Positions 1-46,391 of a DNA stretch of 46,391 nucleotides are shown here, in pieces; the first letter of the stretch is position 1; every line of letters starts with the position of its first letter. Below the pieces are notes generated by a model. It had not been told where the DNA came from, did not search any database, and saw only the letters and a program-made list of their open reading frames with translations. This stretch comes from Bacteroidota bacterium (GTDB lineage Bacteria; Bacteroidota; Ignavibacteria; SZUA-365), in the NCBI GenBank assembly GCA_029907355.1, contig JARYLZ010000016.1, positions 1 through 46,391 on the forward strand, written 5' to 3'. The position numbers and the translations under genes were made by a program.

Positions 1-1
1 G

Positions 2-400
2 GAGGGGTGTTACATGGACACGGACGGCAACGGGACGGTGAACGGGTACGACTACATCGCGATACGGGTGAACTGGATGAGGACGCACGGGACGCCGAAG
101 GCGTCGACGGGCGTGGTGGAGACGTTCGCGTTGGAGGGGAACTACCCGAACCCGTTCAACCCGACGACGACGATCCGGTACGCGTTGCCGGAGCGGAGCG
201 AGGTGGAGTTGCGCGTGCTGGACATGCTGGGCCGCGAGGTGGCGGTGCTGGTGCGCGGTACGGTCGAGGCCGGCGTGCACACGGCGGCGTTCGACGCGCG
301 TGGCTTGGAGAGCGGCGCGTACACGGCGGTGGTGCGGATGACGGGCCTGGAGACGGGCGCGACGTTCACGAAGGCCATCCGCATGTCGCTGGTCAAGTAA
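2..400 (+). CDS. C-terminal end of a secreted protein with dockerin-like and T9SS sorting domains (5' truncated by window)
   Basis: Only the last ~132 residues are visible; the open frame enters from the left edge, so the ATG at 14 is probably internal. The segment DTDGNGTVNGYDY has the spacing of a dockerin or EF-hand calcium loop, as often found just before the sorting domain. It is followed by NYPNPFNPTTTIRYALP, then LDMLGREVAVLV and SGAYTAVVRM, the three conserved blocks of a T9SS type A C-terminal sorting domain, and it ends in K. Family knowledge: this domain directs transfer across the outer membrane and is then cleaved. What the passenger does cannot be seen. A strong terminator follows 45 bases downstream. 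Confidence 0.85.
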   Translation, partial: EGCYMDTDGNGTVNGYDYIAIRVNWMRTHGTPKASTGVVETFALEGNYPNPFNPTTTIRYALPERSEVELRVLDMLGREVAVLVRGTVEAGVHTAAFDARGLESGAYTAVVRMTGLETGATFTKAIRMSLVK

Positions 401-445
401 ACCTCACGCGTTGGCGTAACCTCGCTCCACAACCCATTCCGAACC

Positions 446-482
446 GCGGGCCCACCTATCCAGGCGGGCCCGCTCGTTTTTT
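446..482 (+). terminator. Rho-independent terminator after the T9SS protein gene
   Basis: An 8-bp perfect stem (GCGGGCCC at 446-453 pairing with GGGCCCGC at 466-473) is followed by TCGTTTTTT. It lies 45 bases after the stop codon at 398-400. The rest of the gap to the next gene (483-716) shows no gene or other clear signal. Confidence 0.85.
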
Positions 483-716
483 CCCTCCGGGACATGATTT
501 CGACCTTTGTCCTTTCCCAGAGAGGCTGCATCCTTCCTCTTTCCTTCCCGGAATGTTTTGTCCTCCCCCTCGAGATCACTATCCAAACGGTGAACCGGTT
601 CTTTAAACCGGGGCACGAAAAACACGGCATTTCGTTCTCTTCACTCCCCGGCGACTCTCTCTCATCCCGATACGGCGGCGTCCATTCGAAGAGATAATTT
701 CCGTATTTTCGGTGAC

Positions 717-1451
717 GTGATATCCATCGTCGACCTCTGGAAAACGTTTTCGAACGGCAAACCGGTCCTTCGGGGAGTGAACCTCGAGATTCAAACCGGT
801 GAAACGATCGCAATCATCGGGCACAGCGGCTGTGGAAAGAGCGTTCTCCTCAAGCACATCATCGCTCTCCTTCGGCCGGACCGCGGTTCCGTCACGATCG
901 ATGGGGTTTCTCCCTTCCACCTCGGCGAGCGGGAGCTCAACGCCTTACGGACACGTTTCGGTTTCCTCTTCCAAGGTGCAGCGCTGTTCGACTCGATGAC
1001 CGTTCGGGACAATATCGCGTTGGGTCTCACCGAAAATACACGGATGACACCCGCGGAAATCGATCGGATCGTGATGGAGAAGCTCGAGCTCGTCGGCATG
1101 CCGGGGACGGGTCATCTCAAGCCTAGCGAACTCTCCGGCGGTATGAAAAAGCGCGTCGGCCTCGCGCGCGCTCTGGCGACGAATCCGGATTACCTGCTCT
1201 ACGACGAACCCACGACGGGCCTGGATCCCGTCATGTCCGACCAGATCGACCGTCTCATCGCCGATCTCACGCAGCGCTTGAACGTCACGTCCATCGTCGT
1301 CACACACGATATGGTCAGTGTTTCGACCATCGCGCACCGGGTGGCCATGATATACGAGGGGAAAATCCATTTCCAGGGAACACCTGACGAATTGAAAGCG
1401 GCACCGGATCCGATCATCCGTTCCTTCCTCGCCCGCACCCAAGCACGATGA
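717..1451 (+). CDS. ABC transporter ATP-binding protein, MlaF/Ttg2A type
   Basis: This 244-residue protein is a complete single ABC ATPase domain: Walker A GHSGCGKSV (about residues 34-42), Q-loop in FGFLFQGAALFDSMTV, signature LSGGMKKRVGLARAL, Walker B YLLYDEPTTGLDP and switch His in VVTHDM. The FLFQGAALFDSMTVRDN stretch and the PTTGLDP form are typical of MlaF, the cytoplasmic ATPase of the MlaFEDB phospholipid transporter that maintains outer-membrane lipid asymmetry. The start is a GTG at 717 with no obvious Shine-Dalgarno. In most genomes an MlaE permease gene and an MCE-domain gene sit next door; here neither flank has one, so the partners must be elsewhere. The ATPase assignment is secure; the Mla substrate class is inference from motifs. 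Confidence 0.85.
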   Translation: MISIVDLWKTFSNGKPVLRGVNLEIQTGETIAIIGHSGCGKSVLLKHIIALLRPDRGSVTIDGVSPFHLGERELNALRTRFGFLFQGAALFDSMTVRDNIALGLTENTRMTPAEIDRIVMEKLELVGMPGTGHLKPSELSGGMKKRVGLARALATNPDYLLYDEPTTGLDPVMSDQIDRLIADLTQRLNVTSIVVTHDMVSVSTIAHRVAMIYEGKIHFQGTPDELKAAPDPIIRSFLARTQAR

Positions 1452-1602
1452 ACGCGCGGGGAGACGTCCGCTCTTACTGCCGGTTTTTTCTCCGGAAAAG
1501 GAATCGTACTTTTGGAGACGTGTCGGCGTGTTTTTCAATCTCCTTTACGATTGACGAGCGACGCAAAATAAACACCGCACCTCCCATGCCTTCCGGTTTT
1601 TC

Positions 1603-3540
1603 ATGAACGACCCCATCGCAGAGTTCCGCTTCAAACCTTTCCGAGAGATGACCGACGAGGATTACCGCCTCATCGGGTTTCGATCGGGACTCGAGATCCA
1701 TCAACAATTGCTGACGGAGAAAAAGCTCTTCTGCCGCTGCCCCGCCGGCCTGTACAGCGATCATTACAACGCGGAAATCCTGCGTGAGATGCGCCCGACG
1801 CTATCCGAGCTCGGTGAGTACGACGGGACGGCACTCATGGAGTTCAAGACGAAAAAGGAGATCGTCTACCGCATCAACTACGAGACGGTCTGTACGTACG
1901 AGATGGATGACACCCCGCCGTTCGAGCTGAACGAGGAAGCCCTGGATATCGCCATCGGCATCGCGATGCTCTACCGGTGCTCTCTGGTGGACGAAATCCA
2001 CATCGCACGCAAGCAATATTTGGACGGGAGCATCCCGACGGGATTCCAGCGGACGACCATCGTGGGCGTGGAAGGGAGCATCCCTTACAAGGACCGCGAG
2101 ATCCGCATCGTCCAGCTCGGCCTCGAGGAAGATGCTTGCCGCGAGGTAAGCGACCGCTACCACCGCCGCGTGTATATCACGGACCGCCTCGGCATGCCGC
2201 TCATCGAGACCGTCACGGGTGCGGACATGCGCACGCCTCACGAGATCGCCGAAGTCGCCGACTTATGCCGCCGCATCGTCCGAAGCACGGGACAGGTCCG
2301 CACCGGCATCGGCGCGGCGAGGCAGGACGTCAACGTCAGCGTGACGGGCGGCACGAGAATCGAGATCAAGGGTGTCCCGCGCATCCCGGCGATTCCCCTC
2401 CTGACCTATAACGAGGCGATGCGCCAGTGGAACCTTCTCCGGCTGAAACGCGAACTGGAACGGCGCGGCATTACCGCGGAGACGTTCCGGAGCAGGACGG
2501 CGGACGTGACGCAAGCCGTGCGGAAGACGCGGTACCGTCCCCTCGCCCAAGCCCTCGCAAAGGGCTTCCAAGCACGCTGCGTCGTTCTCGAAGGTTTCCG
2601 CGGTCTCCTCGCATGGGAAACGCAGACCAACACCCGTTTCGGGAAAGAGATTTCGGACCGTGTGCGCGTCATCGAGTGCTTGATGGATCTGCCCAACATC
2701 GCACACAGCGACGGACCGGAAAAATCCCTCCCCCGCACGGAATGGAAGGCTCTGCGGACCGATCTGGCTGCGGGCGAGGACGACACCCTCGTCATTGTCT
2801 GGGGGCCCGAGACCGACGTCGAAACCGGCGCGAAAGAAATCGCCATCCGGGCGAGAGAAGCCGCCATCGGTGTCCCCTCCGAGACGCGGCAGGCCCTCAA
2901 GGACGGCACGAACGGTTTCGAACGCATCCTGCCCGGCCCCGACCGCATGTACCCCGACACGGATCTCCCGCCGAAGCGGATCACGCAGGAAAGGCTCGAG
3001 CGCATCCGCGCGACGCTCCCCGAACCCGTCTGGGAGCGGGAACGCCGCTACCGGGAACTGGGCGTCCCGCCGGATACCATCGTCCCACTCTCCATTTCCC
3101 CGTACGCCGCCCTTTTCAACCGGCTCGTGACGGGAAAAAACGTGGAACCCGTCCGCGCTGCGGTAGCCCTCGTCCAGTACACGAAGAGACTCGCCCGCCG
3201 ATACGGGAAAGACAACGGGCTCGCACCGGAAACCGTAGAGGGGATATTCGATGCTTGCATTGCCGGCAGACTCGCGTGGGATGCCATTCTCCCCGCGATG
3301 GATGCCGCTGTGCGCCGCGGTTCCTTCGATGCCCTCAGCCTCCCCCCGCCATGCACGGATGAGGAAGCCGACGGCGTGATCCGCGAGGAAGCGGCTTTCT
3401 TGCGGGAGAACCCGCCCAAGCGGCCGGAACGGTTTGGAGAGATCTTGATCGGCCGCGCCATGCGCAGGCTTCGCGGCAGAATCCCGGCTCCCGTCGTGGT
3501 CGAGCGCGTGCGTCGGTTGCTCGAGGAGGAAAGGCGATGA
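1603..3540 (+). CDS. gatE: Glutamyl-tRNA(Gln) amidotransferase subunit E (archaeal type)
   Basis: This 645-residue protein has the length and architecture of GatE, the tRNA-binding and amidating subunit of the archaeal GatDE complex that converts Glu-tRNA(Gln) to Gln-tRNA(Gln). Near residues 26-43 is GLEIHQQLLTEKKLFCRCP; the IHQQL form distinguishes GatE from bacterial GatB. Next come the GatB/E catalytic core (FELNEEALDIAIGIAMLY, QYLDGSIPTGFQRT, RQDVNVSVTGGTRIEIKG), a central insertion of the AspRS GAD type (about 285-420), the GatE-like MYPDTDLPP motif, and a helical YqeY-like tail. The stop overlaps the gatD start by four bases (ATGA), implying translational coupling. Codon use looks like its neighbours, so a transfer, if it happened, is not recent. 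Its presence in a bacterial contig is unusual. Confidence 0.93.
   Translation: MNDPIAEFRFKPFREMTDEDYRLIGFRSGLEIHQQLLTEKKLFCRCPAGLYSDHYNAEILREMRPTLSELGEYDGTALMEFKTKKEIVYRINYETVCTYEMDDTPPFELNEEALDIAIGIAMLYRCSLVDEIHIARKQYLDGSIPTGFQRTTIVGVEGSIPYKDREIRIVQLGLEEDACREVSDRYHRRVYITDRLGMPLIETVTGADMRTPHEIAEVADLCRRIVRSTGQVRTGIGAARQDVNVSVTGGTRIEIKGVPRIPAIPLLTYNEAMRQWNLLRLKRELERRGITAETFRSRTADVTQAVRKTRYRPLAQALAKGFQARCVVLEGFRGLLAWETQTNTRFGKEISDRVRVIECLMDLPNIAHSDGPEKSLPRTEWKALRTDLAAGEDDTLVIVWGPETDVETGAKEIAIRAREAAIGVPSETRQALKDGTNGFERILPGPDRMYPDTDLPPKRITQERLERIRATLPEPVWERERRYRELGVPPDTIVPLSISPYAALFNRLVTGKNVEPVRAAVALVQYTKRLARRYGKDNGLAPETVEGIFDACIAGRLAWDAILPAMDAAVRRGSFDALSLPPPCTDEEADGVIREEAAFLRENPPKRPERFGEILIGRAMRRLRGRIPAPVVVERVRRLLEEERR
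3523..3534 (+). promoter_or_regulatory. Ribosome binding site of gatD inside the end of gatE
   Basis: The purine-rich run GAGGAGGAAAGG ends two bases before the gatD ATG at 3537, placing the AGGAGG core seven bases upstream. It lies within the last codons of gatE and fixes the gatD start at the four-base overlap. Confidence 0.8.
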
Positions 3541-4922
3541 CAGCGAACGACTACAAGGGATATCGCGGCGAAGCTTTGGCCGCGCTCCAGAAATTCCAAG
3601 CACCCGTGTGGAGCGATGTGGAAATCACGACGGACAAGGGTTCCTTCACGGGAATCATCCTCCCGCGCTCGGAAACCGCCGATCCCCTTCACGTGGTCAT
3701 CAAGCTCCGCTCCGGCTACAACATCGGGATCAACGCCGCGGGGATCCGCTCCATCACGCTGCAAGGGCGAAAAGAAGCGCATTACAAGATCCCCGAAAAA
3801 GAGTTCCCGTACGACCCGAAGAAGCCGCGCGTCAAACTGCTCGGCACGGGCGGTACGATCGCAAGCAGGTTGGACTATCGAACCGGTGCGGTCATTCCGG
3901 CATTCTCGCCGGGCGAACTCTACGGCTCCGTCCCCGAGCTCGCCGACATCTGCAACCTCGAGACGGAGAAGCTCTACGGCGTTTTCAGCGAGAACATGGG
4001 ACCCGAGCAATGGCGTGGCACGGCGGAAGCGATCGGGCGCGAGATCGAACGCGGCGTGCAGGGCATCGTGATCGGGCATGGTACGGATACGATGCACCAC
4101 ACAGCGGGCATCCTCACCTACATGGTACAGAACTCTCCGGTGCCCATCGTCATGGTCGGTTCCCAACGCTCGAGCGATCGCCCCTCGTCCGATGCGGCAC
4201 TGAATCTCATGCACGCCGTGAAAACCGCGGCGGAGAGCGACATCGCCGAGGTCATGGTCTGCATGTTCGGGCCGACTTCCAACATGTACGGGCTGCTCCA
4301 CCGCGGGACACGGGTCCGGAAAATGCACTCCAGCTACCGTTCCACGTTCCGCACCATCGGCGACATCCCCCTGGCGATGGTAAGCCGTGAGAAAATCACG
4401 CCGCTCCGGCACGATTACGCCCGGCGCCGGAGCGATAAGAACGTGACGATCAACACCGCGTTCGAGGAGATGGTCAGCATCGTCTACTACTACCCCAACA
4501 TGCGACCGGACATTATCGACGCGCTGATCGACAACGGCTACAAGGGAATCGTCATCGCCGGCACGGGGCTCGGGCACGTGAACAAGCCTTTGTACCCCTC
4601 CATCAAACGCGCCCATGAAAAGGGAATCGCGATGTACATGACGGTGCAAACGCTCTGGGGTTACGTTCAGATGTACGTATACGATACGGGCCGCGACTTG
4701 ATGGAACTGGGAATCGTCCCGGCTTCGAACATGCTCCCTGAAGTCGCATACGTCAAACTCGGTTGGGCGCTGGGACAGACTTCGGACCTCGAGGAAGTAC
4801 GCCGCATCATGCTGACGCCTATCGGCGGGGACATCACCGAACGGGAACCGCATAACGGCTACCTCATCCTCCAGGGCGGCATCCCGGAAGTCGAAGAATT
4901 CATCTCCCGAACGTGGAAATGA
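3537..4922 (+). CDS. gatD: Glutamyl-tRNA(Gln) amidotransferase subunit D (archaeal type)
   Basis: This 461-residue protein has the two-part structure of GatD: an N-terminal beta-barrel domain (about 20-95) that plain asparaginases lack, then an L-asparaginase-like domain. The asparaginase active site is complete: TGGTIAS with nucleophile candidate Thr107, HGTDT with Thr183-Asp184, and a Lys near 262 in RVRKMHSS. Thr107 to Thr183 is 76 residues, as in characterised archaeal GatD. Family role: it hydrolyses glutamine and channels ammonia to GatE. It is translationally coupled to gatE and they form a two-gene unit. Converging thyX lies 87 bases downstream. A simple type I asparaginase is excluded by the N-terminal domain and the gatE partner. 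Confidence 0.93.
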   Translation: MTANDYKGYRGEALAALQKFQAPVWSDVEITTDKGSFTGIILPRSETADPLHVVIKLRSGYNIGINAAGIRSITLQGRKEAHYKIPEKEFPYDPKKPRVKLLGTGGTIASRLDYRTGAVIPAFSPGELYGSVPELADICNLETEKLYGVFSENMGPEQWRGTAEAIGREIERGVQGIVIGHGTDTMHHTAGILTYMVQNSPVPIVMVGSQRSSDRPSSDAALNLMHAVKTAAESDIAEVMVCMFGPTSNMYGLLHRGTRVRKMHSSYRSTFRTIGDIPLAMVSREKITPLRHDYARRRSDKNVTINTAFEEMVSIVYYYPNMRPDIIDALIDNGYKGIVIAGTGLGHVNKPLYPSIKRAHEKGIAMYMTVQTLWGYVQMYVYDTGRDLMELGIVPASNMLPEVAYVKLGWALGQTSDLEEVRRIMLTPIGGDITEREPHNGYLILQGGIPEVEEFISRTWK

Positions 4923-4991
4923 CGCGCTGAACCTTCGCGGGACCGATCAGACTACGGGGAACAAGGCGGGGAAAGACCGCCGCCCGCGAAG

Positions 4992-5028
4992 AAAAACTCC
5001 CGCTCCTCTTCATGAGGAGGGAGCGGCC
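4992..5028 (-). terminator. Terminator hairpin overlapping the thyX stop codon
   Basis: Read on the minus strand, CCGCTCCCTCCTCATGAAGAGGAGCGG folds into a GC-rich stem with a small bulge and is followed by GAGTTTTTC. The thyX stop codon (5010-5012) sits inside the hairpin, so the end of the reading frame and the terminator are superimposed. It may also slow transcription arriving from gatD on the other strand, though no U-run exists in that direction. Confidence 0.7.
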
Positions 5029-5969
5029 CGCCACGGGATGCGGAAGCCAAAAGATGCGAGTTTTTCCTCGACCTCCTCGCGTTCGAGGTTGCGCGTGAGG
5101 GGTTCCCCCTCGGGCGGCAGGAGGCCTGCCGAACGCGCGAGTTCTACGGCTTCGCTCTCCCTGCCTTCGACGAGACATCGGACCAGTTCGACCTCCGTGC
5201 GCGAAAACTCGACCGCACCGAGGCGGTATTCCTCGAACGCTTCCCACGTGAGGGGGCACCAGCGGCTGACGATGTCTCGACCGATCACCTCGGCGTAGGC
5301 GCGGATCTCGAACTGCGCGTGGGCCTCCATTCTCAGCGCGAGGAAATGGAGAAGATTGTGGAGGTCGATTTTCCAGTACGCTTCGGTGTACGTGGAGAGG
5401 GGCAGGTCCTTGCGCGCCTGTTCACGGGCGATGCCTGCCGCGAGACGCTCTTCGTAGACGGTTCTCGCCGCCCTCTGGAGTTCTTCCTCCGCTTTCGTGA
5501 AGTGCACGCCGCGCCCTGCATCCAGACAACCCTCGCTCCCTTGGCGGTTGGACACGGATTGCAGGCGCCACTCGCCCGGTGAGGTTTTTCGCATCGCATC
5601 GATCGCGATGGAATACCGCGTGGAATATTCGTTCACGCTCGCCGTCCGGTGACGGATCCACTGGCGCCACGTGTCCATCGGCACGCGCACGTGGAGTTTG
5701 ATCTCGCACATTTCGAACGGCGAACTGTGCCGGTGGCGCATGAGGTAGCGGATCAACCCGCGGTCCTCGTGCCTTTTCTTCGTACCTGCGCCGTACGAGA
5801 CGCGCGCCGCCTGGACAATAGCGGCATCCGACCCCATGTAATCGATTACCCGGACAAATCCGTCGTCGAGTACGGGAAACGGGGTACCCAGGATCTCATC
5901 CATTGCGGGGACACCGGGGCGGATCAATTTTTCGGACTGCTGTTCCATCGCCGCTCTCACTTTTATCAT
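5010..5969 (-). CDS. thyX: Flavin-dependent thymidylate synthase ThyX
   Basis: ThyX makes dTMP from dUMP using methylenetetrahydrofolate and FAD/NADPH. The signature RHRTASVNEYSTRY (residues 106-119) matches the diagnostic RHRxxSxNExSxRY motif. HSSPFE (81-86) and the C-terminal helical segment ending in SRWCPLTWEAF also fit the family. At 319 residues it is at the long end, through an N-terminal extension and a ~50-residue acidic tail. The start is uncertain: ATG at 5969 has a weak upstream context, while the in-frame ATG at 5948 is preceded by GTGAGAGCGGCG. It converges with gatD; upstream is a long gene-poor stretch that presumably carries its promoter. Confidence 0.95.
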   Translation of the reverse strand: MIKVRAAMEQQSEKLIRPGVPAMDEILGTPFPVLDDGFVRVIDYMGSDAAIVQAARVSYGAGTKKRHEDRGLIRYLMRHRHSSPFEMCEIKLHVRVPMDTWRQWIRHRTASVNEYSTRYSIAIDAMRKTSPGEWRLQSVSNRQGSEGCLDAGRGVHFTKAEEELQRAARTVYEERLAAGIAREQARKDLPLSTYTEAYWKIDLHNLLHFLALRMEAHAQFEIRAYAEVIGRDIVSRWCPLTWEAFEEYRLGAVEFSRTEVELVRCLVEGRESEAVELARSAGLLPPEGEPLTRNLEREEVEEKLASFGFRIPWRAAPSS

Positions 5970-6786
5970 TCCGGAAACGCGTGGGCCGCTCGACGGAATC
6001 TAGCACCTCAACCTCTCCAAGAAAAATCGCTCTGCGATGATACCGCATATCAAAGTGCAGGATGATCTGCAATGTCCAAAATTCGGATACCAGGGATGAA
6101 TGTGTTCCCGAATGCTACACCTGTTGGAGTGCAAGACTTGAAAAAACGGGGATTTCGATGCGGAAAACCGACCTTTTCTCCCCCTCGACGTGGCAAAAAT
6201 CTTGCAACACCGTTTCATCGAGCTCTCGATCCCCGTGCCCTCATCGAGTCAACAATGATGCAAATGCCTATGAACTTCGCTCTTCTCTTCGTCCTTTCGA
6301 CTCTTCAAGCCCCGCAGACCAACGTTGGGATATGTCCCGCCGGCATACCCCCCTCGAGCGATAGCCGATTGCACACGGGACTCATGGTGGCGACTGAGAG
6401 GGCACCAAACGTCAACCCGGGGTCCGTCGGGCTCCGCGAGCAACCGCTCTATCGCAGGGAAAGCGACGGGCGATCTCAAATCGATCGCGATGGATCTTTC
6501 AACACCCCCGCAGCCGAGAAAACACACTTTGGAACCGCCACACGAAGGCCTTTCATCGGCATGCAGAAAATCTGCTGGCTGCCTTACCGGCGGGCCGCAT
6601 TTTCGTAAACCACGCATCACCGGCACATTCATGAGAAAAGCCCAACGGAAAGGAAATGTCTCCATACCGATCTGCATCCACGGCAAGATCGGTTTCGCAG
6701 CATGAGACGCTCATGTGTTCTTTCCCTTGTCACGGCGCAGCGCCTACCCGACTTCTCACCCCTTTCACTTGCAACGCCCCACGATC
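5970..6786. other. Gene-poor region between thyX and the PAS protein
   Basis: This 817-base stretch has open frames on both strands (for example 6072-6608 plus and 6249-6686 minus), but their translations are rich in Arg, Pro, Ser and Cys, lack recognisable motifs and show no good ribosome site. No RNA gene or clear hairpin terminator was recognised. It must hold the promoters of thyX (leftward) and probably of the gene at 6787 (rightward). Confidence 0.5.
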
Positions 6787-7518
6787 ATGAAAGACTCACG
6801 CAATACCGCTTCCCCGGACCCCTCCCCCCTCGTTGGTGGGAAGGAATCCGACGATACGTTATGCCCTGCTTGGCTCGAACACACAGCTCGGAAACTCGCA
6901 GAGCGGGATCTGCTCGAGATGGCTCTCCTCTCGGAAAAAGCTCCGGACCCCATCATCGAGATATCGCTCGAGGGAAATGTGACGTTCTGCAACGCCGCAG
7001 CGCGCAGAGTATTCACGGACATCATCCCCCTCGGGCATCGGCATCCCGTCCTCGACGGCCTGGCTGCGGTCGTCGAGCGGTTCGTGACAGGCAACGAAGC
7101 GGAGCACGTGCGGGATATCGCGTGGGAGGGGAAAAGATACGAGCAGAGATTCTCGCTTCACCCCTGCCATGATCGCGTGCGCATCTTTCACCACGACGTC
7201 ACGGAAAACAGGGCTCTCGATGCACTCGCCCGACGGCTGCAGAGGGTTCTCGCCCGCGAGCGGACCGACACGTTCCGAATGATCGAGGGGTTCCGCTCGG
7301 AAATTCTCTCGGAGCTTCTCGTGCTCGAGGGGTATTCATCTCTCTTGCAGGAACTCCTGCCGGGTGAAGAGGGGATACACCCGAAGGAAATCTTTCTGCT
7401 GCTCGCCTCGTGTCTCAGGAGAGTGCGCGCATCCATCGACTCGTTTTCGGAGAGTTATTCCATCCTGAGTTCGTTCCCGGTGAGCTACAGGGAATGCCCC
7501 CCTCACGAATCCTCGTAA
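6787..7518 (+). CDS. PAS-domain protein, possible sensor fragment
   Basis: With the ATG at 6787 the protein has 243 residues. Residues about 47-135 form a PAS-like fold: LLSEKAPDPIIEISLEGNV followed by FCNAAARRVF is the usual start of a PAS domain, and the segment closes with RIFHHDVTEN, the typical PAS exit. It continues into a helical region (ALARRLQRVLARERTDTFR) resembling a signalling helix or histidine-kinase DHp lead-in, but no H-box or ATPase domain follows. The in-frame ATG at 6715 would add 24 Arg/Ser/Pro-rich residues and looks less likely. It may be a stand-alone sensor or the N-terminal remnant of a kinase. The ligand and partner are unknown, and no response regulator is nearby. 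Confidence 0.6.
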   Translation: MKDSRNTASPDPSPLVGGKESDDTLCPAWLEHTARKLAERDLLEMALLSEKAPDPIIEISLEGNVTFCNAAARRVFTDIIPLGHRHPVLDGLAAVVERFVTGNEAEHVRDIAWEGKRYEQRFSLHPCHDRVRIFHHDVTENRALDALARRLQRVLARERTDTFRMIEGFRSEILSELLVLEGYSSLLQELLPGEEGIHPKEIFLLLASCLRRVRASIDSFSESYSILSSFPVSYRECPPHESS

Positions 7519-7706
7519 TGGGGAGGCATACCTTCGTTTTTCAGCAGCGAGCGGGGAGGCCGATCCCTCCCGATCGATCGGTATACTCGTTTCCCGGCAT
7601 CGACGGAACAAGAGGCACTCCAACCCACCTCACCGGCCCCCTTTCGATGAACGGCATGCGGAACACGCATGCTAAGAGAGACGCTTGGCGGGCGCACATG
7701 CGGACC

Positions 7707-8423
7707 TCAATTCCGCATCGTGAGGCCTATTTGAATCTGTAGCCCCGTGAAGTCTTTCTGCTGAGTCAAGAGCGGTTCTTTGAACGTGACGACATGGTAC
7801 TTCGCGGCGACTCCGACACCGAGGCTTCGGCCGAGAAAGAGGTCCACCCCCGCACCGGCTGCGCCCCCGAAGGCAATGAGAGTCTTGTCTCCCGTGTTTT
7901 TCGACCGCAATTCCGCGGACGAGGGGTCATACTTCCACTCCGTCGTCCCGGATACGCCGACATAGGCGCCTCCTTCGACGCACAGGAAAGGCTGTAACGA
8001 GCTCTCTTGAGGAAGAGGGTTCACGGATAAACCGGCGGTCACCGGAATGACGACAACCCAAGCATCCGCTTCACGGGTCAGCGATGGAGTCGGGTTTACC
8101 GGCAGTTGGTTCAGACGAAACGCATATGAGGAGTACCATCCGCCGACGGAGATGTCGAAGAGAACGGGACGGATGATCTCGTAGCGGTACTGGAAATCGA
8201 TGCCCAGGGCCTGAGACTGATCGATGGTTTGATCGATATTCCCAGCATTTGCGTCTTGCAGGGCGAAGCTCCTTTCGACATCCCGGGGAAACCATGCACC
8301 GACACGAATGGAGAAGATGTCCTGCTTGACCCGCTCTCGCACGACCGTCGTGCGTTGCGTCTCCTGTGCGAGGAGGGAAACGCAAAGCAGCAGGAATACT
8401 GAAGCAATGCGAAAGGCTCTCAT
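7707..8423 (-). CDS. Outer-membrane beta-barrel protein
   Basis: This 238-residue protein begins with a clear signal peptide (MRAFRIASVFLLLCVSLLAQ, cleavage probably after LLA or AQE). The rest is alternating polar/hydrophobic strands with aromatic girdles (FDISVGGWYSSYAF, GVAAKYHVVTF), glycine-rich turns and a final strand QIQIGLTMRN. This is the pattern of an eight- to ten-stranded OmpA/OmpW-like barrel, common in FCB bacteria. The start is supported by GAGGT seven bases upstream. It stands alone on the minus strand, 163 bases downstream of the channel-like gene. A precise family or substrate cannot be named. Confidence 0.75.
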   Translation of the reverse strand: MRAFRIASVFLLLCVSLLAQETQRTTVVRERVKQDIFSIRVGAWFPRDVERSFALQDANAGNIDQTIDQSQALGIDFQYRYEIIRPVLFDISVGGWYSSYAFRLNQLPVNPTPSLTREADAWVVVIPVTAGLSVNPLPQESSLQPFLCVEGGAYVGVSGTTEWKYDPSSAELRSKNTGDKTLIAFGGAAGAGVDLFLGRSLGVGVAAKYHVVTFKEPLLTQQKDFTGLQIQIGLTMRN

Positions 8424-8586
8424 CGGTCGACCTCGTTGAATATTCGTGGGATATTCTCCTGGATCGAGGAATCGGGAATTCGGCGAGGAAATGGACGGAA
8501 CGAACGATGGCGACAGTCCGAAAGCACATTTCCATCACGCGTCCAGGCGCCTCGCGCATCGTTCTTCTCCATGGGAGGCTGATCGT

Positions 8587-10563
8587 TCATCGTTCCGACT
8601 CCGCGAGAACACATAACTGCGAACCGGAGAGTACATCGACGAGAGTCTCGCGGGCGGGATTCAGAACGAGCGGGGAAGAGGCGGCACCGGTCCGGTCGAC
8701 AGCAACGAAACCCAGGGCAATTTCCCCGAGTTCGAGCGAGGCGGCGAGCAGTGCGCCGAAAGGTACTCTTTGGCCGCTCGGCGCGTAACGGCTCATCGGC
8801 TTGAAGTAGATTTCGACACCTTTTTCGTCCAGGATATCATGGAGTACGCTTTCCAGGAGGGGTTCGCGGCAAATTTGGGCGATCATTTTGCTTATGAGTT
8901 CGTTGGTGATCACGATGTCGCCCGCGCACCCCGCCGCTACGGCGAGCTGGTAATTCGAAGGATTCCGGATCTCCGCGACCACGTATGGTTTTCCCGCGTC
9001 ACGCGGTGTACTCGCCCCCTCTCCTTCCCGCAACGCTTGGAGGAGGAGCAGCGTCATGACGACGCGGGCATCCGTCTCTTCAGCACTCCGGCCCGGATCC
9101 GACTCGCCGAGGACGATGATGGAATCGAACGAAAATGTGCGGAGACGTTCGATGACGCCGGGGTGGAGGAAATCGCACCGTTCCGCCCGGAGCGAAAGGG
9201 AGGCGATCCCCTCCTCGGGGAACGGGTCGGGGAGATAGGGACTCGCGACGAAGACTTCGTACTCGGTGCGGTCCGCTTCCGCATACGCCTCAAGTTCCTG
9301 GAGAATGCGCAGCACCTTCCCGTCATATCCGAGGATGAGGTAACGCCTGATGTCTTCCCCCATCGATCCCCCTCCCCTGCCGGTCGACGGTGCGTATCGC
9401 CGCACTTCCTCGATGTCGCGGAATGCGCGCTCGTCACGCGCGAGGGCGATGATGGACGATCCCGACGCGAGGGGTTTTCCCGGATCGTCCCGGAAAGGTA
9501 GGAGGCGAGCTCGGCCGCCTTCCACGACACCGACGGGGATGGCCTGGCGGAAAGACATGACGACATCCCGCCACGGCATGCCGTCGAATTGCGGGAAGCG
9601 TCCGATGTGCAGTTCATTCTCCTCGTGCGAAAAGATCTGCCGATAGACGTCGATGACACCGCGCTGCCTCGCCGTTTGGACGAGGATCTTCCCGATGTAC
9701 TCGGCGGGATGGATGACTCTCACGGCGTGTTTGCCGCCGGCAGCAAGGCTGATGCGGAACATCTCGGGGCGGCCGAGTTCCGCAATGATGAGCGGCGCCC
9801 TCGGGGCATCGACCCCCGCCGCCGAAAGAATGTGCGAGACGTTGATAATGCACTTGACCACCTGCGTGTCGGCCGCGACGGCCGTGGGCGTTTGCGATTC
9901 CCCCTCCGGCTGGAGAATGACGACGGCGCGCGAGGTCGGGATGGAAAGCAGGTCCAGGGCTTTCATGTCGGTCGGGCTGCCGGAGCGGATCACCCACCGC
10001 ACATCGCGACGCTTTCCGAGGGCACGGCGGAGCTCGGTTTCCATCTCGTCAACGGGGCGTAACGAGAGAATCACGAACACCGCCTTCTCCCGCTCGAGCC
10101 CGAGCGCGAGCTGTTGGATGATCGGGAAGATTTTCTCGCTCCAGCCGAGAATGACGAAATGGCGGGACTCGATGACGCGCGATGTCCCGCGGCGGACACT
10201 TTCGAGGCGTGCGGCGATTTTCGATCCCACGAGACCGATCACCCCGGCGAACACGAGGTAATTGATCAGCGTCAAGAGCATCGAGAGGACGAACTCCGTC
10301 GTACCTCGTTCGATCCAGTACGTGTCGAACACGTGCATGAGCACCCACCAGAAACGAATCGAAGGCCAGAACGGGTCGACACCCGGCGCTTCGAAATCGA
10401 AATCAGGACCGGGTACAACGCCCAGAACGTGTGCAATAGCCGTGAATAGGAGAACGATCGTGACGACGAGCGAAAAGGCAATCGCCACTTGAAGCGTGAA
10501 ACTGCGCTGGAAAAACTGATCGATCGCGTAGCGGAGGCGTTCGCGGAAAGTCGGCTGCTCCAT
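8587..10563 (-). CDS. CASTOR/POLLUX-type ion channel homologue with two Rossmann (RCK-like) domains
   Basis: With the ATG at 10563 this is a 658-residue membrane protein. A first membrane segment (VAIAFSLVVTIVLLFTAIAH, about 25-45) is followed by a loop resembling a pore region (FWWVLMHVFDTYW) and a second hydrophobic segment (LTLINYLVFAGVIGLVG). Two large cytoplasmic Rossmann-like halves follow, opening with RHFVILGWSEKIFPIIQQL (about 135) and RRYLILGYDGKVLRILQEL (about 405). This layout matches the CASTOR/POLLUX (DMI1) family, related to RCK-gated potassium channels. No canonical TVGYG selectivity filter is present, as is normal for that family. A GTG start at 10656 would add 31 Arg/Ala/Gly-rich residues and is less plausible. 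Ion specificity is unknown. Confidence 0.75.
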   Translation of the reverse strand: MEQPTFRERLRYAIDQFFQRSFTLQVAIAFSLVVTIVLLFTAIAHVLGVVPGPDFDFEAPGVDPFWPSIRFWWVLMHVFDTYWIERGTTEFVLSMLLTLINYLVFAGVIGLVGSKIAARLESVRRGTSRVIESRHFVILGWSEKIFPIIQQLALGLEREKAVFVILSLRPVDEMETELRRALGKRRDVRWVIRSGSPTDMKALDLLSIPTSRAVVILQPEGESQTPTAVAADTQVVKCIINVSHILSAAGVDAPRAPLIIAELGRPEMFRISLAAGGKHAVRVIHPAEYIGKILVQTARQRGVIDVYRQIFSHEENELHIGRFPQFDGMPWRDVVMSFRQAIPVGVVEGGRARLLPFRDDPGKPLASGSSIIALARDERAFRDIEEVRRYAPSTGRGGGSMGEDIRRYLILGYDGKVLRILQELEAYAEADRTEYEVFVASPYLPDPFPEEGIASLSLRAERCDFLHPGVIERLRTFSFDSIIVLGESDPGRSAEETDARVVMTLLLLQALREGEGASTPRDAGKPYVVAEIRNPSNYQLAVAAGCAGDIVITNELISKMIAQICREPLLESVLHDILDEKGVEIYFKPMSRYAPSGQRVPFGALLAASLELGEIALGFVAVDRTGAASSPLVLNPARETLVDVLSGSQLCVLAESER

Positions 10564-10681
10564 GGCGTTCGCTCGAAATCGGTGCTCTTGGCCCGGCGCT
10601 TGCCCTTCCCCTGCCAATCCTGCGCACGGAACGCGGCGGGGAAGTGTTTTCAGCACTTCGCGGCAGGGAACGCTAAACCGC

Positions 10682-11083
10682 TCAGTGCAAACGGATGCTG
10701 ATTTCCTCGATCACTTGACGGAGGCGTGGGATTTCCTGGTACGGCATCCCGCACTCTTTGCACTCGGGGTACAGCCTCACGCTGCAGGATCGTTCGCTCG
10801 TGAACTTCACGATGATGCGGTCGGGGTAATCGCTTTCCAAATCCTGCGGGACACGCCACTGCGTACGCATGAATCCGTTGTTCTTGTCGACCGCATCGAA
10901 GGAGAACCCGTACTCGATGAGCGTGTTCCGCACGGTGCTCCACGCCTGTTCGTACGTCATCTCGCGGGTTTCCAAAACAGTCCACGATTTCGATTCGACG
11001 ACGGCGGAGTTCGAGGAGCAAGCCGCGAAGCCGAGAGCGAGCATCACTACGGCCGCGGCGAGAATGGCATTCACTGTCCGCAT
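10682..11083 (-). CDS. Small lipoprotein of unknown function
   Basis: The 133-residue product has a lipoprotein signal peptide: MRTVNAILAAAVVMLALGFAACSS with lipobox FAAC, so Cys22 is the likely lipidation site. The mature part resembles a compact alpha/beta domain (EQAWSTVRNTLIEYGFSFDAVDKNNGFMRTQW), reminiscent of BamC-like or similar outer-membrane lipoprotein domains, and has three more cysteines (CSVRLYPECKECG) that could form disulfides. It overlaps the end of the upstream membrane-protein gene by 13 bases and lies 118 bases before the channel gene, so the three may be cotranscribed. No function is assigned. Confidence 0.75.
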   Translation of the reverse strand: MRTVNAILAAAVVMLALGFAACSSNSAVVESKSWTVLETREMTYEQAWSTVRNTLIEYGFSFDAVDKNNGFMRTQWRVPQDLESDYPDRIIVKFTSERSCSVRLYPECKECGMPYQEIPRLRQVIEEISIRLH

Positions 11084-11673
11084 GGATCGGTCCCCGTTGT
11101 TGCTTGATTCGCCGTCAACTTATCGATTTCCGCCCCCTCGTCCAAGGGTTTCGCTACCCTGCGTCCGATTCCGGGGATCAGGAAACGCCCGTGCCCCCCT
11201 TCCCCGCCCCCGAACCCTTCAGGGAAAACTTCCGCCGGACTCGAGGCACGGTCGAAATACAGCCACCCCGCCGTCGCAAGCGCAGCCCAGAGAAGGATGA
11301 TGTACCACGGTTGGAGTTGGAGGAACGTCAAGCGCAGCCCCAACCCGGTCACGAGTCCTACGATGAGCGAGACTGCGGCGAATATGGGGAAGACGACGGC
11401 GGATGCGGTGAAGAAAAACCATACCCGCTCCGGGGCTTTCCCGCGAACCAGGAACAAATCGATCGATGCCCGTATGCCCGCTATGCCGAGAAGGGCCTTG
11501 GCGATTCCATCGGCCCAACGGAGCATCGAAACGAGCGTGAGGTCGCCGAAGGGAATAATGAAGATGAGTTCCACAACGGAAAGGACGACGAGAAGAAACG
11601 CCCAGATGAAGAATGCCGCCAAGACGAGGACGAGGTCCGGCCGGAAGTCGTTCCTCTTCAACGGGGAGTTCAC
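11071..11673 (-). CDS. Small integral membrane protein, unknown function
   Basis: From the GTG at 11673 the product has 200 residues. AAAGAGGT sits four bases before that GTG and favours it over the GTG at 11760, which would add 29 polar residues and has no ribosome site. Four hydrophobic helices are visible: VLVLAAFFIWAFLLVVLSV, a weaker segment around ADGIAKALLGIAGIRASIDL, FFFTASAVVFPIFAAVSLIVG and WYIILLWAALATAGWLYF. A hydrophilic, Gly-rich cytoplasmic tail follows. The C-terminal 13 bases overlap the lipoprotein gene, suggesting coupled translation. I do not recognise the family. Confidence 0.65.
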   Translation of the reverse strand: MNSPLKRNDFRPDLVLVLAAFFIWAFLLVVLSVVELIFIIPFGDLTLVSMLRWADGIAKALLGIAGIRASIDLFLVRGKAPERVWFFFTASAVVFPIFAAVSLIVGLVTGLGLRLTFLQLQPWYIILLWAALATAGWLYFDRASSPAEVFPEGFGGGEGGHGRFLIPGIGRRVAKPLDEGAEIDKLTANQATTGTDPCGQ

Positions 11674-12219
11674 GGAAACCTCTTTGTTCGATGCACGAGC
11701 GTCCACGTTTTCTCCGTTTCGTGTTTCCAGCGATAAAATACATGATTCTATCTTTTCCACGGCATATTACCGCGTAACGATAGCCGCGCGAAACCACGTT
11801 CATAAGGGGATCCCCCTCATGTCCCGCAACGATATCGAGAACCGCGCTCATTACCCTTCGCAGGCCGAAATCGCATGTACTGTCCGCATGGAATCGGTGG
11901 ACAGACCCGATGCATCCGTGCGATGTCCCCTTCTTCCTGAAGAACAATCCGGCCGATCTGACGACGGATGAACATGAGAACCGCCGGAGGTTTCCTTCCA
12001 TCGATTGACAGAAAACAACGATATTTTATGGTCAACGTCGAATCGGGCAGGGGGATGTCGTCTCGCAACGATCGGCTTCCACAACGCTCCAAGAGGGACG
12101 AGACGGCTGCACAAGAAGAACGTCGAATACCCGGCGAGGACGTCCGGAGTAGGCAACCGATGAACCATCGTTTCCCTATCATGTTGTTGTCATGGGGAGA
12201 AAACGGAGCATCACGCCGA
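11674..12219. other. Divergent intergenic region
   Basis: This holds the upstream regions of the minus-strand membrane-protein gene and the plus-strand outer-membrane gene. An open frame runs through it in phase with the latter (from 11968), but its translation is Arg/Ser-rich without the hydrophobic N-terminus expected of an exported protein, so I treat it as untranslated. No terminator, RNA or repeat was recognised. Confidence 0.45.
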
Positions 12220-13266
12220 ATGCGATGCGGGAATCCTATCGCCATATGGGTATCTCTTACCCTCATGGCCCTACCCATGAATGTTTCCATCGGCCAGCGA
12301 ATGACCGAGCTGTTCAAGAGGGCCATTTCGGGCCCGCGGTGCGAGCCTTTCCTCCGGGCAGAGGGGTTGGACACGACATCCCTGCCTCGCTGCGACTTTT
12401 CACCGCCGGCACTTTTCCTTGCGGCACAACTCCCCCCTGCCGTCGGGAATGCCCTCCGTTACAACATGTACGCCCATCTTTCCTACGAAGTCACGTGCAG
12501 GTTGTTCGAGGAAAAGGCATCCATCGAGGAGCGTTCTCTCAGAGCAGGTATTTCCTACTCGTCAGTACAGCGAATGCGCGGGATTTCCTCGAGGACGGAT
12601 GCGGGACAGGATGCCGTCCCGTCAGCGAGAATCGATGCGAGCGTATTCGCCGTCCCGGCGGGGGATAAGAGTCCGCTCCGCTGGTACACCTCTGTGGACG
12701 CGACGGCGCTCTTGACCCCTGCACTAGGCCTCGGGGGCGTCGTGGAGGCGATGTATTCCGCGCCCCACCCGACCGTTGCCCCCGGCCCACCCGACTGGGC
12801 GCTGGGCCCCTCGCTCACGGTGTACATTCCGAAGAGTCTCCGATACGAGGTATCACTGACCATCGGAAGGATGGTCTCATACGGTCGATTTTTCCCGGCT
12901 CGAATGGACGGTTCTCGGGCGCAGTTCGGGTTCTCCCACACGCTCGGAATCGTCATCACGCCGGAAATCGCCCTCCATGCGGCGCTCTCGTTCCGTTCCA
13001 TCGAGTACACGGGAAGCGTCGCGGATGGCCGCTATGCGATGGAAATTTCTCCCGCGGAGTTCATGAATTTCCGTGTCGGCATCGACCACAGGATTCTTTT
13101 CCCCGAGAGCGCGGCACCGTTCATCGATTGGGGGCCTGCCGCGTCGTTCCGTTTCTTCCCATTCCGCAATGCAGCGGTCGAGGTTTCGATCGCGTACATG
13201 ACATACGCTTTCGACAGGAAAGAATCGGACGAGCGGATTGCCGTCGGGATCGGACGGTATTTCTGA
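12220..13266 (+). CDS. Probable outer-membrane protein, unknown function
   Basis: I place the start at ATG 12220 because it begins a signal peptide (MRCGNPIAIWVSLTLMALPMNVSIGQ) and has GGAG about a dozen bases upstream; the frame is open back to 11968 but that part looks non-coding. The 348-residue product has many amphipathic strands ending in aromatic residues (RWYTSVDATALLTPALGLGG, YEVSLTIGRMVSYGRFF, ALHAALSFRSIEYTG, AVEVSIAYMTYAF) and terminates in VGIGRYF, a typical barrel-ending aromatic. It stands alone, convergent with the secreted-protein array. The family is not recognised. Confidence 0.65.
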   Translation: MRCGNPIAIWVSLTLMALPMNVSIGQRMTELFKRAISGPRCEPFLRAEGLDTTSLPRCDFSPPALFLAAQLPPAVGNALRYNMYAHLSYEVTCRLFEEKASIEERSLRAGISYSSVQRMRGISSRTDAGQDAVPSARIDASVFAVPAGDKSPLRWYTSVDATALLTPALGLGGVVEAMYSAPHPTVAPGPPDWALGPSLTVYIPKSLRYEVSLTIGRMVSYGRFFPARMDGSRAQFGFSHTLGIVITPEIALHAALSFRSIEYTGSVADGRYAMEISPAEFMNFRVGIDHRILFPESAAPFIDWGPAASFRFFPFRNAAVEVSIAYMTYAFDRKESDERIAVGIGRYF

Positions 13267-13486
13267 ACGCCTTGCGGCTCTCCGTGCCCCTCTCGCTTGC
13301 CGTCTTTTCCCCTTCCGATCTGTGACGCACGCGGGAATGGATGGAGATGGCCCGTACCGAAACCGTGCATGCGTTATCCTCTCTGTTTTCCCATCGTTCC
13401 CTGCGGTAAGGAAACTCGACGGCGCATACGATGAGCATTCCCCCGCTGTGCGGTGTCGACCCCCTTCGCGTGCTGCACGTGCAACG

Positions 13487-15055
13487 TCAATTCACGACGA
13501 TGGGGATGTTCAGCGTTCTCGCACCCGCGTGGATCCTACACCAGTAGATACCGGGAGGGAACGCAGCCGCGCCGGCTTTCCCCGGGAATACGAATCGGGA
13601 CCGCCCGGCCTGGAGAGCCCCGTCGAAAGCTGTGGCGATCGGGTGACCGAGCATATCGCACACGATGATGACCATGTGAGCAGGCTCCTCGAGCGAAATC
13701 TCGGCTGTCCACTGTCCATGGGAGGGATTGGGGAAGAGGAACGCGCGGAGACCCGGTTCAACGACTGCGCGGCATTCGATACTCGTCGGTGAATTCGCTT
13801 CGAATGCACCGATGGAGCGTGGTCGGGCGAATCTTCTCCCCGCATGATCCCGCTCGGGGTAGGCGACATCGACCCCTGCACCGGCCGCAGGCGAATGCGG
13901 GCGGAGCGTGAAATCCCATGCCGTGGCATCGGTGAAGAGAGGGTCGCTCCCGATGATCCCATCCGTTTCCACAACAGGCAGGTTCGGCCCGCCCCATGCG
14001 GGGTTTTCCTCGTTGTACCAGAGGTTCGCGGTGAACTCGAAGGTGCCGGGGGCGGTGTTCGACCCGATGTTGATGGAGGGGTTGGACGCGGCGCTCCCGA
14101 CAACGACGATGTTGTTGCGGAAGGCGTTGTCCCCGCACGGAAGAAAACGCGGCGCGACGGTTTCCTGGAGAATGCGTATCGCCCACTTGTCCGGGCGATA
14201 GATCGTATTGTTCACCACTTCGCACTCTACGGCACCGACGAATGCGATGGGAGCGGTGGCTCCGATGAAGACGTTCGAGTATACGCCGACCCGGAACGAC
14301 TCGTACGGTGCGTCCTGCGGCCGGAAGTACTCCAGACCCGTGGAGCCCCCGATGTTCAGCGCTCGCTGGCCTCCCCGAATGAACCGGTTCCGCTCGATGC
14401 GGATGAAAGCGGTTCCCCCTTTCGCCTGGATGCAATTGGAGCCTGCATCGACGAAGATGTTCTCCTCGAACGCTCCCCAGTGACAGCCGACCATGTCGAC
14501 GCAGCTCCCCCCCGGCGAGCCGTTTTCGAAGCGACAGCCGCGTACGAGGAAGGAATCCACCCCGGAGAGTTTGAGCTGATCGTTGTTGCCCGAGGCATTC
14601 AATGCCCTCCAGATGCAGTTCTCGACGAGAATATGTCGTGCCGGGGTATCGAAGGTCCCTCCGTCGTCGATGTTGACGCCGTTGCCGGATTGTCCTTCGA
14701 AGACGAAGCCGGAGATACGGATCCACGCAGGGTCCGATAGGTGAATCGCCTCCGTTCCACCCTCGAAGACGACGGTGCCCGTCTGTTCGGCCATGATCGT
14801 AACCCACGCCCCTTCCGTCCCCTGGAGCCGATCGATATACTCCCCGCCCGCATAACGGCCGGGGGTCACGAGTATCGTGTCGCCGGGAGCGGCTTCCGCT
14901 GCCGCAGTCCGCACCCGCTCATACTTGAGGCCGGGACCGACAGGCAGGATCCGCCACGCCGCATCCATCCGAAACGCCAGGAGAATGATCACCGCGGCGG
15001 ACAGCCTCCCCAACTTCCATGCGGAGAACCGACGCCGTTTCACCACCCTCCTCAT
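13487..15055 (-). CDS. Secreted right-handed beta-helix protein with T9SS sorting domain
   Basis: Start chosen at ATG 15055, which gives a positively charged n-region and hydrophobic core (MRRVVKRRRFSAWKLGRLSA, then AVIILLAFRMDAAW); the frame is open to 15256 but the extra part translates intergenic repeat sequence. Of 522 residues, about 30-430 are parallel beta-helix coils (TILVTPGRYAGGEYID, VTIMAEQTGTVVFEGG, HILVENCIWRALNASGNND, IRIERNRFIRGGQRALNIGG, CEVVNNTIYRPDKW, ending SDPLFTDATAWDFTLRPHSP), as in pectate-lyase-like and DUF1565-type proteins. The end carries a T9SS-like module (LFPNPSHGQWTAEISLEEPA, CDMLGHPIATAF, PPGIYWCRI). Polysaccharide binding or cleavage is possible, but no catalytic residues can be assigned. 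It is last of four minus-strand secreted-protein genes. Confidence 0.85.
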   Translation of the reverse strand: MRRVVKRRRFSAWKLGRLSAAVIILLAFRMDAAWRILPVGPGLKYERVRTAAAEAAPGDTILVTPGRYAGGEYIDRLQGTEGAWVTIMAEQTGTVVFEGGTEAIHLSDPAWIRISGFVFEGQSGNGVNIDDGGTFDTPARHILVENCIWRALNASGNNDQLKLSGVDSFLVRGCRFENGSPGGSCVDMVGCHWGAFEENIFVDAGSNCIQAKGGTAFIRIERNRFIRGGQRALNIGGSTGLEYFRPQDAPYESFRVGVYSNVFIGATAPIAFVGAVECEVVNNTIYRPDKWAIRILQETVAPRFLPCGDNAFRNNIVVVGSAASNPSINIGSNTAPGTFEFTANLWYNEENPAWGGPNLPVVETDGIIGSDPLFTDATAWDFTLRPHSPAAGAGVDVAYPERDHAGRRFARPRSIGAFEANSPTSIECRAVVEPGLRAFLFPNPSHGQWTAEISLEEPAHMVIIVCDMLGHPIATAFDGALQAGRSRFVFPGKAGAAAFPPGIYWCRIHAGARTLNIPIVVN

Positions 15056-15147
15056 TTCGCACTCGCAGGAATACGGCGAATGCCATCCCTTCATCGGTTG
15101 TACGAAGGACGGGAGCATATCGTCAGCATCTCCCGCCTCGAGATTTT

Positions 15148-15186
15148 CCTCTCCCCATCTCGGACTGAGGAGAGGAGGCAGGATTT
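15148..15186 (+). repeat. Dispersed palindromic repeat, copy 1
   Basis: CCTCTCC (15148-15154) and GGAGAGG (15169-15175) flank a 14-base centre, followed by AGGCAGGATT. The same arm sequence, spacing and GGCAGGATT tail occur on the opposite strand at 37742-37779. The copy lies between the LamG gene stop (15219) and the beta-helix gene start (15055). Confidence 0.6.
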
Positions 15187-15218
15187 GGGATATAGGGAAC
15201 CAGACTCCACTCCCCCTC

Positions 15219-18074
15219 TCACCGATCGATCGGGGGTGGAGGCGGGAGATCATCATCGATCAGAAAAGCCGACGGGTAGCGCAGGGACGGGAACAGCGGC
15301 GGTGCGAACTCGAATATGGAAGCCGAGATACTCACGCTCCCGTTGCTGTGCGCTTTGAGGAAATACCCGCGCCCCGGACGGAGCATGCCGCCGAGCGGGG
15401 GAAGATAACCGAACACAGGGTCGTACTCGAACACCGATGCGATGATGTCCGGCGGGGTCTGTCGAACGGTGGAAAGCGGCGATGCGCCGCTCGGGGCCCC
15501 AATCATGTTCCAGCCGCCGTACGAGGATGTCAGAGGGCAGAGGATTTCCGGAAGGAACCACCCCGCTAAGACGACGCTGTCCGTTCTCGTGCATCTCATC
15601 CATAACGCCACGCCGGGCAGAGGGGTACGTGTCGTCTCGACATACCCGCTGGAAGGATCGAAAAGATATGCCGGGAGGCGAATGTCCGGGATCAGGGATG
15701 CGAGGTCCGTGTCTGCGGGTTCGATGGGAAACGATACCAGGTTCCAACCCTCGCGGTAATGGAATTTCATCTGCCCGCGTTTCGGGGCGGCCGTGAAATC
15801 GGCGTCCGTGATATTGCCGCTGAGCGACGTGTAATTCCTGAGAGGCGGCGTGAATTCATAGAACGGGTTGTCCGGTATGACCGTGTATTGATCGCACGGG
15901 AGACCGGCCGCTGTGTAGCGGCCGCTGGAATCCGTGAACACGGTCGTCGTCACCGGGCCGAGGATCATGATGGATATATTCCCCAATGGTAGACCGCCTC
16001 GGGTCACACGCCCGGAGATCGAACAAATCTGTTTCTGCGTGATACGATACGTGACCGGGACCTCGGTGGGAAGGTTATCCGCATTCCCTTGCACGGTGAT
16101 TTTCCCCGAGTAGGTGCCCTCCGGCATATTGGTCGTCGTCACGCGTACCTCGAACGAGTCCACGTTGGCGGAACCGCCCGTAGGGGCCACATCGAGCCAG
16201 GTGGTCGTTCCCACACTCGCGTTCCACTGGAGTGTTCCCCCGCCCGTGTTCTGGAACAAGACTTTTTGGGGTGCGGGAAGAGGCCCGTTTTCCGGGGCCG
16301 CGAAGATCAGTTCCTTGGGGAGACCCGAAACGTGCGGCGATGGCTCGATGATGCGGAAATTGTCATCGCTCATGTCCTGGACCGGTGTCGTCGTCGTCGT
16401 CGTGACCATGACACGGGCTTGGCTGGTCTGAGGGCCCGTCACGACCCAGGAATACGACCCGGACGCCGCGGGGGTCGATGCGGTCAATACTTCCGGCCAC
16501 GTGTTCCCTCCGTCGCGGGAAAGCAGGATCCGCACGGCTTGGAGCCCGGAGGATGCCCATTGGATGGAACGCGAAGCGCCGATGAACCACGTCTCCTTCC
16601 CGTTGGGCGAGAGCACCTGTACGGTGGGTTCGGGCGGGAGATCGAGCGTCGAAAGGAAGTAGACATCGGATGAAGCATTGGGGAGATGCCGACCGTGGTT
16701 GCCTACACCGGACGCATCCAGGACGTCGCCGTCGAAATGGTACGAAGCGAGGAGGCCGGAGAGTGGCCCGTCGAGTTCGAGACGGTAGCAATTGGCAATC
16801 TCGTCGTTGGAGCGTGCTGTGTTCCAGATGCGAACCTCATCGATCACGCCGGAAAAACCCATGGGATCGTTTACGGCGACCCCGGCCACCTCCCCTCTCC
16901 CGATGAGAACAGGCAGTTTGTTCGTCGATGCGTCGCGCGAATACGATTTCACGCCGGATGCGACGCCGTTCACGAAAACGGTCGCCTGCCTCGTATTCCC
17001 CGAAACGGCGTAGCGGCCCGCCACATGGGTCCACTGCCCTACCGGTATCGTCGCGTTGCTTTCGAGAGCATCCGAGAAATCGCCGTTCGGCACGAAGCGC
17101 AGTTTCCCCGTGGACACGTTGATTCCCAGCCAGTACATCCACTGGCCGGAATACGCGGAGCTCTTGGTGACGAGGGTCTGGTACGTGCTACTCCCCCCCG
17201 TCGATGCGCGCTTCACCCAACATTCGATCGTGAAGTTCTGTACGAGCGTGATCCCGCTCGATGACGGTATCAGGAAATAATCCTCCGTCGGGGCCGCCAC
17301 GGTGCCCGGCCGATTCGTGAACGAAGCGCCGATGCGTGCGTAATGCGGAGGATCCGGCGTCGCCGGGAATGTGACGGTTCCTACCACGGAACCGCTGAAC
17401 GTGTTGTCGATACCTGTCCCATCCCCGTTCATACGCCAACCCGCGACGAGGTACTGCCCATGGCGGCCGTTGTACACGGCGTGGGGGATTTTATACAACA
17501 ATCCCGCCGCGGAAGTGAAATCCATCCATCCTTTCCAAATGCGGACCTCGTCGAGAAGACCCATCCAGTAATATGCGGGCGAGGTTCCGCTCCGGTCTGC
17601 ACCGATACGGAGGTCCCCGGAAGTGACGGAGCCGACGCCGCCCGAAGCGACGGTGGCGGTCCCGGCCGACGCGCCGTTGATGGTAAACGATATGTTCCCC
17701 TTGCGGGCGTCGAATGCGACACCGACGTGGTACCACTGGTTCGCCCCGATGTTTCCGCTGCTCTCGGTCAACACGGCACCCCGCGGGTAGAACCTGATCT
17801 TGCCCTGCGGGGTGATCCCCAGCCAGTACCCCTTTGCGTAGTCGTTGCCGACGATCGTCATGTAACCCGTCAGGGAAGTCGCGTACACCCACGCGTCGAT
17901 GGAAAGGAACCCTGTCTGGTTGAGGTCTCCGTTGAACGCGGACGAATACGGAACGGAAAGGTACCCGGCGCCGCCGACACTCATGCACGCGTTCACGTCG
18001 GCGTATTGGGCACCCGCTTCGCGGGCGAGAAACATCATAACGGCTATGAGAAAGAGCGATGCATATTTCATCAC
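15219..18074 (-). CDS. Large secreted protein with two LamG/concanavalin-like domains
   Basis: This 951-residue protein starts with a signal peptide (MMKYASLFLIAVMMFLAREA, then GAQ). GGAGGG seven bases upstream supports the start. Domains in order: LamG-like 1 (about 30-215, with GLLDEVRIWKG), LamG-like 2 (about 255-460, with GVIDEVRIWNTARSNDEI), an Ig-like segment (PNGKETWFIGASRSIQWASS, about 483-560), a BACON/abnormal-spindle-like segment (about 575-670), a CarboxypepD_reg-like beta-sandwich (SISGRVTRGGLPLGNISI, about 685-760) and a C-terminal module with two GWNL/GWNM blocks (about 775-930). LamG domains usually bind glycans or proteins. Unlike its neighbours it has no T9SS sorting domain and ends in a Pro/Asp tail. 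It is probably a cell-surface or matrix protein, exact role unknown. Confidence 0.85.
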   Translation of the reverse strand: MMKYASLFLIAVMMFLAREAGAQYADVNACMSVGGAGYLSVPYSSAFNGDLNQTGFLSIDAWVYATSLTGYMTIVGNDYAKGYWLGITPQGKIRFYPRGAVLTESSGNIGANQWYHVGVAFDARKGNISFTINGASAGTATVASGGVGSVTSGDLRIGADRSGTSPAYYWMGLLDEVRIWKGWMDFTSAAGLLYKIPHAVYNGRHGQYLVAGWRMNGDGTGIDNTFSGSVVGTVTFPATPDPPHYARIGASFTNRPGTVAAPTEDYFLIPSSSGITLVQNFTIECWVKRASTGGSSTYQTLVTKSSAYSGQWMYWLGINVSTGKLRFVPNGDFSDALESNATIPVGQWTHVAGRYAVSGNTRQATVFVNGVASGVKSYSRDASTNKLPVLIGRGEVAGVAVNDPMGFSGVIDEVRIWNTARSNDEIANCYRLELDGPLSGLLASYHFDGDVLDASGVGNHGRHLPNASSDVYFLSTLDLPPEPTVQVLSPNGKETWFIGASRSIQWASSGLQAVRILLSRDGGNTWPEVLTASTPAASGSYSWVVTGPQTSQARVMVTTTTTTPVQDMSDDNFRIIEPSPHVSGLPKELIFAAPENGPLPAPQKVLFQNTGGGTLQWNASVGTTTWLDVAPTGGSANVDSFEVRVTTTNMPEGTYSGKITVQGNADNLPTEVPVTYRITQKQICSISGRVTRGGLPLGNISIMILGPVTTTVFTDSSGRYTAAGLPCDQYTVIPDNPFYEFTPPLRNYTSLSGNITDADFTAAPKRGQMKFHYREGWNLVSFPIEPADTDLASLIPDIRLPAYLFDPSSGYVETTRTPLPGVALWMRCTRTDSVVLAGWFLPEILCPLTSSYGGWNMIGAPSGASPLSTVRQTPPDIIASVFEYDPVFGYLPPLGGMLRPGRGYFLKAHSNGSVSISASIFEFAPPLFPSLRYPSAFLIDDDLPPPPPIDR

Positions 18075-18101
18075 AGTGCCCTCCGACTGGCGAAAGGAAA
18101 G

Positions 18102-18130
18102 AGCGGGCGGGTTGTACGAACCCGCCCGCT
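18102..18130 (-). terminator. Strong hairpin between two secreted-protein genes
   Basis: A perfect 12-bp stem (18102-18113 with 18119-18130) closes a five-base loop, 23 bases after the stop of the BACON/T9SS gene and 27 bases before the LamG gene start. On the minus strand it is followed by CTCTTTCCTTTCG, a pyrimidine-rich but imperfect U-tract. It may be a terminator for the upstream gene or a partial terminator setting lower expression of the downstream genes. Confidence 0.65.
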
Positions 18131-18153
18131 TTTCCGGAGAGAAACGTTCACCG

Positions 18154-19272
18154 TCACCTCACGACGGTCATGGTACGCGCTACGTGTCGGCCGCCGGCCT
18201 CGAGCCGGTATGTGTACATACCGGGCGGGAGGTCGCGTGTATCGAGAACGATCGTCTGTACGCCGGGCGCTCGGCTCAGTTTACTCGAAAGATCGAGCAC
18301 GAGCCGGCCTGCCGCATCGTATACCGCCAGCACGGGCGGGGCAGCCGAAACGGCTGCGGGCCCGAGTCGGACATCGAAGGATGTCCGGTCGGAAGCGGGG
18401 TTCGGGTAATTCTCCGTGAGATCCATGTCCACGGGAAGCCGTGCACGGCCGACCCCGAGGGCGGTGTATTCCAGCGTCACGGGGATGTCGAGCCGTGCCG
18501 GGTACTGCAGGGAACGCACGGAGATCTTGGCCGTGTATGTGCCGGTGGGCATGAGCCCGCCCACTACGGCTACCCGCACCGTCTGCCGGCCCGCTCCGCT
18601 CGTTGGAACGATATCCAGCCACTCCGCGTCTGCGTTCAGGACCCAATCCGCGTGCGTGTCCCCCTGGGGAATGATCTCGACATCCTGCGATGGGAGCGGT
18701 TCGAAGTTGTTCGCGACGAACGTGATGGAAGAGGGGTTAGCAGCGAAAGACAGCGGCGCGTAATTGAACGTGACGACGACCGTCACCTGACCCGTCGGGT
18801 ACGGGACATCGAGCTGGGTTCGGCCGGCCATATCGTTCCCGTCGATGACCAGACGGGTCACGCGGCCGGGCATGGGATCGGGGCGCGAGATGACAACGCC
18901 GGTCGCTCCCTGGCCGCCCTGGAAGGCGACGGTGTACGTCTCGATGTATTCGGTCTTGCTGGTCACGATGGGCCGGTAATCCGCGAGCGAGCCGGTGCCC
19001 AGCTGGGATTTCCCCGGCGTGCTGACGAGGCGGACGTCGAAGATCTCGTTCGGCGGAGGCGGAGGCAATTCGACTTCACCGAGGAGCTGGTCTATCCCTG
19101 TCGTGGCGTTTTCGAGGATCCCGACGGAAACGTCCTGTTGCCTCCCGAGCTGGTTCGAGACGGTCAGGGCCATCCGAACCCCCATCTCGTCTTGTGCACG
19201 GCACACGTGGGCCGGTTGGAGTGCGAGGGTGAACGTCCCGACGATAACAGCGGCGAAAATGAGGTGTCTCAT
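18154..19272 (-). CDS. Secreted BACON-domain protein with T9SS sorting domain
   Basis: The start is ATG 19272, seven bases after an AGGAGG, giving a 372-residue product with signal peptide MRHLIFAAVIVGTFTLALQP. The N-terminal half has a domain with ELPPPPPNEIFDVRLVSTPG that closely resembles the DLPPFPPAATFDVRWINISG block of the 1700-residue neighbour, so the two share a module. Residues about 175-270 form a BACON/choice-of-anchor-like beta-sandwich (LNADAEWLDIVPTSGAGRQ, PTGTYTAKISVRSL). The end is a T9SS type A sorting domain (ENYPNPASDRTSFDVRLG, VYDAAGRLVLDLS, PPGMYTYRLEAGG). Only 14 bases separate it from the upstream gene, indicating cotranscription. Probably an adhesive or binding protein; no catalytic motif was found. 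Confidence 0.85.
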   Translation of the reverse strand: MRHLIFAAVIVGTFTLALQPAHVCRAQDEMGVRMALTVSNQLGRQQDVSVGILENATTGIDQLLGEVELPPPPPNEIFDVRLVSTPGKSQLGTGSLADYRPIVTSKTEYIETYTVAFQGGQGATGVVISRPDPMPGRVTRLVIDGNDMAGRTQLDVPYPTGQVTVVVTFNYAPLSFAANPSSITFVANNFEPLPSQDVEIIPQGDTHADWVLNADAEWLDIVPTSGAGRQTVRVAVVGGLMPTGTYTAKISVRSLQYPARLDIPVTLEYTALGVGRARLPVDMDLTENYPNPASDRTSFDVRLGPAAVSAAPPVLAVYDAAGRLVLDLSSKLSRAPGVQTIVLDTRDLPPGMYTYRLEAGGRHVARTMTVVR

Positions 19273-19279
19273 GGCTTCT

Positions 19280-19285
19280 CCTCCT
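19280..19285 (-). promoter_or_regulatory. Ribosome binding site deciding the start of the BACON/T9SS gene
   Basis: AGGAGG on the minus strand lies seven bases before ATG 19272 and only one base from the upstream stop codon (19287-19289). This favours 19272 over the in-frame ATG at 19290, which would overlap the previous gene. Confidence 0.75.
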
Positions 19286-19286
19286 G

Positions 19287-22200
19287 TCAACGGTACGAGA
19301 CGATATTCACGACGCGCGTCAGCATTCCGGCCGTCGCGTGGAGGCGGAGGACGTACGTGCCTGCGGGGAGAAACTTCCCGGTGCCGTCACAGCCGTCCCA
19401 TCGGACATGCCGCGTCCCTGCGGGGAGATCGGCATCGAGGAGCGTCCGCACCCGCCGTCCCATGATGTCGTAGACGTCGAGGCGCACACGGTCGGGCACA
19501 GGGAGAGAGAACGCGATGACGGTTCCCACATCCCGCCCTGGGGCGAACGGGTTCGGGTAGTTCTGGTCGAGAGCGAAGGGGACTGGGCTATAGCCGCCTT
19601 CCGGTTTGATGAAGACACGGCAAGTGCCCGCGCATGGCAACCGCACCGTCCCGGGAGATGCCGAAGTGAACTCGGCGAGGACGACGCTCTGTTCGTCGGT
19701 GACGATGTACTTCTGTGGGAAGGCGATTTTCGGTTCGAACGAGAGCACGACCTCGCCCTCCGCCCGGATATCGACGGCCGCTCCGTCCATGGGGATGTAG
19801 AGCGTCCCGCCCTCCGTCCTCGCGTCAAGGCTGTTCCCCGGAGGAGGAGCGGGGATCTGCAATCGATCGATGTCTTCCGGGGACATCCGCGAGCTCGTCA
19901 CGGCGAGCGATCGGACCGAGAACCCGTCGGAAATGTTCAGCGTCCCGACGACGTTCATCGAAGCCGCTGTCTTCACATATGCGATATCCGCTCCCGGTTC
20001 TCTCACGCCGCCGATGCTTTCCATCCTGAGCTCCGTTCCGCGCTCGACGCGCACCCAGTACCCTTTCCCGGGTTCGACCATGCTGGGAACAACGTACCCC
20101 TGGGCGGGGTTGTAGCCGAAGATGGCGCGCATGCCGCCCGCCGGATTCTGGTGTATTCCGGCGACGGGGATCGGCCGCGAGATGCACCCGATGAGGTTCC
20201 ACCCCCAACCGTAAGGCTCGCCGATCCCGCTCAAGGACTTCCACTCGAAGACGAGCTTCTCCACCCCGAAATAGGATGTTTGCTTATCGCTGGTTCTCAG
20301 CCAGTAACCGTCGCCGAAAATCATCTCCGGTACGGAGACATAGTTGCCGGTCGACTGGTCGAACCCGTAGAGGCTGGTGAGCGGATCGGAAAAGATGGTG
20401 CTCGTCGAGGGGTCGGCAATCTCCAGCGGGAGCGAGATGAGCTCCCAGTCCCCGGTGTGCTGCTGGACGAAGAGAACGCCCCTGTTGTTCCCGGTCGGGA
20501 GCGGGATGCGCACGTGCACGGAAATCGTGTCCTTGCGCGTATTCTCTTCCTGCTGGTCATTGACGACGACGATTTCCCGATCCTCGTCCGGGTCGTCGGG
20601 GTCGGTGCAAAGACGGTACAGGAGCATGTTCGGGAGCTGGAGCATCTGCGAGACGTTCGCCGGGCGCCATTCGCCGGACTTGCTCTTTTCGAACAACCTG
20701 CACTGGTAAGGATTGTAAAGCGGGTACAGTTCGTTCGTCTTCCGGTCGCGGAACTGCAGGCCGAACTCGAAGCAGGGGAATCGCGAGGGGGTGTCGCGCA
20801 CCGGAATGACGACGACCTCCGGATCCTGCGTCCTCTCCGGACAGGTCGGCGCTTTCACGACGATACGCAGAAGATAGACAGCCTCGTGGATGAGTGTGTA
20901 ACTGCTCGTCGCCCTCATGTCGACCGGCGTCGTGTCGCCCTGCACGTACATCGTGAAGGAGGCGTTCGGGGTCGTGGGGGGAGGAGGCCATGTCACTTGG
21001 ACCGGCGCCGTCCCCACGCCCGTCTGCACGCGGGCGAAATACGTATGGCTATCCTTGATCGCTCGGATGTCCGTGGGGCTGCCATTCGAGCCGCTGATGT
21101 TGATCCATCGCACGTCGAAGGTGGCCGCAGGCGGGAACGGGGGAAGATCGACCTGCCCGGGTTCGAGGCCGTCCCCTGCACCTTCTTCCATGCCGTAGTC
21201 GAGTTGGACTCTGCCCTGCCGCGAGTTGACGAAGTCGATGGTATGCCCCCATTTCGTCATCGGTTCCGGAATGCACGGTTTCTCCTTCCACACCGCGATG
21301 ATCTTCTTGCTCCGCCACATCGTGACGGCGAGGGGGTTCGTCGTCGTCGACGTGTCGTTTTCCCAGCCCGCGAAAAGGTATGTCGCGGAGTTGATGGCCT
21401 GGATGTTGACGACGCTCCCGATCGGGTGGAGTGTCCTCTCCGAGAACGTGCCGTCCGGGCCGTGCGGGTAGATGATGACCAGCTCGGCGAATTGCGGGTC
21501 GACCGGTTTCATTTTCACGCCGATTTCGTACTCGCCCGCCGGGATGTTCGAATTGATGAGTATTCTCGTGGGATTTTCGTTCGGGTTTTCGAGGATACCA
21601 GACCTCGGGAGATCCCAGCCGTCGAACGAAAAACCTGCCGGAGGATCGTACCGGAGATCGAACATCCTCGGCACACGCCTGTCGAGCCCTTCCTGGAAGG
21701 CTGTGCCGGGGATCTTCGAGATGAGGAGCCCGTTGAGCGGTTGTATGAGGGCGAGCTTGATGCACTCGTCGCAGTGCGCGATGGTTGCCGTATTCAACTT
21801 CCGTTCGACGTCGATCGTGTACTCGCCGAAACCGAAGTGACCGTCGCTGGGTTCAACCAGGTAATAGCTGATGTAGTCCGAACTGATCACCGGTTCGACG
21901 CTGACGATGTACTCGCCGTCGGTGGTCAGTTTGAGTTTGTAGCGCCCTGCGCCCTGGGCGACGGCGTTGATGTATGTCGTCTCGCCCGCCCTCCGTGCAC
22001 GGAATCTGGGCTGGAAGTTGGATCCTTCCCGCACCTGCAGGAGAAGGCTGAGATGTTCCCCGAAGACGCCGCTGCTCAAATTGATGACGGTGATACGGTA
22101 GTAATCGGACTTCGGCACATACCACGACCACTCGCCCGGCCGTGGACTGATCGGGCATGCAGCTTTGATGGAGTATGCGGCCATGCCCGAGCCCGAGGAG

Positions 22201-24389
22201 GGGAGCGTTTTCGGTGAAGTCGATGAGTTCGGCTCATAGGAGTCTGCACAGTAGACCGTGTCGGCGGGCGATGCGGGCCGTGTCGTGATCTCCGCGACGT
22301 CCGACGGCGTGCCCCGTACCGTGTTGAAGTAGCCGACGATCCGGAAGCGGTACGTCACACCCGGCATGACGGGGACGATTACCCCCAATGAGTTCCGGAC
22401 GTGGGTAATGAGGACGCCGGTCCATTGGTTGATGCCGACGCGGTTCGGGGAAAGTATGGGATCGATCTCCATCCAGTTGCCCGGCGACACCTCCCGCTCG
22501 ATCTTCGTCTCGGTTCTGTCCATGTCGTATTTGTTGAGCCAGCGGAGCGCGATGGCGGGGGCCGGGGACGCCGAATTGTCGGCGGGGGCGAGGTGCGCCT
22601 GGAGCGTGTGGTTCACCGCGAAGACGTCTGGCGGCGAGTTCGTGTATACCGCTTTAATATCGACGACTGGATCCGACTGGGTCGACGTGTACTCGTAGGA
22701 AGAGAGTTCCGTCCCGGCCCACATGATGTTCGTCGTTGTGCCGCTCTTCCTCTTCACTTCCCAGTAGTCGAAATACCATGTCGTGCCCGAAATGTTTCGC
22801 GTCAGGGGCACCGTGACCCTGTTGCAGTGGTCGTATTCGAGGGGGATGCACATCGTCTTCGACCACGTGCGCGTCGCCTTCCCATACGACGAATTGTCGC
22901 AGGTCTTGATGGTGAACTCGCCGTTGGCAGGGCTGGTCGAGATGCATCGCAGGGGTGTGATGTTCGAAGCGGAGAGCAGCCCGACGTGTACGGGCATGGC
23001 GGTGCTCGTCCCGCCGAGGTAATTCCCCACCATCATGGCGTCGAAACCATGCATCTTCAGGCCCGGCCTTCCGTAAGCGTCTGCCGACTGCTCAGACTGA
23101 CAGTTGAGGTTGGCCACCCCCCGGTATGTATCCGAGCAGTTGTCGTTGCGGTATTCGTCCGGGGCACCCCAGAGATGGCCGACTTCGTGCGCGATGACGT
23201 TGCGCATGGGGGCTTCGTAGGGGTTGAGACCCGCCTGCCAGTAACGGACATCCAGGGCAGCGTAAATCCCTTCACGGTCACCGTTCCCCCACTGTATTAC
23301 CGATGCATGCGGCCAGATCCCCTCTCCTTCCGTACCCTTGTACGCAATACACACGAAGATGGACTGGTCTGCGTCGTGCGCATCCCGCACCTCGTTGTTG
23401 TAGTACCAGCCGTAAATCGGACCGAGAGGGAATCCGGAACTCTGCCAACCCAGCGGTAAGTCCCCCGTCAGAATATCCCATACACTAGGCGGACGGAGAT
23501 TGTTCACAATGGCCGGGATGAAGACGTTTTCACCGACACTCACCGGCTCTCCACTGATCTGCATCGCCCAGTGGTTCGGGCTGTAGTTGAGCCAAATCGT
23601 GGTCATGGACTTGCCGTACTTGGAGGCGAGACCAGTCCAGTACGTCATCGCGTCGAGGTGGAGGTTCCGGTAGCGGTTGTAGACGGTCATATCCCAGTTC
23701 CATGACCCTGTGCCCGACGCGCTTTCCACGAAGAAACTCGAGTGCACGACCAGCCCTTCCGGTTTCGTCCGCCGAGCGACTGTCGGGCCGGGGCCGCCCT
23801 GCGTCCCGTACTTTCCCGAAGGATCCTGGGGAACGCGGAGCTCCGGCCCGAGGCAGGGAGGTTGTTCGACAATCGTCGAGAGATACTCGAGCTCCCGCGC
23901 CCGCTCTTCGATTCTGCGGAGCTCTTCGGGGGTTTTCGTCCTCTTGACGAACGTGAGATAGTCGACCAGCGCTTCCTCGGCCTCGGCGACCTCCGGCGAT
24001 CGGGAGAAGTACGCACCGCCTCGGGCGGAGGGCACTTCATCCGCATGATACGATACCGAGCGCACGGCTACCGTCCCCAGCGCAGCGTTCAGGGACGTGG
24101 AACGGACAGCGTCGAGCGCTTCGCGGGGAACCCATCCCAGCCACCTCTGCGGCGAAGAGATGACCGCGATGAGAGCACCCTTTTCCGTCAGTTGCTTCCA
24201 GAGCGCACGGACTTCCTTCCAGTCCGTGCATGACGTTTCGATGATGGCCAGGTCCCTGTAATAGGCCTCCTCACCCGCCGTTTCGATATCCGGTGGGACG
24301 TATTTCGGGACCGGGAGCGCTTCCTGCGCCGAAACAATGCCGGAAAACGCCAGCAGGATGAAGACGAGCCAACGGAATCCTTTCGTCAT
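19287..24389 (-). CDS. Giant secreted metalloprotease-like protein with T9SS sorting domain
   Basis: From ATG 24389 (GAGGG upstream) the product is 1700 residues with signal peptide MTKGFRWLVFILLAFSGIVS, then AQE. A zinc-protease motif HEVGHLWGAPDEY lies at residues 401-413, matching HExxHxxGxxD (His401, Glu402, His405, Asp411), as in some metzincins. Later segments include fibronectin-III-like sandwiches (IALRWLNKYDMDRTETKIER, then TYRFRIVGYF), a PPC-like region (YCADSYEPNSSTSP), an InlB-type bacterial repeat (LFAGWENDTSTTTNPLAVTM, then WRSKKIIAVWKE), the shared PPFPPAATFDVRW block, paired GDWELISLPL / GWGWNLIGCI modules and a full T9SS domain (DQNYPNPFAPGRDVGTVIAF, VYDIMGRRVRTLL, PAGTYVLRL). 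It is likely an extracellular protease; its substrate is unknown. It is the first gene of the array. Confidence 0.88.
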   Translation of the reverse strand: MTKGFRWLVFILLAFSGIVSAQEALPVPKYVPPDIETAGEEAYYRDLAIIETSCTDWKEVRALWKQLTEKGALIAVISSPQRWLGWVPREALDAVRSTSLNAALGTVAVRSVSYHADEVPSARGGAYFSRSPEVAEAEEALVDYLTFVKRTKTPEELRRIEERARELEYLSTIVEQPPCLGPELRVPQDPSGKYGTQGGPGPTVARRTKPEGLVVHSSFFVESASGTGSWNWDMTVYNRYRNLHLDAMTYWTGLASKYGKSMTTIWLNYSPNHWAMQISGEPVSVGENVFIPAIVNNLRPPSVWDILTGDLPLGWQSSGFPLGPIYGWYYNNEVRDAHDADQSIFVCIAYKGTEGEGIWPHASVIQWGNGDREGIYAALDVRYWQAGLNPYEAPMRNVIAHEVGHLWGAPDEYRNDNCSDTYRGVANLNCQSEQSADAYGRPGLKMHGFDAMMVGNYLGGTSTAMPVHVGLLSASNITPLRCISTSPANGEFTIKTCDNSSYGKATRTWSKTMCIPLEYDHCNRVTVPLTRNISGTTWYFDYWEVKRKSGTTTNIMWAGTELSSYEYTSTQSDPVVDIKAVYTNSPPDVFAVNHTLQAHLAPADNSASPAPAIALRWLNKYDMDRTETKIEREVSPGNWMEIDPILSPNRVGINQWTGVLITHVRNSLGVIVPVMPGVTYRFRIVGYFNTVRGTPSDVAEITTRPASPADTVYCADSYEPNSSTSPKTLPSSGSGMAAYSIKAACPISPRPGEWSWYVPKSDYYRITVINLSSGVFGEHLSLLLQVREGSNFQPRFRARRAGETTYINAVAQGAGRYKLKLTTDGEYIVSVEPVISSDYISYYLVEPSDGHFGFGEYTIDVERKLNTATIAHCDECIKLALIQPLNGLLISKIPGTAFQEGLDRRVPRMFDLRYDPPAGFSFDGWDLPRSGILENPNENPTRILINSNIPAGEYEIGVKMKPVDPQFAELVIIYPHGPDGTFSERTLHPIGSVVNIQAINSATYLFAGWENDTSTTTNPLAVTMWRSKKIIAVWKEKPCIPEPMTKWGHTIDFVNSRQGRVQLDYGMEEGAGDGLEPGQVDLPPFPPAATFDVRWINISGSNGSPTDIRAIKDSHTYFARVQTGVGTAPVQVTWPPPPTTPNASFTMYVQGDTTPVDMRATSSYTLIHEAVYLLRIVVKAPTCPERTQDPEVVVIPVRDTPSRFPCFEFGLQFRDRKTNELYPLYNPYQCRLFEKSKSGEWRPANVSQMLQLPNMLLYRLCTDPDDPDEDREIVVVNDQQEENTRKDTISVHVRIPLPTGNNRGVLFVQQHTGDWELISLPLEIADPSTSTIFSDPLTSLYGFDQSTGNYVSVPEMIFGDGYWLRTSDKQTSYFGVEKLVFEWKSLSGIGEPYGWGWNLIGCISRPIPVAGIHQNPAGGMRAIFGYNPAQGYVVPSMVEPGKGYWVRVERGTELRMESIGGVREPGADIAYVKTAASMNVVGTLNISDGFSVRSLAVTSSRMSPEDIDRLQIPAPPPGNSLDARTEGGTLYIPMDGAAVDIRAEGEVVLSFEPKIAFPQKYIVTDEQSVVLAEFTSASPGTVRLPCAGTCRVFIKPEGGYSPVPFALDQNYPNPFAPGRDVGTVIAFSLPVPDRVRLDVYDIMGRRVRTLLDADLPAGTRHVRWDGCDGTGKFLPAGTYVLRLHATAGMLTRVVNIVSYR

Positions 24390-25150
24390 ACGGCCCTCGC
24401 GTGTTTGTGAAGAGAAGGAAGTAGGATGCTTCGAACAGTGGTCGCTCCCGATGATTCTGTTCGCGATGCCCGCCGACATTCAGGGGATCCTTATTTCACA
24501 AGCGGTATTTCCCCTTGTCATAAGGCCGAGTCCCCGAATGGATCGGGAACGAGGTTCTGTACCGCATCAGATTATTGTATTGAAAGATATCATTCTGCCG
24601 CCGAGATATCAACAAGAAAAATTCTTTCAATGGCTTTTTCCCTTCCTCTCTTGCGAGAAGATCCCGGAGAATCACCATGGGAGGCGATGGTACCCGTCCT
24701 TCCGATTCATCATGCAGCGATCGGCGTACCATCATCTTCGAAGGAACGAGGATGACGGCTTTTCATCGAGACGATCCCGATCATTTCGACCGGAAAAGCA
24801 ATGCGGACGGGACATCCTCGTTCTACGACCTCGTACGGTCACCTCCTGTCCATCGATTTCCTCGACAGATCGAACGGCTCCCTATTTTGTCCCAACGTAC
24901 GGGGGAACAACTCCCAGGCGATCCCGTGTTTTTCAAAACGACAGTATGGATATTTTTTACGGTGAAGAGCTAGTTTTGGGATATATTATATATTATTTTA
25001 CGTTTATCGGTTATCTGCCGGAATCAAGCGGTAACCCACATCTCCATCCAAGGACGGCCGTGATTAAACCCATTGCGCCACCTCTTGTCTTACGGATAGT
25101 GACGGAAACGAATGCGTCTTTACAAACACCATTTCATAGGAGGATTCACC
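24390..25150. other. Divergent gene-free region upstream of the secreted-protein array and the Spy-like gene
   Basis: No credible gene is visible in these 761 bases. The composition changes to AT-rich near 24590-24630 and especially 24945-25015, with a TTTTG followed about 20 bases later by TATTTTAC, loosely like the Bacteroidota -33/-7 promoter pair. That would suit the gene starting at 25151, but the match is weak. Upstream signals for the leftward array must also lie here. Confidence 0.4.
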
Positions 25151-25726
25151 ATGAAACACACCCCCCTCGTTATGCTGGCGGTCTTTCTCCTCTCCGCCAT
25201 CTCCATGAATGCGCAGCCGTATGATTGCCTGCTTTCCGGTACGGCACGGGAACGGCTGAAACTCACCGACGAACAGGCTACGTCCATCCGGTCGATCCGC
25301 TCCGCGACGGCGAAACAGCTCATCGACATCCGCGCGGAAATCCAGAAGAAACGGTTGGAACTCGGCGATCTCCGCAACGCAGAGACACCTGACCGTGCGA
25401 AAGTCGAAGGCCTCTCGCGTGCGATCGGTGACCTCCAGCTCAAGCAGAAAATGCTCCTCTTCGATACGGAACAATCGATTCTCAAGGTTCTCACGGCAGA
25501 ACAGAAGAAAATCTGGAAGGAACTCCGCGCACAACGGAGAAGCGCCCAGGGATGCATGGGTGGCGGGCGTCATCGCGGCGGAATGGGGTGCATGCAGGGC
25601 GGAATGGGATGCATGCAGGGCGGAATGGGACAGATGCAAGGCGGAATGGGACAGATGCAAGGCGGACAGACAGGGACCGGGATGCACCTCCGGAAACGGG
25701 ATGGTTCGTGCATGAACCAGCCGTGA
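25151..25726 (+). CDS. Spy/LTXXQ-like periplasmic protein with Cys/Met-rich repeat tail
   Basis: AGGAGG nine bases upstream sets the start at ATG 25151; the product is 191 residues with signal peptide MKHTPLVMLAVFLLSAISMN, then AQ. Residues about 30-140 are helical and contain LKLTDEQATSIRSIRSAT and a repeat-like LTAEQKKIWKELRAQ, the two LTxxQ motifs of Spy/CpxP-family periplasmic chaperones. The tail is unusual: GGMGCMQ twice, GGMGQMQ twice, then GGQTG, rich in Met, Cys and nearby His (GGGRHRGG). Such clusters suggest binding of soft metals such as copper or silver; that is inference. It is a single-gene unit with its own terminator and an AT-rich upstream region. Confidence 0.78.
   Translation: MKHTPLVMLAVFLLSAISMNAQPYDCLLSGTARERLKLTDEQATSIRSIRSATAKQLIDIRAEIQKKRLELGDLRNAETPDRAKVEGLSRAIGDLQLKQKMLLFDTEQSILKVLTAEQKKIWKELRAQRRSAQGCMGGGRHRGGMGCMQGGMGCMQGGMGQMQGGMGQMQGGQTGTGMHLRKRDGSCMNQP
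25577..25660 (+). repeat. Four tandem 21-base repeats encoding GGMG(C/Q)MQ
   Basis: Units at 25577-25597, 25598-25618, 25619-25639 and 25640-25660 all begin GGCGGAATGGG; the first two end in TGCATGCAG and the last two are identical, ending in ACAGATGCAA. A partial fifth unit (GGCGGACAG) follows. The repeat is in frame, so copy-number change would alter the number of Met/Cys motifs without breaking the gene. Confidence 0.9.
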
Positions 25727-25771
25727 TCGGTCGGTGCGATTCGTCCGACCGCCCGCTCCATTCGCAGCGTA

Positions 25772-25802
25772 GAACGCGCCCCCTCCGGGGCGCGTTCTTT
25801 TT
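25772..25802 (+). terminator. Rho-independent terminator of the Spy-like gene
   Basis: An 11-bp perfect stem (GAACGCGCCCC at 25772-25782 with GGGGCGCGTTC at 25787-25797) encloses a four-base loop and is followed by TTTTT. It lies 46 bases after the stop. The oppositely oriented SDR gene ends at 25865. Confidence 0.92.
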
Positions 25803-25864
25803 CCGGTCATCCGTCTCGAAGGTCTTCTATCCTTCCGCCCGAACGGAAGAACAGCTCCACTCTT

Positions 25865-26599
25865 TCAGGAGAGCGGACCGCCGATCGGTTGGATGACCAC
25901 CTCCTCGACCATGACGGATCGGGGTGTATCGACCGCGTCGACGACGGCTTTCGCGACGTCCTCCGGTCTCAGCATGCGATGGCCGTGTTTCTCTAAAACG
26001 CGCGGCGGCCAGATAGAGGTGGCCGTCGCGCCAGGAAACACGGACACGACTCTTACGCCGGCGTCGCGTACTTCGAAACGGAGACAGTCCGCCAGCGCTT
26101 TCACCGCAGCCTTGCTCGCGGCGTAGACGGAACTGTCGCGGAAGACGTCACGCGCCGCGACCGACACGACCATGACGATGGTCCCTTCCCTGCGTTCGAT
26201 CATCGCGGGCAGAACAGCCTGTGTGCAAAGGAACGCCCCACGGACATTCGTGCCGACGACGGTATCGAACTCCTGGACCGTCGTGTCGCGAAACGTTTTG
26301 AACACCGTCGCCCCTGCATTGTTCACGAGGACATCGACTCGAGACATATACTCGAGGATACGGCGGTAGGCTTCTTTAACAGATTCCTCGTCCGTGACGT
26401 CGCAGGGAAACGGGAGGATCATGCATCCGGAACCAGTGGACGAGGCAGGGCGTTCCAACGCAGCGAGAGCGGCGGCATCCCTTCCGCTCGCGGCGACGAT
26501 ATACCCGCGATCGGCGAACTCGCGCGCACATGCCGCGCCGATGCCGCGGCTCGCGCCCGTCACCCAGACACGGAGCGGGCGTTCGGAATCAGGGTTCAT
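25865..26599 (-). CDS. Short-chain dehydrogenase/reductase, candidate pterin (sepiapterin-type) reductase
   Basis: This 244-residue enzyme is a classical SDR: cofactor motif TGASRGIG (14-21), NNAG (93-96), catalytic Ser146, Tyr159 and Lys163 in YAASK. The Arg in TGASRG and Arg40 after the second strand (AASGRD) suggest NADPH preference. It is the last gene of a three-gene minus-strand unit with a PTPS homologue and GTP cyclohydrolase I, overlapping folE by 11 bases. Context suggests it completes tetrahydrobiopterin synthesis as a sepiapterin reductase, or reduces another pterin like FolM. From sequence alone it cannot be told from general 3-oxoacyl/alcohol SDRs, so the specific substrate is inference. 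Confidence 0.8.
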
Positions 26600-27209
26600 G
26601 CGGCGAACGGATCAATTGGAGGAATTCATTGCGCGTACTCTGGCGCGACGAAAATTCGCCGAGCATCGTGCTCGTCGTCATGACGGAATTCTGTTTCTGC
26701 ACACCCCGCATCATCATGCACATGTGGCGGGCCTCGCAGACGACCGCCACACCGAGGGGGTTGAGAGCGTCCTGCAATGCCTCGGCGATCTGCTGGGTCA
26801 TGCGCTCCTGAACCTGCAAACGGCGGGCGAAGAGGTCGACGATGCGGGGGATCTTGCTCAAGCCGACGATTTTCCCGTCCGGGATGTACGCGACGTGGCA
26901 TTTCCCGAAGAACGGCAGGAGATGGTGCTCGCAGAGGGAATAGAAATCGATGTCGCGCACGATCACCATCTCGTTGTACTTTTCCTCGAACACCGCCCCG
27001 TTCAACACCCGCCCCAGCTCTTTCCGGTAGCCGTTCGTCAAATAGCAGAGCGCTTTCGCGACACGATGCGGCGTCTTCAGGAGACCCTCGCGGTCAGGGT
27101 CCTCTCCGAGCGCTTCCAGGAGGGACCGGACGAGACCCTCGATTCGCCCCATGGCGTCCTTCGCATCGACGACATCGACCTCACCGTTTTTCCGTTGTTC
27201 GTGTCTCAT
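26589..27209 (-). CDS. folE: GTP cyclohydrolase I
   Basis: This converts GTP to 7,8-dihydroneopterin triphosphate, the entry to folate, tetrahydrobiopterin and queuosine pathways. From ATG 27209 the product is 206 residues, the usual size for bacterial FolE. Zinc and active-site segments are intact: [40 protein letters not shown] and [11 protein letters not shown] with the second zinc Cys. This is the zinc-dependent type IA enzyme. The frame is open upstream to 27359 but that part antisenses or overlaps the PTPS gene and is not used. One base separates it from the PTPS stop, and its own end overlaps the SDR start, so the three genes are tightly coupled. Confidence 0.95.
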
Positions 27210-27210
27210 T

Positions 27211-27615
27211 TCAGCCTCGGTATTCCACGACGTTGTTTTCCGTCTCGCGCAAGCGGATACAGCAGAGTCTCCCTGAGGGGATTTTATTCTCCAGACGGCG
27301 CCAGACCGCCATGGCGATATTCTCCGCCGTCGGGACGACCCCTGCGAGAAAGTCGACATCCGTGTTCAGGTTCCGATGGTCCAGTTTCGAAACGACCTCT
27401 TCGCGGATGATATCCCGGAGGAGTTTCAGGTTCACGAGAAATCCGGTTTCCGGGTCGATATCCCCTTCCACGCTCACTTCCAATTCGTAATTATGGCCGT
27501 GCCACGATGCGCGTGAGCAGGCACCGTACACCTCCTCGTTCATCGCGTCCGTCCAGGCGGGGTTGAACAAACGGTGTGCGGCGCAGAACGTTTCGCGCCT
27601 CGTGACGACGGTCAT
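27211..27615 (-). CDS. 6-pyruvoyltetrahydropterin synthase / QueD superfamily (Cx5HGHN type)
   Basis: This 134-residue protein (ATG 27615) belongs to COG0720. It has [12 protein letters not shown] with the first zinc His, then [19 protein letters not shown] with the HGH zinc ligands, and DHRNLN plus [11 protein letters not shown] and [10 protein letters not shown] with the substrate-binding Glu. The presumed catalytic Cys is separated from HGH by five residues ([10 protein letters not shown]), as in mammalian PTPS (CNNPNGHGHN), whereas E. coli-type QueD has three (CxxxHGH). This spacing, plus adjacent folE and SDR genes, favours 6-pyruvoyltetrahydropterin synthase in tetrahydrobiopterin synthesis over queuosine synthesis. 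It is first in the operon; the frame is open to 27720 but the extra residues are Arg-rich and unlikely. Confidence 0.88.
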
Positions 27616-27726
27616 GTGATGTCTCGTGAATGCTTGTCTCGTGAAGTCGTGTCCGCCCCCGCATTCGTTCGATCGGCGACGCGTGCGGCGAAACCGCTTT
27701 CCCGGCGTTTCCCCGCACACACGATA

Positions 27727-29320
27727 TTACTGCCCTTTCATCATTGCTGCAACGTCCCCTGCCGAGTCGCCGATCGGCTCGATTCCGAACGTGCTCACGA
27801 GCAGTTTCCCCCGTTCGGTGAATGGAAAGCGCGCAGGGTCGTTCCGATGCGTATCCCCTTCACGCCGAGGGACAGGAGGGGGAGAAGCACGGCCACCGCT
27901 TTCCGATCGTACCACGCAACGTCGAACGAAAGAGGCGGGTCGTTGATGTCGTTCACCCCGAGGGATTCCTTGAGCTCGAGAACCGCAAGAACGAGGGAAT
28001 ACGAAACGTTGCACTGGCCGGCGTAGAGCAGGTGCTGGCTCCTGCGACATCTCCGAAGGGAATCTTGTCGTAGCGCTCCTTCGCGCACCCCGCGGTCAAG
28101 ATGATCGTGTCCTCCGGCAGTCGCTCGGCCACGGCGGTGTGGCAATACCTTCTCATGTGGGTGCCGTGATAACACGCCAAGACGACGAAACGCTTGACTG
28201 CGCCCGATGCGACGGCTTCTCCGATCTTGTCGGTGATGACGGTCATATGCCGATGCGCAAACGCTCTCGTGATCGTCCCCGATTCGATCGGCACAGGCGG
28301 GGCACATTTTCACCGCCCTGCTCACTGTTCTGGATATGCCCTGATCCCGGGTCATTCACGACCCCGCTTGGAAACAATTCTCCCACGAAGACATTCCCCG
28401 GTACGAGGCAGTCGGTCGTCATGACGTTTGGACCGTTGAAAAACTCGAAGTCGCCGTTTCGACGCCACCATGCTCCGCCGCAGTTGCCTGCGAAGTGATC
28501 GTACGACTCGAACGCAGGGTAAAAGTGAGAGGGGAGCATCTCGCCGTGGGTTCAGGCGTCGACACCGGCCCTTTCCGTCTGCCGGAGCAAGTCTCCCATG
28601 TCTCTCAAGTCATGGCCCGACATGAGAATCCCCGGCCTTGCGCGGACGCCGATGTTCACCTCCGTCTTGTCCGGGCGGCTGTACGACGCGTGTGCGCATC
28701 GTCCAGCAGGACCATGACGTTCACCGCCGTTTCGCCCGCTTTCACGACCATGGCGATCATAACGTCGAGAGAGGTTCACTCGTCGCCACGGCGAGGGCGC
28801 GCTGAATGAATCCATCGATGTCATCCCGCTCATGCCCGAGAACCGCCGCACGCTCGGCGGACGCCGCGACCCCTTTGCACACGATCTTGTGGAGTACCCG
28901 TAGAGACCGCATATCCTCGTTCCGCTCGGCCGTGATGCGGATCACGTCGTGCATCGTTTTCGCACGGACTCCACTCTGTCCTGAGGGACCCAGGAAGAGC
29001 ATTCGGGCACTTCCGCCGGCAACGATCAGTCTGCCTTTCCCTTCACGGATTCGCGAACCGACAGCCTTTCCTCCACGAAGGAGAGAATGCTCTCGTCGTC
29101 CCAAGCGATATTCGTCACGGTCGTGAACAGTGTTCTCCGGATGAATCGCCCCGCTTCCCTGTCATCCGTGCTCTTTCCCTGTGATATCCCCCCAACACAC
29201 CGGTATCCCCTTGCAGACGAAGAGATTCTGGAGGTCCGAGGTGGTTTCCGGTTTCCCCAAGGCGCCGTCGACTGTGCATCCGCTGTCCATCGTGGTGTGC
29301 CGGCACTGAAAACAAAACAT
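27727..29320 (-). pseudogene. hcp: Decayed hybrid cluster protein (hydroxylamine reductase) gene
   Basis: Pieces of Hcp occur in order but in changing frames. The start MFCFQCRHTTMDSGC at 29320 has a good AAGGAGGG site. It is followed by RFIRRTLFTTVTN (other frame), a TGA at 29026-29028, [20 protein letters not shown] (shifted), [18 protein letters not shown] (shifted), [20 protein letters not shown] (shifted), an in-frame TGA at 28552-28554, THGEMLPSHFYPAFESYDHF and FNGPNVMTTDCLVP, a shifted and apparently shortened middle, [56 protein letters not shown] (shifted) and finally [15 protein letters not shown] (shifted). At least six frame changes and two stops are seen, yet the total length (~531 codons) is near the usual ~540. 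Intact neighbours argue against sequencing error. Functional Hcp reduces NO or hydroxylamine with Fe-S clusters. Confidence 0.92.
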
Positions 29321-29440
29321 GAGACCCTCCTTCATCGTGTTTGGAACGCATGGCTTGCCGCCGCAACGAAAGGGTGGAGAGCGAAATGCGCCCGTCTGCC
29401 CCGATTGCACCGGAGAGTAAGGGGGGTACGGGGCCGGTCA

Positions 29441-29995
29441 TCACGCAGGGTATTTTCGCTTCAGATCATCGAGCATCGAGATCAACGACTCGTGTGTCCG
29501 GTCGAGGAGCCGCCGGTGTTCGATCCCTTCGTATCGCACAGCGAGAAGAGCGGCGCGGTCGGCGGGGATAAGTCGATCGGCCGTCGGGAAGAGCACCTCG
29601 TTCTCTTTCCGGATATGTCCCCGGAGAAGATTCGCGTAGTCTTCCGCTTCGTCCTGCAGGCGGTCCCATGCCCCCCGTTCACCGCGCTGAAGCCGGTCAA
29701 GCGCTTCAGACATCGCACGGACATGCTGCCTGCCGATGTCATGTTCCCTAAGCATGACACCGATCGGGCCGGTCTCGCGCCTCACCCCCAGGCGCTCGAG
29801 TTCAGGGAACAATACTTCTTCTTCCTTCCCGTGGTGGCATCGATCTACGAAGACCTGAAAGAAATCGAGCAAGAGACCGAAGTGTTCCCGGCTTTCCATC
29901 CCGGGCTTTTCCATCGCCGCCACGACTTTCTCCATGAGATTCAAAGCGGCGAGCACTACCTCGTGTTCTTCGACGAGTTCCCGTGTCGCATCCAT
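29441..29995 (-). CDS. Hemerythrin-like (HHE) domain protein
   Basis: From ATG 29995 (AAAGGAA upstream) the protein has 184 residues, predicted all-helical. Metal-ligand motifs of the HHE cation-binding domain are in order: EEHEVV (His11), FVDRCHHGKEEEVLFPELE, MLREHDIGRQHV and LLRGHIRKENEVLFPTAD. The HxxxE pattern after each helix (HHGKEEEVLFP, HIRKENEVLFP) is typical of a di-iron hemerythrin fold. Such proteins bind O2 or NO, or act in iron-sulfur repair and stress responses. Position next to hcp remains, peroxiredoxins and dodecin supports a nitrosative/oxidative stress role, by inference. The frame is open upstream to 30088 but lacks a ribosome site. Confidence 0.88.
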   Translation of the reverse strand: MDATRELVEEHEVVLAALNLMEKVVAAMEKPGMESREHFGLLLDFFQVFVDRCHHGKEEEVLFPELERLGVRRETGPIGVMLREHDIGRQHVRAMSEALDRLQRGERGAWDRLQDEAEDYANLLRGHIRKENEVLFPTADRLIPADRAALLAVRYEGIEHRRLLDRTHESLISMLDDLKRKYPA

Positions 29996-30183
29996 GTTCC
30001 TTTCCCTTTCAAATGTCGTCGTCAGCTTCCGGTTGCTCTTCCGTACGGGAGACCGCTCTCGCCAAGTCGAACAGCGGGGAGCCCGCACATCGAGCCGTGG
30101 AATCAGTCATCGCACCGCACAGCGACCGCATTCTTCACGCGCTGTGAGCCGATCACGAATGCGGTGGCGGAATCGGCGCTTTC

Positions 30184-30645
30184 TCACAAACCCTTGAGGA
30201 CCTCGAGGACCCGGTCGACATGCCCCGCCACTTTTACCTTCGGGAACACATGTGCGACTTTCCCGTCCCGCCCGATGACGACGGTGGTTCGGACGATCCC
30301 GAGGAACGATTTCCCGTACAGGGATTTCTTCTCCCATGCCCCGTACGCCTCGAGGACCTCATGTTTCTCGTCGCTGAGTAGCTCGAAGGGGAGATCATGT
30401 TTCGTACGGAACTTGCGGTGCGATTCCGCAGTATCCGCACTGACGCCGAGAACGACAGCACCGGTCGCGGTTATCCGGGCGAAATTGTCTCGGAAATCAC
30501 ACGCTTCCTTGGTACATCCCGGCGTGTTGTCCTTGGGGTAGAAGTACAACACCACAGGTTTCCCGCGAAAATCGCTCAGTCGTACGGGCTTGCCTTCCGC
30601 ATTCGGAAGCGTGAAATCGGGGGCTTCCCGGCCTGCCTGAATCAT
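30184..30645 (-). CDS. bcp: Thiol peroxidase, Bcp/PrxQ type peroxiredoxin
   Basis: This 153-residue enzyme reduces hydrogen peroxide and organic hydroperoxides using thioredoxin. The thioredoxin-fold start APDFTLPNAEGKPVRLSDFRGK leads to FYPKDNTPGCTKEACDFRD, in which Cys44 is the peroxidatic residue and Cys49 the resolving residue, the CxxxxC arrangement of atypical two-Cys PrxQ. Arg in VRTTVVIGRDG completes the active site, and length is normal. The start ATG 30645 has an indifferent upstream context. It lies between the hemerythrin-like gene and a second peroxiredoxin, all on the minus strand, with gaps of 180-190 bases, so separate promoters are possible. Confidence 0.95.
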   Translation of the reverse strand: MIQAGREAPDFTLPNAEGKPVRLSDFRGKPVVLYFYPKDNTPGCTKEACDFRDNFARITATGAVVLGVSADTAESHRKFRTKHDLPFELLSDEKHEVLEAYGAWEKKSLYGKSFLGIVRTTVVIGRDGKVAHVFPKVKVAGHVDRVLEVLKGL

Positions 30646-30827
30646 CGTATCATTCTCGAAAAATGTGATGGTATTTCTTACGTATCGCCGTGGACCGGAG
30701 ACGGTTCGGCTGCCCTTGCAGATCGAAAACGCATCGTCTGCAACGATGAGGGTATCGCACAGGCGAATGCGTAAGGAGCGGGCGACCGGACCTCGTACGC
30801 GAAATCGAGTCGACCGCTCCCGCCGCT

Positions 30828-31298
30828 TCAGGTGAGCTCTGTCACGACCCTCCTGATCGCCTCGTAATCGGGCTCAAGGGAAGGGTTTTCCGCAATCCAT
30901 GCATATCGTATCACCCCATTCCCATCGAGGACGAAGACGGATCTCTGGGCAGCGGTGTAGCCTTTCAATCCGGCGAAATCTTTGAGTTCGACCCCGTATG
31001 CCCGTGTAGCGGAACGGTCGTAATCGCTCAGGAGGGGAAAATTCAAGAGATGTTTCGCGGCGAACTCCGCGTTGGCGAAGGGTCCGTCCACGCTGATGCC
31101 GACGACCTGTGCGTTCATCTCGTTGAATCGCGCCATGGAATCACGGAACGCGCACATTTCTTTCGTACAGACGCTGGTGAAGGCACCGGGGTAGAATGCG
31201 ATAACGAGGGTTCTCCCGGCAAACTCGCCCAGCGATCTCGGCGTCAGTTTCGTGTCCACGAGCGTGAAATCGGGGGCCGATGAACCGATGTTCAACAT
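30828..31298 (-). CDS. AhpC/TSA-family peroxiredoxin
   Basis: AAGGAGAG five bases before ATG 31298 fixes the start; the product is 156 residues. It shows the AhpC/TSA fold with APDFTLVDTKLTPRSLGEF, the active-site segment FYPGAFTSVCTKEMCAFRDS (peroxidatic Cys44, second Cys49), and RSVFVLDGNGVIRYAW with its conserved Arg. The AFTSVCTKE form is closer to AhpE or general 'redoxin' peroxiredoxins than to the neighbouring Bcp (NTPGCTKE), so the two are distinct subfamilies rather than a recent duplication. It lies 45 bases downstream of dodecin on the same strand and is probably cotranscribed with it. Confidence 0.93.
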   Translation of the reverse strand: MLNIGSSAPDFTLVDTKLTPRSLGEFAGRTLVIAFYPGAFTSVCTKEMCAFRDSMARFNEMNAQVVGISVDGPFANAEFAAKHLLNFPLLSDYDRSATRAYGVELKDFAGLKGYTAAQRSVFVLDGNGVIRYAWIAENPSLEPDYEAIRRVVTELT

Positions 31299-31343
31299 GA
31301 TTCTCTCCTTTTTCATCCATGTAGAGGGGAAAAAGTCCTTGAT

Positions 31344-31544
31344 TCAGACACGGCAGCCGAATTTCACCGTGACCTGATACTCGGTTTCCCTTGAAGGTTC
31401 AACGATCCGCCCGCGAATGGATACGATTTCGAACCACGAGACACCCCGCGTCGCGGACACGTGTCTGACGGCGTTCTGAACGGCATCCTCGACACTTTTC
31501 GTCGAAACTCCGACGACTTCCACGAATTCGAATGCTGTTGTCAT
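31344..31544 (-). CDS. Dodecin, flavin-storage protein
   Basis: This 66-residue protein is full length for dodecin, a dodecameric shell that binds FMN, riboflavin or coenzyme A. The conserved parts are visible: VEVVGVSTKSVEDAVQNAVR (strand and helix), VSWFEIVSIRGRIVE with the Trp that stacks on flavin, and YQVTVKFGCRV as the last strand. AGGAGG precedes the ATG by a short spacer. It is first of a pair with the peroxiredoxin, matching the frequent association of dodecin with protection against free flavin and oxidative damage (family knowledge). Confidence 0.95.
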   Translation of the reverse strand: MTTAFEFVEVVGVSTKSVEDAVQNAVRHVSATRGVSWFEIVSIRGRIVEPSRETEYQVTVKFGCRV

Positions 31545-31699
31545 ATGATCCTCCTATTGGAAAAGTGAATGCTTTCGATCGCATGTTATAACAGCGAAAA
31601 GGGGAAAGTCGTTCCCCGCCCGTGTACGAGGAGCGTTTTTCCCTGAGAAGTGCCTTTGGCGCGGTTCGACCGGGGTCTTCCCTCGTTCCCCGTCGACCC

Positions 31700-33820
31700 T
31701 CAGGCGAGGTAATATCGGAGGACGTACTCCGAAACCATCCGGTCGGTGTTGAACTGCGGGATGAGGGTGACCATGGAATGCCGTATGCGGCGGATCCAAG
31801 CGCGCGGGATCCCGAACTCGTCGCGGTCGTAGAATTCGGGGATGACCTGTTCGGAAAGAACGCGGTACAACGACTCGGCATCGGCGGCGTCCTGCACGTC
31901 GGGGTCGGCAGGCGGCTCCGTCCCCCCGATCGCCCAGCCGTTCTCCCCGTCATAGCCCTCGCACCACCATCCGTCGAGGATGCTCAGGTTGAGCCCGCCG
32001 TGTATGAGGATTTTCATTCCGCTCGTACCGCTGGCTTCCATCGGTCTGCGGGGTGTGTTCAGCCAGACGTCCACGCCCGAGATCATGTGGCGGGCGACGT
32101 TGATATCGTAGTCATCGAGGAAGACGACTTTCCCGAGAAGCGCGGAATTCTTCGTGTGAGCGACGATCTGCTGGATGAAGCGTTTGCCTGCGTCGTCGCG
32201 CGGGTGCGCTTTCCCCGCAAAAATCAGCTGGATGGGCCGTTCGTCGTCGTGGAGGAGTTCCATGATGCGATTGAAATCGCGGAAGATGAGCGGCGCGCGC
32301 TTGTACGTCGCGAACCGGCGCGCGAAACCGATCGTGAGGGCATCCGGCGAGAGAATGGTATCCTGCACCGTGGTGAAATCGATACCGAGGCGCGTGTACT
32401 GGGCTTTCACTTTGCGCCGGACGTACTCGACCAAGTCGCGACGCAGACCGTAGCGCAATGCCCAGAGGTCTTCGTCCGACACGAGTTCCGGGTCGGCGAC
32501 CTGCTGCCAGATCGCCTTGCTCTTGAGGTAGTAGATCCATTTCTCCCCGAGGTGGCGCTGCCAGAAGACACGCGTGCGGTGGAACATCCAGCCGAGCATG
32601 TGGACGCCGTTCGTGCAATGCCCGATGGGCACCTGTTCCGCGGGGACGCCATACAGGTGCTTCCACATTTCGCGGGAGACGCGGCCGTGAAGCTCGCTCA
32701 CCGCGTTGGCGGCACGGGACATCCGGAGGGCCAGGACGGTCATGCAAAAGGGGTCCGAGGGATTCGCCGGGTTCTCCTGCCCATACGGGAGAATATCGCA
32801 GACCGTACGCCCGAGGGAACGGCACCACCCGTTCAACATGAACTCCATCAAGTCGGGGGTGAAGCGGTCGTGTCCTGCGGGGACGGGGGTGTGCGTGGTG
32901 AACACGCAGCGCGAGCGGACCCATCGCTCGGCGGTCTCGCGGTCTTCCCCATCGAGCATTCGCTCGCGCAGGAGCTCCATGGTGAGAAAGGCGCTGTGGC
33001 CCTCGTTCATGTGGTACACGGACGGGTACAAGCCGAGCGCGCGGAGAAAACGGACGCCGCCGATGCCGAGAACGATTTCCTGCATGATGCGTGTCGTGAG
33101 GTCCCCCCCATAGACACGCGCCGTGATCTCGCGGTGATGCAGGTCGTTTTCCGGCAGGTTCGTGTCGAGGAGGTAGATGACCGTGCGGCCTACGTTGACG
33201 CGGTACCCGCGCACGAGAACGGGATTGTGCCCGATATCGACCGAGACGACGACCGGCTTTCCATCCGCACCGACTACGAGTTCGACCGGGAGCTGATCGG
33301 GGTCGAGCATCGGGTAACTCTCGTGTTGCCAACCGTCGGGCGATATCGTCTGACTGAAATACCCGTTGCGGTAAAAGAGGCTGATGCCGACGAACGGCAC
33401 CCCGAGATCGCTCGCCGATTTCGTGTGATCCCCCGCAAGAACACCGAGTCCGCCGGAATAGATCGGCAAGCACTCGTGGAGGCCGAATTCCGCCGTGAAA
33501 TACGAGATCAGTTCACCACCCCGGCGGTTCTTCTGGGCATTCCACCAGGTGTCTTTCTTCATCATGTAGTCGCGGAACTGGGCGAGGATGTCCTCGACGC
33601 GTTCGAAGAACTCCTTCTCGCACAGCCGGGCTCGCAGTTCCTGGCGCGACACGCTGTTCATCACCGCCACGGCGTTGTGGTTCGACGACCGCCACTTCCG
33701 CTCGGAAAGCTGAAAGAAAAGGTCCTGGGCGTCCGGAGTCCAGGTCCACCACAGGTTGCGCGCGAGGGCGTGGAGGCCGTCGATCATCTCGTCGATGCGG
33801 TTCAGGGAAAACGATGGCAT
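31700..33820 (-). CDS. glgP: Alpha-glucan (glycogen) phosphorylase
   Basis: This 706-residue enzyme releases glucose-1-phosphate from glycogen or maltodextrin. It belongs to the alternative alpha-glucan phosphorylase form with an N-terminal DUF3417-like segment (ARNLWWTWTPDAQDLFF). Key stretches: SYFTAEFGLHECLPIYSGGL, HMNEGHSAFLTMEL, VFTTHTPVPAGHDRF, IGFARRFATYKRAPLI, MISGVDVWLNTPRRPMEASG and EASGTSGMKILIHGG, whose Lys is the pyridoxal-phosphate site. The start is 18 bases after the protease gene stop, so it may be cotranscribed with it despite unrelated function. No other glycogen gene is in the window. Cytoplasmic. Confidence 0.95.
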   Translation of the reverse strand: MPSFSLNRIDEMIDGLHALARNLWWTWTPDAQDLFFQLSERKWRSSNHNAVAVMNSVSRQELRARLCEKEFFERVEDILAQFRDYMMKKDTWWNAQKNRRGGELISYFTAEFGLHECLPIYSGGLGVLAGDHTKSASDLGVPFVGISLFYRNGYFSQTISPDGWQHESYPMLDPDQLPVELVVGADGKPVVVSVDIGHNPVLVRGYRVNVGRTVIYLLDTNLPENDLHHREITARVYGGDLTTRIMQEIVLGIGGVRFLRALGLYPSVYHMNEGHSAFLTMELLRERMLDGEDRETAERWVRSRCVFTTHTPVPAGHDRFTPDLMEFMLNGWCRSLGRTVCDILPYGQENPANPSDPFCMTVLALRMSRAANAVSELHGRVSREMWKHLYGVPAEQVPIGHCTNGVHMLGWMFHRTRVFWQRHLGEKWIYYLKSKAIWQQVADPELVSDEDLWALRYGLRRDLVEYVRRKVKAQYTRLGIDFTTVQDTILSPDALTIGFARRFATYKRAPLIFRDFNRIMELLHDDERPIQLIFAGKAHPRDDAGKRFIQQIVAHTKNSALLGKVVFLDDYDINVARHMISGVDVWLNTPRRPMEASGTSGMKILIHGGLNLSILDGWWCEGYDGENGWAIGGTEPPADPDVQDAADAESLYRVLSEQVIPEFYDRDEFGIPRAWIRRIRHSMVTLIPQFNTDRMVSEYVLRYYLA

Positions 33821-33838
33821 GGTACCGGAGGCTCCTTC

Positions 33839-36748
33839 TCAGTGGAGTACGACAACGGGGCGGTGGACGACGACGCCATCCGCGATGAGGCGGAGGATGT
33901 ACACACCCTCCCCGCCATCGATGGTGAAGGGCACAGGGTGCGTCCCGGCGGGGAAGGTCCCTTGTCGAAGGACGCCCACCCTCCGGCCCAGCGGGGAGTA
34001 CAGTTCGAGAACGACACGCCGTTCAGCCGGAAGCGTAAACGAAACGATCGCGCAGGCTCCCGCCGTCAGCGGGTGCGGATGGACGGAGCCGAGGGCTGCT
34101 TCGAGGGGTACGGAGGGCGGGTCGCACCCGACCACCGGCGGGTTCAGCCAGAGGTTCACTGCGGCGTCAACCCGATTCCGCATCGAGGCGAGACTCGTCC
34201 CCGCGATGTGTCCGAACACGAACTCCGCCGTGCCGCCGGGCGGGACGTCGGCGACAGGGGCGGTGATCACGTACGCGAGATTCCCCGCAGGGGTGCTCCG
34301 GTTGCCGGCGAAGGATGAGAGCGCGAGCCACTTTTCCCGCGCCGTGAACCCGTCGAGGGTCCCGAAGGGGTTCCCCGAGACACGGTGATCGTTGTTGATC
34401 GCCCAAAACGTCGAACGACCGGGGTGACTCAGCGGGAGAGTATCGATGACGAACGTGCCGACGATGGGGAAACCGCTCTTGGTCAACGCGGCGAATCGCC
34501 GGGTCGAATCGTACACCGCGTTGGCGATGTAGTATTGCGGGTAGCCGCCGAAATCCATGAACAAACCGAAACGGAACCCTTCGAGAGGCTGTGCGCTTCT
34601 ATTTTCCACCGTGAATTTCGAGAAGAGGACGTCCTCGACTCCGCGGTTGGAGAAATCGAAGACTTCATGCGTCACGAACACGCCGAGTCGGCGTGCGGAA
34701 TCGGCTCCCGCATCGGAGAAGTGCGATATGGCACGCGCGGCCGCCGCACCTGCCGGGCGCTGGACGGTTGCGGCATCCGACATGAGCAGGTCGTTATCGC
34801 GCACGAGAAAGCTCGACGCACTCCGGGCATTGCCGACGACGTGCGCTTCGTTCGTCCCCATGAGAACGGACCCGAGGTAGAGCTGACCGTCGATGCCGTC
34901 GTACCGCAAGCCGTTCCCCTGGGTATTATCGGGATAATCCCGGTACCCGAACATCCCGTTCGCCTGGATCGTCAACGAGAGTTTCCCGCTCGTCATCTCG
35001 ACGTATGACGGGTTCACGGGTACGGATACGAAATCGAAATCCGCGTACGCCCCCGCTGTGATATCGACGCGGAACAGGACGACGGCATCGTAATTCGAGG
35101 AGGGGAGGACACGGAACTCGAACGGTTCCGCCGCCGGCACATGCCGAGCCCCCGCCGGGAGCGCCGGAGCGACGACGTTCCCGCGGGTCACCTGCACGTT
35201 CGAGGCATTCCGGACAGGGGTCAATGCGAGTCGGACTTCGCCGTCCGTCGCCGAGAGGAAATTATCGAGCGTGACGGAAATACCGACCGTTTCGCCGACG
35301 TCGAGGCGCTTGTCGTTGTTGGGATCCAGAATGGAAGAGGAGGCGATGCGCACGGACGGTGTCGGGGGATCGGCAAGAGCCCGGTACGCATTCAGGCGGC
35401 CTCTGCCCGCGAGCTTGGCCTTCGTGGGGTTCTTCGCATCGATGTCATCGCACGTGACGCGCACCCGTTCCCGGACCTGTTCCGCCGTGAAGGCGGGGAA
35501 ATGGGAGGCAACGAGGGCACAGAGCCCGGAAGCCATCGGTGCGGCGGCGGAGGTCACGGCGCCCCAGCGGGAGTAACCGTTCCGCACGTTCGTACTGTAC
35601 GCCCCCTCCGCGGGGGAGACGACATCGAGCGTCGGACCGTACCCCGACGCCCCGGAGATGACATTCTCCACGTTGCACACGCCGGCGTCGAGCACCGCGG
35701 GGTATGAAGCGGGGTAGAACGGCGCCGTTCCCCCGTGGTTGCCCGCCCCGCCGACGATGACCATCCCGCGCGCGACGGCAGCGGATACCACGTCTTCCAG
35801 TGCCTTGCTGTAGGCGAAGCTGCCCCAGCTGGCGTTGAATACCCGCGCCCCCATTCGAGATGCATAATCGATGGCGTCGTACCCGTACGCGAGGTTCCCC
35901 CCTCCATCCGGGCCGATCTTGATGGGAAGAATGCGGCATGAGTATCCGATCGACGCGAGGCCGATCCGGTTGTTGGTCGCCGTGCCGACCAGTCCGGCGA
36001 CCGACGTGCCATGCCCCCCTGTCGAATCCCGCGTGTCGTTGTCGGGCGTCGCGTTGTCCTTCCCCGCGTAGTCCCAGCCGTGCCAGTCGTCCTTCATCCC
36101 GTTCCCGTCGTCGTCCACGCCGTTGCTGCGCTTATCCCTACCCTGCGTGTCCAGCCCCGTTTCGCCGGGATTGATCCAGATATTCGGTTCGAGGTCCGGG
36201 TGATCCCACTTGATCTCCGTATCGGCCACCGCCACGACGACGGAGGTGTCGCCCCGGCAAATATCCCATGCATCCTCGGCCCGGATCAGTTTCATGTACT
36301 CCTGTTGGGCGAAGAGCGAGTCGTCCGGCGTCATGGCGCCGCCGACCGGCACGAAGAGGAAATACGGTTCTGCGTACTCGACGTCGGGGAGTGCCGAAAA
36401 GGCACGTGCCACCGTCCAGGGCGTTTCGCCGGAGCGGTATTCCAGAACCTTGATCCGCCCGAGTTCCTCGTCCCAGCGAATGACGTCTTCGTCCACGCGC
36501 GACATATCCCGGTGGAAATGCTGCGGTTGACGCAGGAGCGGACGAACGGCGGTCACCCGATACCGCTCGCACATCTCCCGTAAGGAGAGGGGAAAGTCGT
36601 TCTTCGACGCGTATGCCGCCTCTGAGCGAAACTTCACGACCACCATGCCCTGCATGACATCGATATCCTGCGCGGGAAGCCGCAGAGGAACGCAAAGCAA
36701 AGGGAAAAGGAAAAACGTGAGGGTCGTACGGGAATGTCTCATTTCCAT
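33839..36748 (-). CDS. Secreted subtilisin-like serine protease (S8) with C-terminal sorting-type domain
   Basis: The start is ATG 36748 (or 36742), beginning a signal peptide (MRHSRTTLTFFLFPLLCVPL, then RLPAQ); the frame opens further upstream but overlaps another gene. Of 969 residues, about 25-135 is a prodomain-like region, and the peptidase follows with Asp176 (VAVADTEIKWDHPDL), His246 (GGHGTSVAGLVG), oxyanion Asn337 (GGAGNHGG) and Ser400 in AVTSAAAPMASG. The Ser motif departs from the usual GTSMAAP but keeps TSxAAP. A Ca-binding-like NGVDDDGNGMKDDWHGWDY is present, as in many FCB subtilases. The last ~85 residues (VHPHPLTAGACAIVSFTLP, LYSPLGRRVGVL, EGVYILRL) resemble a T9SS sorting domain. 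Extracellular; substrate unknown. Confidence 0.9.
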   Translation of the reverse strand: MEMRHSRTTLTFFLFPLLCVPLRLPAQDIDVMQGMVVVKFRSEAAYASKNDFPLSLREMCERYRVTAVRPLLRQPQHFHRDMSRVDEDVIRWDEELGRIKVLEYRSGETPWTVARAFSALPDVEYAEPYFLFVPVGGAMTPDDSLFAQQEYMKLIRAEDAWDICRGDTSVVVAVADTEIKWDHPDLEPNIWINPGETGLDTQGRDKRSNGVDDDGNGMKDDWHGWDYAGKDNATPDNDTRDSTGGHGTSVAGLVGTATNNRIGLASIGYSCRILPIKIGPDGGGNLAYGYDAIDYASRMGARVFNASWGSFAYSKALEDVVSAAVARGMVIVGGAGNHGGTAPFYPASYPAVLDAGVCNVENVISGASGYGPTLDVVSPAEGAYSTNVRNGYSRWGAVTSAAAPMASGLCALVASHFPAFTAEQVRERVRVTCDDIDAKNPTKAKLAGRGRLNAYRALADPPTPSVRIASSSILDPNNDKRLDVGETVGISVTLDNFLSATDGEVRLALTPVRNASNVQVTRGNVVAPALPAGARHVPAAEPFEFRVLPSSNYDAVVLFRVDITAGAYADFDFVSVPVNPSYVEMTSGKLSLTIQANGMFGYRDYPDNTQGNGLRYDGIDGQLYLGSVLMGTNEAHVVGNARSASSFLVRDNDLLMSDAATVQRPAGAAAARAISHFSDAGADSARRLGVFVTHEVFDFSNRGVEDVLFSKFTVENRSAQPLEGFRFGLFMDFGGYPQYYIANAVYDSTRRFAALTKSGFPIVGTFVIDTLPLSHPGRSTFWAINNDHRVSGNPFGTLDGFTAREKWLALSSFAGNRSTPAGNLAYVITAPVADVPPGGTAEFVFGHIAGTSLASMRNRVDAAVNLWLNPPVVGCDPPSVPLEAALGSVHPHPLTAGACAIVSFTLPAERRVVLELYSPLGRRVGVLRQGTFPAGTHPVPFTIDGGEGVYILRLIADGVVVHRPVVVLH

Positions 36749-36861
36749 GTTTCGTTTGTGACCGGAGAAACGGATAGATGTTGAACGAATCGAAATATTA
36801 CCCTCTCCCCCGCGAACTTCAAAACGACAGCGCGGGTTCCGGTGCCCGAGCTTGCATGCAC

Positions 36862-39800
36862 TCACTCCGCGGTGAAATACAGCAGTTCCTGTCCGGGGCG
36901 GATCGAGGGACCGAGTTTGTTCCAGCGTTCGAGGTCGCCGACGCTCACGCCGAGCCTCCGTGCGATCCCGTAGAGCGTATCGCCTTCCCGCACGACGTAC
37001 ACCTTCGAGGTTACTCCTCTCGGGCGGGTGCCGCCCGTCGATGCCGTATCCGCCGCTTCGGCTACACGCAGAACCTGCCCGACCTGTACGGTGTCATTCT
37101 TCAAACCGTTCCACTCCTTAATCTGCCGGACCGTCACGCCGAATTGACGGGAAATGCCGAAGAGATTGTCTCCGCGCTTGACGGTGTAGACGGCCGCCTG
37201 AGCCGACGGAGGTCCGTTGTTTCCGGCTGAAGGGGTGGAAGCCTGTGCAGCCCCTCCTGCAGCTGGGTCGCGGAGTCGGATCTCCTGACCGACAAGCACC
37301 TGCGCGTCCTTCAGATTGTTCCAGAGCATCAACTCTTCGACCGAAAGCCCGAACGTTTTCGCGATAGCCCAGAGATTATCCCCTTTCTTTACTGTATAGG
37401 AAGCGGGAACCGAATCCACTCGATTCTCATCGTGAGGCTTTTGCCCGGCGGCCGGTGAACCCGAAACCTTTTGTGCTCGCGTCGAGTCGGATTGTTGCGA
37501 AATACCCCCGCCTATCGGAACTGCATGATCGGAAGGTTTCCGCACCCGAAGTTTCTGCCCGGCACGGACGGAGTGCGAAATCAGCGCATTCCATCGGACC
37601 AAATCGTCGACCGTCACCCCATACTGTTGGGAAATCGACCAGAGTGTTTCCCCGGCACGGACGGTATGGATGGAATCGTCCCCCGAGTGGCGGCGGATCG
37701 GCGGCTCGATCGACGCAGCGTCAGGATGGGCAGACGCAGGGGAATCCTGCCCCTCTCCCGCCGAAGGCGAAGGGAGAGGCTCCGGGACACCCGATCCCCG
37801 ATCCATGGCAAGCGAAGCTCTGGTGGGTTTTTCCGCGGCCTCTGTTGCACGGACGATCGCGGAATCCGAAGCCGTTTTCGGTTTCGAAACCGTGGATGCC
37901 GTCGGTGGCGGGGAAGACTGCGTGTCGCGCAGAATCCGGAGTACTTTTCCCGCGCGGAGGCGTGCTTTTCCGAGATCGTTCCATTTCCGAAGACTTCTCT
38001 CCGACACCCGGTATTTCCGTGCGATGGACGCCAGAGACTCTCCTCGCTCGACGCGATGCAGGACGACACCGCTGCCATTGGAGTTCGAGGCATAGAATGC
38101 CTGGGGCGGAAGAGTACGACGGCTGACGGCATGCTGTTCCGCAAGCGCGATACGCTTGGCTTCCGCATCTTCCGCAGCGAGCTGTTCTGCGGTTTTCTCC
38201 GTGGTTCCGGGACGAAGCCAGACGACGAGGCGCTGCCCGACCCTCAGCGGCTCGTCCGGGCCGATGCCGTTCCACCTCATGAGATCCGCAACCGTCACCG
38301 AAAAACGGTTGGCGAGTCCGCCGAGCGTCATGCCCTCCTCGACGACGATGGTCCGCGGCTGACAGCCGTCCGTTCTGCGCAGGGTATCCCTCTGGCGGTT
38401 GACGACACCTCCAGCCGCCATGTTATCCATCGCGGTGGCGTAGGAAACATAGTCGAGCGGTTCCACGGAAGGGATGCGGATGGTCTGGCCGGGTTTGAGC
38501 CGTACGGCGTGCGCCATGCCGTTGGCTTCCTTCAATTGGGCAACGGTCAAGCCGTACCTGCGTGCGATTTTCGCGATGCTCTCCCCTTTCTTGACCGTGT
38601 GCGTTCCCATCTCCGCCGTCTTTACCGACGACACGTTGACGATGTTCGAAGCGAATGTTTCCGCGCGCCCTTTCGGGATCCGGATCTCGAAGGAACGAAC
38701 GTTGGGGGGCGTCACCGGCTGAAGGAGGAAGGGGTTGTAATCGAGGAATTCATCCCGCGTGATCCCCACGCACTCGGCGAGATCCTGGAGCCGGTAGGAT
38801 TTATCGATGGTGACGACGTCGTACTCGTATGGGGTGTGCGAATCGACAAGCGGGAGATCGTACGCTTCCGGGTTCAGGGCGATGATGGTCGCGGCGATGT
38901 AGCGGGGGACATAGTTCTGCGTTTCGAGGGGAAGGTATTCCTGGATGTCCCAGTAGGTCGGATTGGGGACGGAGGCTCGCTCGAGGGCGCGATCGATGCG
39001 CCCGCTACCCGCATTGTACGCCGCGAGGGCGAGGTGCCAGTCGCGGTAGCGGTTGAAGAGATCGCGCAGGTGTCTGGCTGCGGCGCGCGTCGCTTTGACG
39101 GGGTCCCGGCGGTCGTCGATATACCAGTCCCCTTGCAAACCGTACAACTCTCCCGTCGACTTGAGGAACTGCCAAAGGCCGATGCACTTCGCCGAAGAGC
39201 GTGCGTACGGGTTGACGCCGCTTTCGATCATCGTCAGGTAGATGAGTTCGTCGGGAAGCCCCTCCTCCTGCAGGATCGGCCGCATCAGCGGGAAATACCG
39301 GCTTGCGCGTTCGAGCCACCGGGTGAAAGTGCCCTTCATCCGCGTCGTGAAGAATACGATGTTCCGCTCGACATCGTCGTTGAGCGGGAGGGGAATAGTC
39401 GTGGGAGGCGGTTCGGCGAAGTGCATGCGCGTCAAATCCACCGTGTCCGTCTCCGCGGAGGGTCGGCGGATGAACTCGGCAGCCCGCTCCGGAATTTCCA
39501 GTCCTTGAGCGAGAATCGCTGATCCGCAGTGCGAATAGAGCGCTTCGAGCGAGAGGAGGATTTCCCGGTAACTCGCGTCGTCCTCGATATCCGGCAGGTA
39601 ACTCACGCGCTCGATGTACGCGAATGCCAGGTTGCATTCCATCACGGCGGTCACCGTGTCGAGCACCTGCAAGGATTTATTGGCGAGAACGACATGGAGG
39701 CGCGCCCGGTCCAGAGACCGGTCGTACTCCGCCAGATTGATGTCCGGGGGCTGAGGAATCGATGCCGCGTCGAACGGCGGGAGTGGAAGAGTACTGTCAC

Positions 39801-39990
39801 GGGAAACGGACGGCTCTCTCTCGACCCTCCGGTCGGGACCCTCGTCCCTCGTCACCACCCGTACGGTCGAACACCCCCCCACGATGAGCGCAGCGCAAAG
39901 GACGGTCGCAACGAGAACCCCGCTCGCAAGGTAAGCGAACGGGTTCCCCTCTCCGGCATCACCTGCCTTTCGCTCGTTCTTTTCTCTCAC
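36862..39990 (-). CDS. MltD-like lytic transglycosylase lipoprotein with seven LysM domains
   Basis: I choose GTG 39990, preceded by GAGGATT, giving 1042 residues; a TTG at 40062 would add 24. A lipoprotein signal ([20 protein letters not shown] then C40) points to membrane anchoring. Residues about 210-410 are the SLT/MltD domain with catalytic Glu256 in [20 protein letters not shown] and [17 protein letters not shown]. Seven LysM repeats follow (starts [63 protein letters not shown]), more than the one to five usual for MltD. Linkers are Pro/Ser/Ala-rich; the linker after LysM3 contains a translated palindromic repeat. It cleaves peptidoglycan glycan strands. Confidence 0.92.
37742..37779 (-). 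repeat. Dispersed palindromic repeat, copy 2, inside the transglycosylase gene
   Basis: CCTCTCCC (37752-37759) pairs with GGGAGAGG (37772-37779) around an inner GCCGAAGGC. Read on the minus strand the palindrome is followed by GGCAGGATT, the same tail as at 15148-15186. It is translated in frame as roughly [14 protein letters not shown] in the linker between LysM3 and LysM4, so the gene has tolerated the insertion. Confidence 0.65.
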
Positions 39991-40389
39991 CCGATTGAAT
40001 CCTCGAAAGAAGATGGACCCCAAACTTGCAATAGCTTGCACTTTGAGCACAGAAACCCACAACCGGCACCGAGTGCCCGGAACAGGAACCTAAAGATTCA
40101 CGAATAGAAAATCAATGCGATGGTAGAAATTTCCTGAAGAAAATTCACTTTGATGGCTGTTCCAATCCGCATATTAATCAAGGAAGTATCAGACGCCTAT
40201 AAAGTATTACTTTAGATGAGACGGGATGCGGGGAATCGCCCTTTCAGGTAGGATTTATCAATACGACAGCCCCATTTCCCCATTCTCACAGCGATCCCAT
40301 TTCGATAGCCCACACCTTGCGAAAGGGCAGGACAATGCCCTAGCCGTTATCGAGCAGCGAAAGGCAGCGTGTGCGAGGCGTCGGGAGAT
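39991..40389. other. Intergenic region upstream of the transglycosylase gene
   Basis: These 399 bases separate the glycosyltransferase operon end (40390) from the transglycosylase start. The part near 40080-40220 is distinctly AT-rich (for example TAAAGTATTACTTTAGATG), as expected for a promoter reading leftward. No gene, hairpin terminator or RNA was recognised. Confidence 0.4.
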
Positions 40390-42018
40390 TCAGGGTACAG
40401 TTTTTTCGAAGACCAGGGCTTGGAAACGACGGTCCGTGCTCACGATGTCGTGGATATATCGGTAGTTGGGGTTGTCTTTGAAATACTCGAACGGTACGTC
40501 CCCGCCGAACTGGCTGTTTCCGTAATGGCTGTCCCAGATCACGACGGAACCCGCAGGCGCTTGTTCCAGGGTTTTGAGCTGTAAGGGGCGGTCCCTTTCC
40601 TTGTCATTGATGTCGATATCGGCGAAATAACGGAAAAGGACGTGATTGCAATACAAGGGTCTGTGCCGGAAGGATTCGGGCTGGGATTGGTACCACTCGG
40701 CGAGCTCCTTCATCCCTGCGGCTTCGGGATCGAGCTTGCGCGGTTTCTCGGTCGCGAAGGTGTACACGAGGGCAAGGAGAGCGAGGAGAACGGCGAAGAC
40801 GGAACTCGGCAGGGCACGCAAAGCGCTGGACATCCCGTAGAGCAGCATCACCCCGACGACGGTCATGAATTTCCCGTACTCGCGGGTCGTAGTCAGTGTC
40901 AGACCGTTGGATTCCCGTGAGAGAAACACCAGCGTCACGAGTGCGAAGAGGGTCAGGACCACCCAGTTATACGCACGCTTTTCCGGGTCCATGAGGGAAT
41001 TGAGGCCTTTCCCCGCGTACACGGCGGTCAGCGGCGCAATGGAGAGCAGGTATCGCCAATGTCCTGGGTTCGCCCCGAAATTGGGCACGTCCCACGCGGA
41101 GAACACGGACCACGCCCACATGATGGTGAAGGTGAAGAAAAGAAAACCGTGCTCGGCGATGGCGGCCTTCCAGACCGAAGGCTTGCGGAGAAACCCCCAG
41201 TACCCCACGAGGAACAACGCCAGCGTCACAGGACCGACCATGAAGATGTACGTCTCGAAGTAATGCCAGAACGGTTTGTGGGGAACCTGGACATTCAGGC
41301 CGATACGGCGCATGTCGTCAAGCAGCCAGAGCATGTTGCCCGTTGCAAGCCAGCCGATGATGCCCAGCGTCAGAGGAGTCCAGGCGAGCAGGAGGAACGG
41401 CACCCATTTCCGGCGAAAGAGGAACACCGCCCCCATCCCCAAGGCGACAAGGGCGAATTCCTGACGGATGGAAAAGATATACGAGCAGGCCACGGCGGCG
41501 AGCGCGTAATTTTTCCGGTAGTAGAGGAGCATGCTGAGCACCACGAACAGCCCTGCGGTGATCTCGCTATAGCTTCGGAAGGAGAGCTGGAGAAACAGGG
41601 GCTGGACGGCGAGCAGGATTGCGGCAATCGACGCGTTCCGAACACCGAGTTGCCGGCAAAGGAAATACGTCGTCAGCACCGTTAACGCGGAAACGAGACT
41701 GTGCGCCAGCACGACACCGGGAAACCCGAACAGGCCCGGGAGGACCATGAGGATTTTCCAGCCGGGTTTCGGTTGATTCCCCATGATACTGAAAGGGTCG
41801 CCCCAGAACTGCCGGATGTTCCGGTAATGGCCGATCTCGTCGTCCTGGTAGAAGCCCGTAGACCCCGTGCTGAACCAATAGTACAGCAGGACGAGGAGAG
41901 GGACGAGGAGCCAGATGTACCGGTTCACATACACGTCGAGATCGAATGCCGGGTAGACCGCCTGCCGCCGTGTCGATGGGCGCGGACCCGTTTTCTTCTT
42001 CAGCTTGTTTTTACCCAT
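40390..42018 (-). CDS. Integral-membrane glycosyltransferase of the ArnT/PMT (GT39/GT83-like) type
   Basis: This 542-residue protein has a basic N-terminus (MGKNKLKKKTGPRPSTRRQ) and about ten to twelve membrane helices (IWLLVPLLVLLYYWF, VVLAHSLVSALTVLTTYFL, LALFLVGYWGF, AVLLALLALVYTFA). The first outside loop carries FYQDDEIGHYRNIRQF, the acidic pair typical of the catalytic site in GT-C enzymes that use polyprenyl-phosphate sugars. A soluble C-terminal part (about 455-542) follows. It overlaps the GT4 gene by 19 bases and ends the four-gene operon. It probably transfers a lipid-linked sugar to a surface glycan or protein on the periplasmic side; the GT2 gene in the same operon could supply the donor. 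Specificity is unknown. Confidence 0.82.
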   Translation of the reverse strand: MGKNKLKKKTGPRPSTRRQAVYPAFDLDVYVNRYIWLLVPLLVLLYYWFSTGSTGFYQDDEIGHYRNIRQFWGDPFSIMGNQPKPGWKILMVLPGLFGFPGVVLAHSLVSALTVLTTYFLCRQLGVRNASIAAILLAVQPLFLQLSFRSYSEITAGLFVVLSMLLYYRKNYALAAVACSYIFSIRQEFALVALGMGAVFLFRRKWVPFLLLAWTPLTLGIIGWLATGNMLWLLDDMRRIGLNVQVPHKPFWHYFETYIFMVGPVTLALFLVGYWGFLRKPSVWKAAIAEHGFLFFTFTIMWAWSVFSAWDVPNFGANPGHWRYLLSIAPLTAVYAGKGLNSLMDPEKRAYNWVVLTLFALVTLVFLSRESNGLTLTTTREYGKFMTVVGVMLLYGMSSALRALPSSVFAVLLALLALVYTFATEKPRKLDPEAAGMKELAEWYQSQPESFRHRPLYCNHVLFRYFADIDINDKERDRPLQLKTLEQAPAGSVVIWDSHYGNSQFGGDVPFEYFKDNPNYRYIHDIVSTDRRFQALVFEKTVP

Positions 42019-43196
42019 GGCTCACCGACTCCCGTTCTGTTCCGCGATGGGGGGTTCTCCGCGAGACGTTCGATCGCCTCGGTCAGTTTATCCCACGAGT
42101 ATCGTTTCTTCTCCACGGCTACATTGGCCCTCCACGTTTCGAAAAGCCCTTCCTCATAGAAACGACAGACGGCATCCGCCAGACTCTGGGGGTCATTGGG
42201 GGGAACCACCGCGCCTGTCCGGCCGTCCAGGACCGTTTCCGCGAGCCCGCCGACGTCCGTCGCGATCACCGGCCGGTGGAAATTATACGCGATTTGCACG
42301 ATGCCGCTCTGTGTTGCCGATTTGTACGGAAGGGTGAGGACATCTGCCGCCGAAAAGAACAGGGCGACTTCCTCGTTGGGGACATACGATGCATGGAAGA
42401 GCACGTTGCCCGCGATCCCGAGCCGTTCGGCCTGTTCCCGGTAACCCTGTTCCCCCGTGTAGAACTCGCCCACGACGAGCAGTCTGACAGGGGTTCGGGC
42501 CAGGATGGAGGGCATCGCATCGAGAAGGATGTCGAGGCCTTTGTAATCGCGCACGTAACCGAAAAACAGCAGGATGCGCTCCGATGGGTCCAGGGCGATG
42601 GAGGGATACCGGGCGCGAAGGGCTTCGCGCGCGGATGCACGGTCCATCTCCCGCCCGAAGATCTCATAGACGGGATGGGGAACCAGTTCGTACCGCGCGT
42701 CCGGTTTGAGGGCAAGAAGCTCGCGTTCTACCGCGCGGGACTGGACGATGAACCCGTCGGCGAACGCGAAGGCGAATCGCGTCAGGGCCCTGTCGAAGAG
42801 GCGGCGCTCGTGGGGGACGACGTTGTCGCAGATGAACACGACCCGTGTGGGCCGGCGGAAACGGGTCAGAGCCGCGATCGTCCCGTATGCAGGGGCGAAG
42901 AACGGCATCCAGTACTTGAAGACGAGCACGTCGGGTCTCCGCCGCCTCAACCGCCACGCCGTCTTCAGCCAGCTGAACGGGTTCACCGAGTCGATCCATC
43001 TCTCGCTCGGGAGCGTGATGCCGGGGTCGCCCTGTTCATCCTGGGATGTGCCGGGAAAGAAGATCCGCGGGTATTGCCGCGAGAACGTGACGACGAGGAC
43101 CTCGTGCCTCCGCGAGAGGTACTTCCACAGGAGGCCGATATAGTGGGCGATGCCGCCCCGGAGAGGGTAAGCCGTGCCGATCAGGACGATGCGCAT
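42000..43196 (-). CDS. Glycosyltransferase family 4 (GT-B fold)
   Basis: This 398-residue cytoplasmic enzyme begins MRIVLIGTAYPLRGGIAHYI, the usual GT4 N-terminus with the glycine-rich acceptor loop. The C-terminal half has the donor-binding pattern: ILLFFGYVRDYKGLDILLDA, VPNEEVALFFSAADVLTLPY and SGIVQIAYNFHRPVIATDVG leading to GGLAETVLDGRTG, corresponding to the E-x7-E region. It lies 77 bases downstream of the GT9 gene and overlaps the membrane glycosyltransferase by 19 bases. It is probably one sugar-transfer step of a lipopolysaccharide, capsule or glycoprotein glycan. Donor and acceptor are not predictable. Confidence 0.9.
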   Translation of the reverse strand: MRIVLIGTAYPLRGGIAHYIGLLWKYLSRRHEVLVVTFSRQYPRIFFPGTSQDEQGDPGITLPSERWIDSVNPFSWLKTAWRLRRRRPDVLVFKYWMPFFAPAYGTIAALTRFRRPTRVVFICDNVVPHERRLFDRALTRFAFAFADGFIVQSRAVERELLALKPDARYELVPHPVYEIFGREMDRASAREALRARYPSIALDPSERILLFFGYVRDYKGLDILLDAMPSILARTPVRLLVVGEFYTGEQGYREQAERLGIAGNVLFHASYVPNEEVALFFSAADVLTLPYKSATQSGIVQIAYNFHRPVIATDVGGLAETVLDGRTGAVVPPNDPQSLADAVCRFYEEGLFETWRANVAVEKKRYSWDKLTEAIERLAENPPSRNRTGVGEPWVKTS

Positions 43197-43273
43197 CGCT
43201 ATGGCCTCCTACCCTCCGTGCCGGTCGGCAAGCGTGACTCTCCGGAAATCCTCACGGCTGCTCACCGTCGGGT

Positions 43274-44356
43274 TCAGGGGGCGGGGCGTGTCACCCAGCG
43301 GAGAACCGCCTCGAACACCCGTGCCGGTTCGAGGTGTTCCATACACCGGTATTCCGGGTTGACGCACGTCGGGCTGAAGAAGCACCGGCATTCCCGACTG
43401 GGGCTGAGTATTTCGCCTCTCCCGAACAGCTCGAATTCGGCAGGGTTGAAAATATTGTTGAAAAGGACAACGCGTTTCCGCAGGCCGATCGCGATGTGCA
43501 AAGCCATCGTGACGGCGGTGACGACGACCTCGCATCGGTCGACGAGGGCGATGAAATCGTTCAGGGGGAAATGCCCGAGGTACGTCCCGCCGGCTTCCGC
43601 CGCAAGGCGCACGTTCTTTTCGTGTTCCTGGGCTCCCCCCAGAAAAAGGGGCGTGTACCCCGCCGCACGCAGCTGCCGCGCCAGTTCGACCCAATATGCA
43701 TCGGGCCACAGGCGGCTCGTCCACCTCCCGCCGCATCCCGTATTCAGACCGACGACAGGCGCGCCGCCGTCGAGATCGAACGCGACCTGCGAATCGACCT
43801 CGAGAATGTACTCCTCCCCTTCCCATTGGAAACCGCAGATCTCGAAAATCTCCTGGATGTAATGCTTCGTGTTCAGACGGTTCAGGTCGTCGAAAATCCC
43901 GGTGAGGAACTTGTGCCGCGCGAACTCGTCCACCGGGGCAGGGACACCGTCCCGCAGGATGAAACCCCGCTTGACACCGGCTTTCAGGCGGCCGGCAAGG
44001 GCGCATGCTTCGCGGTCTTTGTCGAGATTGACGAGCACGTCGAAATCCATCGCCGAGAGTGTCGTCACCCCGGCCAGATCGAACTTCATGCGCACGTCCA
44101 CCGCCGACGGCAGGATCTCGGGCGTGTGGGTCAACCACCAGACCCGTGCGTGCGGGTGCAGCGCTTTCAATTTGCGGAGAAGGGGGGTCGTGCGGATGAC
44201 GTCGCCGACGGCACCGAGCTTGATGACGAGGATATCGCAGTCGACCCGCTCGTAGTGCGGGCACGCGCCGCAATGGTACCCGTTGCGCTTATGGGGCACG
44301 CACGGGACGTCGCCGCGGAACCACCGGCAATCCGGGAAATAAGGCGTCTCGTTCAT
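43274..44356 (-). CDS. Glycosyltransferase family 9 (heptosyltransferase-like) with Cys-rich N-terminus
   Basis: The 360-residue protein has the GT9 start ILVIKLGAVGDVIRTTPLLRKL at residues about 42-63 and the later donor-binding parts VVGLNTGCGGRWTSRLWP, YTPLFLGGAQEHEKN and VTAVTMALHIAIGLRKRVVL. Ahead of it is a ~40-residue extension with Cys10, Cys19, Cys29 and Cys32 (CRWFRGDVPC, then HCGACPHYE), a possible zinc-ribbon-like knuckle; another Cys cluster near the end (CRCFFSPTCVNPEYRC) may pair with it. Family members add heptose or related sugars to LPS core. The start overlaps the GT2 stop by four bases (ATGA), so translation is coupled. Confidence 0.9.
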   Translation of the reverse strand: MNETPYFPDCRWFRGDVPCVPHKRNGYHCGACPHYERVDCDILVIKLGAVGDVIRTTPLLRKLKALHPHARVWWLTHTPEILPSAVDVRMKFDLAGVTTLSAMDFDVLVNLDKDREACALAGRLKAGVKRGFILRDGVPAPVDEFARHKFLTGIFDDLNRLNTKHYIQEIFEICGFQWEGEEYILEVDSQVAFDLDGGAPVVGLNTGCGGRWTSRLWPDAYWVELARQLRAAGYTPLFLGGAQEHEKNVRLAAEAGGTYLGHFPLNDFIALVDRCEVVVTAVTMALHIAIGLRKRVVLFNNIFNPAEFELFGRGEILSPSRECRCFFSPTCVNPEYRCMEHLEPARVFEAVLRWVTRPAP

Positions 44357-45336
44357 GAAGGGTCCGTCTGCGCGGGCGATGCATCGAGTTCATCCCGGAC
44401 GCGGTACTCCGTGGTCCGATGCTCGCGCTTCGTGACCATTTCGGCGAGGAGCCCCGTGAGAACGAGCTGGACCCCGACGAGCATGAGGAGGATGCCGAGG
44501 AGGAGGAGCGGACGGTTGGAGATCGGCTTCCCGAGCAGCCACTCGACCGTCAGCCAGGCGTTGGCGGCGAGACCGAGGAGGAGGAGGGCCGTTCCGATGC
44601 TCCCGAACACGTGGAGCGGCCGCTGCGTGTACCGTGAGGTGAAGAGTACGGTGAGAAGATCGAGAAACCCTTTGAAAAAACGGCTGGCGCCGAACTTGGT
44701 CTTCCCGTACTTCCGAGGGTGGTGCCGGACCGGGATCTCGCTCACGCTGAAGCCTCCCATCCTCGCGAGGACGGGGATGTACCTGTGCATCTCGCCGTAG
44801 ACGTCGATGTTCTGCACCACTTCGCGGCGATATGCCTTCAGCCCGCAGTTGAAGTCATGGATCTCGATGCCGGTCATGAGCCGGGTGATGAAATTGAAGA
44901 ACCGGGACGGAATCGTCTTCGAAATGGGATCGTACCGCTTTTTCTTCCAACCCGAAACCATGTCGTACCCTTCATCGAGCTTTGCGATCAGTCGAGGGAT
45001 CTCGTCCGGGTCGTCCTGGAGATCGGCGTCCATGGTAACGACAATCCGCCCCCGCACGCGCTCGAAGCCTACCGCAAGAGCCGCGGATTTCCCGTAATTG
45101 CGCCGGAAACGGATGGCTCGGAAACGCGCGTCCGACTCGTGGAGCGAACGCAGCACATCGAACGAACCGTCGGTGCTCCCGTCGTCCATGAACCACGCCT
45201 CCCACTGGAGACCGAGCCCGTCCAGTACCGTTCGCAGCCGTTCGGCGAGTTCCCCGATGGATTCCCGCTCGTTGAAAAGCGGGACTACGACGGAAACGTC
45301 GATCCCCTCTCCGCCCCGGCGGGTGGTGCCGCCCAT
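44353..45336 (-). CDS. Membrane-anchored glycosyltransferase family 2 (polyprenyl-phosphate sugar synthase type)
   Basis: From ATG 45336 the protein has 327 residues; GTG 45366 is an alternative, and longer versions read into Arg-rich non-coding sequence. The catalytic domain shows VSVVVPLFNERESIGEL, the nucleotide-binding MDDGSTDGS, VVTMDADLQDDPDEIPRL with the DxD-type metal site, and GEMHRYIPVLARMGGF. Two C-terminal hydrophobic helices (FGSIGTALLLLGLAANAWL and LLLLGILLMLVGVQLVL) anchor it. This is the layout of GtrB/DPM1-like enzymes, which make polyprenyl-phosphate hexoses. It opens the operon and may provide the donor for the membrane glycosyltransferase at its end; that link is inference. 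Confidence 0.9.
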   Translation of the reverse strand: MGGTTRRGGEGIDVSVVVPLFNERESIGELAERLRTVLDGLGLQWEAWFMDDGSTDGSFDVLRSLHESDARFRAIRFRRNYGKSAALAVGFERVRGRIVVTMDADLQDDPDEIPRLIAKLDEGYDMVSGWKKKRYDPISKTIPSRFFNFITRLMTGIEIHDFNCGLKAYRREVVQNIDVYGEMHRYIPVLARMGGFSVSEIPVRHHPRKYGKTKFGASRFFKGFLDLLTVLFTSRYTQRPLHVFGSIGTALLLLGLAANAWLTVEWLLGKPISNRPLLLLGILLMLVGVQLVLTGLLAEMVTKREHRTTEYRVRDELDASPAQTDPS

Positions 45337-45668
45337 GTCGCCCGATAATCCGTGATGCGTATTCACGATGCTCGAATGCCCATCGAAAAAGAAAAAATAT
45401 CTACGGTGGAGACGATATGCAAAGACCACGCGTGGCTCGCATCGCTCCCGAACTGTTTTCTTCCCTTGTGAACTCTCCCCCGCGACGATCTCCGCCTGAG
45501 CCATGGGACGCCCGAGCCGTGCCTTTTCCGCCTGCAACGTGTAAGCAGCTCCCATCCTTGCTCGTCTCGACCTCCGCGTGTACCTTTCGCGGTATCCTCG
45601 ACACCGCGCCGCCGCACGGAACCGTTCGGGCGGCATGTATAGGACCCACTCACGGGAAAGGAGAGAGG
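45337..45668. other. Divergent intergenic region before the ATP-grasp gene
   Basis: These 332 bases lie between the leftward glycosyltransferase operon and the rightward ATP-grasp gene and should hold both promoters. The minus-strand frame remains open through most of it but translates as Arg-rich sequence with no motif. No hairpin or RNA gene was recognised. Confidence 0.4.
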
Positions 45669-46391
45669 ATGAAGACCATCGGTATTCTCTTCGGAATGGA
45701 AAACACCTTCCCGGGGGCGCTCGCGGACTGCATCAACGGCATGGGAGTGGAAGGCGTCCATGCCGAGCCCGTAAAAATCGGAGGCATCCGGGACGATCGC
45801 CCCGCCCCGTACGACGTGATCGTCGACCGTATTTCGCATCGCATGCCGTATTACCGCTCGTGGTTGAAACACGCCGCGCTGAACGGATCCATCGTCATAA
45901 ACGACCCGTTCCTCTGCTCGGCGGACGACAAGTTCATCGACGTGACCATCGCCCGGCGCGCGGGTGCTGCCGTCCCACGGACGGTCCTGATCCCTTCGAA
46001 AGAACACCCCCCAGAGACGACGGCCATGTCGATGCGGAACCTGCTGTACCCGCTGAACTGGGACGAGCTCTTTTCCTACGTCGGGTTCCCGCTGTTCATG
46101 AAACCGCACTCCGGAGGCGGGTGGAGACAGGTGTACAAGATCCACACGCCTGAGGAGTTCTTCTTCTACTACGACCAGAGCGGTCCCATCTGCATGATGA
46201 TCCAGGAGGCGATCCACCACGAGGCATACTACCGCTGTTTCTGCATCGGAAGGCGGGACGTCCGCATCATGCCGTTCGCCCCTCAGCAACCGATCCACCT
46301 GCGCTACATCACCGAGTACCCGGATGTCCCGCCGAGCGTCCTCGACCGAATGAGGAAAGACGTCCTCGCGATCAACGGCATTCTCGGTTAC
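45669..46391 (+). CDS. ATP-grasp (RimK/glutathione-synthase-like) protein, truncated by window end
   Basis: The frame opens at ATG 45669, directly preceded by GGAGAGAGG, and runs 241 codons without a stop off the right edge. It starts MKTIGILFGMENTFPGALAD, a Rossmann-like N-domain, then NDPFLCSADDKFIDVTIARR and AGAAVPRTVLIPSKE, where the Asp-Lys precedes the ATP-grasp fold. It continues with VGFPLFMKPHSGGGWRQVYK, the nucleotide-binding Lys and Gly-rich loop, and MMIQEAIHHEAYYRCFCIG. This order is that of RimK-like carboxylate-amine ligases. The C-terminal metal-binding residues lie outside the window, so activity cannot be confirmed. Substrate unknown. It is transcribed away from the glycosyltransferase operon. 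Confidence 0.82.
   Translation, partial: MKTIGILFGMENTFPGALADCINGMGVEGVHAEPVKIGGIRDDRPAPYDVIVDRISHRMPYYRSWLKHAALNGSIVINDPFLCSADDKFIDVTIARRAGAAVPRTVLIPSKEHPPETTAMSMRNLLYPLNWDELFSYVGFPLFMKPHSGGGWRQVYKIHTPEEFFFYYDQSGPICMMIQEAIHHEAYYRCFCIGRRDVRIMPFAPQQPIHLRYITEYPDVPPSVLDRMRKDVLAINGILGY

Follow-up and report, generated by a model that had tools for sequence, protein, structure and literature searches.

The window, by which we mean the whole stretch of 46,391 nucleotides analyzed here, is the entire contig C77 of a draft genome, which is 98.9% complete and comprises 3.25 Mb in 173 contigs, with 3.65% contamination. Two full-length, intact ORFs are found on its forward strand: gatE (1603..3540, 645 amino acids), encoding the kinase/transferase subunit of an amidotransferase, and gatD (3537..4922, 461 amino acids), encoding its asparaginase-type glutaminase subunit. 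The genes are joined by a translational coupling signal (3525..3540, forward strand), in which the motif GGAGG (3525-3529), located 7 bases 5' of the gatD start codon, is followed by an ATGA overlap of the gatE stop and the gatD start (3537-3540); the coupling proposed in the first-pass annotation is upheld by this overlap. Across 97 loci, the spacing between gatE and gatD is at most 20 bp in 73 and at most 150 bp in 92.

Both proteins exceed the cut-offs of curated NCBIfam equivalog models, in agreement with the initial description of the genes as a full-length gatE and gatD of the archaeal type: GatE scored 517 bits with NF003107 (cut-off 456) and 444 bits with TIGR00134 (cut-off 320), and GatD scored 512 bits with NF003217 (cut-off 310) and 504 bits with TIGR02153 (cut-off 324). 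The domain GatD_N (PF18195, 51 bits) was identified at the N-terminus of GatD (amino acids 26-74; 3612..3758, forward strand), along with both asparaginase domains. Two other identities were rejected, since they score far lower, and the proteins are neither GatB nor a plain asparaginase. The GatB models yielded 52-133 bits for the window GatE against cut-offs of 315-680 (133 against 338 for the best of them), and at the genome scale GatE scored 443 bits, as against 88 bits for the GatB model on the same frame; this GatB model gave 578 bits on a separate, true GatB gene elsewhere in the genome. The type I asparaginase model TIGR00519 gave 386 bits for GatD, less than the GatD models; moreover, GatD_N is present, the gene is in an operon with gatE, and in the PDB the best plain asparaginase reached 146 bits, compared with about 400 bits for GatD. 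The window genes are thus confirmed as genuine GatDE in a bacterium, already recognized by existing models.

The GatD residues named in the first-pass annotation (T107, T183-D184 and K262) proved correct in position; none of them varies among 90 bacterial GatD, apart from a single X at K262, or in the two archaeal GatD of solved structure. Likewise, the catalytic-core residues E175, D177, E202, R240, D242, N244 and K256 of GatE are invariant in 90 bacterial and two archaeal sequences. These conserved active sites suggest a catalytically intact bacterial branch of GatDE. The AlphaFold2 prediction for the window GatE has an overall pLDDT of 87, and its best PDB match is 1zq1_C (507 columns, TM 0.82 by target length, E 1.5e-45), with 2d6f also among the best. 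An AspRS-like (GAD) insertion was placed by alignment to archaeal GatE at about amino acids 296-405 (2488..2817, forward strand); with E up to 0.1, PF02938 matches 44 of 50 bacterial GatE, and its match to the window copy is not significant. The helical and YqeY-like tail module, which is the tRNA-binding part, spans about amino acids 479-645 (3037..3537, forward strand). The YqeY Pfam model detects it weakly in 45 of 50 bacterial GatE and not significantly in the window copy; the fold of this module in the window GatE is predicted with high confidence (pLDDT mostly 80-96), and the tail length is kept in most bacterial sequences. According to the predicted structure, the cradle, the AspRS-like insertion, the helical domain and the tail domain of the GatE fold are all retained. 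Bacterial GatD carries a conserved C-terminal stretch (amino acids 437-461; 4845..4919, forward strand; EREPsNGYLI.QGGiPEVEeF as the consensus of 111 bacterial GatD), which extends past the solved archaeal chains; these have 435 and 438 amino acids and align to window residues 437 and 440, respectively.

The bacterial proteins resemble archaeal GatDE (1ZQ1 from Pyrococcus abyssi and 2D6F from Methanothermobacter thermautotrophicus) in the domain order of the subunits, the active-site residues, the presence of GatD_N and the predicted fold of GatE, with an identity of 46-48% for GatD and 34-36% for GatE. They differ from the archaeal enzymes in the strongly diverged helical/tail and AspRS-like modules and in the bacterial C-terminal stretch of GatD. 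GatB of the GatCAB amidotransferase is homologous to GatE in the catalytic core and the YqeY-like tail, but the partner of GatE is the asparaginase-type GatD and not GatA/GatC. The glutaminase domain of GatD, in turn, has the fold of type I asparaginases, from which GatD differs by GatD_N, absent from asparaginases, and by having gatE as its operon partner.

The divergence is unevenly distributed. At a core identity of 60-75%, the identity of the helical/tail module is 19-26% in bacterial GatE, compared with 43-52% for GatB (21 genomes, all of the window's class) and 37% in the sole archaeal GatE pair; poor alignment of the tail may depress the GatE figure, though GatB was handled by the same procedure. 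Judged by these alignments, and at equal core divergence, similarity in the tRNA-binding module is roughly half as high in bacterial GatE as in GatB. The mean pairwise identity among bacteria is 80% for GatD and 61% for GatE, as against 57% and 52% in the archaeal pair, and it is chiefly the parts of GatE that bind tRNA which account for this difference. About 55 positions per subunit are invariant in bacteria yet different in both archaea. In a tree with only two archaeal rows, bacterial GatDE form one clade, spanning phyla of the FCB group and Aminicenantes, on a long, fully supported branch from the two archaeal pairs. Bacterial GatDE is best read as an authentic but diverged branch of the family. 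The window's family falls at two places in this tree, a sign of transfer between bacteria. Co-transfer of GlnRS with GatDE was rejected, since in 17 genomes the GlnRS identity to the window correlates only weakly with that of GatD (0.37) or GatE (0.22).

A draft of this many contigs and this level of contamination could in principle harbor a chimeric or archaeal contig. We regard this explanation as refuted, its probability being negligible. GatE above the cut-off was found in all ten sampled genomes of the window's family (the window genome and nine others) and in one further genome of the same order; in the single-contig genomes G030, G101 and G106, gatE, glnS, gatA and asnS are together on that contig; the bacterial clade is distant from the archaeal pair; and the window neighbors are bacterial. 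As originally noted, the latter include genes for ThyX, an MlaF-like ATPase and a protein with a T9SS-type C-terminal sorting domain. The suggestion that GatDE is more widespread in bacteria than usually stated was borne out as well. In the phylum, GatD was found in 12 of 148 sampled genomes, all 12 in the window's class, by a search that picked up four archaeal control genomes and none of the bacterial ones. The best 80 of 574 public genome-contig relatives are all bacterial and include Ignavibacteria, Kapabacteria, Calditrichota, KSB1, Marinimicrobia, Zixibacteria, Krumholzibacteria, Aegiribacteria and Aminicenantes; they were picked by similarity to the window GatD and hence do not measure the full distribution. 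A mobile-element origin was rejected: the plasmid search for GatD returned asparaginases only, and the scan of viral contigs returned none.

The gene neighborhood gave no functional hint, as no widely conserved neighbor besides gatE was found around 110 gatD loci. The largest neighbor clusters are mostly shadow frames of gatD and gatE. They are followed by two genes whose names come solely from visual inspection of the sequence: a PhoH-like one at 11 loci and, at 10 loci and on the opposite strand, one for an ABC-F-like ATPase.

The first-pass annotation had expected the genome to lack glnS and gatCAB, with GatDE as their functional replacement, and this expectation failed. The window genome encodes GlnRS (746 bits; glnS at G000:C140:52327-53907), AsnRS (628 bits), GatA (554 bits), GatB (578 bits) and two GluRS. 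Here GatDE coexists with GlnRS and replaces nothing known. We then considered 119 genomes of the class that are at least 90% complete, of which 30 have GatE (29 above the cut-off and one in two pieces). GlnRS above the cut-off is present in 29 of these 30 and in 34 of the 89 without GatE (Fisher p = 4.6e-9, genomes counted singly), a count that exaggerates the link, as related genomes are not independent data points. At the family level, the figures are 9 of 9 versus 6 of 13 (p = 0.010), and on the GluRS tree, taken as a stand-in for kinship, two to three independent pairs speak for the link and none against, a number too small for significance. The coexistence of GatDE and GlnRS is therefore solid, and the statistical link between GatE and GlnRS is weak when kinship is taken into account. 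The only genome of the class with GatE and without GlnRS (G092) also lacks AsnRS and has GatA; in G022, of the same genus, a single contig carries glnS and asnS at a distance of approximately 5 kb, and the lack of one contig thus likely explains both absences in G092. Outside the class, GlnRS is present in 30 of 40 GatDE genomes of many lineages that were selected from the public list; the remaining ten include several small drafts, and three of the ten also lack a GluRS-like match. Most GatDE genomes retain subunits of GatCAB. In six of the 30 class genomes with GatE (G063, G083, G090, G096, G104 and G113, each at least 97% complete), GatA was not detected at the family level; both GlnRS and AsnRS are present in these genomes and GatDE is intact, which indicates that charging with Gln or Asn does not depend on GatDE there.

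Archaeal GatDE is reported to recognize A1-U72 and the D-loop of tRNA(Gln) (PMC9499178). Inspection of the tRNA(Gln) identity elements, a check raised with the original claim, revealed no such archaeal-type partner: A1-U72 is absent from all 16 tRNA(Gln) read (two from the window genome and 14 from relatives, a sample, as the pattern search missed some genomes), and all 16 have U1-A72 and a normal acceptor stem, which distinguishes the hosts from those of archaeal GatDE. In the window genome, tRNA(Gln) with the UUG anticodon has U1-A72, G2-C71, G3-C70 and G73, and tRNA(Gln) with CUG has U1-A72, G2-C71, C3-G70 and G73. In CUG isoacceptors across the sample, the third acceptor-stem pair is C3-G70 or U3-A70, and A73 is seen in some lineages. 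Within this sample, neither isoacceptor type is confined to genomes with GatDE, since both, including the A73 variant, are also present where GatE is absent. Of the two GluRS of the window genome, one has and one lacks the equivalent of Arg358, a residue that according to the literature is no general marker of discrimination and that varies freely across the class, in genomes with and without GatE alike. With this reservation, the GluRS lacking it is a possible source of Glu-tRNA(Gln).

What GatDE does beside GlnRS can be read in several ways. Tentatively, and with a confidence just short of even, we favor the view that GatDE amidates Glu-tRNA(Gln) in a supplementary or corrective capacity, in hosts whose tRNA(Gln) is charged mainly by GlnRS. 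GatD and GatE would assemble into a heterodimer acting on tRNA; a relaxed or second GluRS would make Glu-tRNA(Gln); GatD would free ammonia from Gln (or Asn) and hand it to GatE, as in the chemistry established for the family; and GatE would phosphorylate and then amidate the gamma-carboxylate of the Glu on the tRNA, thereby turning Glu-tRNA(Gln) into Gln-tRNA(Gln). The reading originally proposed, in which GatDE was taken from Archaea and together with a non-discriminating GluRS forms the only route to Gln-tRNA(Gln), agrees with an intact GatDE and with a family typical of Archaea. It is refuted for the window genome by glnS and is very improbable in general, given the almost constant presence of GlnRS in the class, the missing contig that probably explains the exception G092, where GatA is retained, and the occurrence of both GatA and GatB in the window genome. 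A division of labor between isoacceptors, with GlnRS charging one tRNA(Gln) and GluRS plus GatDE serving the CUG isoacceptor, would fit the absence of G3-C70 and the occasional A73 in the latter, features unlike the identity set of E. coli GlnRS (PMC9976931), and A. ferrooxidans offers a precedent for glutamylation of a specific isoacceptor (PMC3927822). This division is unlikely, however, as the same CUG type, A73 included, is found in genomes without GatE, whether or not they have GlnRS, among them G111, where GlnRS is present and neither GatB nor GatE is clearly so.

The supplementary role has a stronger rival in the recruitment of GatDE to a different acceptor, either another aminoacyl-tRNA or a non-tRNA Glu carboxylate, with catalysis and ammonia delivery under strong selection and the recognition of tRNA(Gln) released; we hold this to be a possible, though on balance doubtful, explanation. 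It would explain both why GatDE is redundant in the six genomes without detectable GatA, where it seems superfluous for charging, and why the tRNA-binding module has drifted below the identity levels seen in GatB and in the archaeal GatE pair. The positions that are invariant in bacteria only, the C-terminal stretch of GatD and the much slower evolution of GatD compared with GatE are in line with it. On the other hand, the fold and the length of the tail are retained, no conserved neighbor suggests another pathway, and an enzyme amidating Glu-tRNAs indiscriminately would corrupt the decoding of Glu codons, which makes a new specificity a requirement. The supplementary role, in comparison, is the smaller step, supported by the retained tRNA-binding fold and by the family chemistry; the GlnRS found alongside GatDE in the class and in other lineages and the U1-A72 pair with a normal acceptor stem kept in all tRNA(Gln) read also count for it. 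The same U1-A72 counts against it in another respect, as archaeal GatDE reads A1-U72, and so do the tRNA-binding module, far less conserved than expected, the GatCAB subunits of most GatDE genomes, which could do the same job, and the weakness of the GatE-GlnRS link after kinship is considered. In its boldest form, which we offer as conceivable but somewhat improbable, the rival proposal states that the GatDE lineage of the FCB group and Aminicenantes has lost the supply of Gln-tRNA(Gln) and now amidates another Glu-bearing acceptor, its catalytic core being near-frozen and its tRNA-binding module drifting.

These observations depart from the published view of the family. A 2022 review describes GatDE as archaeal only and linked to the absence of GlnRS, which is missing from all archaeal species (PMC9499178); in contrast, the bacterial hosts of GatDE also have GlnRS. 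According to a 2021 review, GatDE is restricted to archaea without AsnRS (PMC8007984). GatCAB is known in bacteria beside GlnRS and AsnRS, and a 2014 survey of 547 bacterial genera states that no bacterium was known to have both routes to Gln-tRNA(Gln) (PMC4206432). No report of bacterial GatDE was found in the open-licence papers searched, an absence that is weak evidence.

Either two routes to Gln-tRNA(Gln) run in these bacteria, or GatDE has a second function. This bears on the claimed mutual exclusion of GatDE and GlnRS, and the annotation of bacterial GatDE as an enzyme of Gln-tRNA supply may be wrong. If GatDE does act on another acceptor, it would be, as far as the open-licence literature found indicates, the first enzyme of the GatB/GatE family outside the synthesis of amide aminoacyl-tRNAs.

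The genome to which the window belongs (G000) carries two GluRS genes. The copy near the GlnRS gene glnS (contig G000:C140, locus L138:4854-6290, reverse strand) has the Arg358-equivalent, while the other copy (contig G000:C107, locus L139, about 1500-2948, forward strand) is without this residue, which varies freely in the class and is no general marker of tRNA discrimination. Two GluRS-like matches, as in G000, were also found in members of the window's family and order.

In genome G013, glnS directly adjoins gatDE (locus L144, G013:C45:504000-515500), the only such case seen. In four contigs from other genomes (G022:C20, G119:C285, G121:C13 and G117:C47), glnS and the AsnRS gene asnS lie a few kb apart, often with gltX there too; this clustering in several genomes looks as if it were an aminoacyl-tRNA synthetase gene island. 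In two relatives gatE and gatD are not adjacent, the gap being about 3.2 kb in one (L016:2846-9371) and approximately 0.86 kb in the other (L047:5221-9371).

E. coli GlnRS uses G73, whereas some tRNA-Gln here have A73 in its place, namely tRNA-Gln CUG at loci L210, L213, L218, L219, L226 and L236 and tRNA-Gln UUG at L222; A73 occurs in both GlnRS-positive and GlnRS-negative genomes.

The window also encodes, on the reverse strand, an alpha-glucan phosphorylase (31703-33820), whose 702 bits to the Thermococcales maltodextrin phosphorylase model represent strong similarity yet fall under the model's equivalog cut-off, and a lytic transglycosylase (SLT) of 1066 aa that contains seven LysM domains (36865-40062). 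A 1730-aa protein on the same strand (19290-24479) has a FlgD Ig-like domain at its end; at 14-397, on the forward strand, lies the tail of a T9SS-sorted protein. Together, these two features suggest that the organism has type IX secretion.
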